Shown here in pieces: positions 1 to 55,127 of a stretch of 55,127 nt of DNA (positions within the stretch are counted from its first letter, which is position 1; each line of letters opens with the position of its first letter). A program made the position numbers and the translations under genes. Below the pieces are notes generated by a model that did no database searches, had not been told where the DNA came from, and saw only the letters and a program-made list of their open reading frames with translations. The DNA comes from Opitutaceae bacterium (GTDB lineage: Bacteria > Verrucomicrobiota > Verrucomicrobiia > Opitutales > Coraliomargaritaceae): positions 1-55,127 of the forward strand of contig QXZH01000039.1 of the NCBI GenBank assembly GCA_009886465.1, in the 5' to 3' direction.

Positions 1-364
1 CGAGTTCGCTCTTCAAATCTGCTTTCATGGTGCCAGGCTCAAGATCGACATAGTAGCCGAGGTCTTCCTTCAGACCAAAGCGGATGAAGTTATGCGCTTG
101 GTCATTAGGAATGGGTGCGAAGTATTTGACTGCAGGATTAAAGCCATTCTTTTCGAGGCGAATCTCGTGAACGACTTTACGCGGTAATGACATCTCCATA
201 GGTGTGATGCCAACCGCATCGCCATTGACGTAAACACTCGCTCCGGTTGGAAGGGATATTACGGCGACTTTTTGCGGAACTCCACGTTCGAAAGAAGCGC
301 AACCAAATAGAAGAAGAAAGCTGAAGCCAATGAGCGCGAAAGTGATGTGAGGAGTAATTTTCAT
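1..364 (-). CDS. PEGA-domain lipoprotein, C-terminus outside window
   Basis: Reading leftward from an ATG at 364, the frame stays open to the window edge, giving the first 121 codons. The N-terminus is a lipoprotein signal peptide: a hydrophobic stretch ending in LLFGC with the lipid-bearing Cys at residue 22. Residues about 32-77 look like a PEGA domain (a beta-rich surface domain): VAVISLPTGASVYVNG, then GITP and a K-x-G-F-x-P ending. PEGA domains are found in surface and S-layer-associated proteins; the exact role here is unknown. The gene diverges from the DUF21 gene, with a 183-bp spacer between them. The family call is fairly sure. The full length cannot be seen. Confidence 0.75.
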   Translation of the reverse strand, partial: MKITPHITFALIGFSFLLLFGCASFERGVPQKVAVISLPTGASVYVNGDAVGITPMEMSLPRKVVHEIRLEKNGFNPAVKYFAPIPNDQAHNFIRFGLKEDLGYYVDLEPGTMKADLKSEL

Positions 365-547
365 AACTGAGATAAAGAAATTATAATAGAAGTGCTATTT
401 TATCGTTCGTAGTCAAATACGGTCAAGTCTTTAGCAGAGGTAGATGCTAGAATCTCAAGATTGAGCAAATTCTTCCAAAAATAGTGCTTGAAACTAGAGG
501 CTAAGCCGCCATCAAAGCACTACTTCAGTGCTCATGACAGCTAACAC

Positions 548-1636
548 ATGTCAACACGACATGGCTCAAGCAGCACACAAACAATGACTCTAGCATTTAT
601 TTTTGCAATTGCCTTTACCATAGGAATCTCTGCTCTCTGCTCCGTGTTGGAGGCCATGATTCTGAGTACAACGACTGCAGAAATCGAAGCATTAAAGAAT
701 TCTCACCCGAGCCGGGGAAACAAGCTGGAAAAATACAAGCTCGGACTGGAAGAGACTAGCTCGGCAATTCTTAGCCTAAACACAATCGCTAACACCTTAG
801 GCGCCACCATGGTAGGTGGACTCGCGGTGCAAATCTGGCCCGCAGACAGTAATGTCTTACTAAAGGTCTCTTCTGCAATGGCGCTTTCGATCCTATTCTT
901 TTCTGAGATCATACCAAAGAATGTAGGGGTGCTTTACCGCCCTAACCTTCAGCCCATTCTAATTTTCCCACTGATCTGGATTTGTGCCCTTATGGCGCCG
1001 ATCTCACGAGTATTAGGAATCGTTGTACGCTACACGCTACGCCCAACCAATAAACTTACGGATAGTGATGAAGAAATTCTGTTATTAGCGGAAAAAAGCG
1101 CGAAAGAAGGTACGCTGACTTCGAACGAACGCGATATGATCAACAACGCGCTCAGCCTAGACGATTTGCTGGTCAACGAAATCATGACCCCTCGCACTGT
1201 AGTGCAAGTATTCGACGGACAAGAATCCGTCACCTCACTTCTCCAGAAATACAAGGACATCCCCTTTGCCCGCATTCCAATTTATGAGGAGCAAACTGAA
1301 AACATCTCGGGAATCGTGCGGCGTAGAGATCTCCTCACCGCGATTGCTGACAACCGAGGCAATGTCCAGATCAAAGAGCTAGCTAATGAGGCAATATTTG
1401 TCCCCGACAATGCGGCGGCATCAGATGCCCTGCAAACTTTCCTCAAATATCACCAGCAACTCGCCATCGCAGTGGATGAGTTCGGCTCAATGTCAGGAGT
1501 CATCACCATGGAAGACGTGATCGAACAAATCATCGGCCAAGAGATTTTTGAAGATGACGACCCTGCGATCGATATGCGTGAACTAGCACGCCGTCGACAA
1601 TTTGCTGAAAAACACAAACAGCGCCGCGAAAATTAG
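548..1636 (+). CDS. DUF21/CNNM-type membrane protein with two CBS domains
   Basis: A 362-residue protein of the CorC/HlyC/CNNM family, whose members act in or regulate divalent-cation (Mg, Co) transport. Residues about 13-165 form the DUF21 membrane part with several hydrophobic helices and the family phrase FFSEIIPKNVG. Two CBS domains follow (about 205-325), with EIMTPRTVVQVF at the start of the first and DEFGSMSGVITMEDVIEQIIG in the second. The chain ends soon after, so the C-terminal CorC_HlyC domain of longer relatives is missing. An ATG at 584 just before the first helix is an alternative start. No Shine-Dalgarno is visible for either. The substrate cannot be read from sequence. Confidence 0.85.
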   Translation: MSTRHGSSSTQTMTLAFIFAIAFTIGISALCSVLEAMILSTTTAEIEALKNSHPSRGNKLEKYKLGLEETSSAILSLNTIANTLGATMVGGLAVQIWPADSNVLLKVSSAMALSILFFSEIIPKNVGVLYRPNLQPILIFPLIWICALMAPISRVLGIVVRYTLRPTNKLTDSDEEILLLAEKSAKEGTLTSNERDMINNALSLDDLLVNEIMTPRTVVQVFDGQESVTSLLQKYKDIPFARIPIYEEQTENISGIVRRRDLLTAIADNRGNVQIKELANEAIFVPDNAAASDALQTFLKYHQQLAIAVDEFGSMSGVITMEDVIEQIIGQEIFEDDDPAIDMRELARRRQFAEKHKQRREN

Positions 1637-1703
1637 CACCGTTTAACTTTTACCGAACGTGGGGGTTTGTAGTAAAAAAACTGCTAGGCACGACCCAAAG
1701 CGA

Positions 1704-2993
1704 TTAACGATCCACTAACTGGACATACTCGCGAAGTGTCTCGCCAGTGTAAATCTGGCGTGGGCGGTGTATACGGCTCTTGGGATTCTCGGCGATCTCT
1801 TTCCAGTTAGCAATCCAACCAGGCATACGACCAATGGCGAACATCACGGTGAACATCTCGACTGGTATGCCGATAGCTTTAAGGATGATACCACTGTAAA
1901 AATCGACGTTTGGGTAGAGTTTGCGGGTAACAAAGTACTCATCCTCAAGTGCAGCCTGTTCAAGTTTTCGAGCAATATCGAGGAGCGGATCTTCCATGCC
2001 AATACTGGCAAGAATGCCTTCCGCGCTCTTACCCAGGATTTTAGCGCGTGGGTCGTAATTCTTGTAAACGCGGTGACCAAAGCCCATGAGCTTGGCGTCA
2101 CCCTTCTTTGCCGCTTCTATGAATTTTGAGCCGTCGTCACCCGCAGCGTGTATCTCTTCGAGCATCTTGATCACAGCCATGTTGGCACCGCCATGTGAGG
2201 GGCCCCAAAGCGCACAGACCCCAGCTGAAACAGATGCGAAAAGATTAGCGCCACCCGATGCGACCATACGCACGGTGGAAGTAGAACAATTTTGTTCGTG
2301 ATCTGCGTGGAGCATGAGGAAGAGATCGAGCGCTTTGCCCGCACCATGCTTGTCGTCATATTCAGAATAAGGCTCTGAGAACATCATGTGAAGGAAGTTA
2401 TCAGTATAGCGCTTGTCTGCTGGATGCACAAAGGAGAAGCCCATTTTCATGCGATAGGTCATGGCGGCTATCGTGCGAACTTTGGAAATAAGCAACGCAG
2501 CGGTCTCGTCAAAATGTGCTAGGTCTTGCTCGCGATTATTAGACGACATCTTGGGATAGTAAGCACCGAGTGAGTTAAGCATAGAAGAAAGAATCGCCAT
2601 TGGATGTGCGCTTGTGGGGAAGCCATCGAAATGGCTATGCATTCCCGTGTGAATTGAAGCACTTTCGCGCACTTGCTTGCGAAAGTCGCTTAGGCGGGAC
2701 TTTTGCGGTAGTGAGCCATAGATTACAAGCATGGCCGTCTCCAAAAAGGAGGAATGTTCCGCGAGTTCTTCGATGGCATAACCACGATGGCGCAGTATGC
2801 CCTTTTCACCGTTGATAAAAGTGATGTCACTCATACAAGAGCCGGTATTACCATAGCCTTCGTCGAAGGTAATACAGCCGCTCTTGGCGCGCAATGTCCG
2901 GGCGTCTAGAGCCATCTCGCCCTCGGTTCCTTCTATGATGGGGAACTCGAAATTTTCGTTTCCAAGTCGGATAGTGCCTGATGTGTTTTCCAT
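1704..2993 (-). CDS. gltA: citrate synthase
   Basis: Citrate synthase condenses oxaloacetate with acetyl-CoA to start the TCA cycle. The 429-residue protein has the length of the hexameric bacterial (GltA) type. It carries the family blocks [11 protein letters not shown] (substrate-binding His), [14 protein letters not shown] (catalytic His and CoA contact) and the Asp-containing PNVDFYSG near the C-terminus. The first 50 residues hold the N-terminal beta domain of this subtype. The gene lies 39 nt downstream of hisH on the same strand, so the two may be cotranscribed although their pathways are unrelated. It converges with the DUF21 gene. A T-run follows the stop on the minus strand but I see no convincing hairpin before it. 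Confidence 0.97.
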
Positions 2994-3032
2994 GGTGGTG
3001 GTCGTTATGCTCTAATACTTGCGCCTGTGACG

Positions 3033-3680
3033 CTAGAGCGATCTCAAAAAATTTCGGTATAGATGCAACCCTTTTGCCTGACTTTTTTCAGGGTGAAACT
3101 GAGTCGCGTAGCAATTACCGAAACGGATGCCTGAGACAAACTGCCCTCCATAGTCGGTGTGAAAGAGTGCTAAAGAGGGATCCTGCGGCACGATGTGATA
3201 GCTGTGCACGAAGTAGAACTGATCTTGGCCAGAGGTGAGTCCATCGGTCATTGGTATCCCCGAGTCGAATGTAATTGAATTCCAACCCATGTGAGGAATC
3301 TTGTGTGTGGGATCGCTGAAATTGAAGCGGAAGCGTTTGACCGAACCCTTGAAGATACCGAGTGTAGCGGTATCGCCCTCCTCCGAGTGCTCGAAGAGCG
3401 CTTGCAGCCCCAGGCAAATTCCAAAGAACGGTCGGTCCGCGGCGATCCAGTCCCGGATCATGTTGTCAAACCCAGTCAATTCGAGTAAACGCATGGTGTC
3501 TACTATTGCGCCCTGCCCAGGAAAAATCAGGGCATCGGCGTGGGCAATCTGACTGGGATCAGAAACGAGAAAAGCATCCGCTCCAATATGCTCCCAAGCA
3601 CGTACAACACTGCGCAGGTTTCCCATACCGTAGTCAATTACAGCGAGTCGCGGCTTGGGTATAGTGGAATCTTCAGTCAT
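3033..3680 (-). CDS. hisH: imidazole glycerol phosphate synthase, glutaminase subunit
   Basis: HisH hydrolyses glutamine and channels ammonia to HisF in histidine synthesis. The 215-residue class I glutamine amidotransferase has the opening [11 protein letters not shown], the nucleophile elbow [12 protein letters not shown] with Cys89, the HSYHI segment, and QFHPEKS with the catalytic His and Glu. I chose the ATG at 3680 because homologues begin just before the IDYGMGN strand; an upstream ATG at 3728 adds 16 residues that look like leader. No hisF, hisA or other his gene is nearby, so the pathway is dispersed. A terminator at 3790-3822 separates it from fabF upstream, so it probably has its own promoter in 3681-3789. 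Confidence 0.95.
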
Positions 3681-3789
3681 CGAGAAAAAAGCATGCTGAC
3701 TAAGTCTAAGTAAGTTGCAAGCCGACAAGATTTTCGACTAGGCAAATTCACTCATCTTTGAAAAAAGCTCCACAATCATTTCTGCGACT

Positions 3790-3822
3790 AAAAAGCCTGA
3801 CGGAAATCCATCAGGCTTTTTT
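3790..3822 (-). terminator. intrinsic terminator of fabF
   Basis: A perfect inverted repeat: AAAAAGCCTGA (3790-3800), a 10-nt loop, and TCAGGCTTTTT (3811-3821). Read on the minus strand, the hairpin ends in a T-run, 23 nt past the fabF stop. The A and T tails on both sides make it usable in either direction, but both flanking genes are on the minus strand, so it ends fabF transcripts and insulates hisH. Confidence 0.85.
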
Positions 3823-3844
3823 CTATAATAATGCGAGGGAAAGG

Positions 3845-5104
3845 CTAAACTAGCTTTTTATAAAGTAGAGTCGCGTTGTGCCCGCCGAAACCGAGATTGT
3901 TGCAAATTGCCACATTAACTTCGGCTTCGCGCATTTCATTGGGCACATAGTCTAGATCACAATCGGGATCAGGCTCGTTGTAATTGATTGTGGGCGGGAT
4001 TTTACCATCGCGGATGGAAAGCGCACAGACGGCCGATTCGATACCACCAGCAGCACCAAGTAAGTGACCTGTCATGCCCTTGGTCGAGGAGATCGCTACT
4101 TTATAAGCTTGGTCACCGTAGGCCTTCTTGATGGCGCTGGTTTCAAATTTATCGTTGTAAGGAGTCGATGTGCCGTGAGCGTTGATGTAACTGACGTCCT
4201 GTGGCGTGATACCAGCTTCATTGACCACATTTAACATGGCTGCGCCTAGGGCTTTACCCTCGGGGTCGGGCGAGGTGATATGATAAGCGTCGCAAGTAGC
4301 GCTGTAGCCAGCAATTTCGCAGATGATGTTTGCGCCGCGCGCTTTGGCATGTTGGAGCGTTTCCATTACAAGCACACCAGAGCCTTCACCCATAATGAAG
4401 CCGTCGCGGCCTTTTTCAAATGGGCGACTGGCGGTAGTGGGATCGTCGTTGTAGCTTGTACTCATGGCCTTCATTGAGCAGAATCCGGCATAACCGAGTT
4501 CGGTAATGGCGGCCTCACTACCCCCAGCTAACATAATGTCGGACTCTCCGTCGCGGAGCATGTGGAAAGCTTCGCCAATACTATGAGTGCCAGATGCACA
4601 AGCGCTAACAATACCGAAGTTAGGTCCACGGGCGCCTACCTCGATCGCGACAACACCACTTGCGATGTTTGCAATGAGCGAGGGAATCATAAAGGGGGAA
4701 ACGCGGCGTGGGCCGCCTTCGTAGAGCTTGCGGCTCTGCGTCTGAATCGTAATCATACCACCAATACCGGAACCGATGAGGACTCCGAAACGGTCGGCTT
4801 CAAGTGTCGAAGTATCTTCGATACCGGCATCTTTCAAAGCAAGTCGGGAAGCAGCCACGGCAAATTGCGTATACCGATCGTTGCGGCGAGCTTCTTTCGG
4901 ATCCATGTATTGTGCTGCATCAAAGTGCAAGCACTCCGAACCAACTTTGGATGGATAGTCGGTGGTATCAAATGATTTCACCGAATCAATGCCGCTCTTA
5001 CCTGCTAGGAGGTTATCCCACAAGGCTTCGATGCCGTCACCGTAACTAGTCACGGTGCCGATGCCTGTTATGACGACGCGTTGTCTCTCAGTTGCTTGAA
5101 TCAT
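3845..5104 (-). CDS. fabF: beta-ketoacyl-[acyl-carrier-protein] synthase II
   Basis: FabF performs the condensing step of fatty-acid elongation, joining malonyl-ACP to acyl-ACP. With the ATG at 5104 the protein has 419 residues, normal for the family. The thiolase-fold catalytic triad is visible: Cys169 in SACASGTHSIGE, the first His in NAHGTSTPYNDK, and the second in KGMTGHLLGAAGG. A longer reading from 5134 would add ten residues (MRLNFFISII) encoded within and beside a terminator hairpin, so it is unlikely. The gene sits directly downstream of fabG and acpP on the same strand, but an intrinsic terminator lies between acpP and this start. No Shine-Dalgarno precedes the ATG. Confidence 0.96.
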   Translation of the reverse strand: MIQATERQRVVITGIGTVTSYGDGIEALWDNLLAGKSGIDSVKSFDTTDYPSKVGSECLHFDAAQYMDPKEARRNDRYTQFAVAASRLALKDAGIEDTSTLEADRFGVLIGSGIGGMITIQTQSRKLYEGGPRRVSPFMIPSLIANIASGVVAIEVGARGPNFGIVSACASGTHSIGEAFHMLRDGESDIMLAGGSEAAITELGYAGFCSMKAMSTSYNDDPTTASRPFEKGRDGFIMGEGSGVLVMETLQHAKARGANIICEIAGYSATCDAYHITSPDPEGKALGAAMLNVVNEAGITPQDVSYINAHGTSTPYNDKFETSAIKKAYGDQAYKVAISSTKGMTGHLLGAAGGIESAVCALSIRDGKIPPTINYNEPDPDCDLDYVPNEMREAEVNVAICNNLGFGGHNATLLYKKLV

Positions 5105-5116
5105 GATGATACTTAT

Positions 5117-5149
5117 AAAAAAATTAAGCCGCATTTAAGCGGCTTAATT
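5117..5149 (-). terminator. terminator or attenuator between acpP and fabF
   Basis: On the plus strand an A-run (5117-5123) precedes AATTAAGCCGC (5122-5132), a 6-nt loop, and GCGGCTTAATT (5139-5149). On the minus strand this reads as an 11-bp perfect hairpin running straight into seven Ts, the form of a strong intrinsic terminator. It lies 23 nt after the acpP stop and only 17 nt before the fabF ATG, so fabF must depend on read-through or on a promoter inside this short gap. Confidence 0.8.
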
Positions 5150-5172
5150 GTCAGTTTGAAAGTAGAATTTTC

Positions 5173-5427
5173 TTATCCTGCCTTTTCTGTGATGTATTTA
5201 ATCACATCTCCGACATTTTGAAGTTTTTCAGCGTCGGATTCAGGAATTTCACCGTCGATTTCATCACTAAACTCTTCTTCGAAAGCCATAATAAGCTCGA
5301 CAGTGTCGAGGGAGTCGGCACCGAGGTCATCCAAAAAGGATGCTTCTGCTGTAACTTGCTCTTCATTTACGTTGAGCTGGTCGACGATGATTGTCTTTAC
5401 ACGTTGTTCGATTGTTTGGTCTGACAT
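5173..5427 (-). CDS. acpP: acyl carrier protein
   Basis: ACP carries growing acyl chains on a phosphopantetheine arm in the cytoplasm. This 84-residue acidic protein has the attachment motif [10 protein letters not shown] with Ser39 as the modified residue, and the usual recognition helix IMAFEEEF. Compared with the E. coli protein it carries about four extra residues between EEEF and [10 protein letters not shown] (the stretch SDEIDG). The end, NVGDVIKYI, is typical. It lies between fabG (44-nt gap) and fabF, the common fatty-acid gene order, and is followed by a strong terminator, which fits the need for much more ACP than FabF. Confidence 0.97.
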
Positions 5428-5469
5428 ATTTTTCTATTTATAGGTTAAGTTAAAGCGAGTTACATTTGG

Positions 5470-6218
<749 letters not shown>

Positions 6219-6280
6219 GTAAGCAAAGTTTCCGACATTTCGTTACTTTGGCGCAAGCCCAATGTTACCACCGAGCAACA

Positions 6281-6310
6281 TTGACATGCACGTCTTCTCA
6301 AGACTCTAGT
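6281..6310 (+). promoter_or_regulatory. possible sigma-70 promoter of the pseudouridine synthase gene
   Basis: TTGACA at 6281-6286 is followed after 18 nt by TCTAGT (6305-6310, four of six matches to the -10 consensus). The ATG is at 6318, so the leader would be very short or absent. The -35 match is exact, but the -10 is weak and nothing else supports the site. Confidence 0.3.
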
Positions 6311-6317
6311 AAATGCA

Positions 6318-7049
6318 ATGTCCGAACAAGAACCACAGCGCATACAAAAGCTCATCGCCAATGCAGGCATTTGCTCACGCCGCGAGGCTGAACGTATTAT
6401 CGAAGATGGCAATGTTCGCGTGAATGGAAAGATTGCCCAGCTTGGCGATAAAGCTACGTTGGAAGACGCAATTTTCGTCAACAACAAGCCGATTCTACGC
6501 AAGGAAGAGCGCTCGATTACGCTCATCATGAATAAGCCTAAGGGCACGCTCTGCACTAATTCCGACCCACACGCGGATCGCACGGTCTTCGACCTCCTGC
6601 CGCCCGACCTACAGCGCCAGCGCCTTTTTTGCGCAGGACGCCTCGACAAAGATAGTGAAGGTCTGCTCGTCATAACCAACGACGGAGACTTGGCCCATCG
6701 CCTCACGCACCCCAGTAATCAAGTAGTCAAACGCTACCGTGTCGTTCTACAGCGTGATTTTAACAAAGCCGACATCCCAAAACTCCTAACGGGGACCGAA
6801 TACGAAGGCGATTTTCTAAAAGCTGAAAAAGTCATTCCCGCTCCGCAAGCAGGGGAAGGCTACCAGCGTCGCCTTGAAGTCCACCTCCACCACGGCAAGA
6901 AGCGCGAAGTGCGTCGCCTCTTCGAAGCCAACCGCTACTTCGTTAAAAAACTCGTCCGCCACCAGATTGGTAGTATTATTTTAAAAAATATCCCACGCGG
7001 CGGCATCAAGATCCTTGGCAAAAAAGACATTGAGCGCTTGTTCGCTTAA
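6318..7049 (+). CDS. RsuA/RluB-family rRNA pseudouridine synthase
   Basis: This enzyme converts a specific uridine in ribosomal RNA to pseudouridine. The 243-residue protein starts with an S4 RNA-binding domain (RIQKLIANAGICSRREAERI, about residues 6-65). The catalytic domain follows, with GRLDKDSEGLLVITNDGDLA, whose Asp is the nucleophile, and LTHPSNQVVKRYRV. The C-terminal KKREVRRLFEA and IPRGGIK segments are typical of the RsuA/RluB/RluE/RluF group. Sequence alone does not tell whether the target is 16S or 23S rRNA; RluB is my preferred guess. The gene diverges from fabG. No Shine-Dalgarno is visible. Confidence 0.9.
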   Translation: MSEQEPQRIQKLIANAGICSRREAERIIEDGNVRVNGKIAQLGDKATLEDAIFVNNKPILRKEERSITLIMNKPKGTLCTNSDPHADRTVFDLLPPDLQRQRLFCAGRLDKDSEGLLVITNDGDLAHRLTHPSNQVVKRYRVVLQRDFNKADIPKLLTGTEYEGDFLKAEKVIPAPQAGEGYQRRLEVHLHHGKKREVRRLFEANRYFVKKLVRHQIGSIILKNIPRGGIKILGKKDIERLFA

Positions 7050-7200
7050 TTCCTCACTAAAGAGCAAATGCAAGCTAACAGCGACTGAGTAACCCTTACT
7101 TGCCAAAAGGCCAGGACTTCAGCTATTTTAGAAGTTTTCCGAAACTCCGCTTAACTCGCAACCTAGCTGAGAACCTTCGCTTGGCGGAGTCATTTTAACC

Positions 7201-8034
7201 ATGCAAGCAATCAAGACCATCACCTTTGCCGTCAATACGACCAAGCCCGGAGCCGAAAAAGCCGCCCACAGCCTAGCTAGCCTAGCCGACCGCGAGGGAG
7301 TCCAGACCACGATCTGCAGCGATTACCCGCTCGAAGCCGATGCCCTCGCTGGTCAAGACCTCTGCTGCTCTATTGGAGGTGACGGCACTCTGCTTGGTGT
7401 ACTTGACGCCGCGCTCGAATCTGACTGTGCCGTACTGGGCGTTAATATGGGTAAGCTCGGCTTCCTCGCTACCTTTTCCGCCGAAGAAGCCATCAAAGAT
7501 CTGCCTAAATTGATTAAAGGTCACTACGAAATAGCCGAGCGCTCCATCCTGCGCTGTATCACGAAAAACGGCGAATCCGTTTACGGACTCAACGACGTCG
7601 TGCTTAAAGAGACCGACGGTAGCGGCCTCATCCGTTTACAAGTGGCTAGCAACGGCAATCCCGTCTCTGAATATCACTGTGATGGCCTCATCTTTTCCAC
7701 ACCAACAGGATCAACTGCTTACAACCTTTCTGCAGGCGGGCCCATCATTGGCCCCCGTGTCAGCGCCATTGCCATGACGCCAATCTGCCCACACACGCTC
7801 GGAAATCGCTCCGTAATTTTTGACAACTCTTCTCAGATCAGCGTTGCCAACCTCGAGCATGGCCCCTGCCCCCGCATCACCATCGACGGATGCGTCCGCT
7901 TTCCATCAGAAGATAATTTTCCCATCGAGATCGCCGTGGCCGACCGCAGCTTTCGCCTCATGCAAAACCCCGACCATAGCCACTTCGCCATTATTCGCGA
8001 CAAGCTCCGATGGGGTAACCCGACGATTCGGTAA
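7201..8034 (+). CDS. nadK: NAD kinase
   Basis: NAD kinase phosphorylates NAD to NADP and sets the cell's NADPH pool. The 277-residue protein shows the diagnostic GGDGT (in [13 protein letters not shown], about residue 60), [13 protein letters not shown], and the second signature [18 protein letters not shown], which binds the nucleotide. A short inverted repeat (7144-7150 with 7184-7190) covers a GGAG element about 14 nt before the ATG. An 8-bp hairpin (8028-8048) covers the stop codon. The gene for a CCA-adding enzyme follows after 79 nt. Confidence 0.95.
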
Positions 8035-8113
8035 ATCGGCTTTACCGACAATGGAAAGTGGAAGTTTTTAATGTAAATGCTACTCACTTCACACTGACCA
8101 CTCCTCATTTCCT

Positions 8114-9496
8114 TTGAGTATTCTTAAAAACATTCCAAAAAACCAAGCTAAAGCCGCACAACAAGTCGCCCAAATTCTAAGCGAAACTGGCGGTCGCGCT
8201 CTTTTGGTAGGCGGTTGCGTGCGCGACGGACTGCTCGGCATCCCCGCCAAGGACGTCGATATGGAAGTTTACGGCATGGATGCCGACGCGGTCGAAGCGG
8301 CTCTCTTGCCTCACTTCCAGCTAGATACCGTAGGTCGCGCCTTTGGTGTCTTTATCCTTAAAGGTCTCGACATCGACATCGCTCTGCCTCGGCGCGAATC
8401 CCGTTTCGGCCCTAAGCACACCGACTTCAAAGTCGAGGGCGACCCGACCATGTCCCCTAAAGAAGCCGCTTCGCGCAGGGATTACACCGTCAACGCAATC
8501 AGTTGCGATCCATTGACAGGGGAGATGCTTGATCCCTATGACGGCATTGCCGACCTTAAAGCTCGTCGCCTCTGCCACGTCTCCGAGGCCTTCTCTGAGG
8601 ATCCGCTGCGCGTGCTACGAGGCATGCAATTCATCGCCCGCTTTAACTTAGAGGCCGCACCCGAGACTGTCGCGCTATGCCAAAAATTAAGCCCTGAGCA
8701 CCTACCGATGGAACGCCTCTGGGAGGAGTGGAAAAAGCTCATTCTTAAAGGAAATCAAATCGGCAGTGGCCTACGGTTTCTCCAAGCCTGCGGTTGGCTG
8801 CAAAGTTTTCCTGAACTTGCCGCCCTCGTCGGCTGCGCACAAGACCCTCAATGGCACCCCGAGGGCGACGTCTGGACACATCCCTGCCACTGCCTCGACG
8901 TTTATGCAGCGAAACGCACAGGTGACGAGTGGGAAGACCTGATCGTCGGTCTTGCCATACTGTGCCACGACCTGGGCAAGCCCGACACCACCTACGCCGA
9001 TGAAAATGGCCGTATCCGTAGCCCCCGCCACGACGTGCTTGGCGGCCCCATAGCCAAAACTTTCTTAGAGCGCATTACCCGTCAGAAGAAAATTTTTGAG
9101 GAAGTACTCCCCCTTGTCGAGCAGCACATGCGCCCCCTCTCTCTCTATCGCGAAGGCGCGGGAGACTCCGCTATCCGCCGCCTTGCCGCACGCGTCAAAC
9201 GTATCGATCGCCTCGTGCGAGTCGCCCACGCCGACACCTACGGTCGGCCTCCACTCAAGCCAGAAGGATTTCCTGAGGGCGAATGGCTCCTCAAAAAGAC
9301 TGCCGAGCTCACCATCCAAGACAACGCGCCCAAGCCCATACTCCAGGGTCGCCACCTTATCGACCTAGGCATCAAGCCGAGCAAAAACTTCGGCAAAATC
9401 CTCGACAAAGCCTACGAAGCCCAGCTCGACGGCACCTTCACCGACGAACCTACGGGGCGCGATTACTTAAAGAAACTCGTTTACGAGATTCAATAA
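8114..9496 (+). CDS. cca: CCA-adding enzyme / poly(A) polymerase family nucleotidyltransferase with HD domain
   Basis: This class II nucleotidyltransferase family adds CCA to tRNA 3' ends or A tails to RNA. The 460-residue protein starts with the pol-beta-like head: [13 protein letters not shown], then KDVDMEVYG with the catalytic Asp pair, [13 protein letters not shown], and the RRDYTVNAI element. The neck [17 protein letters not shown] follows. An HD-type phosphohydrolase domain sits near residues 270-360 (CHDLGKP). The start appears to be TTG at 8114; the next in-frame ATG is about 50 residues later and would remove catalytic residues. tRNA-His in this window encodes its own CCA, so repair or poly(A) addition are both possible roles. 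Confidence 0.85.
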
Positions 9497-9516
9497 TACT
9501 GATTCCTAATTAACAC

Positions 9517-12312
9517 ATGAAATCTCTCTACCTCCTCGACGGTATGGCCCTCGCCTATCGTGCGCACTTCGCCCTCATTCGCAGCCCGATTTATACTAGC
9601 AAGGGTTTTAACACCTCGGCAATCTTCGGCTTCACCGCCACTCTGATCGAGCTGATCACCAAGCAGAAGCCTTCGCACCTCGCAGTCGTCTTCGACACCT
9701 CTGCACCGACGGAGCGCCACCGTATCCACCCCGAATATAAGGCCAACCGCGAAGATATGCCCGAGGACCTTTCCGCCGCCATGCCCCACCTCGACCGCGT
9801 GGCCGAGGCTTTTGGCATCCCTGTTCTCAAACTAGATGGATACGAGGCCGACGATATCATCGGTACCCTCGCTCACCGTGCCGAGGGTGATGGCTTTGAC
9901 GAAATCTACATGGTCACTCCTGATAAAGATTTCGGCCAACTTGTGACCGAAAAGATCAAAATGTATCGCCCCGGGCGCAAAGGCGACGGTGGAGAAATTC
10001 TTGGCATCGAAGAGATCAAAGAAAAATGGGGCATCGCCCGCGTCGATCAAGTCATCGACATGCTAGGGCTCTGCGGCGACACCGCCGACAACATTCCCGG
10101 TGTTCCAGGCATCGGCCCCAAGACCGCCGAAAAGCTACTCGCTCAATACGACACCGTCGAAGGCCTCCTCGATCATGTCGACGAACTCAAGGGCAAGCAA
10201 AAGGAAAAAGTCCGCGACAACGCCGACCAAGCCCTCATGTCCAAAGTGCTCGCCACCATACAACTTGACGTGCCCATCGAAGCTAACTGGGAAGCCATCT
10301 TGCTAGAAAAGCCTGACCAAGCGAAGCTTGTCCCCCTCCTTGCCGAATTTGAATTTCGGACCTTAGGTAAACGTATCTTCGGCGCCGACTTTTCCCCTCA
10401 AGAAGCTACTACGGAGCTCGTGCTAATGAGTGAGGACGATGAAAAAACGGGCACGCCGAGTTCCAGCATGGCAGCATCGTCGCCCCAGTTAGACCTCCTT
10501 CCCGATATCACCTTTAAAAAGCTAACTGACGTCAAAACCGACTATCGCATCGTAAAATCAAATATAGAATTAGCCGAACTCGTCACCACACTCACTGCCG
10601 CGAAAATCTTTGCCTTCGACACCGAAACTACCGCGCTCAACCCCCGTGCAGCAAAACTCATCGGCATCTCCTTTTCCACCGAAGCCCACAGCGGCTACTG
10701 GGTGCCCGCCACCGAGGAATCCCTAGCGGCAGTAGGCTCCCTCTTTGCCGACGAGTCACTGACTAAAATCGGGCATAACTTAAAATTCGACCTATCCGTG
10801 CTCGCGGAAAACGACTGCCCGGTCGCAGGCCTGTGCTACGACACCATGCTAGCACATGCCCTGATCGACCCCGAGCAACGGCACAAGCTCGACACCCTCT
10901 CGGAAGACTTCCTACAATACTCCCCCATTCGATTCAGCGAGTTACTGCCAGAGGCTAAAAAGGGCGAAGCCATCGACTTTTCGGACGTGACGGAGCAAGA
11001 CCTCGCCAACTATGCGATCGAAGACTCCGATGTTACACTTCAGCTCTGGCAAATCTTTGAACCAAAGCTCGAAGAGAGCGGTCAGGCTAAAGTATTTTAC
11101 GAGATTGAGACGCCACTCCTCCCCGTGCTGGTAGCGATGGAGTGTGAAGGCATTCGTCTCTGCGAGACGACACTCGCAGCCACTGGCGAATCCCTCATCG
11201 GCCACATTGCAGAGCTAAAAGCCTCTATTTACGCAGTCGCTGGACGTGAGTTTAACCTCAACTCCCCAAAACAACTGGGCGAAGTTTTGTTCGACGAACT
11301 CAAACTAGTCGAAAAGCCCAAGAAGACTAAGACCGGTCAATACGCTACCAACGAACAAGTCCTCTCGAACCTCGCGCCCAAACACACTATAGTGGCAGAG
11401 CTTCTAGAGTATCGCCAACTGACCAAGCTCAAGAGCACCTACATTGACTCGCTCCCGAACTCTGTTGATCTGGTTACTGGTCGCGTCCACACCCATTATG
11501 GTCAAGCGCAGACCGCCACAGGTCGACTCTCTTCTAACGATCCCAACCTACAAAATATCCCCGTTCGCAGCCCCAAAGGCCGCGAGATTCGAAAAGCATT
11601 CGTCCCGCGCGAAGGATGGAAGCTACTCGCAGCCGACTATTCGCAAATTGAGCTGCGCATCCTTGCGGCACTGACAGGCGACGTCGGTCTGCTGGCCGCG
11701 TTCAAGGAGGGCCAAGACATCCATACCGCTACCGCCGCAAAGATCTTTGACGTCGTGCCCGGAGAAGTGACCCGCGACCAACGCAGCACAGCGAAGATGG
11801 TTAATTTTGGCATCCCCTACGGCATCTCCGCGTTCGGTCTCGCCCAACGCCTCGGCACCGTTAGCCGGACGGAGGCGCAAGAGATTATTGATAGCTACTT
11901 CGCTCAATTTCCCGGCATCCCTGGCTACATGGAAGCGCAGAAAGAAAGCGCCAAGGAGAAAGGCTACGTCGAAACCCAATGCGGGCGCCGTCGCCACCTA
12001 CGCGACATCAACTCCGGCAATGGCACCATCCGCGCCGCCGCCGAGCGTAACGCCATTAACATGCCGATACAAGGTACCGCCGCTGACATGATCAAGATCG
12101 CAATGGTAAGTATCCAAAAATCTATTATAGAAAAAGGCCTCAAGAGCCGCATGCTTCTACAAGTCCACGATGAACTCATTTTTGACATGGAACCGAGCGA
12201 AGAAGCCGAGCTACATAAGCTAGTAAGCGAAGGTATGATCGGAGCGCTGGAGCTACCCTGCCCCATCGAAATCGAGATCGGATTGGGCGAAAACTGGCTA
12301 GAAGCGCACTAA
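9517..12312 (+). CDS. polA: DNA polymerase I
   Basis: Pol I fills gaps and removes primers during replication and repair. The 931-residue protein has all three domains. The 5' nuclease (about 1-290) begins LYLLDGMALAYRAHFA. The proofreading exonuclease (about 345-530) has intact FDTETTALN, HNLKFDLSVL and YAIEDSD, so it should be active. The polymerase domain (about 560-931) has motif A LLAADYSQIELR near 705, motif B RSTAKMVNFGIPYG with Phe at the dNTP-selecting position, and motif C LQVHDELIFD near 882. It starts 20 nt after the CCA enzyme and is probably cotranscribed with it. No terminator is evident after it. Confidence 0.98.
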   Translation: MKSLYLLDGMALAYRAHFALIRSPIYTSKGFNTSAIFGFTATLIELITKQKPSHLAVVFDTSAPTERHRIHPEYKANREDMPEDLSAAMPHLDRVAEAFGIPVLKLDGYEADDIIGTLAHRAEGDGFDEIYMVTPDKDFGQLVTEKIKMYRPGRKGDGGEILGIEEIKEKWGIARVDQVIDMLGLCGDTADNIPGVPGIGPKTAEKLLAQYDTVEGLLDHVDELKGKQKEKVRDNADQALMSKVLATIQLDVPIEANWEAILLEKPDQAKLVPLLAEFEFRTLGKRIFGADFSPQEATTELVLMSEDDEKTGTPSSSMAASSPQLDLLPDITFKKLTDVKTDYRIVKSNIELAELVTTLTAAKIFAFDTETTALNPRAAKLIGISFSTEAHSGYWVPATEESLAAVGSLFADESLTKIGHNLKFDLSVLAENDCPVAGLCYDTMLAHALIDPEQRHKLDTLSEDFLQYSPIRFSELLPEAKKGEAIDFSDVTEQDLANYAIEDSDVTLQLWQIFEPKLEESGQAKVFYEIETPLLPVLVAMECEGIRLCETTLAATGESLIGHIAELKASIYAVAGREFNLNSPKQLGEVLFDELKLVEKPKKTKTGQYATNEQVLSNLAPKHTIVAELLEYRQLTKLKSTYIDSLPNSVDLVTGRVHTHYGQAQTATGRLSSNDPNLQNIPVRSPKGREIRKAFVPREGWKLLAADYSQIELRILAALTGDVGLLAAFKEGQDIHTATAAKIFDVVPGEVTRDQRSTAKMVNFGIPYGISAFGLAQRLGTVSRTEAQEIIDSYFAQFPGIPGYMEAQKESAKEKGYVETQCGRRRHLRDINSGNGTIRAAAERNAINMPIQGTAADMIKIAMVSIQKSIIEKGLKSRMLLQVHDELIFDMEPSEEAELHKLVSEGMIGALELPCPIEIEIGLGENWLEAH

Positions 12313-12512
12313 TCCTCCTGAACACGATACCTACCTTGCGAGCTTACTCACGCCTCCGTTAGCTCACTAGCGTATAAAGTACTATGAAGATAACCGAGTC
12401 GCAATCGGCCCATGCCTACTAAGACGCCTTCGCCGAAAACCAACCAGCTTAAAACCGAAAAAACAAAGAAATTAGTCTGGTGTTTCTAGGCTCCCTAGGT
12501 AATTTTGGCACT

Positions 12513-13247
12513 ATGAGAAGCGGTAACCCAACTTTATCAGCAAATACATTTCGCGAGCGGTGCCTAGAAGGCAAGGCCATGACTTTAAATGGAACAGTGC
12601 ACAAGACTGCACTTTTGCTCATCGGTCTCATCGCGACGGCAGCAATCACTTGGCGTCGCACGATGCTCACAGAGGATCCTTCAAGTCTGTTTCCTTATTT
12701 AATAGTGGGTGTGATCGGGGGACTGGTAGTCGGACTCATTACAGTGTTCAAAAAGGAATGGTCGCCCATAACAGCTCCACTCTACTGCGTGCTCCAAGGC
12801 CTTTTTCTGGGCATCATCTCAGCCATCTTCGAACAGAGGTTTCCAGGTATCGTTTTTCAGGCTGTGTCACTCACCTTCGGAACCCTAGCCTCACTACTCT
12901 TAGCTTATCAAACTGGACTAATCAAAGCGACCGAGAATTTCAAACTGGGTGTAACGGCGGCTACGGGCGGGATAATGATGATCTACCTCATAAACTTTGC
13001 GATGAGTTTCTTTGGTAGCGGTATCCCCTATATTCACGAGAGTGGCACCTTCGGCATTATTTTCAGTCTATTCGTCGTAGTGATCGCGGCACTCAATCTT
13101 GTCTTAGACTTCGACTTTATTGAAAATGGCGTGGAACAGAAGGCACCAAAATATATGGAATGGTATGCCGCCTTTGGTCTACTCGTGACTCTAATCTGGC
13201 TCTACCTTGAGATACTGCGCTTACTAGCGAAAATGCGTAGCCGGTAA
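12513..13247 (+). CDS. YccA/Bax-inhibitor-1 family membrane protein
   Basis: A 244-residue, very hydrophobic protein with about seven predicted membrane helices. The start MRSGNPTLSANTF is characteristic of the YccA-like branch of the Bax inhibitor-1 family, and LLLAYQTGLIKATENFKLGVTAATGG is a typical mid-protein block. A charged C-terminus (KMRSR) ends the last helix. Some relatives modulate FtsH proteolysis or ion flux, but the role of this branch is not settled. I chose the ATG at 12513, which gives the family N-terminus; a GTG at 12480 would add eleven unrelated residues. It stands alone between polA and the desaturase gene. Confidence 0.85.
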   Translation: MRSGNPTLSANTFRERCLEGKAMTLNGTVHKTALLLIGLIATAAITWRRTMLTEDPSSLFPYLIVGVIGGLVVGLITVFKKEWSPITAPLYCVLQGLFLGIISAIFEQRFPGIVFQAVSLTFGTLASLLLAYQTGLIKATENFKLGVTAATGGIMMIYLINFAMSFFGSGIPYIHESGTFGIIFSLFVVVIAALNLVLDFDFIENGVEQKAPKYMEWYAAFGLLVTLIWLYLEILRLLAKMRSR

Positions 13248-13537
13248 ATTCAGCCATCGAAGAAACAACCGTTACCAGGACTAGCGGAGTTTAAAGAGGC
13301 AAAATTGCGCCCTGCCAACTACAGCTCGCAATTATCTATCAAAAACTTGCACAAAGACATGTGTCTTGTAATTTGATATATGTGTTAACTTTCCAAAATA
13401 AAATACTCAATCGACTGCCTCGCTGTAATTCAAACCGCTGCACACCTAAACGAAGACTCTTTGAGCCATACTCGCACGGTAGAAAATAAAACTTCGATAT
13501 TATTCGATCATCTCAATAATCTCATATTTAAAATATT
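13248..13537. other. 290-bp gene-free spacer with one dyad
   Basis: No coding sequence or RNA gene is recognisable here. The only structure I see is a dyad, AAGACA-TG-TGTCTT, at 13354-13367. It lies just after a TTGCAC that could be a -35 element, about 170 bp before the desaturase start. The last 50 bp are AT-rich. Confidence 0.4.
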
Positions 13538-14572
13538 ATGACCTCCTCTGTAATGACTCCACCCTTGCCAGATTCAGTTTCTGGTGAAGCGCCCAATTGG
13601 CGTAAGATTGTCAAAAAATACCAAATACCTTGCCTAAAAAAAAGCCTTTGGCAGGTCGCCAACTCAATGGGTTCTTACATTGCACTATGGATTGTGATGT
13701 ATTTCACAGTTTCGGTATCTTGGCCACTCACGCTGGGTCTCGCTATACTTGCGGGGATGTTTTTGGTGCGAGTTTTCATCATCTTTCACGACTGTGGGCA
13801 CGGCTCCTTTTTTCAATCTAAAGATGCTAACAACGCCGTCGGTTTCGTCGCGGGGTTGATGACACTCACACCCTACCGCCACTGGCGCTGGCAACACGCA
13901 GTGCACCACGGCACTTCTGGTAACTTGGACGAGCGTGGCGTCGGCGACGTTTGGACGATGACCGTAAAGGAATATAAGGCAGCACCATTATGGCTTAAAC
14001 TGCAGTATCGGCTTACGCGGAATCCTTTCATGCTCTTCGTGCTAGGACCGCTGGGGCTGTTCGTTATCTACCAGCGATTCGCCTACAAGTTAGCCAACCG
14101 TCGCGACCGGATGGACGTCTACAAGATGAATGCCTTCATCGCGGTCTATGCCACCGCTATGACTTTACTTTTTGGCTTCTGGAATTTTCTCTGGATTCAG
14201 CTATCGGTCATAACCGTGTGCGGAAGCTTGGGCATCTGGCTCTTCTACGTGCAGCACCAGTTTGAAGACACCTACTGGCGGGCAGGCGAGGAGTGGGACT
14301 ACACTGACTCAGCCATGCAGGGTAGCTCCTTCTATCGGTTGCCAGCGATCTTGAATTGGTTTTCTGGCAGTATTGGCTACCACCATATCCACCATTTAAG
14401 TTCCCGTATCCCAAACTATAATTTGAAGGCCTGCCATGAATCGGAGCCGTTTTTCCAGCAAGTACCTGAACTGACGCTGCGCAGCAGTTTAAAATCGATG
14501 AGTCTCCGGCTTTGGGATGAAGATACTGGAAAATTGGTTGGTTACAGGGTATTGCGCGAGAAGGCTATTTGA
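13538..14572 (+). CDS. membrane fatty-acid desaturase
   Basis: A 344-residue di-iron membrane desaturase that would introduce a double bond into membrane-lipid acyl chains. The three histidine boxes are intact: HDCGH at 84-88, HAVHH at 120-124 and HHIHH at 282-286. Hydrophobic helix pairs lie between the first and second box regions. The phrases LDERGVGDVWTMTV and YVQHQFEDTYW are typical of the delta-12/omega-6-like bacterial branch, but regiospecificity cannot be assigned by eye. A possible operator dyad lies in the long upstream spacer, and such genes are often temperature-controlled. The gene ends just before, or slightly overlapping, the YHYH gene. Confidence 0.9.
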   Translation: MTSSVMTPPLPDSVSGEAPNWRKIVKKYQIPCLKKSLWQVANSMGSYIALWIVMYFTVSVSWPLTLGLAILAGMFLVRVFIIFHDCGHGSFFQSKDANNAVGFVAGLMTLTPYRHWRWQHAVHHGTSGNLDERGVGDVWTMTVKEYKAAPLWLKLQYRLTRNPFMLFVLGPLGLFVIYQRFAYKLANRRDRMDVYKMNAFIAVYATAMTLLFGFWNFLWIQLSVITVCGSLGIWLFYVQHQFEDTYWRAGEEWDYTDSAMQGSSFYRLPAILNWFSGSIGYHHIHHLSSRIPNYNLKACHESEPFFQQVPELTLRSSLKSMSLRLWDEDTGKLVGYRVLREKAI

Positions 14573-14616
14573 AACTTTCGCGCGCAAGGCGCGATGTTAC
14601 TCGAACACAAAAATTA

Positions 14617-15573
14617 ATGACTCTTCCGAAAGCATTCTACCTGTTTACGTCTGGACTCTTGCCGCTAATCGGGCTGGCGCATTCTAGTGAATTTCATTTA
14701 AGTTTACTTCCTACTGGGCAGACCCTCGAAATCGCACCCCAATGTAAGATAAAGATAGAAGGCAACAAGCGCATCATAAAGTCCAACGGTATTCCAGACC
14801 ACGAGGTTGGACGATTCCCTAATCGAGGTAATCCGAATGGCATCCAAGCGCAAAACTACCACTACGAGGTAGCACTCAAACCCCAAGTTGCCAGAGAGAC
14901 CGTTGCGCTAGTCCGCCAGCCATTCGGTATCGCGCTGAACGGCGTATTATTTGATCCTGGCACCGCCGAGTTTTTCCAACGTGATCGTAATTCCGAGTGG
15001 AATTACGAAGCGCTGAGCGGCGCTGTCAAACTGGGACTCGATCAGAATCATGCCCACGTACAACCGAATGGAGCCTACCACTATCACGGCTTACCAAGTA
15101 AACTTTTCGAAATGCTCTCGGGCGGAGAGCAAGTTATGACCCTCATCGGTTGGGCTGCGGATGGCTTTCCTATCTATGGCTTATACGGAACAAAAGACCC
15201 GCTAGATGCAGGCAGCGAAATCGTCGAATTGAAGTCGAGCTATCAAATCAAAGCAGGCTCACGCCCGACTGGTAGCGACTCTCCAAAAGGCGACTACGAC
15301 GGCAGCTTCACCATTGACTACGAATACGTAGCGAGCAGCGGCGATCTCGATGAGTGCGGCGGTCGCTTTGGTATAACTCCCGAATTCGCCGAAGGCACTT
15401 ACTACTATGTGCTGACCGAGGACTACCCCTTTATTCCACGCATGTTTAAGGGTGTGCCCGACCCCAGTTTTGAACGCCGGCGGCACAGACGTCGACCATC
15501 CAAAAACTCCGACGATCAAGACCACCCAAATCGCGGTAGCAGTCGTGGTCCCGCACACCCAAGAAGTTTTTAG
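14617..15573 (+). CDS. secreted YHYH-domain protein
   Basis: The 318-residue protein begins with a signal peptide (MTLPKAFYLFTSGLLPLIGLAHS). Its core contains the defining YHYH motif in GAYHYHGLP near residues 165-173, preceded by LDQNHAHVQPNG and followed by LIGWAADGFPIYGLYG. YHYH proteins are exported and of unknown function. The C-terminal 35 residues are Arg/Ser/Asp-rich and look disordered. I chose the ATG at 14617; a TTG at 14569 that overlaps the desaturase stop would put 16 basic residues in front of the signal peptide. Tight spacing suggests cotranscription with the desaturase gene. Confidence 0.8.
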   Translation: MTLPKAFYLFTSGLLPLIGLAHSSEFHLSLLPTGQTLEIAPQCKIKIEGNKRIIKSNGIPDHEVGRFPNRGNPNGIQAQNYHYEVALKPQVARETVALVRQPFGIALNGVLFDPGTAEFFQRDRNSEWNYEALSGAVKLGLDQNHAHVQPNGAYHYHGLPSKLFEMLSGGEQVMTLIGWAADGFPIYGLYGTKDPLDAGSEIVELKSSYQIKAGSRPTGSDSPKGDYDGSFTIDYEYVASSGDLDECGGRFGITPEFAEGTYYYVLTEDYPFIPRMFKGVPDPSFERRRHRRRPSKNSDDQDHPNRGSSRGPAHPRSF

Positions 15574-15628
15574 ATAAACCTCAGGTTGAAGAGGTTTGAT
15601 CCCTCGACCGTCGTGATCGCATCACTAG

Positions 15629-16633
15629 ATGGATTTATTCTCAAACAAAGCAATATTCCGCAAAATGCTGGCCGCGTGGTATGCCACTGCCCAGCGCCCA
15701 CTGCCTTGGCGTGCGGAACCAAGCCTCTATCGCACCGTTGTGTCTGAGCTAATGGCACAGCAGACACAAATTAAGACCATGCTGCCCTACTTCAAGCGTT
15801 GGATGCAGCGCTTCCCCAACTTTACCACGCTAGCCGATGCGCCCGCCGAGGATGTGCTTAAGCACTGGGAAGGCCTCGGCTATTACAGCCGTGCGCGCAA
15901 CCTACATCGCTTGGCCAAAGAATACGTCGCACTCAATCCCAAGCCCGCGACCCGCGAAGAATGGCAACGGCTGCCCGGCATCGGCCCCTATCCCTCGGCG
16001 GCCATCACTTCGATTGCATTGGGTCAACCGGCCGCAGTCGTCGATGGCAACGTCGTGCGTATCCTCGCACGATTGACCGACGATGCGCATATTTTTAAAA
16101 ACAATGGCGAAGCAGTCAAGGCCTTCACAGCTAGAGCTGACGATTTGCTCGATAACAAGAATCCCGGCGACCACAACCAAGCCATGATGGAACTCGGTGC
16201 AACAGTCTGCCTCAAGCATAAGCCTCTCTGTACCGTTTGCCCCGTCCTTAAGTTCTGTGTCTCAAATAAAAACGATAATCAAGACGAGCTTCCGAAAATA
16301 GAGCGCAAGACCACTGTGCAAGTCGAGATCGACCGCGCATGGATAATAGAAGGTGATAAACTATTACTCCACCGTATCCCAGAAAGTGCAGGGCAACTTG
16401 CAGGGCAATACGAGTTACCCGAACTGAGCGCAGTCAAAGCGAGGACGTCGCCCCAACTCATCGCCAGCAAATCACGCTCCATCACCCATCGTCGAATTAA
16501 AGAATACATCTACGAAACAACCGTAGCCGGTATTGATGACTCATTAGAATGGGTCGCCCTCGAGCAGCTAGAGGCTATTACTCTTTCGGGACCACATCGC
16601 AGGTGGATTCGTGAATTACTAAAGGGTCAATGA
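15629..16633 (+). CDS. mutY: A/G-specific adenine glycosylase
   Basis: MutY removes adenine mispaired with 8-oxoguanine. The 334-residue protein has the N-terminal catalytic region VSELMAQQTQIKTMLPYF with the conserved Glu. It also has a helix-hairpin-helix RLPGIGPYPSAAI and the catalytic Asp in VVDGNVVRILAR. The 4Fe-4S ligands are complete: Cys194, Cys201, Cys204 and Cys210 with C-x6-C-x2-C-x5-C spacing. A C-terminal NUDIX-like domain (about 230-330) recognises 8-oxoG in this family. The ATG at 15629 gives the usual N-terminus. It lies 55 bp after the YHYH gene; a small hairpin in that gap has no T-run. Confidence 0.95.
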   Translation: MDLFSNKAIFRKMLAAWYATAQRPLPWRAEPSLYRTVVSELMAQQTQIKTMLPYFKRWMQRFPNFTTLADAPAEDVLKHWEGLGYYSRARNLHRLAKEYVALNPKPATREEWQRLPGIGPYPSAAITSIALGQPAAVVDGNVVRILARLTDDAHIFKNNGEAVKAFTARADDLLDNKNPGDHNQAMMELGATVCLKHKPLCTVCPVLKFCVSNKNDNQDELPKIERKTTVQVEIDRAWIIEGDKLLLHRIPESAGQLAGQYELPELSAVKARTSPQLIASKSRSITHRRIKEYIYETTVAGIDDSLEWVALEQLEAITLSGPHRRWIRELLKGQ

Positions 16634-16676
16634 TTCTTAATTGGACCTTTAAGATTCCATTGCTCAGCTTAAATCC

Positions 16677-17060
16677 ATGCCAAAGAAACAAAAATGGACT
16701 GCCGACGATTTTGAAATCCGCGCCTCGACGATCGAGGGCGCGGGCATAGGGCTATTTGCTAGGCACGCTATCGGTGAAGAGGACACTATCGGTTATTACA
16801 CCGGCGAAGTGATCACAGAAAAAGAATTTCACGACCCCGACCGCCCCTTTTCTGCCTTCGTGATGTGGGTCACCAGAGACCATATTCTCGTCGGTGAAGG
16901 CCCAAAGGCCAACTACACTCGCTACATCAATCACGATGATGAGCCCAACGCCTTTCTCGTAGTCTCCAGTCGCTGGAAGACCGCCCGCTTCCAAGCCCTT
17001 CGAGACATCGAGCCGGGCGAAGAAATCTTCTTCGACTACGGCGAAGACTACTGGGAGTAA
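16677..17060 (+). CDS. small SET-domain protein (putative lysine methyltransferase)
   Basis: A 127-residue protein that is almost entirely one SET domain. It has GAGIGLFARHAIGEEDTIGYYTGEV near the N-terminus (SAM contact), NHDDEPN at 85-91 (the NHxxxPN catalytic motif) and EEIFFDYGEDYW at 116-126 (the closing Tyr motif). No pre-SET, post-SET or targeting domain is present. Bacterial stand-alone SET proteins are known, for example in Chlamydia where one methylates a histone-like protein. The substrate here is unknown. The Lys/Ala-rich tail of RpoD in the same window is one speculative target. It follows mutY by 43 bp. Confidence 0.85.
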   Translation: MPKKQKWTADDFEIRASTIEGAGIGLFARHAIGEEDTIGYYTGEVITEKEFHDPDRPFSAFVMWVTRDHILVGEGPKANYTRYINHDDEPNAFLVVSSRWKTARFQALRDIEPGEEIFFDYGEDYWE

Positions 17061-17165
17061 GCCTGAGTGTCTGCTACAGCTGCCATTAATCACTTTGTCA
17101 TAAGAGTAGCTTCGAGGTTGAACTAGGAACAATCTCCCTTTAATTTGTAATTAAGATTTAGCCAT

Positions 17166-18845
17166 ATGAACATCGACCCCATTTTTTTAGGCCTCGACGA
17201 GGAACAACGGAGCGTAATTTCAACTCTGCCCCGAGGAGATCGACTGATTGAGCTCGCCACCCTTCGTAACCGCTCTACCCGCGAGATCTTGTCCGAACTG
17301 GCCGACCTCGCAGAAATCGCAGTAATTAAAGACATCGAGCTGATTGACAATCCAACCGCCACGCTGCCGCTGCGGATGATTCACGAATATCAATGTATTC
17401 CTGTCCAAACAGTAAGCGACGATACCCCAAAAGAGAAGGCCCCTATTGCACTCGCCACACTCTGGCCCCCCGACGAGGTAATGAATCGCTGGGTCTATGC
17501 CGTCAGCGGACGTAAAGTGCAGTGGTTCATGGGAGACCCAGAACAGATCACCGAGACAATCACGCAAAACTTCGGTGTCGGAGCAGGCAGCCTCGACGAG
17601 TCCGACCTTATTACGGATGTTTCCCAAGCCGATGAGGTGGAAGATGAGGACGCCGCTGTGATCCGATTCGTCAACGAGGTAGTGCAAAAAGCAGTTAGCG
17701 ACCGGGCAACTGACATCCACTTCGAACCACATCGCGATGAGCTACAGATTCGCTATCGCATCGACGGCGAGCTAGTATCCGTTCGCGTGCCTGATAACCT
17801 GATACGCTTCCAAGGTGCCATCATCTCTCGCCTCAAAATCATGGCTAAGCTGAATATTTCCGAGAAGCGACGCCCGCAGGACGGTCGCATCTCCTTCGGT
17901 GCAGGTGATTCGGAATTGGATATTCGTATCTCCACCTTTCCTACGATGTATGGCGAGAGCGTGTCGCTCCGTCTGCTCAACCAAAAGTCAAAACCACTCT
18001 CCATGCGCGAGCTTGGCCTCGCCAACGACGAGGAAAAGAAACTTACCCACGCGCTTTCTACTCCACACGGAATCATCTTAGTGACGGGGCCTACAGGTTC
18101 GGGTAAATCCACTTCGCTCACGGCCTTCATCCGTTTGATCAACAAGCCCGAGCGCCGTATCATCACAGTAGAAGACCCCGTCGAGTATGAAGTGCCTGGA
18201 GTCAATCAGACGCAAGTCCATCCCGAGATCGGCTTGACCTTTGCCCAGTCCCTGCGCGCCGTGCTTCGCCAAGATCCCGACGTCATCATGGTCGGAGAAA
18301 TCCGCGACCGCGAGACAGCCGATATCGGCATCCGCGCCTCACTAACAGGTCACCTCGTACTGAGCACACTCCACACCAACGACGCACCAGGCGCTTTAAC
18401 CCGTCTCGTCGATATGGACATTGAGCCATTCCTCATTGCTTCCTCCGTAGAAATGATCATCGCGCAGCGCCTTGTACGCCGCCTCTGCCCCAATTGCGCA
18501 GTATCGGGCACCTACGATGAGCGCCAGATTACCGGCTTTCTTGCTACCATGCGCATCGACCCTAGCGAAGCGCAATACGGCCATCTCGCCAAATCAGCTG
18601 TCGGTTGTGAACGTTGTCGCAACTTAGGCTTCCGCGGGCGTATCGGCGTCTTTGAAATTCTTCGTGTTACCGAAGAAATCCACGAACACATCGTCAAGCG
18701 TGATTCTGCTCGAATGATTCGTCAGACCGCTGTCTCTCAAGACATGCGAACACTCATGCAAAGCGGATGGGGCCACATTAAAAATGGCACCACCACCTTT
18801 GAAGAAGTTATGCGCTTCGCTGAACTAGAAAGCGAAGAAGATTAG
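17166..18845 (+). CDS. GspE/PilB-type secretion or pilus assembly ATPase
   Basis: This hexameric ATPase family powers type II secretion or type IV pilus assembly from the cytoplasmic face. The 559-residue protein has an N-terminal T2SSE_N-like domain (about 1-150). The ATPase core follows, with Walker [12 protein letters not shown] near residue 310, the Asp box, Walker [17 protein letters not shown] and the His box [19 protein letters not shown] zinc-binding loop is present with CPNC and CERC pairs. No inner-membrane platform (gspF/pilC) or pseudopilin gene is next to it. GspE and PilB cannot be separated by eye. It is followed by a short convergent gene. Confidence 0.9.
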
Positions 18846-18849
18846 TCAT

Positions 18850-19101
18850 TCAACGTTTGAAGTCCCTCGCCCGCATCTTCGCCTTCTCTTCCTTAAACTT
18901 CGCTCGATTGCAATTACAGTGCAGGCAGAGCGGGGTGTTATAGAACAACACAAATTTCTCACCGATCTTTAGCGGACGTTCCTGTCCGCGCTCCACCATC
19001 CGCAAGGCGGGCCCACAACTAGGGACGACCGCACCGACGGCGTCGAAAAATACATCAACGGCGGAACGCTTACCTTTCTTACGCTTTGGTAACTCACTCA
19101 T
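18850..19101 (-). CDS. small basic Cys-containing hypothetical protein
   Basis: An 83-residue basic protein I do not recognise. It fills the gap between gspE and the TPR gene and converges with gspE, 4 nt from its stop. It starts with a basic stretch (MSELPKRKKGKR) and has a short hydrophobic middle. It then has LCLHCNCNRAKFKEEKAKM, a cluster of three Cys and one His that could bind a metal, and ends in basic residues. No other gene competes for this DNA, which is the main reason to call it. It may be a small nucleic-acid-binding protein, but that is a guess. Confidence 0.5.
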   Translation of the reverse strand: MSELPKRKKGKRSAVDVFFDAVGAVVPSCGPALRMVERGQERPLKIGEKFVLFYNTPLCLHCNCNRAKFKEEKAKMRARDFKR

Positions 19102-19174
19102 TCATACTAGATAAAACAGAGTTTTCGGATTTTCCAATCGTCGTCTGCCTTTTTTTATAGCAATAGTTTATTGA

Positions 19175-21133
19175 ATGTCTTTCTGCGCTCATATTGTCGC
19201 CCTACTTCTCTACCTTAGCGGCCTATGTCTCAGCGCTGCGCCAAAAACAAACCTCGTCGAGCTCTATCACGGCATCGCTGAGGGCAACTATTTAATCGGC
19301 GATCTCGCGGGCGCGGAACGTGGCGTTGAGCAAATGCTCCGCATAGACCCTGACTATCTACCTGCACTCACGCTCAAAGCGCGAGTTATGCTCGATCAAG
19401 GTAAGCCTGTGGAAGCACTTACAGCCGCCGACCAAGCCATCGCGCTTGACCCCGAAAACCACGAGCTCGGTCTACTTAAAGCCATCGCGTTAGGTCATAC
19501 GGATCGCCGCGACGAGGCCAAATCGCTTATACAAGAAATCCTCGCGAAAGCGGTGCCAGAGAGCGAAGATACTCGAGCGGCCAAGCAACTGCTCGGCCTA
19601 CTTCGTATGGCTGAGGGCGAGTGGGATGACGCCGCCATCGCGTTTAAAGAAATTTACCTTGCCGATCCCGAAACCGCCAGCACCAGCCTTCGCCTCACTA
19701 GCGAAGCCTACCTCGAAAAAGCGCGTGCGAAGCTGCAAGACGGCGCCCTAGACGAAGCCATCGCTGCAATCGACCAAGCTATCGCAGTCTACAAAGGTCA
19801 AACCGGAAAAGAAGCCCTCCAACAACGTAACACACTACGCTTGCTACGCGCCCGGCTTCTCACGCAAATTGGCCGTTTCGAGCTAGCGATCGCCGACTTG
19901 CAAAACTTCACCACACAACAGCCACAAAACTTCGAAGCCCTCATCACTCTAGCCTCCCTCTACGCAAGTGTGGAGCACTGGGAATCGCTAGAAGCTGTGA
20001 TCAAGCCCATAGCCAAGCGTCCCGAGCTACGCGATGTCGTCCTCTACCTCGAAGGCCGCGCCGCCCTCGCTCGGAACCGTGTCGGCACCGCACGAGCTAA
20101 GTTCGAAGCCGCGATTCAGGCGCTGCCAAAGGAGGCCGACCTGCTCCGCCGCAGCCTTTTCTTTTATCGCGGGCTTTGCCTCCAAAAACTCGGCCGTCAT
20201 GAAGAAGCCATTACTTCCATTCTTGACGCCATCGACGCTGGCTTCCGCCCTGAGACTAGTGAAGAAGCCCTCGTCGCAAGCCGCACCCTACTCCGTGCAG
20301 ATCGCGCGAGTGATGCCATCCCGATTCTCGAAGCCATCACCCTAAATCGCATCAATCCAGATGCTGAGGTCTGGGCAATGCTAGGCCGTGCCCACCTCAA
20401 CAGCGAGACACCGGCTCTAGCCCTGAGCGCATTCAATGAATCACTCTTAGTAGACTCCGAACAAGCCGAAGTACTCGGGCTACGAGGAGCACTTCTAAGG
20501 AAAATCGGCGATCTCGATGGTGCCCTCGCAGACTACACAAAGGCTCATCAAATCATCCCATCGAGTCCTGTCTTGAGCTACGAAAAAGGACTCGTCTTCT
20601 TGCAACTTGGCCGCCTTGAGGAGGCAGAAAGTTTGCTCCAAATCGCAGCGCGTAAACTGACGGCTCACTACACATTGGATCTGATGCACGCGACCTGCGC
20701 CTACGTGATAGGAAAAACCGAAAGCGCTACAGAATCACTTACTGAATACCTTGCCGAGATCCCGGGAGACCCCGAACTGAGTGCAATTTACTTAGCCCGA
20801 ATATTACAGGTCGATTTTAATAAAGACAAATCCAGAGTGAAATGGGGAAGCGATTCAGCTAAAAATTCACAAACAGCGTCTTTGGGAGATCCCGTGCTAC
20901 GATATTACAAAAGTGTAGCGAATCGAAAAGCTGTCCTCGATTGGGCAGGAATCGCCAAATCACCTGAAAAAGCGCGGCAACAAATTTGCGCAGCCGCTTT
21001 TTGGATGGCACAATGGGAAAGGACCTACGGAGATCCTACTAAAGCCAAAGAACTTTTAAAAATCGCAGTCGACTCAGGCAGTCCCGATCTGACGGAATGG
21101 CAACTGGCTACTTGGCAATGGGGCAAAAATTAA
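19175..21133 (+). CDS. secreted TPR-repeat protein
   Basis: A 652-residue protein with a signal peptide (about 1-21, ending LCLSAAP) followed by tetratricopeptide repeats over most of its length. The repeats are easy to see as segments such as ALTLKARVMLDQGKPVEALTA, with Asp/Pro-Glu turns (LDPEN, IDPDY). TPR arrays mediate protein-protein contacts. With gspE upstream on the same strand it might assist a secretion or pilus machine, but a small minus-strand gene lies between them, so no operon is implied. The last 120 residues do not show clear repeats. Confidence 0.8.
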   Translation: MSFCAHIVALLLYLSGLCLSAAPKTNLVELYHGIAEGNYLIGDLAGAERGVEQMLRIDPDYLPALTLKARVMLDQGKPVEALTAADQAIALDPENHELGLLKAIALGHTDRRDEAKSLIQEILAKAVPESEDTRAAKQLLGLLRMAEGEWDDAAIAFKEIYLADPETASTSLRLTSEAYLEKARAKLQDGALDEAIAAIDQAIAVYKGQTGKEALQQRNTLRLLRARLLTQIGRFELAIADLQNFTTQQPQNFEALITLASLYASVEHWESLEAVIKPIAKRPELRDVVLYLEGRAALARNRVGTARAKFEAAIQALPKEADLLRRSLFFYRGLCLQKLGRHEEAITSILDAIDAGFRPETSEEALVASRTLLRADRASDAIPILEAITLNRINPDAEVWAMLGRAHLNSETPALALSAFNESLLVDSEQAEVLGLRGALLRKIGDLDGALADYTKAHQIIPSSPVLSYEKGLVFLQLGRLEEAESLLQIAARKLTAHYTLDLMHATCAYVIGKTESATESLTEYLAEIPGDPELSAIYLARILQVDFNKDKSRVKWGSDSAKNSQTASLGDPVLRYYKSVANRKAVLDWAGIAKSPEKARQQICAAAFWMAQWERTYGDPTKAKELLKIAVDSGSPDLTEWQLATWQWGKN

Positions 21134-21316
21134 TGAATCCGCTCGCGCTTCGTCGCTTCAACCTCAGGCGACCAGCTAACATTTAGACATTCACTCACAC
21201 CTTAGATAGAGCTGTGAGCGAAATTCGTTTAAAAACAATATTCCAGTGTTTTTGGGTACTCACATTTGTACTTGCACCGCAGTCGCAAAACGACATCTTC
21301 CTGCCCTTCAGCGTTA

Positions 21317-21430
21317 GAACGGGCTCTGAGAAGAGTCCGTTCCTCGACTTCTCTTCATCCGAAGAGTTCAACGGTTCAGACGGCTCAGTGGCGGTCTGAA
21401 CGGTTTCGACAACTCGAAGCCCGCAAGTCG
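21317..21430 (+). promoter_or_regulatory. structured leader of rpsO, candidate S15 autoregulatory RNA
   Basis: Hand pairing gives an ordered fold. First comes an 11-bp hairpin, GAACGGGCTCT with AGAGTCCGTTC, capped by GAGA (21317-21342), which contains a G-C pair next to a G.U pair. Then CGACTT (21345-21350) pairs with AAGTCG (21425-21430) and encloses three hairpins: 21351-21366, 21374-21401 and 21405-21418. CCGTTC (21337-21342) can instead pair with a second GAACGG at 21398-21403, so two exclusive states are possible. The rpsO ATG follows 23 nt later. In several phyla S15 represses its own mRNA by binding such leaders. That this one does so is inference. Confidence 0.5.
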
Positions 21431-21453
21431 TGATTCACACAATCAAAAACACA

Positions 21454-21741
21454 ATGGCAAAATCAGCACCCGTAGGGGACACAACAATCGATAAGGAATC
21501 GATCATCAAGGAGTTCGGCCTTAAAGACGGCGACACAGGTTCGTCTGAAGTGCAAATCGCACTTCTCACAGCTCGCGTCAAACACCTCACCGAGCACTTG
21601 CGCGTCAACCGCAAGGACTTCCACTCACGCCGTGGCCTCATCGCCATGACCGCGCGTCGTCGTAAGCTCCTCGACTACCTTAAGCGTACAGAGTTCAATC
21701 GCTACACTGCGATCCTCGAAAAACTTGGACTCCGCAAATAA
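21454..21741 (+). CDS. rpsO: 30S ribosomal protein S15
   Basis: S15 is a primary binder of the central domain of 16S rRNA. The 95-residue protein has the family signature in [22 protein letters not shown] and continues [24 protein letters not shown], ending KLGLRK. I chose the ATG at 21454 (MAKSAPVG); an earlier GTG at 21430 falls within the leader's closing stem. There is no Shine-Dalgarno, but the leader is strongly structured. A strong terminator follows, and pnp lies downstream, the same rpsO-pnp order as in E. coli. Confidence 0.98.
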
Positions 21742-21757
21742 CGGATTACTTTTTCAC

Positions 21758-21790
21758 AATGCCGGACTTCATCGATGGGAGTCCGGCATT
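21758..21790 (+). terminator. intrinsic terminator of rpsO
   Basis: AATGCCGGACT (21758-21768), an 11-nt loop, and AGTCCGGCATT (21780-21790) form a perfect 11-bp GC-rich stem followed by TTAATTAA. It lies 16 nt after the rpsO stop. The T-tract is short (TTTT counting the stem end), so some read-through into pnp is possible. Confidence 0.85.
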
Positions 21791-21820
21791 TTAATTAACT
21801 CAAAGCCCCTCTTTCCCCTT

Positions 21821-21886
21821 CTTAATCATAATCTTAATCGTAATCCTCCCCGCCATCCGAGGATTACGATTAGGAGTAAGATTAAG
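21821..21886 (+). repeat. 28-nt inverted repeat built of hexamer units, pnp leader
   Basis: The left arm (21821-21848) is four hexamers of the form CNTAAT followed by CCTC. The right arm (21859-21886) is GAGG followed by four units of the form ATTANG. The arms are complementary at 25 of 28 positions plus one G.U pair. The inner 14 bp nearest the 10-nt loop pair perfectly except for nothing visible, giving a long rod-like RNA hairpin about 215 nt before pnp. There is no T-run, so it is not a terminator. It may be a repetitive palindromic element, an RNase III site, or both. Confidence 0.7.
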
Positions 21887-22100
21887 AGCTGAAGGAATGA
21901 ACTTCACCTTATTCTAAATGACACCGCCGTAGGAAAGGCTTTATGCCGCTATCCTCCCTACAAGCACCGATCAAAGCAGAAAGCCTCTCCTAAGAATTTT
22001 CATCCGAGCGTCCCGACCGATTCGAGCCGCGAGCGTCCAAGTAAGGTCCGATCCCCGAACAGTCGTTTTGAATGCATAAAGCAAAACCAAGACAAAGATA

Positions 22101-24260
22101 ATGAAACAAAAACATAACGTAACAGTCGAAGGTCTCGATATTGAGATCTCTACCGGCACCCTCGCAGGCCTCGCAAGTGGTGCTGTCACCATCCGCTCTG
22201 GCGAAACTGAACTCTTCGTTTCCGCCACTGCCGCGTCTTCACTCCGCCCCGGCCAAGACTTCTTCCCCCTCACTGTGGACTATCGCGAGAAATTCTCCGC
22301 AGGTGGTAAATTCCCCGGTGGCTACTTCAAGCGCGAAGGTAAGCCTTCCGAAAAGGAAATTCTCACATCTCGCCTATGTGACCGCCCGCTTCGTCCGCTC
22401 TTCCCTAAGGGCTTCATGAACGAAGTGCAGGTCATCGGCCTCCTTCTCGCGACGGATCAGCTCCACGAGCCAGACATCCTCATGGTTAACGCCGCCTCTG
22501 CTGCGACACTGATCTCTGACATTCCTTGGAATGGTCCAGTTGGCTGTGTCCGCGTCGGTCAAATTGATGGCGAATTCGTCACCAACCCGAACCACGACGA
22601 GATGCTTGATTCCGACCTCGACCTCATCTACGTCGGCTCCCAAACCGAAATGTTGATGATCGAAGGTTCTGCCGAGTTCATCTCTGACGAGCGTTTCTAC
22701 GAAGCCCTCGAATACGGTCAAAAAGCCATCCAGCCCATCATCGCAGCTCAACTCGAGCTCGCAAAACTTGCTGGTAAAGAGAAGAAGGACTTCCCCCTCC
22801 TCGTCACTCCTCAGGAAATCGTCGATTTCTGTGAAGAGCATGCCGCAGCGGGTGTGAAAGAAGCCCTCAACTTTGACAGCTACACCGAGCGCAAGCTCGC
22901 GATCGAAGTCATCGCCAAGGAAACTACGGTCGCACTCGAAGCAAAACTCGGCGCTGAGAACGTCAAGGGTGATGACGTCGCTCGCGCCTTTGATGAAATC
23001 CAAGAGAAGCTCTACCGCCAGAACATTCTCGATACTGGTAAACGGGTCGACGGTCGCGGCTCAGCTGATCTTCGCACCATCACCTGCGAGACTGGCGTTC
23101 TCCCACGTGTTCACGGTTCTGCCGTGTTCAACCGCGGTGAAACCCAAGCCCTCGTTATCTCGACACTCGGCACTAGCCGCGACACGCAGGACATCGATGG
23201 CCTCACAGGCGGCGCTAAGAGCAAATCCTTCATCCTTCACTACAACTTCCCTCCGTTCTCGGTCGGTGAAGCAGGTCGTTTTGGATTCACTGGTCGCCGC
23301 GAAATCGGCCACGGTGCCCTCGCAGAGCGTTCTCTCCTGCCCATCCTTCCTCCCGAAGACGAGTTCCCTTACGCCATCCGCGTAGTCTCGGAAGTGATGA
23401 GCTCTAACGGCTCTACTTCGATGGCTTCCATCTGTGGCGGTTGCCTCTCTCTCATGGATGCAGGTGTGCCTATTACCGCACCCTGCGCAGGTATCTCCAC
23501 GGGTCTCGTTACTGAAAAGGACGAAAACGGCAAGATCACCAAAAGCGTTCTTTTGACCGACATTCTCGGGGCAGAAGATCACTTCGGCGACATGGACTTC
23601 AAGGTCGCGGGCACACCCGACGGCATCACAGGTTTCCAGCTCGATCTTAAGATCACTGGTCTGCCCTTCGACATCGCGCTGGAAGCAATCAAGCAAAACC
23701 GCGATGCTCGCATGAAGATCCTCGCGATCATGTCCGAGCACATGCCAGAGAGCCGTAAGGATCTCCGCGAACACGCACCACGCATCCACACCATCTCGAT
23801 CGCACCCGACAAAATCGGTGCACTCATTGGGCCCGGCGGTAAAAACATCCGCCGCATCACCGAAGTGTCCGGCGCTCAGGTCGATATCAACGACGAAGGC
23901 AAAGTCCTCATCTTTGCCACGGACAAAGAATCCATGGATCGCGCGATCTTGGAAGTCGATGCCTGCACCGCAGAGATCGAAGTTGGTAAGACCTATCGTG
24001 GCATCGTTCGTGGCGTTAAAGACTTCGGCGCATTCGTCGAGTGCTTGCCTGGTAAAGAAGGCCTCGTACACATCTCCGAACTAGCTGACTTCAGAGTCAA
24101 CCAGACCGAAGATATTTGTAAGCTCGGCGACGAAATGGTCGTCAAGTGCATCGGTGTCGAAAAGGGTAAAGTCCGCCTGTCCCGCAAAGCTGCGCTTGAA
24201 GAAGCTAAGGAAGAATCCGAAGAGGAAACTACCGAAGAAGAAACAACCGCTGCCGAGTAA
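22101..24260 (+). CDS. pnp: polyribonucleotide nucleotidyltransferase (PNPase)
   Basis: PNPase degrades RNA 3' to 5' by phosphorolysis and is a degradosome partner in many bacteria. The 719-residue protein has two RNase PH domains (about 10-215 and 305-540) joined by a helical linker. The first has [20 protein letters not shown] and the second has [12 protein letters not shown] and [16 protein letters not shown] with the conserved acidic residues. A KH domain ([11 protein letters not shown] near 575) and an S1 domain (about 630-697) follow. The end is Glu/Thr-rich. It lies downstream of rpsO and a long hairpin, and is followed by a strong terminator. In E. coli PNPase represses its own mRNA after RNase III cleavage of a leader hairpin; a similar arrangement is possible here. 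Confidence 0.98.
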
Positions 24261-24285
24261 TCGGACGCTAGAAAACGTTTACTAC

Positions 24286-24317
24286 AAAGCGGTCGCCGAG
24301 AGGCGGCCGCTTTTTTT
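24286..24317 (+). terminator. intrinsic terminator of pnp
   Basis: AAAGCGGTCGCC (24286-24297), a GAGA tetraloop, and GGCGGCCGCTTT (24302-24313) pair over 12 bp with one G.U, followed by more Ts. It lies 26 nt past the pnp stop. This is a textbook intrinsic terminator. Confidence 0.92.
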
Positions 24318-24517
24318 ATAAACGCCTCTGCACCATGGATACTCTACCGCTTAGCTGAGGGTCGAGAATTTGCGTAGCAAACAAAAATTTCCTCAAACCC
24401 TTGTTCTAGAAGATTTGGGAGGATCTAGTTATCAACCACATGTTATGGTGCAGGGTTTGATAAATCCGCAGATCTGCCAGACTTGACTCTAAATCTTGTT
24501 TTTTAAAGTATAAGCTA

Positions 24518-25339
24518 ATGAAAGTATTTTCCTCAAAAGAGTCTCTTTGTCTGTTTTCTTTCATGCTGCTTTTTACGAATTTTCAATTATCAGCGGTCGA
24601 CATACTCGTCAAAGCCACCACTCGGGATAATTACATTCGACCTATCCAATCAGATGGGGAGTTCACAGAGGAAAGTTATACCTTCTGCAAAGGAAAATAT
24701 TATCCCTATGAATACGAAAAACCCGAAGATATGATTCGATTCGAGGAAGTGGCCTTCGCACTCAAAGAAGAACTAACCAAGAAAAACTACGTCAATGCGG
24801 ATGATCCTATGGAGGCAGACTGCATCCTCGTAGTTCATTGGGGCCAAACTAATTCAGGACCTGAGGATGACTATTTTACAGAATTTTCTGATGATTTTGA
24901 CGATCCGTTTGACGCGCTCTCGGTCTTGGATGAATACGAAGCGGAAAATAAGGCGAAAGAGAACGCCAAGATTATCGGAGCCACTGGACTCTACGGGATG
25001 CACGTTTATTCCCTCAAACGCCAGCAACTAGAAGAAGCGAGTCGGTATGACCGCTATTTTGTAAATGTGGTGGCAATTTCAATTGATGAAATTCGCAAAC
25101 GCCCAGAAGGGGCAAAAATGCCAATCCCACTTTGGACGCTACAACTAAGCCTGCCGACAGGCCGTGCTGAGCCCGAAGAAGCCTTCGGCACCTTAGCTAA
25201 AACGGCAGGCCTTTACTCTGGAGAAAACCTCGTCAATGCGAATTTCATTCGGGAAAAGGAAAAACGAGGCATTGTTCGCATCGGCAAAATCGAATTCATC
25301 GAGACCATTGAGGATAGCAATACCGGGCCTATAGAATGA
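24518..25339 (+). CDS. secreted hypothetical protein
   Basis: I do not recognise this 273-residue protein. It has a signal peptide (about 1-26, hydrophobic core LCLFSFMLLFTNF, ending LSAVD). The mature part starts with a beta-like segment (ILVKATTRDNYIRP). It then has a short helix-rich part resembling lipoprotein families that recompute 'F-A-L-K-E-E-L' type repeats (FEEVAFALKEELTKKNYV, then ADCILVVHWG). An acidic Asp/Phe-rich linker lies near 120-150. These features recall DUF4136-like envelope proteins, but no Cys for lipidation is present. Codon use is more AT-rich than its neighbours. It stands alone between pnp and the metal-efflux module. Confidence 0.65.
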   Translation: MKVFSSKESLCLFSFMLLFTNFQLSAVDILVKATTRDNYIRPIQSDGEFTEESYTFCKGKYYPYEYEKPEDMIRFEEVAFALKEELTKKNYVNADDPMEADCILVVHWGQTNSGPEDDYFTEFSDDFDDPFDALSVLDEYEAENKAKENAKIIGATGLYGMHVYSLKRQQLEEASRYDRYFVNVVAISIDEIRKRPEGAKMPIPLWTLQLSLPTGRAEPEEAFGTLAKTAGLYSGENLVNANFIREKEKRGIVRIGKIEFIETIEDSNTGPIE

Positions 25340-25482
25340 GTGCATCTGCGGCTGAGTCACCACACGCCATGCCTTAAACTCGCCATAAACTAGAGCATAC
25401 TAAGAGCCTAAAAGTTTACCGTCCCTTCGCTAGCCTCCTTTACTTGTATGCGATTGTGGGTAAAATTCTTACGGCTAGACAT

Positions 25483-25495
25483 AAAATGGGGTGGC
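25483..25495 (-). repeat. direct repeat of the tRNA-His 3' end (possible attL/attR)
   Basis: AAAATGGGGTGGC on the plus strand is identical to 33593-33605. There it spans the last five acceptor-stem bases, the discriminator, the CCA and the first Ts after tRNA-His. Both copies have the same orientation and lie 8,110 bp apart, on either side of the metal-efflux genes. Confidence 0.5.
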
Positions 25496-25623
25496 AGACA
25501 AGACCGTAATCATAACCCATTCACGGAGAACGGGCACCCGAGTCGAACTCTCTTCGAACTCAATTGTAGCCATACTAATTGAACAAATGATAGCGGTCAG
25601 AGAACTTCTGCGAAATATTCCAC

Positions 25624-25690
25624 ATGAAATTCCATGGGCGCCTAATACCCAAAAAGCCAATTGACATGGAATAATTTCCATCTGTATTCA
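25624..25690 (+). promoter_or_regulatory. candidate promoter with two operator-like dyads
   Basis: TTGACA at 25661-25666 could be a -35 element, with TATTCA (25685-25690) as a weak -10 after 18 nt. The dyad ATGGAA-TAAT-TTCCAT (25666-25681) lies between them, where a repressor or MerR-type activator would act. A related box, ATGAAATTCCAT (25624-25635), is centred 44 bp upstream, about four helical turns. The first gene of the metal-efflux module starts at 25704. No regulator gene is present nearby. Confidence 0.45.
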
Positions 25691-25703
25691 TTCTGATCTG
25701 AAT

Positions 25704-26156
25704 ATGTTTCGAAAATGCACAGCCTTTTGCCTGATCATGATGATGGCAATGAACGGCCTACTAGCTACTGCTGGTGGGGCTGTGCTTTGCTTGCACGATC
25801 ATGATTTTGGTCATTTGCTTGCTGTGCAACACTCTGATGATGGTGATCGATGCCATGGGGATGAGGCTGAATCACACCACAACGATTCACATCAAGAAGA
25901 GTCGGATGGTGCCCTTTTCGCAGATAGCGATCAACATTGCATCGATATCGCTGTCAGTTCGTCGGATGAACCCATTCAGCGCGTCGCTGATCTACTTTCG
26001 ATCAAAAAACAAGTAGCTGCGAACTATCAATATCAGCTCTTTGCACCGATTAAAAATGCGAACGCGGCTCCCCAAATACGATTTGCGACACGAGCGCCAC
26101 CAGTTTTGTGTGGAACGCTGGAGCAATGCGTGCGCACAACAGTGCTCCGAATTTAA
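25704..26156 (+). CDS. small exported His/Cys-rich protein of the metal-efflux module
   Basis: The 150-residue protein has an N-terminal hydrophobic segment (CTAFCLIMMMAMNGLLATAGG) that should act as a signal peptide or anchor. A metal-binding-looking region follows, with CLHDHDFGHL, QHSDDGDRCHGDE, SHHNDSHQEE and DQHCID: many His and Asp plus paired Cys. The last third is not metal-rich and contains APIKNANAAP. I know no firm name. Small His-rich periplasmic proteins at the head of RND metal-efflux operons may deliver or sense metal. It is transcribed first in the module, behind the candidate operator. Confidence 0.7.
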   Translation: MFRKCTAFCLIMMMAMNGLLATAGGAVLCLHDHDFGHLLAVQHSDDGDRCHGDEAESHHNDSHQEESDGALFADSDQHCIDIAVSSSDEPIQRVADLLSIKKQVAANYQYQLFAPIKNANAAPQIRFATRAPPVLCGTLEQCVRTTVLRI

Positions 26157-26251
26157 AACCTGATTAGTAAAATCTGCACAGGATTCTTCTGTGCAAAACA
26201 TAGACACATTCAAACGTGTCTAATGACGATTTTAACTAAACAGGTTTTTTC

Positions 26252-27550
26252 ATGCACACATATAAATATTTACTAACAACTTTATTCATTTTCTACGGCT
26301 CACTGGCGCAGGCTGCGTCCGAAAGCTCTTTAAAACTCACCAGCCAAGATGCGGTTGAACTGGCTTTACAGAAGAACCAGTCATTGATGGCTGCCCGCTC
26401 TGCGATTGAAAAAGCAGGGGCTTATTCGCAATACGCAGGCAGGCTCGACAATCCAGAACTTAAACTCGGATATGCTTCCGACCGCACGTTCAACGATGAA
26501 GGCGAACGGTCTTATGCCATCGGCTTCGAGCAGCGTTTTCCAGTCACAAATCGGCTCAAGCTACTCAAGAGAGTATCCTCGATCGAGGTCAAACTCGCGG
26601 AGGCGGAAGTGCGCGATCAAAAGCGCTTACTTATACGCGATGTCGAAAGCGCCGTCGAGCTTATCTCCAGTCTGAATCTGCGACTTTCACTCTTAGATGG
26701 TATGATAGATCTCCAAGGAGGTTTCGCTGCCTTCCTAGAAAAGCGAATCGAAAATGGCGAAGCCTCTACGCTCGATTTGAATCAAGTGCAAGTGTCGTTG
26801 TTTTCAGTGAAACAGGAGATCCAGAATCTCACTAAGCAGCGCGATGGTGCGCTTGGCTCATTACGCAGCCTGCTTGGTCTTGAACCCAACACGGAACTGG
26901 AGATCCTCGCACAACAAACTCGTTCACTCAGCTTGCCCAAGATGGCGGAACTTGATGGCGAATTTCTGCAGTCGCACCCGGAATACCAACTCAAAGCATT
27001 ACTTGCGGAAATCGCTCGCGGGCAAACAGCATTGGCTAAGGCGAATCGTTGGGCCGATATAGCAGTCGAAGTTTTCTTTGAAGAAGAACGAGCCGTGGAT
27101 GACCCTAATGGTTTGGGACGAGATCGTTTCTTCGGAATTGGAGTATCTATCCCTCTGCCTATGCATGACCAAAATCGCGGTGAAATTGAGGCGAGTCGGT
27201 TCCGTGAACGGCAGATACAACATGAACTTAATGCCATAAGCCTACGTCTGAAAAACGAGGCCGCAACGCTTCAAAGTAATGCAGAAGCAACTTACAGGCA
27301 GGCCACTAAATATAAGGAAAGTGCAGTCAGTCTGGTGGAGCAAAACCTCGAAGACATCAACAACGCCTACGCAGCCGGACAGGTCGACTTAGGCGAAGTC
27401 TTTCGAGTGCAAGAACAACACCTGAATATTCAAACCGCACAACTGGAGCTCTGGCACGAGCTCAAACAAATACTTATCGAATGGCGCGCCGCAACGGCCC
27501 GCAACTTTCCCACTTTAGCCAACGGAGACCTTTTTCATGAAACTTTATAA
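26252..27550 (+). CDS. czcC: TolC-like outer-membrane metal efflux protein (CzcC/CusC type)
   Basis: This is the outer-membrane channel of a tripartite heavy-metal exporter. The 432-residue protein has a signal peptide (to about residue 21, AQAAS) and two OEP repeats. Long amphipathic helices show the family features LTSQDAVELALQKNQSLMAARSAIEKA and the second copy around EIASRFRERQIQHELNAISLRLKN. Turn phrases such as NPELKLGYASDR and VEVFFEEERAV mark the beta strands. Its last codons overlap the start of the adaptor gene by 14 bp, so translation is coupled. The symbol follows the operon context; metal specificity is not shown. Confidence 0.85.
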   Translation: MHTYKYLLTTLFIFYGSLAQAASESSLKLTSQDAVELALQKNQSLMAARSAIEKAGAYSQYAGRLDNPELKLGYASDRTFNDEGERSYAIGFEQRFPVTNRLKLLKRVSSIEVKLAEAEVRDQKRLLIRDVESAVELISSLNLRLSLLDGMIDLQGGFAAFLEKRIENGEASTLDLNQVQVSLFSVKQEIQNLTKQRDGALGSLRSLLGLEPNTELEILAQQTRSLSLPKMAELDGEFLQSHPEYQLKALLAEIARGQTALAKANRWADIAVEVFFEEERAVDDPNGLGRDRFFGIGVSIPLPMHDQNRGEIEASRFRERQIQHELNAISLRLKNEAATLQSNAEATYRQATKYKESAVSLVEQNLEDINNAYAAGQVDLGEVFRVQEQHLNIQTAQLELWHELKQILIEWRAATARNFPTLANGDLFHETL

Positions 27551-28706
27551 ACAACTACTTTGCATAGCCTTGCTCACGGCAACGAGCACCCACGCCGCCG
27601 AAGAGGCTCGCGGGCAAAACACCATTATCCTGGACGAAATAGCCGTCAAAAATCTGCGAATTCAAACCGAAGAGGCCGAGGAACGTGACTTCGAAAGCAC
27701 GGTCTTTGCGATAGGGCGTATAGAAGAAATCCCATCCCGCCGTTCGGTTTTATCTTCCCGTATTGCTGGACGAATCAGTGCTTTGGAAGCCTTCGAAGGC
27801 GACACAGTCAAAGCGGGCGATGTACTGGCAACAGTAGAAAGCCGCCAGTTAGGCGACCCACCCCCAAGTGTACAACTAAAAGCCCCTCAAGGCGGATTAG
27901 TCGTGGCCTCGCATGTCCGATTAGGTCAACCCGTCGAGCCATCGGCAGAACTACTCGACATCTCCGACCGATCAAAGCTATGGGCGGTGGCAAAGATCCC
28001 CGAGCAGGAAGCTGCGCAGACAAAGATTGGCACCAAGGCTCGCATTCACATACCCGCCTTGGGAGATGAACTGATTGAGGCTACGTTAACACGTTTTGGC
28101 GTCGAAGCAGACCGCCAAGCAGGCACAGTCGAGGGCATTTTTGAACTCGATAATACGGACGGAAAACTCCGCCCAGGGATGCGAGCTGAATTCTCAATTG
28201 TGCTGGAGACGAAGCCATTCGTCCTCTCAATTCCGCGCTCGGCGATACAAGGCGATCCTGCAAGCAGGGTCATTTTCGTCAAAGACTTCGACCTTCCAAA
28301 CGCATTCGTTCGGGTGCCCGTGGTTCTCGGAGAGGAAAACGATCAATACATCGAAGTGATCAGCGGCGTTTTCCCCGGCGATGAAGTAGTCATACAAGGT
28401 TCCTATGTCCTCAGCTTTGTCGGTGGCGGCTCTGGCATGTCCTTAAAGGAGGCACTCGATGCCGCACACGGACATGCACATGCCGAAGACGGCTCGGAGC
28501 TGAGCGAAGGTGAAAATCCATCGTCTGGCGAAGAGGATCATACAGGACATGATCATGGAGGTGAGGATTCGCATGAAGATCACGGCAGCCATCTGAGCCT
28601 GCCACTCATTATTTATGCAGGCTTGATGACGCTGATCTCGCTCATCACTCTTCAGATGCTCATGAAGCGACGTCAGGCAGAAAGTGAGGTTGAAGATGCT
28701 CAATAG
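27537..28706 (+). CDS. czcB: periplasmic adaptor of metal RND efflux (CzcB/CusB type) with His-rich C-terminus and membrane anchor
   Basis: This membrane-fusion protein links the RND pump to the outer-membrane channel. The 389-residue protein has a signal peptide (ending THAAEE). The barrel-sandwich part includes LSSRIAGRISALEAFEGDTVKAGDVLATVES and lacks a long helical hairpin. A beta-barrel (IPEQEAAQTKIGTKARIHIP) and the membrane-proximal domain follow. Unusually, residues about 305-350 are rich in His, Asp and Glu, and a hydrophobic segment (LPLIIYAGLMTLISLITL) followed by KRR ends the protein, so the C-terminus should sit in the inner membrane. A GGAG lies about 9 nt before the ATG. Its end overlaps czcA. 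Confidence 0.88.
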   Translation: MKLYKQLLCIALLTATSTHAAEEARGQNTIILDEIAVKNLRIQTEEAEERDFESTVFAIGRIEEIPSRRSVLSSRIAGRISALEAFEGDTVKAGDVLATVESRQLGDPPPSVQLKAPQGGLVVASHVRLGQPVEPSAELLDISDRSKLWAVAKIPEQEAAQTKIGTKARIHIPALGDELIEATLTRFGVEADRQAGTVEGIFELDNTDGKLRPGMRAEFSIVLETKPFVLSIPRSAIQGDPASRVIFVKDFDLPNAFVRVPVVLGEENDQYIEVISGVFPGDEVVIQGSYVLSFVGGGSGMSLKEALDAAHGHAHAEDGSELSEGENPSSGEEDHTGHDHGGEDSHEDHGSHLSLPLIIYAGLMTLISLITLQMLMKRRQAESEVEDAQ

Positions 28707-31700
28707 ACTTATCCAATTTTCGCTCTCTCAAAGGCCTCTGATTTTGGCTTTTGCCTTAGTCGTCTTTATCCTCGGCATCAAAACAGCGAGTGAGCTTCCG
28801 GTTGAAGTTTTACCAGATTTGACCAAACCGACAGTCACCATTTTGACGGAGTCGCCTGGTTTCTCACCCGAAGAAGTTGAAACCTTGGTCACCATCCCCT
28901 TGGAAAATTCCTTAATGGGTGTGACAGGGGTCACTCGATTGAGATCAGTTAACGACATCAGCCTATCCCTAGTCTTTGTCGAATTCGAATGGGGAACCGA
29001 TATCTATCAAGCACGTCAATTTGTGCAGGAGCGGCTGACCGGCGCGAGCGAGGCTCTACCCGAAGGCATCACTCCCTACATGACGCCAGTGGCTTCCTTG
29101 ATGGGAAACATCATGCTGGTTGGTTTGGTCGATCCATCGGGTCAAACTGAGCCGATGGATCTGAGAACATTGGCCGATTGGACGGTATCCAGACGACTAC
29201 AGTCTATTCCTGGTGTGGCTGAAGTGCTCAGCATGGGTGGTGGCGTCAAGCAGCTACAAATCCAGCCCAACCCTGACAAAATGCTGGCCATGGGCATTCG
29301 CTATGAGGAACTACACGAAGCAGCGGCTAACGCGGTCAGCAACAGCACGGGAGGCTTCTTAACTGAATCCTCTCAGGAAATAATGGTCCGTAATCTTGCG
29401 ATGACCACCGACCTCGATGCGATTGGCAATACAGTGGTGACGCATGTCAACGACCGCCCCATTCGTATCAAAGATGTCGCTACAGTCGCTTGGGATATTG
29501 AACCCATGCGAGGCGATGCGGGTATGGGCAGTAAGCTCTTAGGCAACCATGATGAAGCCAAAGGTTACCCCGGCGTCATTCTTAGCGTAACAAAATCACC
29601 AGGATTCGATACACTCACCTTAACCGATGATGTCGAAATTGCGTTGGAGGATTTAAAAGCTTCGATGCCCGACGGAGTCGAACTAGTGACACTCTACCGC
29701 CAGTCTGATTTCATCGACCTAGCGGTCGGTAATCTGGAAGAGGCTCTGCGTGATGGCGCTATCATGGTCGCCGTCATTTTGTTCCTTTTCCTACTCAATC
29801 TCAGGATCACTCTGATTACGTTGACGGCAATCCCTCTATCCTTGGGCATGACTGTTTTGGTTTTTGATCTCTTAGGATTGAGCGTTAATTCGATGACCCT
29901 CGGCGGCCTCGCTGTCGCCATCGGCATGGTCGTTGATGATGCCATCGTTGATGTGGAAAATGTATTTCGACGGCTGCGGGAAAATGCCCTTTTAGCAGAA
30001 CCACGCAACAAGCTCGAAGTCATTGCCAAGGCATCTGCCGAAGTTCGCTCGTCCATTCTCTATGCGACTGTGCTGATTATTTTAGTCTTTCTGCCATTGA
30101 TGGCATTGAGTGGCGTCGAAGGTCGTCTGTTCACACCGATCGCCGTGGCGACGATTGTCAGTATGGCAGCATCGTTCCTTGTATCCTTAACTGTGATACC
30201 AGTGCTGAGTTCATATCTACTAAAACCGAAGGCCGATCAGAAACATGCCGATGGTATCATTGAGCGCGGATTCAAAAAAGTCTTCAATGCAACATGGCTG
30301 CGACTTTCGCTCTCTCAACCCTTTATCGTGCTGTTTGTAGCCGGTGCACTTGTTGTGCTGGCAGGAATCTCATTTTCGCAAATGGGTGGTAATTTCCTTC
30401 CCGCTTTCCGCGAGCCAACAGTCCTAGTCGCCATGACGACTGCACCCGGCACATCGCTCAAGCAAACGCGTGACTTAGCCGACACAGCGCAAGACCTGCT
30501 CCTTAAAATTCCTGAAGTGGAGACGGTGGGCTATCGCTTGGGCCGCGCCGAACGCGGCGATCACGTGGTGCCCGTTTCAACTGTCGAGTTCGACCTCGAA
30601 TTTTCAAAAGAAACCGAGCGCGAACGCAGCGAAATCGTCAAAGACATTCGGGCAACGATGCAGACGATCCCCGGGACCTTCAGTGCCCTGAGTGGACCGC
30701 TAGCCGACCGCATTGGGCATATGCTCAGCGGTGTATCGGCAAAAGTCGCGGTCAAAGTGTTCGGACCCGACCTAGACGAACTGAGGCGTATCGGAACCGA
30801 CATAGCCGAAATCGCTCGTGAAATTCCCGGTATGGAAGAAGCGCGTGTCGAGCAGCAAGCACCGATCCCTCAGCTTCGTATCGAGATTGATCGTAAGCGT
30901 GCCACGGCCTATGGCGTCACTCCAGGTGCGCTGAATGCCGAACTCTCTGCATTAATGGGCGGCGAAGCCGTCAGCGAGATCTACGAGGGGCAGCGCGTCT
31001 ACGACTTGGTCATACGGCTTCCACAAGAATGGCGCGAATCGACCCAGAAGCTGTCGCAGCTTTACATCGATACGTTAAGCGGCCAACGCATCCCGCTGAA
31101 CTACGTTGCGGACATTCGCCATGCAACTGGCCCAAACAACATCCTTCGCGAGAACACCGTACGCCGTTTCGTCGTATCAATCAATCCGACCGTCGACGAC
31201 TTGAACGCTGCCGTGGAGACTTTGCAACGTGAAGTAAACGAGCGTATCCAATTACCAGAAGGCTACACACTCTCTTACGAGGGTGAATACGAAGCACAGG
31301 CTAAAGCGAAGCGCACAATCCTGATCACCTCGGCAATCGTATTGTTGGTCATCTCGTTTCTCCTCTACAGCTACTTCAAGAATTTCGCTTTTGTCCTTCT
31401 GGTCTTCACTATCGTGCCAATTTCGCTGGTGGGTAGTGTGTTCCTTACGGCTATATCGCTGAACAATATTAGCATCGCGACTCTGGTTGGCTTCATTGCG
31501 GTGAGTGGAATCTCCGCGCGGAATAACATTATGTTGATATCGCACTACCTCCACCTAATGCGCCATGAAGGCGAAAGCTTTACCCGCAAAATGGTGGAAC
31601 GCGGCACGCAGGAACGCCTCATCCCGATTCTCATGACCGCTATCTCTGCAGGTCTTGCTTTGGTGCCACTACTCTTAGCCACCGACGAGCCTGGGAAAGA

Positions 31701-31848
31701 AATCCTCAATCCAATTGCTGTCGTCATCGTCGGCGGACTCGTCACCTCAACTCTACTCGGCCTCGGGGTGACGCCAGCAATTTTCTACAGCTTTTGCCGC
31801 AAGTCGGCAGAAACATCCGTCAAACGTAAATCCGCAGCATCGGAATAA
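28696..31848 (+). CDS. czcA: heavy-metal RND efflux pump (CzcA/CusA type)
   Basis: This inner-membrane proton-driven pump exports metal ions through the CzcB/CzcC conduit. The 1050-residue chain has the full RND layout: helix 1 after MLNRLIQFSLSQRP, a first periplasmic loop with FSPEEVETLVTIPLENSLMGV, helices 2-6, a second loop, and helices 8-12. Helix 4 carries the proton-relay motif GMVVDDAIVDVENVFRRL. The loop phrase GHMLSGVSAKVAVKVFG is close to the divalent-cation (Czc-like) pattern, but Cu/Ag export cannot be excluded. I prefer the ATG at 28696; a GTG at 28684 adds four residues. The start overlaps czcB by 11 bp. Confidence 0.92.
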   Translation: MLNRLIQFSLSQRPLILAFALVVFILGIKTASELPVEVLPDLTKPTVTILTESPGFSPEEVETLVTIPLENSLMGVTGVTRLRSVNDISLSLVFVEFEWGTDIYQARQFVQERLTGASEALPEGITPYMTPVASLMGNIMLVGLVDPSGQTEPMDLRTLADWTVSRRLQSIPGVAEVLSMGGGVKQLQIQPNPDKMLAMGIRYEELHEAAANAVSNSTGGFLTESSQEIMVRNLAMTTDLDAIGNTVVTHVNDRPIRIKDVATVAWDIEPMRGDAGMGSKLLGNHDEAKGYPGVILSVTKSPGFDTLTLTDDVEIALEDLKASMPDGVELVTLYRQSDFIDLAVGNLEEALRDGAIMVAVILFLFLLNLRITLITLTAIPLSLGMTVLVFDLLGLSVNSMTLGGLAVAIGMVVDDAIVDVENVFRRLRENALLAEPRNKLEVIAKASAEVRSSILYATVLIILVFLPLMALSGVEGRLFTPIAVATIVSMAASFLVSLTVIPVLSSYLLKPKADQKHADGIIERGFKKVFNATWLRLSLSQPFIVLFVAGALVVLAGISFSQMGGNFLPAFREPTVLVAMTTAPGTSLKQTRDLADTAQDLLLKIPEVETVGYRLGRAERGDHVVPVSTVEFDLEFSKETERERSEIVKDIRATMQTIPGTFSALSGPLADRIGHMLSGVSAKVAVKVFGPDLDELRRIGTDIAEIAREIPGMEEARVEQQAPIPQLRIEIDRKRATAYGVTPGALNAELSALMGGEAVSEIYEGQRVYDLVIRLPQEWRESTQKLSQLYIDTLSGQRIPLNYVADIRHATGPNNILRENTVRRFVVSINPTVDDLNAAVETLQREVNERIQLPEGYTLSYEGEYEAQAKAKRTILITSAIVLLVISFLLYSYFKNFAFVLLVFTIVPISLVGSVFLTAISLNNISIATLVGFIAVSGISARNNIMLISHYLHLMRHEGESFTRKMVERGTQERLIPILMTAISAGLALVPLLLATDEPGKEILNPIAVVIVGGLVTSTLLGLGVTPAIFYSFCRKSAETSVKRKSAASE

Positions 31849-31879
31849 CAAAATCACAAATCCCAAAAAAGGAAAACAA

Positions 31880-32506
31880 ATGAAACAAAGGAAACGCCTA
31901 CTCGCCGCACTAATCAGCTTCACGCTACTGGCTTGGAGCACCAGCTACGCAGACGATCACGGCCATGAAGCTGGTCACGATCATTCAGCACACGCAGCAG
32001 ACGCGCACGATCACGGTGCTAACAAAGATGCGAAGTCCAAAGACGACCACTCAGAGCATGACCATGCATCACACGAAGGCCATGATCATGGAGAGCACGC
32101 TCATGCAGATGCTAAGGCTGGCCCAAATGGTGGTCGGATCATTACATCCGTTGAACCCCATCTTGAGTTTTACCTCACAGAAGAGCGTAAGATTCAAATC
32201 ACATTCCTTAATGACCATGGTGAGGTGATCGCCCCGAAGGAGCAAGTCGTCTCCTTAATCGGCGGTGATCGTCAAAATCCGATTCGTCTTCGCTTTGCCA
32301 GCAAAGGCTCAGTTTTACTCTCCGACAAAGCACTGCCAGAGGGCAACAACTTGCCGATTATCCTCTCGATCAAGCCAGACGCGAAGTCCAAAACTGTCCG
32401 CGAGCGATTCAACCTCAACCTCAGCGATTGCCCAACTTGCGACTACTTAGAGTATGCCTGCATCTGCGAGCACGGCGAAGAGGATCACGAAGGGCACGAC
32501 CACTAA
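31880..32506 (+). CDS. exported His-rich metal-binding protein
   Basis: The 208-residue protein has a signal peptide (to about residue 24, STSYADD). About 70 residues made mostly of His, Asp, Ala, Gly and Glu follow (HGHEAGHDHSAHAADAHDHG and similar), a probable periplasmic metal sponge. Residues about 97-185 form a beta-rich domain starting GPNGGRIITSVEPHLEFYLT, a type often found with metal efflux systems. The end holds the Cys/His cluster DCPTCDYLEYACICEHGEED. AGGA lies 7-8 nt before the ATG. It sits between czcA (31 nt gap) and the CDF gene, so all likely share one transcript. Specificity is not known. Confidence 0.75.
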   Translation: MKQRKRLLAALISFTLLAWSTSYADDHGHEAGHDHSAHAADAHDHGANKDAKSKDDHSEHDHASHEGHDHGEHAHADAKAGPNGGRIITSVEPHLEFYLTEERKIQITFLNDHGEVIAPKEQVVSLIGGDRQNPIRLRFASKGSVLLSDKALPEGNNLPIILSIKPDAKSKTVRERFNLNLSDCPTCDYLEYACICEHGEEDHEGHDH

Positions 32507-32566
32507 ACTGAAACGATGGAGTGAATGAGCGCCAGCAGTTCGCAGCCAAAGTGAAGGACATTAACA

Positions 32567-33490
32567 ATGGGACACGATCACAACCACTCTCACGGCACAG
32601 AAAATGTCAGCGACGGCGTTCTGCTGTGGACCGTCATTGTTAATTTAGGGCTCTCGGTCTTCGAGTTCGTCGCTGGGGCGATCTCGGGGAGCGTGGCCTT
32701 GATGGCCGACGCGCTGCATAATACCAATGATGCAGCGGCACTGCTCATCGCCTACATCGCCCGTAAAATTTCCCGCAAGGGTGCCGACGAGCACTACACT
32801 TTCGGGTATCGACGAGCCGAGCTGATCGGCGCGATGATCCAGTTGACCGCACTCATCCTCGTGGGGCTCTATCTCGTCTACGAGGCGGTGCGCAGGATAT
32901 TCGAGCCGGAGCCACTGCTTGGAGGCTGGATCATGGGTGCGGCTGGCGTCGCACTCATCGTCGATGTGATCACAGCTTGGCTTCTTTGGTCGATGTCCAA
33001 GGGAAGCCTGAATGTAAAAGCAGCGTTCTTACATAACCTGACCGACGCCGGTGCATCGGTCGCCGTCTTACTCGGCGGCGCGGCCATCTACTGGCTTGAC
33101 TGGACCTGGGTCGATCCCGTGATCACACTCATCATCGCGGGCTACATACTCTACATGTCCTCCGGTATGTTAAAGAAGACCTCACGCATTCTGATGGAAG
33201 GCACACCGCCCGAACTTTCTGTGGATGAGATCAAGGAGACTTTGGAAGCTCTGGATGACGTCGAAAACGTGCACCATATCCACGTGTGGGAACTCGACGA
33301 GCATCACCGTGCACTTGAGGCGCATGTCGTGATCGGGGAAGCCCGCAGTATGGAAGAACTGGAATCACTTAAGGCGGCGATCAAGAACCACTTGGATGAG
33401 GGCTTCTCGATTAGCCATAGCACTCTGGAATTCGAATCAGCGGGGAAAAGCTGTTATAGTAGAGCAAACGAGGAGCACTGTAGTTCCTAG
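32567..33490 (+). CDS. czcD: cation diffusion facilitator metal exporter (CzcD/ZitB type)
   Basis: CDF proteins exchange Zn, Co, Cd or similar ions for protons across the inner membrane. The 307-residue protein starts with a His-rich tip (GHDHNHSHG) and has six membrane helices. The transport-site residues are His51 and Asp55 in helix 2 (ALHNTNDAAA) and His156 and Asp160 in helix 5 (FLHNLTDAGA), the His/Asp pattern of the Zn group. A cytoplasmic domain follows with VENVHHIHVWELDEHHRALEAHV. The end has Cys-His (EEHCSS). It closes the metal module: CDF moves metal to the periplasm and the RND system would carry it outside. Confidence 0.92.
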   Translation: MGHDHNHSHGTENVSDGVLLWTVIVNLGLSVFEFVAGAISGSVALMADALHNTNDAAALLIAYIARKISRKGADEHYTFGYRRAELIGAMIQLTALILVGLYLVYEAVRRIFEPEPLLGGWIMGAAGVALIVDVITAWLLWSMSKGSLNVKAAFLHNLTDAGASVAVLLGGAAIYWLDWTWVDPVITLIIAGYILYMSSGMLKKTSRILMEGTPPELSVDEIKETLEALDDVENVHHIHVWELDEHHRALEAHVVIGEARSMEELESLKAAIKNHLDEGFSISHSTLEFESAGKSCYSRANEEHCSS

Positions 33491-33592
33491 ACTGTCTGCT
33501 TGCGCCAGTCTCACCGTTATCCCTAGGCACTCACTCAAAGAATCATCGGCCACAATTTGTGGCTCTGCCGCTTTGCAAGTTCGCGGCTAAAA

Positions 33593-33605
33593 AAAATGGG
33601 GTGGC
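33593..33605 (-). repeat. direct repeat, tRNA-proximal copy (possible attachment site)
   Basis: AAAATGGGGTGGC, identical to 25483-25495. It overlaps the 3' end of tRNA-His and leaves the tRNA intact. Confidence 0.5.
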
Positions 33606-33674
33606 TAACGGGATTCGAACCCGCGACCCTCGGCATCACAAGCCGATGCTCTAACCAACTGAGCTATAGCCACC
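33597..33674 (-). tRNA. tRNA-His (anticodon GTG)
   Basis: Read on the minus strand, the acceptor stem is GTGGCTA with TAGCCAC. The D-arm is AGCTCAGTTGGTTAGAGC, the anticodon arm is TCGGC-TTGTGAT-GCCGA with anticodon GTG, and the T-arm is CGCGGGTTCGAATCCCG. The discriminator is C, and an extra G at -1 (33674) faces it, the hallmark of tRNA-His. CCA is encoded (33599-33597) and is followed by a run of Ts. Confidence 0.97.
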
Positions 33675-33772
33675 ATAAGCAGAAGATGTCTTAACACCCT
33701 TTTGCGAAAGTACGGTCATGCTCGTTCTCGCGGGGGACTTGTCAATAGTCTGTACGAATTTTTTGAAATGCC

Positions 33773-35686
<1,914 letters not shown>

Positions 35687-35696
35687 TTCTACTGTA

Positions 35697-36728
35697 ATGA
35701 CTCCTCGCCAACGTTTCCTCGCTGCAGTCCACCAAAAACCTGTTGACCGTCCGCCAATCTGGCTAATGCGTCAAGCTGGGCGCTACTTGCCTGAGTATCG
35801 CGAACTGAAGACGCAGTATGATTTTGTCACCATGGTCCGTAGACCTGAATTGGCTGCAGAAGTCACATTGCAACCCATGCGCCGCTTTCCACTCGATGCC
35901 GCAATTATCTTTTCTGATATCCTAGTTATTCCCGAAGCCCTTGGACAAGGCTACCATTTCCGCGATCAGGGTGGTATCGGCATGGACTACCTACTGGACA
36001 CGAAGACCAAGATAGAAGCCCTAGATAATACTAAGATTGCAGAAAATCTGAAATATGTAGCCGACGCCCTGACCCTGACCCGAAGTAAGCTAGGCGAAGA
36101 TACTGCCTTACTGGGCTTCTGCGGTTCTCCTTGGACGCTGGCATGCTACATGGTCGAGGGTGGCTCTGCTAAAGACTTCGTCAAAATCAAGCAATTAGCT
36201 TGGGATCAGCCCGAGCTTTTTGAGCGGCTCATGAAAAAGTTGACCGATGGCATCGTCGAATATCTCCACATGCAAATCGACGCCGGCGCGGACGCCCTAC
36301 AAATCTTTGACTCATGGGGCGCGATTTGCCCCGCTACTCACTATGAGACCTGGTCACTGCGCTGGATCCATCACATCATTAAGGAGCTCAAAGAACGCGT
36401 GCCCGTGATTCTATACGCCAAAGCTATGGGACATAAAGCCACCGATCTCATGCAAACAGGCGCGAAGGTACTCAGCCTTGATTGGACAATGAATCTCCGC
36501 CACATGCGCCAAAGCATTGATAGCGGCGCAGCAGTGCAAGGCAACCTTGATCCTGTTGTCCTAACGACGACCCCCGAGATCACACGCCGTGAAGCCCAGC
36601 GTGTAATAGACGATGCCGGTAATCAGCCTGGCTTCATTTTCAACCTGGGCCACGGCATGATCCCAAGCGCCAAGATCGAATGCGTTGAGGCGTTGATGGA
36701 AGTCGTTACTGGGCAGAAGAACGCGTAG
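35697..36728 (+). CDS. hemE: uroporphyrinogen decarboxylase
   Basis: HemE removes the four acetate carboxyls of uroporphyrinogen III, two steps before the product of HemF. The 343-residue protein has the first signature PIWLMRQAGRYLPEYRELK, with the substrate-binding Arg residues, and FSDILVIPEALG with the conserved Asp. It also has the second signature GFCGSPWTLACYMVEGG and the C-terminal NLGHGMIPSAK. The ATG at 35697 lies 10 nt after hemF; no Shine-Dalgarno is visible, so translation may be coupled. It converges with trpA. No terminator is evident in the 93-bp gap. Confidence 0.98.
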   Translation: MTPRQRFLAAVHQKPVDRPPIWLMRQAGRYLPEYRELKTQYDFVTMVRRPELAAEVTLQPMRRFPLDAAIIFSDILVIPEALGQGYHFRDQGGIGMDYLLDTKTKIEALDNTKIAENLKYVADALTLTRSKLGEDTALLGFCGSPWTLACYMVEGGSAKDFVKIKQLAWDQPELFERLMKKLTDGIVEYLHMQIDAGADALQIFDSWGAICPATHYETWSLRWIHHIIKELKERVPVILYAKAMGHKATDLMQTGAKVLSLDWTMNLRHMRQSIDSGAAVQGNLDPVVLTTTPEITRREAQRVIDDAGNQPGFIFNLGHGMIPSAKIECVEALMEVVTGQKNA

Positions 36729-36821
36729 TTACAAATTAGGCCCGCAGGCAGGGTTAAGGGTCGGCCTTCGCCACCGCATTAGAGCGCTCACATGCGAGCA
36801 GGCCACGATCAAAAAAACGAA

Positions 36822-37631
36822 CTACGTCTTCGCTAGGGAGTTGCCCTCGAGCAGCATCGCCATCTTCGCGCGAAGCGATTGTACCATAGCTTCTTTGTCC
36901 GTCGGATTTTCAGCAATACAGTTAACAATGGCACTGCCGACGACGACCCCATCGGCCGCTTGAGAGACGGTGCGAACGTGGTTGGCCTTGGAGATACCGA
37001 AGCCTACCACAACTGGCATCTCGGTGTGTTTTTTGATTTGAGAAACGTTGACTGCAATACTGTCTGACATAGACGCTTGCTCTCCAGTCACTCCCTCGCG
37101 GGAGACGTAGTAGACGAAGCCGGTCGTTGCTTTACAGATGATTTCTAGCCGGCTTTCCGGTGTGGTAGGTGCTACAATGAAGACGGTCTTAAGATCGTAC
37201 TTTTCGCAGGCTTCAAGGTGCTCGTCCGCTTCTTCAGGTGGTAAATCGAGCGTGAGAATACCGTCGAGACCAGCGGATTTAGCCTCAGCGACGTAAGTAT
37301 CACTACCCTTTGCAAAAACTAGGTTATAATAGGTGTAGAAAACGAGAGGCACCTCGCTGAAATCACGAATCGCGCGGACGAGTTTAAGTACGTTCTTGCT
37401 GGTGCTGCCGCTTTCTAATGCGCGTTGGGCGGCGAGCTGATTGGTCAGACCATCAGCCAGAGGATCAGAAAACGGTACCCCTATCTCTAGCACATCAACA
37501 CCTGATTCAATTACAGCACGACAAGCTTCAACCGAGCTATCAAAATCAGGGTCACCTGCGCAGAGGTAGCCGACAAAGACGGCACGCTTTTCTTCGCGAG
37601 CTTTTTCAAAGGCTTTTTCAATTCGATTCAT
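36822..37631 (-). CDS. trpA: tryptophan synthase alpha chain
   Basis: TrpA cleaves indole-glycerol phosphate and passes indole to TrpB. The 269-residue TIM barrel has the signature LEIGVPFSDPLADG with the catalytic Glu (about residue 49) and Asp (about 60). YYNLVFAKG, LDLPPEEADE, APTTPESR and YYVSREGVTG follow, then the phosphate site VGFGISKANHV with DGVVVGSAIV. The partner trpB and other trp genes are not in the window. Neighbouring genes are unrelated, so it is probably transcribed alone from the 97-bp region upstream. Confidence 0.96.
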   Translation of the reverse strand: MNRIEKAFEKAREEKRAVFVGYLCAGDPDFDSSVEACRAVIESGVDVLEIGVPFSDPLADGLTNQLAAQRALESGSTSKNVLKLVRAIRDFSEVPLVFYTYYNLVFAKGSDTYVAEAKSAGLDGILTLDLPPEEADEHLEACEKYDLKTVFIVAPTTPESRLEIICKATTGFVYYVSREGVTGEQASMSDSIAVNVSQIKKHTEMPVVVGFGISKANHVRTVSQAADGVVVGSAIVNCIAENPTDKEAMVQSLRAKMAMLLEGNSLAKT

Positions 37632-37728
37632 GGGAAAATGTGAAGATAGAGAATGTCTAGGTTAATATTCATAAACACAAAGACAAGCTTCACGCTTTAA
37701 TACCTAAAATTTAACAGAACGAAGCGCC

Positions 37729-39087
37729 CTAACTATTGCGAATAAGCGCCTTTTCAATGAGAGGTAGCATCTTTCCGCGACGGAAGAGCGTCACTTGACC
37801 AGTGCTTCCGGAAACGACGATGCAAAGGCAATCGACTGCTTGTGTAATAGAAGCAGCGGCGGCGTGGCGACTGCCGAGGCCACTGGGTAGATCGTGAGTA
37901 TAATCGGGCGCATGAATGAGTGAGCCCGCGGAAACGAGCACACCATCGCCTCGGATAATGAAAGCACCATCGATCGAAGAGAGTTCTTTGACCGTCTCAT
38001 CCATAAAGGGATTGAGGATATTACGGTCTTCGTCTTTGTATCCATGAAATGGATTTAAGATGAGTGGCTTCGTGAATTCCGAAATAAGCTCAGAATTGCC
38101 GAGCGTAAAAAGGCATCCAACGGGGCGACCCTCACGACCTTCAACCGCGAGCTCAGTGGCGATTGCGAGCACTCGTTCGATTACTTCGGGCTTCACACTG
38201 ACAGGCAGCATGTCGGACTTACTGGCGAGCGCAGTATCGAACTCACGCTCGACATCGACCACCGTAATACTATCGAACTGGTTGCTCTGCGGGAGACCGC
38301 CGATACAGCATAAGCGATCGTTACTGGAAAAAATTCCCCTAGTAAGGCCTATCAATACAGCACTACGCAACTGCGAGAACCGATGGTTACTATACGCGCG
38401 AATCGGGATAACGGCATCAATTTCTTCACGCTCAGTCAAAGCATCTGAAGTGCCGTGAGCGATGATTACGGTCTTAAATCCTTTAAAGGTTTTACCCACT
38501 TCGACTCCCCCACCGAAGGTGTCAGCAAAGACGAGCACTGAGGTGCACTGAGCGCCTTTGGCAATCTTGGCTGCTTCGCGCAAAATAAGGTTGTTAAAAC
38601 GGTTGTGACGGCGGCGCGGTTTATCCCCTTCGCCCGCGAAAACTTGCTTCAGTTCTTTGCGGAAGTCTGTGATCTTGGCGGCAACGCGAAGCCGATCCAT
38701 ATGACCGTTGTCTTGGAAAACTCGGGCAAGTGAAGCGAGACTGAAGAGGTAGTTGCGCGCATTTTCTGAAGCGAGAAGCAGGAAAATAAAACGTATATCT
38801 CCGTACTCAGACTGGCCATCGTAGACAAGACCTTTAGGGCAACGACCAACAGCGACCATGTAGGGGCGCTTCATCTTAATACGGGCGTGCGGCAAGCAAA
38901 CACCATTACCTAGATAGGTCGTCATTTGCTTTTCACGGTCTAGCAGATCCGCCAGCAGGCCCTTCTTAGTGATGCCGCGCTCTTTGGTGACGTCGCAGAC
39001 TGCGAGCAATTCCGATACCGCACTCTCAAAATCTGTGCTCTCAATGTCAATGACGCGAGATTTGGCGATGTATCGATCTATGCGCAT
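37729..39087 (-). CDS. PTS EIIA-like / DisA_N (diadenylate cyclase-like) fusion protein
   Basis: The 452-residue protein joins three parts. Residues about 1-150 resemble a PtsN-type EIIA domain, with the phospho-acceptor candidate His67 in LGNGVCLPHARI. Residues about 160-300 form an alpha/beta domain (ILREAAKIAKGAQCTSVLVFADT) that recalls the pyruvate-kinase-C-like part of archaeal DacZ. Residues about 335-452 look like a DisA_N domain, with DGAFIIRGDG at 373-382 and GLGSRHAAAASI near 403-414, followed by STGQVTLFRRG. The classic RHR is RHA here and the last Glu-containing motif is changed, so c-di-AMP synthesis is likely but not certain. The ATG at 39087 lies 10 nt after nuoA. Confidence 0.75.
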   Translation of the reverse strand: MRIDRYIAKSRVIDIESTDFESAVSELLAVCDVTKERGITKKGLLADLLDREKQMTTYLGNGVCLPHARIKMKRPYMVAVGRCPKGLVYDGQSEYGDIRFIFLLLASENARNYLFSLASLARVFQDNGHMDRLRVAAKITDFRKELKQVFAGEGDKPRRRHNRFNNLILREAAKIAKGAQCTSVLVFADTFGGGVEVGKTFKGFKTVIIAHGTSDALTEREEIDAVIPIRAYSNHRFSQLRSAVLIGLTRGIFSSNDRLCCIGGLPQSNQFDSITVVDVEREFDTALASKSDMLPVSVKPEVIERVLAIATELAVEGREGRPVGCLFTLGNSELISEFTKPLILNPFHGYKDEDRNILNPFMDETVKELSSIDGAFIIRGDGVLVSAGSLIHAPDYTHDLPSGLGSRHAAAASITQAVDCLCIVVSGSTGQVTLFRRGKMLPLIEKALIRNS

Positions 39088-39097
39088 GTTATAAAGA

Positions 39098-39472
39098 TTA
39101 CTGATCCCACTCAATTGCGCCCTTTTTCAACTCATAGAAGAGACCGAGAATGAGGACGAAGAGGAAGAAGAATACCGGCATGATAATGGGTAAGTTTGCC
39201 GCCAGAAATTCACGGAAGACCATGACCCAAGGGATCAAAAAGACAACCTCGATATCAAAGAGGATAAAGAGCATTGCGGTGACGTAAAATTTAACCGCGA
39301 AGCGCGCGTGTCCGGAGCCTTCAGCGAGCATACCGCACTCGTAAGGTGTATTTTTGATCGCAGTATCCGTGCCACGCTGCCCGAATATATGCGACGCAAC
39401 GAGAACTACCACACCAATACTGGATGCGATTAAAATTTGAACAAGAATCGGATAATAGTCCGCGATTTGCAT
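39098..39472 (-). CDS. nuoA: NADH-quinone oxidoreductase subunit A
   Basis: NuoA is a small membrane subunit of respiratory complex I. The 124-residue protein has three helices and the family signature NTPYECGM in the first loop, then HARFAVKFYVTAMLFILFDIEVVFLIPW, with the conserved FDxE in helix 2. The end KKGAIEWDQ is typical. No other nuo gene is adjacent; the rest of complex I must be elsewhere. A weak AAAGG lies before the ATG. The EIIA-DisA_N gene starts 10 nt downstream. Confidence 0.96.
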   Translation of the reverse strand: MQIADYYPILVQILIASSIGVVVLVASHIFGQRGTDTAIKNTPYECGMLAEGSGHARFAVKFYVTAMLFILFDIEVVFLIPWVMVFREFLAANLPIIMPVFFFLFVLILGLFYELKKGAIEWDQ

Positions 39473-39556
39473 AGGCCTTTGAAAGAAGTCTGCTTTAGCG
39501 GGGACTTCAAGGCGTTTCTACGAAGAATCTAAGAAAGTCGCGTCGTCGACCACTTA

Positions 39557-40678
39557 CTACCAAGACCTCATCCGTCGCAACCATGACTTTCCTTCAGACT
39601 GCTCAACTGAGGGCGCGACGTTTGCGGGCTTCGAGCGCACGCGCACTCCGCCATCAGGAAGCGCGACTAATTGCACTTGGATGCGGTCACGATCAAACTC
39701 CCCTAATTGGAGACTGGCCGCGAAGGGTAACTGCCTAGGAATCGGTTCAATTTCGGGAAAGCCTTCGAGCAGACGCATCGCATTAATCCGGTCGTAGAGG
39801 AGCCGATCCAGTGCGACGGGGTCGCTGCTCATCCAAAGCCGTGGTTCGGTTCGAGTATAGATAGAATTAAAAAAGGGACCAGCGATAAACTGGTAACGCT
39901 CCAGCGAAACGAAATTGAGCACGAGGCGTTCTTGCAGCTCGGGGATCGCAGCGATTTCGGCAACAGCCGCGGAGGCAGTGGCTTGGTTTACGAGGAAGCG
40001 GCTACTGTTACTAACATTCCAGAGGGTCGCATTAGCTAAGGCTCCGTCGATGCCGAGCGCGGGATCGTCGACACCGACAGGGAGATTGATCCAGAAATCG
40101 ACTTCAAAAAGTAGCGGCTTTGGAAGGAAGCTCTTCCGCCCGCGCGCGCCTTCGGTAAGCTGCGAAGCGCGCGGCGTCTCCAAGAAAAGTTCTGATTCTT
40201 GCAGCAAAGCTGGTGGCAGTGGGCTGTCATAAAACCAATCAGCATCGTAGTATTGCTCCGTATCTAAGGCCAAGACAGGGCAACCTTCAAAATTAGCCGC
40301 GGATTCGCTGAGTGCGGGCATTACGCCCGCTTCACGCAGATTATGCGCGGAATCATCGACAATTAAAATAGAGCGGCGGTCATAGCCTCGAGCTTCCAGC
40401 ATTTCGACAACCGCACGGATGAGTTGCAGCGGTGTGCTCAGTCCGGCTCGACCGCGCGTATTAATTTTAAGAGCCACTTTTGCCCGCTTACTTGGCATAA
40501 GTGCTTGTCCAACTTCGCGCTCATAAGCAGACACCAGTCTTTCTACTTCTGTATAATAGAGACTTCCCTCTGCGACCGGCGACTCCCAAACGAGGCCAAG
40601 TGGTGCCCGCGGAACTAAAGACGCGCCCACAGGACTACTAAAGCCAAGTAGGATCAAAGCGATTGCAGAAACAAGCAT
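39557..40678 (-). CDS. exported DUF362-domain protein
   Basis: The protein from the ATG at 40678 has 373 residues and starts with a signal peptide (MLVSAIALILLGFSSPVGAS). The body resembles DUF362: VALKINTRGRAGLSTPLQLIRAVVEMLEARGY near the start, then DFWINLPVGVDD, and a final SSDPVALDRLLYDRIN block. DUF362 proteins often occur with iron-sulfur domains; no such Cys cluster is seen here. A longer frame reaching 40894 would run over the start of the divergent TPR gene and is unlikely. Function is unknown. Confidence 0.75.
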   Translation of the reverse strand: MLVSAIALILLGFSSPVGASLVPRAPLGLVWESPVAEGSLYYTEVERLVSAYEREVGQALMPSKRAKVALKINTRGRAGLSTPLQLIRAVVEMLEARGYDRRSILIVDDSAHNLREAGVMPALSESAANFEGCPVLALDTEQYYDADWFYDSPLPPALLQESELFLETPRASQLTEGARGRKSFLPKPLLFEVDFWINLPVGVDDPALGIDGALANATLWNVSNSSRFLVNQATASAAVAEIAAIPELQERLVLNFVSLERYQFIAGPFFNSIYTRTEPRLWMSSDPVALDRLLYDRINAMRLLEGFPEIEPIPRQLPFAASLQLGEFDRDRIQVQLVALPDGGVRVRSKPANVAPSVEQSEGKSWLRRMRSW

Positions 40679-40787
40679 GTAGCAGACTCTAGGCCTATCC
40701 ACTTGACAGCTATAAAGTGGAAACGAGAGTAGGTTAATAGTTGTCTTGTTGCTAACTGCACTCACAGAACAAACACAATTCCTGCCC

Positions 40788-42488
40788 ATGTTAAAAGCAA
40801 ACCTCAAAAGCGTATTCTTCATCTCGCTCATCACGACCTCTATTTGGCTCGTAGCTTGCAGCAGTCCTGAAGAAAAAAAGGCCGCGCAAATCAAAGATGC
40901 CCTCAGCTTGTCAGAAAAAGGCGCTAACGCCGAAGCACTAAAAATACTAGAAGAACTCGCTACTCAGCATCCGGACGACATCGAGATTCTCAAATCAATC
41001 GGCCAAGTCTATTCAGCCGATGGTGATGCAAGTATGGCCTCTCTTTTCCTTGAGCAAGCTTACCTCCAATCCCCCAACGACACCGAGCTACTTTTCCAGA
41101 CTTACAAAAGCCTAGATGCCGCTAAGCAGCCCGCTGGCCACCTTCTCGAAAAGCTCGCCGAGCAAACACCCGAGGCCATGACCCCCCAACTCTGGACACG
41201 CCTCGGCCAGGTTCGCCAAGCAGCTAACTTAATACAACCAGCACTCGACGCCTTTTTAAAAGGAGTCGATCCGGACAAAGCCAAACCCGCACCTGAAACC
41301 GCAGTCGCCATTGGCCAACTTTTCGTCAAAGTAGGCAACTTACCTCAAGCTGAGTACTGGTTAAAAATGGCCGCCGACAACGACGACCCGAATGCATTGA
41401 CTGCACTCTTTAGCCTACTCGAAATTAATCTTCGCCAAGAAGACTGGGCAGGCGCCGAAGTTACAATCACGCAACTCGACACACAATTCCCCGGAGCCGT
41501 CGAAGCGAGTCAATGGGAGCAAGCTCGTCAAGAACTCACCCGCTGGCGAAAGTCTCAGGACGAAATGAAGGCCAAGCTAGCCGAAGCCCAGGCCGATAAA
41601 AAAGCGGCAGAAGCTGAACCCAAAGCAGTCACTGCTGAGGTCGAGGCTGTCCAAGTCTTAGAATCCGACGGAAATCCAAAGAGAAGTGAAACTGCCGTAA
41701 CCGATAGCAAAGCCCAGATCATCGCTGATATGGAAGCCGCCGAAGCCATGGCCGACGCCCCTGCAATCGAAAGTAATGAAGAGGCCGACGTCACGCTCGT
41801 TCAGAACAACAAAATCATCGCATCCGATCCTAGCATCACAATCGAACCTGCCGTCCCAATGACCACTGTTGAAGTCAGCTCCGACCAATCATCCACAGCC
41901 GAAGAAACCACCTTCGCAGTCGATGCAGATACTACTATCGAGCCAGCACCTACACCAATTGTGGAAGCCTTCCCTACTTTGGAGGCGGAACCTGAACCCA
42001 CAGCCCTGAGCACGAGTAGTCGCCCACTGACCGTCGAAGAGCTGATGGCAGACGCCGAGACCGCCGCGCTCGACCGTGATTTTAAATCCGCCATTCGTAA
42101 ATATTGGACAGCAATCGGTATTGCCAACAACCGCGCCGAAGTCTGGAACCTGCTTTCGCGCGCCTATCTTGTCGATGGCCAGCTCAATAATGCAGAAACG
42201 ACCGCCCTCGAAGCCGTCCGTCTAGAGCCACGCCAAGTCACCCACACACTCGACTACCTGCGCGTTGCGCAACGCTCACAAGCACCCGAAGACTTTCTCG
42301 CCGAACTGGAGACCGCCTACGCCCGCTTCCCGACTAGCCCAGAGATTACCCTCTCAATCGCTAGAGGTCACGAGCGTATCTCTCAAGATCGTCCCACCGC
42401 GCGCATCCTTTATCTCCGCTTCATCGACATCGCGCCCAATCATCCCCTCATCCCTGAAGCTCAAAAAGCAGTCGCGCGACTTCGCTAA
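40788..42488 (+). CDS. TPR-repeat lipoprotein with acidic Ala/Glu/Thr linker
   Basis: A 566-residue lipoprotein: hydrophobic segment then lipobox LVAC with Cys24. Residues about 30-250 contain TPR units (AEALKILEELATQHPDD, IGQVYSADGDASMASLFLEQA). A low-complexity acidic linker (about 255-415) rich in Glu, Ala, Thr and Val follows. A second TPR block then runs to the end (DFKSAIRKYWTAIGIANNRAEVW, NAETTALEAVRLEP). It is probably a periplasmic scaffold. I chose the ATG at 40788 because it puts the lipobox at the right distance. It precedes dnaG by 36 nt and is divergent from the DUF362 gene. Confidence 0.8.
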   Translation: MLKANLKSVFFISLITTSIWLVACSSPEEKKAAQIKDALSLSEKGANAEALKILEELATQHPDDIEILKSIGQVYSADGDASMASLFLEQAYLQSPNDTELLFQTYKSLDAAKQPAGHLLEKLAEQTPEAMTPQLWTRLGQVRQAANLIQPALDAFLKGVDPDKAKPAPETAVAIGQLFVKVGNLPQAEYWLKMAADNDDPNALTALFSLLEINLRQEDWAGAEVTITQLDTQFPGAVEASQWEQARQELTRWRKSQDEMKAKLAEAQADKKAAEAEPKAVTAEVEAVQVLESDGNPKRSETAVTDSKAQIIADMEAAEAMADAPAIESNEEADVTLVQNNKIIASDPSITIEPAVPMTTVEVSSDQSSTAEETTFAVDADTTIEPAPTPIVEAFPTLEAEPEPTALSTSSRPLTVEELMADAETAALDRDFKSAIRKYWTAIGIANNRAEVWNLLSRAYLVDGQLNNAETTALEAVRLEPRQVTHTLDYLRVAQRSQAPEDFLAELETAYARFPTSPEITLSIARGHERISQDRPTARILYLRFIDIAPNHPLIPEAQKAVARLR

Positions 42489-42524
42489 CTAACTTAGTAA
42501 CAGCTAAACAACTTTCCACCACAC

Positions 42525-44351
42525 TTGCCTCGCGTTAAACAAAGCTCCATCGAGACCCTCAAGCACCAAGTCAACTTGGTCGACGTCGTCTCGCCCTATG
42601 CCCAACTTAAGCGTGCAGGTCGCTCTTGGAAAGGGCTTAGCCCGTTTACCCAAGAAAAGACGCCTTCCTTCTACGTTCATCCAGATCGCGGCTTTTATAA
42701 ATGCTTCAGCACAGGCGAAGGCGGCGACTGCTTCAGCTTCATCATGAAGCAGGAAAACCTCGAGTTCATTGAGGCGGTGGAGTTCCTTGCCAAGAAGTTC
42801 AACGTCACGCTCGAATACGAAGCAGGCGGCCCCTCCCACGAAGAAGTTTCCCTGCGCAAACAAATCTTCGAGCTGCACGAAATTGCTACCACATGGTTCC
42901 ATCAGCAGTTCCTCGAATCTAAAGAGGCCGCTCCCGTGCGCGACTATTGGAAAAATCAGCGCGGCTTTTCTCCAGAGACCGCTAAAGAGGTTAAAATCGG
43001 CTACGCCCCCGCCGCCCGCGATGCTTTTGCGCTTTATTGTAAAAAACGCAACTTATCCACCGCCGCGATGCACAAGTCGGGCCTCTTTTTCGCCCGAGAT
43101 GGCGAAAGAAATCACGAATATTTCAAGTCCCGCTTTCGTGGTCGCCTCATGATACCCATCCGCGACGTGCAAGGCCGCGTTGTCGCCTTTACCGCACGCC
43201 AACTCCCTCAGACACCCGAGGATGATCCTGCTCGCGAAGCTAAATACGTCAACTCGCCCGAGACCCCCATCTTTCACAAAGGTCGTATCCTCTTTGGCAT
43301 GGATCACGCCCGCACGCACCTTAAAGACGGCGGAAGCTTCCTCCTTGTCGAAGGTCAGCTCGATGCCATCCGCTGCTGGTCCGTCGGGTTACACACTGCC
43401 GTCGCACCTCAAGGTACTGCGATCACCGACGACCAGATGCACCTACTCCGCCGCTATGAACCGAACAGTATCGAGTGCCTACTCGACGGTGACTCCGCTG
43501 GCCGTAAAGCCGCCCTCCGCGCCTTACCACTCGCCTTTAAAGCTGGTCTCGAATTCCGTTTTCTCCTGCTCCCCGAAAAGGCTGACCCAGACGATCTCCT
43601 CCGCGAGCACGGTTCCAGCGCATTAGAGGAGCTCCGCAAGACCGCCAAAAGTGGCATTGAACTGCTCATCGCTGACAACCTTCCCCAAGACCGCGCCCCC
43701 ACGACTCACGAAAAAACCACTGCCCTGCGCGCTGTATTCGAACTGCTCCACCATGTGCCATCCGAAGTCGCCCGCGAGGACTACATCCAAATCGCAGCAC
43801 GTCTAGTTAAAGTCGATCCGCAAGCCGCCCTCCGCGACTTTCAAAAAGTCCCCCCGCCACGCGGTAATTTAAAGGGTGGAGCAGCCCCCGAATCCGCCCC
43901 AAAACCCGAGCGAGACCCGCTATTGACACAAGCCACTTGGGAGCTACTTTGGCTCATTCTGCATCATCCAGAATACGGCAATCAGCTTTCAGAAATTATT
44001 GATTACGAATGGATTAATACAAACTCTACGACGAGTAAGTTACTCTCCCGTCTCCTAGCCGAACTGCGCGAAGGTATGATCGACTCAGTCAACCAAATAG
44101 AAAACATCATCGATAGCGTCGAAGAACGACAACTCCTAGCCGACATTCACTCACGAGAACTCAGCGTGGAAGAACCTACCAAACAAATTGTATTCTGCCT
44201 TGAGCGCCTTCGGCGAAATTTTGTTGAAGCCCAGATTAAAAACTTGGAACAAAAGATCATCAATTCAGACCCTGAAACACAGATACGCCTCATGCGAGAG
44301 CGCAAAGAAATCCTCCGCAAAGTTGCGCACCCTCTAGAACTAGCACTTTAA
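42525..44351 (+). CDS. dnaG: DNA primase with degenerate zinc finger
   Basis: DnaG makes RNA primers at the replication fork. The 608-residue protein starts at TTG (42525), giving the usual primase beginning PRVKQSSIETLKHQVNLVDVV. The CHC2 zinc-finger region is recognisable by order (GLSPFTQEKTPSFYV, then YKCFSTGEGGD). However, the four metal ligands are Ser39, Thr42, Cys60 and Thr63, so only one remains. The TOPRIM core is intact (LVEGQLDAI with Glu and LLDGDSAGRKAAL with the Asp pair). A C-terminal helicase-binding part follows. Gene order dnaG-rpoD is the classic macromolecular-synthesis operon. Confidence 0.95.
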   Translation: MPRVKQSSIETLKHQVNLVDVVSPYAQLKRAGRSWKGLSPFTQEKTPSFYVHPDRGFYKCFSTGEGGDCFSFIMKQENLEFIEAVEFLAKKFNVTLEYEAGGPSHEEVSLRKQIFELHEIATTWFHQQFLESKEAAPVRDYWKNQRGFSPETAKEVKIGYAPAARDAFALYCKKRNLSTAAMHKSGLFFARDGERNHEYFKSRFRGRLMIPIRDVQGRVVAFTARQLPQTPEDDPAREAKYVNSPETPIFHKGRILFGMDHARTHLKDGGSFLLVEGQLDAIRCWSVGLHTAVAPQGTAITDDQMHLLRRYEPNSIECLLDGDSAGRKAALRALPLAFKAGLEFRFLLLPEKADPDDLLREHGSSALEELRKTAKSGIELLIADNLPQDRAPTTHEKTTALRAVFELLHHVPSEVAREDYIQIAARLVKVDPQAALRDFQKVPPPRGNLKGGAAPESAPKPERDPLLTQATWELLWLILHHPEYGNQLSEIIDYEWINTNSTTSKLLSRLLAELREGMIDSVNQIENIIDSVEERQLLADIHSRELSVEEPTKQIVFCLERLRRNFVEAQIKNLEQKIINSDPETQIRLMRERKEILRKVAHPLELAL

Positions 44352-44379
44352 AGATAGAACCACTTCATTTTAATAAATT

Positions 44380-46449
44380 ATGTCCGCAGCGAAAAAGAAA
44401 ATCATCAAAAAGCCAGCTAAGAAAACCGCCGCCAAAAAAGCACCTGCCAAAAAAGCACCTGCCAAAAAGAAGCTAGCCGCCAAAAAAGCACCTGTCAAAA
44501 AGAAGCTAGCAGCCAAAAAAGCGCCTGCCAAAAAGAAGCTAGCCGCGCCCAAGAAAAAAGCCGCACCTGCTAAAAAGAAGCTAGCTACCAAAAAAGCGCC
44601 TGCCAAAAAGGTCGCCATTAAGAAAAAAGCGGCAGCGCCCAAGAAGGATGTTGCTAAGGCTTCGAAAAGCTCAACCCGGGCAAAGACTGTCGACACCAGC
44701 GACGACACCAGTGACGCCAAACTAGCTGCGGCCGCTAAGAAAGCCGTTAAGAAGCGTAAGCTCTCGCCAAAAGCGCAGGAAAAGCTTAACGAGCGCATCC
44801 GCAACCTGATACGCCTTTCTAAAGAACAGAGCTTCCTTACTTATAAAGACATCAACCAAGCCCTGCCCGATTCTGTCAACAACCCTGATGAAATCGAAAA
44901 CGTTATTTCCATCCTGCAAAACCTCGAAGTTGATATTCTCGACGACAACGAAGTTGAAGCCTTTAAGGCGCGCCAGGAAGAGACTGAAGAGAAGGAAGTG
45001 CGCACCTCGCAAAACGATATTTTGGACGATCCAGTCCGAATGTATCTCAAACAAATGGGGCAAGTTCCTCTCCTGACTCGTGAAGAAGAAGTTGCAATCT
45101 CAAAGCGTATCGAGAAGGCCGAACTCAAAGCGCAAGACGCCCTCTTTTCCACTGCCCTCACACTCGAATTCCAAAATAACGTCGTCACAAAGCTCCTCAA
45201 CCGCGAGGAACGCTTCGACCGCGTCGTGCTGGATAAAAAGATCGAGAGCCGCGAGGCTTATTTTAATAGCCTGCCAAAACTCCTCGAAGAAGCGCACCGC
45301 CTCGGCGAGCGCATCTACGCTGCGTGGGATAGCCATGTTAACGCAAGTAACGAGTCGAACGCGAAACGCGCCCGCACGCGCATGGTCAAATATGAGGAAG
45401 AACTGCGCAAGGTGCTACGCAAGTATTGCCTTAAATTGAAATGTTTCGAAGAATTCCTGAAGGACCTCACCCCCATTTACCGCGAAATCTCTAGCCTCTA
45501 TGATGACTTCGAAGCTGCTGAGATGGTATCGACCCGCAGCAAGACGAAGTTCGACGCCAAAGGCAGCAACAAGCGCCTCAATGAGATTAAGACTGAATTC
45601 AAAATAGACTCCCGCGAGTTCATGGAAATCATTCGTCTCGTTCGCCTTGGCATGCGTGAAGCTCACAAAGCCAAGACTGAAATGGTTGAAGCCAATCTAC
45701 GTCTTGTAATTTCCATCGCGAAGAAATACACCAATCGTGGCCTGTCCTTTCTCGATCTGATACAAGAAGGTAATATGGGCTTAATGAAAGCGGTTGAGAA
45801 GTTTGAGTACCGGCGTGGTTACAAATTCTCCACTTACGCTACATGGTGGATTCGCCAAGCGATCACTCGATCCATCGCCGACCAAGCCCGCACTATTCGT
45901 ATCCCCGTGCATATGATCGAGACCTTAAATAAGGTCATGCAGGTGCAGAAGCAACTCCTACAAGAGCTCGGGCATGAGCCCACCGCCGAGGAAGTCGCCG
46001 ATGAGATGAATCTCCCTATCGAGCGCGTTCAGTCGATCATGAAGATGGCGCAGCAACCGATCTCCTTGCAAAGTCCTGTCGGCGATTCAGACGATACCAA
46101 CTTCGGTGACTTCATCGAAGACAAAGGCGCCGAGAATCCCTACGACATGACGGCTTATAGTCTGCTTCGCGAAAAAATCACTGACGTGCTAGACTCCCTG
46201 ACCGAGCGCGAACGCCGCGTACTTTCGCTCCGCTTCGGCCTCGCCGACGGCTATTCGCGGACGCTAGAAGAGGTCGGTCGCCAGTTTAAGGTCACCCGCG
46301 AGCGTATCCGCCAGATCGAGGCCAAAGCACTCCGCAAAATGCGTCACCCCACCCGCATCCGTCAGCTTCACGGCTTCTTTGAAGGCGATATCAATCTCGA
46401 AAAACCCGGCATGGACAGCATCAAGCGCGAAAACGCCAAACACAAATAA
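44380..46449 (+). CDS. rpoD: primary sigma factor with Lys/Ala/Pro-rich N-terminal tail
   Basis: RpoD directs RNA polymerase to housekeeping promoters. The 689-residue protein starts with about 100 residues of repeated [11 protein letters not shown]-type units, like a histone H1 tail. Region 1.1 follows (about 125-195). Region 1.2 is [21 protein letters not shown], and a non-conserved region comes next. Region 2 has [17 protein letters not shown] and [20 protein letters not shown]. Regions 3 and 4 end with [24 protein letters not shown]. All promoter-binding elements look intact. It is 28 nt after dnaG. The ATG lies in an AT-rich stretch without a Shine-Dalgarno. Confidence 0.97.
44395..44640 (+). 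repeat. in-frame tandem repeats encoding Lys/Ala/Pro units of RpoD
   Basis: Repeats of about 30-33 bp with cores such as GCACCTGCCAAAAAG and AAGCTAGCCGCCAAAAAA recur with small changes through this segment. They encode K/A/P units. The near-identity at the DNA level points to recent slippage or recombination, and copy number may vary between strains. Confidence 0.85.
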
Positions 46450-46474
46450 AGTTGCACAGGTAAACTCCCTAAGT

Positions 46475-46906
46475 ATGCCATATAAATATAACATGCCACA
46501 CAAAGCTCTACTCTCCTGCGCACTTGTTGCGGTTTCACTATCCCTGCTCGTCGGTTGCGGCGGCCCTAGCTCCGTCCGCGTGATCGAAGGTGATCAACAG
46601 ATCCGCTCCGCTCTGACCGGCAGCGTCTATGCCACCGACCAGGCTATGATTGTCCATGTCAACGAGTTCGATCGACTGGCTACCCTGCGTAATGCTCGCA
46701 GTTATTCCGCATCTACATTCCTCGAAACCCGTGATAATGAAGGAAATAAATCTGCTCTCCTCAAGACTCGAGAAAACCGCCCCGTAGGGCTAGGCACCGC
46801 TGATATTGTTGAAGGTTTACCCAAAATCAACGATCGCGCCACTCCCGTCAACGCTGCTGAGAGTGTCCGCCTCGGAAAAATATATCGTGACCTCGACGTA
46901 GAATAG
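46475..46906 (+). CDS. small lipoprotein of unknown function
   Basis: The 143-residue protein (or 137 from the ATG at 46493) has a hydrophobic segment ending LLVGC, a lipobox. A short mature part of about 110 residues follows: VRVIEGDQQIRSALTGSVYATD, ASTFLETRDNEGNKSALLKTREN and NAAESVRLGKIYRDLDVE. I do not recognise a family. It follows rpoD by 25 bp and may be transcribed with dnaG-rpoD. A reading frame open further upstream overlaps the end of rpoD and is not needed. Confidence 0.65.
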   Translation: MPYKYNMPHKALLSCALVAVSLSLLVGCGGPSSVRVIEGDQQIRSALTGSVYATDQAMIVHVNEFDRLATLRNARSYSASTFLETRDNEGNKSALLKTRENRPVGLGTADIVEGLPKINDRATPVNAAESVRLGKIYRDLDVE

Positions 46907-47075
46907 GTGTTCGTTTATTGATTATTATCTGTTATCAAGCTGTGTCAGCATTTCTTAGCTTATTAATTTGTTCTTTCATTTGTCCCAGGGGGCGCGCACT
47001 TAGACATCCCCTACGAAACAAACCTTCCCAGTTTACTTTCTTGACACCACAGGTGCTCCAACAATTTTTATTATT

Positions 47076-47372
47076 ATGAATACATTCGCTTTTATCCAGA
47101 ATATCAACGGCCCAGAGATCCTCCTGATCTTCCTTATTGTTTTATTACTTTTCGGAGCTAAGCGCCTGCCTGGGTTATTCAAGTCCTTTGGCAAATCAAT
47201 CCGTGAGTTTAAGAAAGCCACCACGGAAATCGAAGAAGACATCCGCACCGCTATGGACGAAGAGCCCGAAAAGGCTGCCGACAATACAGCGAACTCAGAG
47301 CAAGCACCCAAGCAAGTTGAAGCCGAAAGCGTAGATGCACCCGCAGAAGAAGAAAATCCTGATAAGGTCTAA
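47076..47372 (+). CDS. tatA: Sec-independent protein translocase TatA
   Basis: TatA forms the pore for folded proteins in the twin-arginine pathway. The 98-residue protein has the single N-terminal membrane helix (GPEILLIFLIVLLLF) and the hinge FGAKRLPGLFKSFGKSIREFKKA with the amphipathic helix. An acidic Glu/Ala tail follows. TatA and TatB are related; length and the FG hinge favour TatA (or a TatA/E). No tatC or tatB is adjacent. TTGACA at 47041 could be its -35 element, which would imply a very short leader. Confidence 0.93.
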   Translation: MNTFAFIQNINGPEILLIFLIVLLLFGAKRLPGLFKSFGKSIREFKKATTEIEEDIRTAMDEEPEKAADNTANSEQAPKQVEAESVDAPAEEENPDKV

Positions 47373-47421
47373 CTAAAGGAACTTCTCCGCACGATCGCCG
47401 CCACAAGTGCATAACTTTCTC

Positions 47422-49323
47422 CTAATCCTCATCGCGCAAACCAGACATCAGCGCTGAAGTCTCACGCTGTATGCCTTGTCGGCAGAGGCGACTGACGGGA
47501 TAAATGTCCTGAGCGGCTAAATAGGCTGCCAGCGAACCAGCGTGGTGACCGTCTTCTGCTTGTCGCACAGCGCGGTCAATTTGGAGCACGAAATCCGATA
47601 CGCGTGGTGCTAACTCAGCGCGGGCTTGATTCATCGGGCCATCGCTTGGGTCGACCTTAGCAGCCTCAACTAATAGCTCCCATGCGGCATAAGCTTCACC
47701 CTGTTTGACGAGTTCCTTGCTTTGGTTCACTAAAAGATCGATCCGTGCGACTTGCTCAACCACCTTCATCAGAAGTGGGCGGCGCTGTGTATCATCAGCC
47801 AGCGCGAAGCCTAAATCCATACGGCGTTCATAAATACCACGACGATCCATGCGCTTGTAAAGGTCATCAAAAATCTGCACGCCTTGCGATCCAGCCGTAG
47901 CAAGCTTGGTCGTCTCTTGCTGAAACTCTCGGATCGCGGGGTTGGACGGCCAGATTTCAATCGCGGTCTGCAGTTCAGAACGAGACTTATCGATATCGCC
48001 GAGGTTACGATACTGCGAAGCGGCAAAGACGGCCATATCGCTCATACTCTTGGCTGTTTCGACAGCGGAGAGCACACGGTTTTTGGGGAAATCTTCTGCT
48101 AGTTTATAAATTTCATCGGCAAGTTCGGAAACACCAATATAGTCTTTCGATTCAGCGAGTTCCCCTGCTTCAATTAAGCCGCGGTTGAGTTCAAGTAAGT
48201 GGCGGCGTTGATTGGCCGGAATCTTGTTCAACTCAGTAAGATATTCACCAAGGAAGAAGACTTCCTGCAAACGCTCAAGCGCAATAAGCTTACGGTTCTC
48301 TTCGTAGGCGGCGTTGACTGCATCAACGCCCTTATTGACATCGTTGATCGCTTCGCGGGCGATGAAGGTCATACTGTCGACGGTGAAGGCGAGATCGCTA
48401 CCCGGGAGGAATTCTTGAAGTTGATCTTTGCCCACTTCAAGTGACTGGTGAGAGCCCTTAAAAATCGACTGGTAAAACCCTGCGAGGACTAGCGCGTGCT
48501 CAAAGCGTCGCTGGAGCATAAAACTTACTATCTGACTCTGGAACTGAAGCTTCGCTTGCAGACCAGTCATGGCAGATTGGGTTTCTAGCGCGATAATGCG
48601 TGCTTCGGTCTCGGCGAGGTCGAGCATACGAAAGGCTGCCTCAGAGGTAATGGACTCGATGCCATCGGAAACAGCTTCTCCCTCGTCTCCCTGGCGATTG
48701 CTACTTTCACGAAGACGTTTATCGCGAATATTTTTTAACGACATCGCACGATTGGCGACGACTTCCTGTTGAAATTGACGAACTTGAGAGAGCTCACGCT
48801 GCGTCATGGTGACTCCGCGACTCTCTTTGCGAATACGCCAGGCATTGAAGACTTGATTGGCTACAATGGTGCTGTTGCCGCCATCAAGATCGAAACGGGA
48901 GGCGCGGAAGAGTAGTTCCCAAGTATCAAGAATTGCATCATCGCTATTATTGTTAGAGACAGAAAGCCGATCAATAATATCAGCCATCAGTTGCGCGTAT
49001 TGCGCCTCTTCTTCAGTAGGTGAGGCGAGCAGGAAGCGCTCGAAACGAGAGCGGAAAGCACGTTGTTCGGAGAGGTTGAAACTCTTGCCCTTCCACTCGA
49101 AGCTACCGTTCTCAAAGTCCATCGAGTCGCTGCTAGGATCGAAGACGCGGTTGGCCATTTCGAGAAAGGTGTTACTCTCGAACATGCCGCCAGCGGGGGC
49201 TGAAGCGCTGGCCTGAGCAGGTTGTGGCATGGGAGTTCCGCCGCTGCTCAGAACGCCTTGTGCCGAAGCAATAGAGGCGAGAGTCACGAGGCAAAGATTA
49301 ATACTTTTGTAGTGCTTCCACAT
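47422..49323 (-). CDS. exported helical-repeat protein of unknown function
   Basis: The 633-residue protein has a signal peptide ([23 protein letters not shown]). A long, mostly alpha-helical body follows, rich in Glu, Arg, Ala and Leu, without Cys motifs or recognisable catalytic residues. Segments around 390-480 look TPR-like ([33 protein letters not shown]), as does [20 protein letters not shown] near 560. I chose the ATG at 49323 because it gives a clean signal peptide and lies 9 nt after AAGGAGG, the best Shine-Dalgarno in the window. It overlaps the preceding lipoprotein gene by 26 bp, so the two are translationally coupled in the ABC transporter operon. Confidence 0.75.
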
Positions 49324-49732
49324 AAATGAGCCCTCCTTTTTCAATGATAGCCTGCAACTCATAGCGCTGCCCGACGTGTAAATTATCCCCAGCAGATTCT
49401 GCTACGAAAACAGGTAAGCGGGCGTCACTACCCTCAACAACAACTGCAAGGACGCGGCCTAGACCTTTTTCCCATTTAAGCTGCTCGTTAATCTGCACTC
49501 GGAGCATATAACGGTTCCCAAGGAAGTCGCCGGGCTTTTGCAGGTAAGTATCGACTGGTAGCACTTCGAGATCGGAACTTTTGCGGTCGCCACAAGCAGT
49601 GAAGAAAAACATTCCTCCGAGTAAACTTAACAGGAAGGCGTAGCTAGCGAGTTTGCCTTGCGCCCGACATTCCTTTTGGCTTCGACTGGCCTGAGCAATC
49701 TCAGACACTTGGCGTGATGGAAAAAGAGACAT
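49298..49732 (-). CDS. small exported protein with lipobox-like segment
   Basis: The protein has 144 residues from the ATG at 49732 (148 from 49744). A basic stretch of about 28 residues precedes the hydrophobic segment [19 protein letters not shown], which ends in a lipobox-like TAC. The long n-region is unusual for a lipoprotein. The mature part ([25 protein letters not shown], then [19 protein letters not shown]) is beta-rich with an OB-fold-like look. I do not know its role. It lies 42 nt after the ABC transporter gene and overlaps the helical-repeat gene. Confidence 0.65.
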
Positions 49733-49774
49733 AAAGGATGGCATCGCTGTGGATTGTGAAAAGTTGCACTAGAG

Positions 49775-51430
49775 TTAATCCCAGCGTTTTTGCTGGCAAC
49801 CCCAAAAGACCATGGCTGCACCGAAGAGAAAATGAAACAGGAGTACAACAGCGGCCAATTCAGGCGTAGGGACCCACTCATTGGAATCGACTCGATAGGC
49901 ATCGTAGAGGCGTGTATCACGCATTGATCCGAAATACCCGCCCCAGCCCCAGTAGGCATTTATAAATGGGCGGCAGATCCAGACCAAGACTTCAGGCAAG
50001 GCTAACACGATTCCCGAAAGTGGTAACTGAAAGCCAACTAAATAGACCGAGAGAAGCGAAGCTTTATCAGCCGATTTGAAGATAGCCGAAAAGCCAAGAC
50101 AGACTGCAGTCATTGAGACACAGCTCAACACGAGGATGCACGCTTGGGGTAAGGATGCTCCAGGAAACTCACAGATATATTTCACAAAGCCCATCATCCA
50201 AATACCCTGCACCACTGCAATGAGTGAAGCGAAGATAAGCTTGCTCGACGCGTAGGATACTGCGTTGAGGCCAGCGAAGCGCTCTTTTTCAAAGATTTGA
50301 CGCTCAGTTGCGATCTCGCGTGCTCCGTTGTTACTTCCCATCAGGGTAAGCAAAATTACCTGGAAGAGTATCAAGCCAGTGACCAACGAAGCCATTTCCA
50401 AAGCATCGACTCGGTAACGAATACCCGCCTCAATCTGCTCGACTGCCCCGCTGCCTGACTCCAAAGCAAGTCCGCGTAGCTGCGGGATGCCGTCCCAAGC
50501 AAAGATCGTCACCAACAAGGGAAAGCCGATGGTGATTCCTAGCGTCAGTAGCCAGTAACCGCGGTCGCGTTTGAAGAGAAGTATGCGGCGTTTAAACAGC
50601 GTCCAAGTCTGTGCCAGTGGACCAGGCGGGGGTGGCGAAACCACTGCAGCAAGCTCCCTTTTTGGGCCGTCTTCCGACGACTCTGCCGTCCAGCGTTCGC
50701 GCCAGTGCTCGACCGGATGTTCATTAAGTTGGTCATAAAGGTGCAGTGCGTCGGAGATGCCAAAGTGAGCATTCATCGTATCGAGCGCCCCTTGGAAGAC
50801 AACCACGCCTTGATAGACAACCGTGATCCAGTCGAACTCATCCAGCTTCGCTAAATTATGGATGATGCAAATGAAAGTTTTCTCCCGCTCATCACGTAAG
50901 CGCTGGAGAACCTCTATAATCTGATCCTCCGAACGTGGGTCGAGCCCGCTAGTCACTTCATCGCAGACCAAGGTCTGAGGGTCACCAACGAGTTCGAGGC
51001 CTAGCCCGAGACGACGCAGTTGCCCGCCGCTGAGCTCGGAGACACGTTTATCTCGGTGCTCCGCCAGACCGATACGATGCAGGATTTCGTCCAGTCGCTC
51101 CACCTTGACTCTCCGCTCACGAACGCAGAGATCAAGCGCATAGACGAGGGCCTCTTTGACCGAGAGCCGCTCATGCGCGATGCTGAACTGGGGCGCGAAA
51201 GAGAGTTTTCCTTGCAGGTCAAGGCTCTGGGTCACGGCTTCACCCGCGTAGCTGACCTGCCCATCGCTTGGTAAAATACCTAGCATCGCTTTAACCAGAG
51301 TCGTCTTGCCACAACCCGATGGCCCGATCACGGCATTGAGCCCTTTCGGCATGAATCGCGCCGTCGCTCGGTCGAGAATACGCACGCCCGAAGGCTGAAT
51401 GACGACAGATAGATTCTTACATGCTAACAT
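49775..51430 (-). CDS. ABC transporter, fused ATPase and ABC-2-type permease
   Basis: The 551-residue protein has an N-terminal ABC ATPase: Walker [14 protein letters not shown] near 36-44, signature [15 protein letters not shown], Walker [17 protein letters not shown], and H-loop [12 protein letters not shown] linker follows, then a C-terminal permease with about six helices ([40 protein letters not shown], and others). This half-size layout with the ATPase first is that of the ABCG-like/ABC-2 group, which works as a dimer and exports lipids, drugs or polymers. The substrate is unknown. It heads a three-gene operon with two exported proteins. Confidence 0.88.
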
Positions 51431-51483
51431 TGTTGAAGCAAATTACATTTGCGCACGAGAGATAAGCCAACATTTTAATCATT

Positions 51484-52125
51484 ATGACATCTTTACGAAA
51501 ATTTCTTACCGCCCTACTACTTATAGTGTTTAGTTGTCAGCTATCCGCCGTCTCTGTGACAACGCGCGGTGTGCGTAACCAAGCCATCTACGGGATCGAA
51601 TTTCCCGAAGAGTCCTGCACCTACTACGGAAGCGAAGCTGGCGTGCAGTCCATCTCGGCACAAGAGTATATCACAGCCAACTTCCGAGTAATCGAGCTCA
51701 ATATTGTCACCCAAGGTCCCGCCCTACTCCGCATTTACTATAGCCGCCCGCTTCGTCCAGGTGAACTACAGCAAGCCATGAGCGACGGTGCCGGCGCAAT
51801 GGGCATCCCCGGAGGCAACTCCATCATTCAACGTCCACTCCCACCGCAAGTGCAAGCCATAGCCAATCGCGCAGCCGGCGTGAGTGAAGCCGTCACAGGC
51901 ACTGCAGTGATGAAAGAATACCCCATCGCCACCCACGCACATACCATAGAATTCCGCATTGGCAGCCGCGACGAGCTCCTCGAACTTTACCAAGAACTCA
52001 AAAAACACTGGCTAAAAGAACCCGCATTTTTTGAAGGCGGCCAAATCGTTAGCGAAGACGAGTCCACCGACAAAGAGATGAAGCCACGTAGCCTCGGCGG
52101 CACACTATTTAAAGTGGAGGAATAA
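51484..52125 (+). CDS. secreted hypothetical protein
   Basis: A 213-residue protein with a signal peptide (MTSLRKFLTALLLIVFSCQLSAV). The body has a beta-rich first half (TTRGVRNQAIYGIEF, FRVIELNIVTQGPALLRIYYSRPL) and a Gly/Pro-rich middle (GAGAMGIPGGN). The second half is mixed (HAHTIEFRIGSRDELLELYQELKKHW). I do not recognise a family. It diverges from the ABC transporter operon with 53 bp between them and converges with the spermidine-synthase-like gene, so the intergenic DNA at 51431-51483 must hold both promoters. Confidence 0.6.
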   Translation: MTSLRKFLTALLLIVFSCQLSAVSVTTRGVRNQAIYGIEFPEESCTYYGSEAGVQSISAQEYITANFRVIELNIVTQGPALLRIYYSRPLRPGELQQAMSDGAGAMGIPGGNSIIQRPLPPQVQAIANRAAGVSEAVTGTAVMKEYPIATHAHTIEFRIGSRDELLELYQELKKHWLKEPAFFEGGQIVSEDESTDKEMKPRSLGGTLFKVEE

Positions 52126-52147
52126 TACTGAAACTCCTAGTATGCTC

Positions 52148-52819
52148 TTACTTATCCGCCACGTAAATCACGTAGGCGGCACGCTTAGAGCCAGCATGGA
52201 CTTTAGCCCTAATGTGCCCCACTCGGAATCCGACTGTTTCCATACGCACCTTAAAGTGGGGGTCTTCGCCCGCCGACCAGAAGCCCGCGCGGCCGCCAGG
52301 CTTGAGTAGCTTACGCACCGTGCGCAGGCCCTTGTGTGAATACAGTGAGGTATTTGAGGCCTTGACCATTCCCGTCGGCCCGTTGTCCACATCAAGGATC
52401 ACAGCATCATAGCTCTGTGCATCGCCTTGCTTAATTCTTTCGACAGCATCAGCTTCAATCACCTTGACCCGTGGGTCATCAAGCAAAGCGCCGTTTAAAT
52501 CCTTCAAAAACTCACGATTCCATTCCACCACCTTTGGCACTAACTCGACCACATCGACCTGCGCATCCGCACTCAATCCCTCCAAGACCGTTCGCAAAGT
52601 AAAGCCTAGACCAAGTCCACCGATCATGACGCGTGGCCTCGGTTCCTTTCTGACGAGTTCAATCCCTAACTTACCTAATAAAAGCTCTGAAGCCGACGCC
52701 TTCGAGTGCATCAACTCTTGCCCCTGGAAGCTAATGGAATAAGCACCATCATGCTTGTATAGAGACATGTGGTCACCGTCGGGAGTCGTGGATTCAGCAA
52801 GTAGAATACGTGGTTTCAT
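52148..52819 (-). CDS. spermidine-synthase-like methyltransferase-fold protein
   Basis: A 223-residue Rossmann-fold protein. MIGGLGLGFTLRTVL is the SAM/dcSAM-binding glycine loop, DVVELVPKVVEWNREF binds the ribose, and VILDVDNGPTGMV is where spermidine synthase has its catalytic Asp. LLKPGGRAGFWSAGEDPHF follows. The N-terminal beta domain of true spermidine synthases is reduced (DGAYSISFQGQELMHSKASASE). It may be a polyamine enzyme or an unrelated methyltransferase; the family contains many uncharacterised members. It lies between the secreted unknown and uvrA, divergent from the latter. Confidence 0.8.
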   Translation of the reverse strand: MKPRILLAESTTPDGDHMSLYKHDGAYSISFQGQELMHSKASASELLLGKLGIELVRKEPRPRVMIGGLGLGFTLRTVLEGLSADAQVDVVELVPKVVEWNREFLKDLNGALLDDPRVKVIEADAVERIKQGDAQSYDAVILDVDNGPTGMVKASNTSLYSHKGLRTVRKLLKPGGRAGFWSAGEDPHFKVRMETVGFRVGHIRAKVHAGSKRAAYVIYVADK

Positions 52820-52959
52820 GGGCAGAGAGGGTTCTGTAAATCAAGAACTGGCAACTGTAAACATAAGGGCAACAAGTCGCGCTCCTACAAAATAAATCAC
52901 AAAATAAATGCCCCCATGATTCGACCTCCAGCATTCCCTGATCTATATCCCTCCTAAAC

Positions 52960-55127
52960 ATGCCCTCGAAAAAAGAATACATACACCTTCGCGGCGTTCG
53001 CCAAAATAACCTCAAGGGCTTCGACCTCGACCTGCCCATTGGCGAACTCACCGTCGTGACAGGCCTTAGTGGTGCAGGTAAATCCTCACTGGTATTCGAG
53101 ACACTTCATGCTGAAGGTCAGCGCCGCTATGTTGAAACCTTCTCGCCCTATACCCGCCAGTTTATGGATCTACTCGACCGCCCAAAGGTTGACAGCGTGG
53201 AAAACATCCGTCCCTCCATCGCGATTCAGCAGTCCAATACAGTCAAAACCTCTCGCTCCACCGTGGGCACCATCACCGAACTGGCCGATTACTTTAAGGT
53301 TTGGTTCGCCAATGCTGCCACCCTCTATGACCCAGCATCTGGCGCAGCCATCACCGACGACAGCCCGCAATCGGCATGGAGGAAACTCACCAAAGATTAC
53401 AAAGGGCAACCGGCTTACGTCGCCTTTCCCATCACAAAGCCTGAAAATTTAAGCTGGGAAGAAATCTTGAAGTCACTCAGTGGCCAGGGCTACACCCGCG
53501 TCTTATTACCTAAGGGTAAAGGTGGGGGTGAATACAAGATGATGCGTATTGATGAGCTGGCATCCGCTGACTCCTCACTCCTCGCAAATCACTCCTCGCT
53601 CCTCACAGTGCAGGATCGCATCGCGAGCTTGAACGAAAAGTCTCGATCCCGATTCATCGAAGCCGCGCAACAAGCCTTCCATTTTGGCAAAGGTCGTATT
53701 CAGATACTCGATACAAACACAAAGCCGGTCGCAGACTTTACTCACGGGCTTAGCTCGCCAATCACAGGCCAAACCTTCCGCGCTGCCGCTCCAGCGCTCT
53801 TCTCCTTTAACTCCCCCCTTGGCGCCTGCTCCGAATGTCGAGGCTTTGGGCGTGTCATTGAGATCGACGACCGCCTGGTCATACCCGACCACAGCCTTTC
53901 GGTCGACGAGGGCGCCATCCGCCCCCTCCAAGGCGAGGTCTACAGCGAAAGTCTTCGCGACCTCCAAAGAGCCGCCAAAAAGCATAAGGTCCGCACCAAC
54001 ATCTCATGGTCGAAGCTCAAGAAAAAAGAGCTTCAATTCATCATGGAGGGCGAACCGAAATATAAAGAAAACTGTGGCCAATGGTATGGCGTTCGTCGCT
54101 TCTTCGATTGGCTCAATCGCAATCTCTACAAAATGCACGTTCGCGTTTTTCTCTCGAAATTCCGCAGCTACACCCTATGCCCCGATTGCGAAGGCGCTCG
54201 CCTTAAATCAGATTCTCTCAACTGGAAATGGCAAGGGCACACGCTGCCCGTGCTGTACCAAAAAAGCGTGAGCGACTTAATAGAACTCCTGACTCCTCAC
54301 GCAAAACTCAACAGTTCTAAAAAAAGCCAGCTAGATACAGATACGGCCTTAAATGGTATTTTGACTAGGTTGACATTTTTGAGAGATGTCGGCCTCGGCT
54401 ACCTAACGCTCGACCGCAGTTCTCGCAGCCTCTCTGGTGGCGAGACCATGCGGGTAAACCTCACCTCCTGCCTAGGTTCCTCACTCGTCGATACGCTCTT
54501 CGTCCTCGACGAACCATCCGTCGGTCTGCACCCGCGAGACATGGATCGCCTCATTTCCATCCTCCACCGACTGACCAGCTTGGGTAACACCGTTGTCGTG
54601 GTCGAGCACGATGAAGCCATTATGCGCGAAGCCGACAATCTCATCGAGATTGGTCCCCGTCCCGGCAGAGGTGGCGGCGAGCTAAGCTTTAGCGGTACTT
54701 ACAAACGCATTCTAAAATCCAATACTCACACCGGACGCTACCTCTCTGGTCGCGAAACCATCGACGCACCCGATAGTCGCCGAGTCACCAATAAGGCCCC
54801 CCTGCTCTCAATCTACAATGCGAGCAAGCACAACCTCAATGATCTTACTGTTCACATCCCACAACAACGCTTTGTCTGCCTGAGTGGGGTTTCCGGCTCT
54901 GGTAAAAGCACGCTACTCAACAACGTAATCTACCAAAACCTACTGGCGCAAAAAGGCCTCATCGTCGAAGAGCCCGCTTCAATCAAAGACATTGAGTCCA
55001 CTCTCCCGCTCTCTGATGTCGTCCTAATTGACCAAAGCCCCGTCAGCAAAACTCCCCGCTCTAACCCTGCTAGCTACAGCAAGGCTTGGGATGAGATTCG
55101 AAAGCTCTTCGCCAAGATTGAGACCGC
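52960..55127 (+). CDS. uvrA: UvrA excinuclease subunit, divergent long form, C-terminus outside window
   Basis: UvrA recognises damaged DNA in nucleotide excision repair. The frame is open from ATG 52960 to the window end (722 codons). The first Walker A is GLSGAGKSSLVFETL, followed by the UvrA-specific YVETFSPYTRQFMDLL. One zinc-site CxxC (CSECRGFG) is present; the pair usually about 20 residues before it is replaced. CPDCEGARL follows. The ABC signature is RSLSGGETMRVNLTSCLGSSL and Walker B is VLDEPSVGLHPRD. The second ABC unit begins with GVSGSGKSTLLNNV. Several motifs differ from usual UvrA, as in the long duplicated UvrA of Chlamydia. The last residue lies outside. Confidence 0.85.
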   Translation, partial: MPSKKEYIHLRGVRQNNLKGFDLDLPIGELTVVTGLSGAGKSSLVFETLHAEGQRRYVETFSPYTRQFMDLLDRPKVDSVENIRPSIAIQQSNTVKTSRSTVGTITELADYFKVWFANAATLYDPASGAAITDDSPQSAWRKLTKDYKGQPAYVAFPITKPENLSWEEILKSLSGQGYTRVLLPKGKGGGEYKMMRIDELASADSSLLANHSSLLTVQDRIASLNEKSRSRFIEAAQQAFHFGKGRIQILDTNTKPVADFTHGLSSPITGQTFRAAAPALFSFNSPLGACSECRGFGRVIEIDDRLVIPDHSLSVDEGAIRPLQGEVYSESLRDLQRAAKKHKVRTNISWSKLKKKELQFIMEGEPKYKENCGQWYGVRRFFDWLNRNLYKMHVRVFLSKFRSYTLCPDCEGARLKSDSLNWKWQGHTLPVLYQKSVSDLIELLTPHAKLNSSKKSQLDTDTALNGILTRLTFLRDVGLGYLTLDRSSRSLSGGETMRVNLTSCLGSSLVDTLFVLDEPSVGLHPRDMDRLISILHRLTSLGNTVVVVEHDEAIMREADNLIEIGPRPGRGGGELSFSGTYKRILKSNTHTGRYLSGRETIDAPDSRRVTNKAPLLSIYNASKHNLNDLTVHIPQQRFVCLSGVSGSGKSTLLNNVIYQNLLAQKGLIVEEPASIKDIESTLPLSDVVLIDQSPVSKTPRSNPASYSKAWDEIRKLFAKIET

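Follow-up and report, generated by a model that had tools for sequence, protein, structure and literature searches.

S15 leaders are a textbook case of unrelated RNAs that have evolved to bind one conserved protein. The locus described here raises the question of whether the region upstream of rpsO in an Opitutaceae bacterium is another such leader and, if so, how it is built and how it might act. The window, the 55,127-nucleotide stretch of DNA that was analyzed, belongs to a 1.8 Mb assembly of 143 contigs and encodes both S15 and polynucleotide phosphorylase (PNPase). A first-pass annotation had described a structured leader at 21317-21430 and proposed it as a candidate new class of S15 autoregulatory RNA, with an S15 recognition cue in its first hairpin and a switch between two alternative pairings. 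The features of the locus are collected in Table 1.

Table 1. Features of the rpsO leader and its surroundings, in window coordinates.
Feature	Position	Strand	Basis or remark
Putative promoter	21271..21299	+	-35 CTTGCA 21271-21276, 17-nt spacer, -10-like CATCTT 21294-21299
Conserved 5′ segment GCGUUA	21311..21316	+	PK 5′ strand CGUU 21312-21315 between G21311 and near-invariant A21316
Hairpin P1, 11 bp	21317..21342 (21317-21327/21332-21342)	+	9/11 pairs covary, E<0.05
Closing helix PC, 5′ strand	21343..21350	+	5/8 pairs covary with 21425-21432
Hairpin P2	21351..21366	+	6/6 pairs covary
Pseudoknot (PK) 3′ strand AACG, directly abutting P3	21370..21373	+	Strand variants and covariation
Hairpin P3, candidate S15 recognition element	21374..21401	+	7/8 stem pairs covary
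Hairpin P4, directly abutting P3	21402..21421	+	7/8 pairs covary
Closing helix PC, 3′ strand, consensus AGUCGUG	21425..21432	+	Covariation with 21343-21350
A-rich linker, 21 nt, without Shine-Dalgarno	21433..21453	+	Sequence; between closing helix PC and rpsO
rpsO, ribosomal protein S15, 95 aa	21454..21741	+	phmmer against solved S15 chains, E 1.4e-26
pnp, polynucleotide phosphorylase, downstream of rpsO	22101..24260	+	Usual rpsO neighbour

Several other features lie around the gene. An in-frame GTG start at 21430, 5′ of the rpsO ATG in the window, overlaps closing helix PC, and its in-frame spacing to rpsO is not maintained in relatives. Immediately 3′ of the rpsO stop is a terminator-like hairpin (21758-21790; AAUGCCGGACUUC...GAGUCCGGCAUU) followed by UUUUAAUU, and rpsO is likewise trailed by a terminator-like hairpin in many family members. 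The gap between rpsO and pnp contains a long A/T-rich hairpin (21810-21895) built of TTAATCNTAATC-type units. This hairpin occupies the identical site in several members of the genus, and copies are scattered through some relatives (15 matches in G032 and 10 in G031); it is a palindromic repeat of REP/MITE-like type and a candidate RNase III site ahead of pnp.

The pairings named in the first-pass annotation exist in the window: P1 with its GAGA loop, and a helix of 21345-21350 with 21425-21430 that encloses three hairpins. The minimum-energy fold and the centroid of 21310-21435 both reproduce this nested structure exactly. The folding energy is -58.6 kcal/mol, as compared to -38.3 ± 3.7 kcal/mol for dinucleotide shuffles (z -5.5), and none of 200 shuffles is as stable. 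The element runs from 21310-21312 to 21432, slightly beyond the boundaries first assigned to it, and the end of the derived model lies ~20-30 nt from the gene in most of the order. Leaders share the sequence islands GCGUUAG, CCNYGRC, AACGG, GGC..GC, and AGUCGUG, with hairpins of variable sequence between them. The GAGA loop of P1 is a feature of the window and is not conserved. Opitutaceae-type leaders (L170, L160, L183, L191, and L036) carry an extra ~20-nt hairpin within the P3 cap, with the GGC..GC frame intact.

Conservation of these helices was examined in relatives, where the window S15 protein located rpsO in 38 of 44 family genomes and 163 of 178 order genomes. In an alignment of 30 family leaders, 31 of 48 pairs, PK included, show compensatory changes, and 90.5% of cells pair versus 32-46% in slid versions. 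Two-sided changes are found in 43 of 48 pairs among 78 aligned leaders, in which 92% of cells pair. A tree-aware test in the manner of R-scape was then applied, using a G statistic with average-product correction and a null in which inferred substitutions are reshuffled along the tree. With 94 leaders, the test scores 35 of 48 pairs as significant (33 of 48 in an earlier set), counts that lean upward for the nested helices because alignments A2 and A3 were fitted to those helices; no pair outside the proposed structure reaches significance in this test. The helices thus covary in relatives, contrary to the first outcome that the first-pass annotation had named as refuting it.

The annotation had overlooked a pseudoknot. 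CGUU at 21312-21315 pairs with AACG at 21370-21373 (PK), crossing the closing helix, and PK was never included in the model to which the alignments were fitted. In raw bases from 95 leaders, the strands read CGUU/AACG in 57, CGUC/GACG in 10, and CGCU/AGCG in 9; the remaining variants include a few with one wobble or one pair lost. The outer two pairs do not vary among the 78 leaders of alignment A2, with C21312 and G21313 present in 78/78. The third pair, 21314-21371, covaries significantly in the tree-aware test with 94 leaders (E 6e-4), and the fourth is borderline (E 0.06). At these two variable pairs, both bases switched from U-A to C-G within a single branch ~6 and ~5 times independently. 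In A2 itself, pair 21314-21371 is merely marginal (E 0.07) because insertions displaced some CGUC strands, a problem resolved by reading raw bases in more leaders. In L172 and L193, the complementarity extends to CGUUAGUG/CACUAACG. The crossing pairings suggest that the leader is an H-type pseudoknot in which PK is stem 1 and the closing helix PC is stem 2. Loop 1 would then comprise a near-invariant A and P1, loop 2 would comprise P2, and loop 3 would comprise P3 and P4. The loop 1 A (A21316) is present in 76 of 78 leaders, with gaps in the others.

A two-state switch, in which CCGTTC (21337-21342) pairs with either of two GAACGG copies, had also been proposed. CCGTTC is indeed complementary to both copies in the window, and both pairings are possible there. 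However, pairing with the second copy is complete in just 5 of 95 leaders, with 43% of cells pairing, and P1 itself covaries strongly. Such a switch is not conserved and is very improbable as an account of the leader.

The distribution of the leader was determined with covariance models. A model built from the 30 family leaders alone was run on 81 further rpsO loci, almost all of them drawn from beyond the family, and matched 55 at E values of 1e-19 to 1.5e-3; one extra row at E 0.43 is attributable to chance. A model built from 78 leaders, many of them from the same genomes later searched, finds matches in 103 of 178 order genomes, each in single copy. The link to rpsO is nearly exclusive: of 99 tabulated matches, 98 immediately precede rpsO in the same orientation, at a median of 23 nt from the protein match, and the other (G135, E 0.002) is located away from the gene. 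Named records with the leader are Opitutaceae, Opitutales, Puniceicoccales, and Puniceicoccaceae, and the leader-bearing order is the Opitutales/Puniceicoccales group of Verrucomicrobiota. Among 289 genomes of the phylum, there is no credible match beyond the order; the sole outside match is marginal (G438, another family of the class, E 0.0046) and has no rpsO nearby. In the one sister order sampled, none of 20 rpsO loci has a match beside the gene, weak matches elsewhere are at chance level, and the rpsO leaders are short and plain in appearance. Within the order, the 78-leader model does not find the leader in many reduced genomes of ~1 Mb. Four leaders (L161, L169, L174, and L194) keep the CG..CG pseudoknot islands and yet score below the model threshold, so 103 genomes is a lower bound and the family is probably wider than these counts.

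A conserved promoter-like element precedes the leader. CTTG occurs at -44 to -37 relative to the PK 5′ strand in 88 of 93 leaders, where ~4% would be expected by chance, and is accompanied by a T-rich -10-like stretch near -13 from the PK strand. From the promoter spacing, transcription is expected to start at ~21305-21308, which would place the entire structure within the transcript. The first-pass annotation had regarded a start downstream of 21317 as fatal to its proposal; the conserved -35 CTTG instead points to a start upstream of that position. No terminator was found on the + strand of the leader, which favors a translational read-out, and transcription attenuation was rejected for this reason. 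The absence of a terminator and of a Shine-Dalgarno sequence, together with the end of PC 21 nt before the AUG, makes translational feedback the likeliest mechanism. A message without a Shine-Dalgarno sequence could also need some other loading aid, and the leader could conceivably be a constitutive element that stabilizes the mRNA or helps load ribosomes without feedback. We consider this quite unlikely. An order-wide PK, invariant junction bases, and a P3 stem fixed at 8 bp exceed the needs of simple stability, and sister-order rpsO genes manage without such a leader. Moreover, the rpsO leaders known so far act in feedback (PMC4684408, PMC8470358).

The first-pass annotation had placed the S15 cue in P1, as a G-C pair beside a G.U pair, but this combination is not conserved: it occurs in 1 of 30 family leaders, and the site in family relatives is mostly a C x C or C x U mismatch. 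A candidate contact site is found in P3, away from P1. In the window, an 8-bp stem is followed by G21382.G21393 and then by G21383-C21392 and C21384-G21391. The 5′ arm of P3 is exactly 8 nt in all 78 leaders, a constancy unlike the varying lengths of P1, P2, P4, and the P3 cap. Directly above this stem, G.G is found in 47 of 78 leaders and G.U in 21, each with G-C next; in a wider set of 94 leaders, the counts are 38 and 37. The window carries the G.G form (21382.21393). PK, P3, and P4 join without linkers in 77 of 78 leaders, and the G.G/G.U-then-G-C element lies about one helical turn above this junction, where, judging from sequence alone, G21311 faces G21374-C21401. The element does not covary and is absent or different in about one-fifth of leaders. 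The P3 cap (GGC-loop-GCGG), which we take to resemble helix 23a of E. coli 16S rRNA, has a different topology.

This arrangement recalls the 16S rRNA site, in which S15 reads a three-way junction plus a GU/GC motif ~10 pairs away; a G-G mismatch replaces that motif in the Thermus leader (PMC4684408). The likeness was judged against published descriptions, not against these genomes' own 16S rRNA. The protein was also compared. The window S15 keeps the equivalents of His42, Asp49, and Ser52, which in E. coli S15 read the U-G/C-G motif, and has Ala at the position equivalent to Arg58, which E. coli S15 requires for a second pseudoknot contact (PMC8470358). This Ala and the absence of covariation at the G.G/G.U element are points against reading the RNA as an S15 leader.

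S15 is assigned as the ligand because of the gene association alone, and a structured RNA that regulates rpsO in response to something else has to be weighed. The ligand could be another ribosomal protein, a metabolite, or PNPase acting via RNase processing. RNases might cut at P1 and in the A-rich linker, and pnp usually follows rpsO. In two genomes, however, the leader and rpsO are retained with no pnp within 1.5 kb (G075 and G197), which favors S15 over PNPase, and PNPase was rejected as the main partner on this basis. The placement of all but one tabulated match before rpsO also argues against another ligand, and a G.G/G.U-G-C element at constant distance suits S15. In addition, S15 is the ligand of rpsO leaders in other bacteria (PMC4684408). 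Some other ligand is accordingly improbable, though less so than an element without feedback.

The data are best explained if rpsO is autoregulated through this 5′ leader, which would then represent an S15 leader class of new architecture acting on translation; we consider this reading likely. In the proposed mechanism, the transcript would start a few bases 5′ of GCGUUAG, and the RNA would fold into an H-type pseudoknot from PK (21312-21315/21370-21373) and PC (21343-21350/21425-21432), with hairpins in every loop. The trigger would be free S15, once its level exceeds that of unassembled 16S rRNA. S15 would contact two places, the G.G/G.U-then-G-C element of P3 and the junction close by, just as it contacts helix 22 and the three-way junction in 16S rRNA. 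With S15 bound, the pseudoknot would stay closed 21 nt before the rpsO start codon; the 30S subunit would be kept off or trapped, as in E. coli and mycobacteria (PMC8470358), and rpsO translation would fall. A bolder version, which we offer tentatively and think doubtful, is that the leader rebuilds the whole bipartite 16S site and arose once in the order. P3 would correspond to helix 22, and the PK/P3/P4 junction with a G21311·G21374-C21401 triple would correspond to the three-way junction. If true, the leader would combine the pseudoknot strategy of E. coli and the junction strategy of Geobacillus and Thermus in one RNA.

The leader does not belong to a known Rfam family. Searches with Rfam 15 return nothing at the gathering threshold in the window or in 20 order loci, and no relevant match at 21100-22150 of the window even at E up to 10; known Rfam families, including RF00114, were rejected on this basis. 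The proposal of a new S15 leader class retains its conservation, its covariation, and its separation from Rfam, and loses the P1 cue and the CCGTTC/GAACGG switch. In the literature, S15 leaders are known from Gammaproteobacteria, Alphaproteobacteria, Geobacillus and relatives, Thermus, Actinobacteria, Chlamydia, Flavobacteria, and two archaeal groups, and the accessible part of that literature names no rpsO leader for Verrucomicrobiota or Opitutales. The present leader would add an order-wide class in a phylum where no described rpsO leader was found. With ~100 sequenced members and strong covariation, its binding site is predictable and directly testable, and its absence from the sampled sister order brackets the time of its origin. 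Because the leader joins a pseudoknot to a GU/GC-like element, it also speaks to the frequency with which a common solution is reached independently.

Comparison with described leaders places the Opitutales RNA among them. It is a structured, conserved RNA in the 5′ UTR of a ribosomal protein gene, and it resembles them in placing a G-C beside a G.U (or a Thermus-like G-G) at roughly one turn of helix from a junction. The E. coli rpsO leader (RF00114) is alike in its S15-stabilized pseudoknot, its G.U/G-C motif in a stem, and its translational feedback (PMC8470358, PMC4684408), the last of which is likely here. However, the coding sequence begins within the pseudoknot in E. coli, whereas in Opitutales the pseudoknot ends 21 nt short of the start codon; the Opitutales leader also carries four hairpins and no Shine-Dalgarno sequence, and the Arg58 equivalent is Ala. 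The mycobacterial rpsO leader likewise has a pseudoknot upstream of the start codon, where it is required for S15 repression, and mycobacterial S15, like the window S15, lacks an Arg58 equivalent (PMC8470358). By its description, it differs in having a small pseudoknot, a canonical Shine-Dalgarno sequence, and no multi-hairpin junction, and it belongs to a different phylum. The Thermus and Geobacillus leaders, of the three-way junction type characterized by a G-G-C base triple, share a junction beside a long stem, and the Thermus G-G mismatch in place of GU/GC (PMC4684408) parallels the G.G found in about half of the leaders here; as described, their junction is not built by a pseudoknot and their helix order is different. 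Leaders reported for Alphaproteobacteria, Actinobacteria, and Chlamydia (PMC4137082) and for Flavobacteria and archaea (PMC7247131), with no verrucomicrobial member named, are similarly restricted to a phylum or class and were similarly found by comparative genomics. The best reading is that the Opitutales leader falls outside RF00114 and forms a new class among the S15 autoregulatory leaders, a kind already known.
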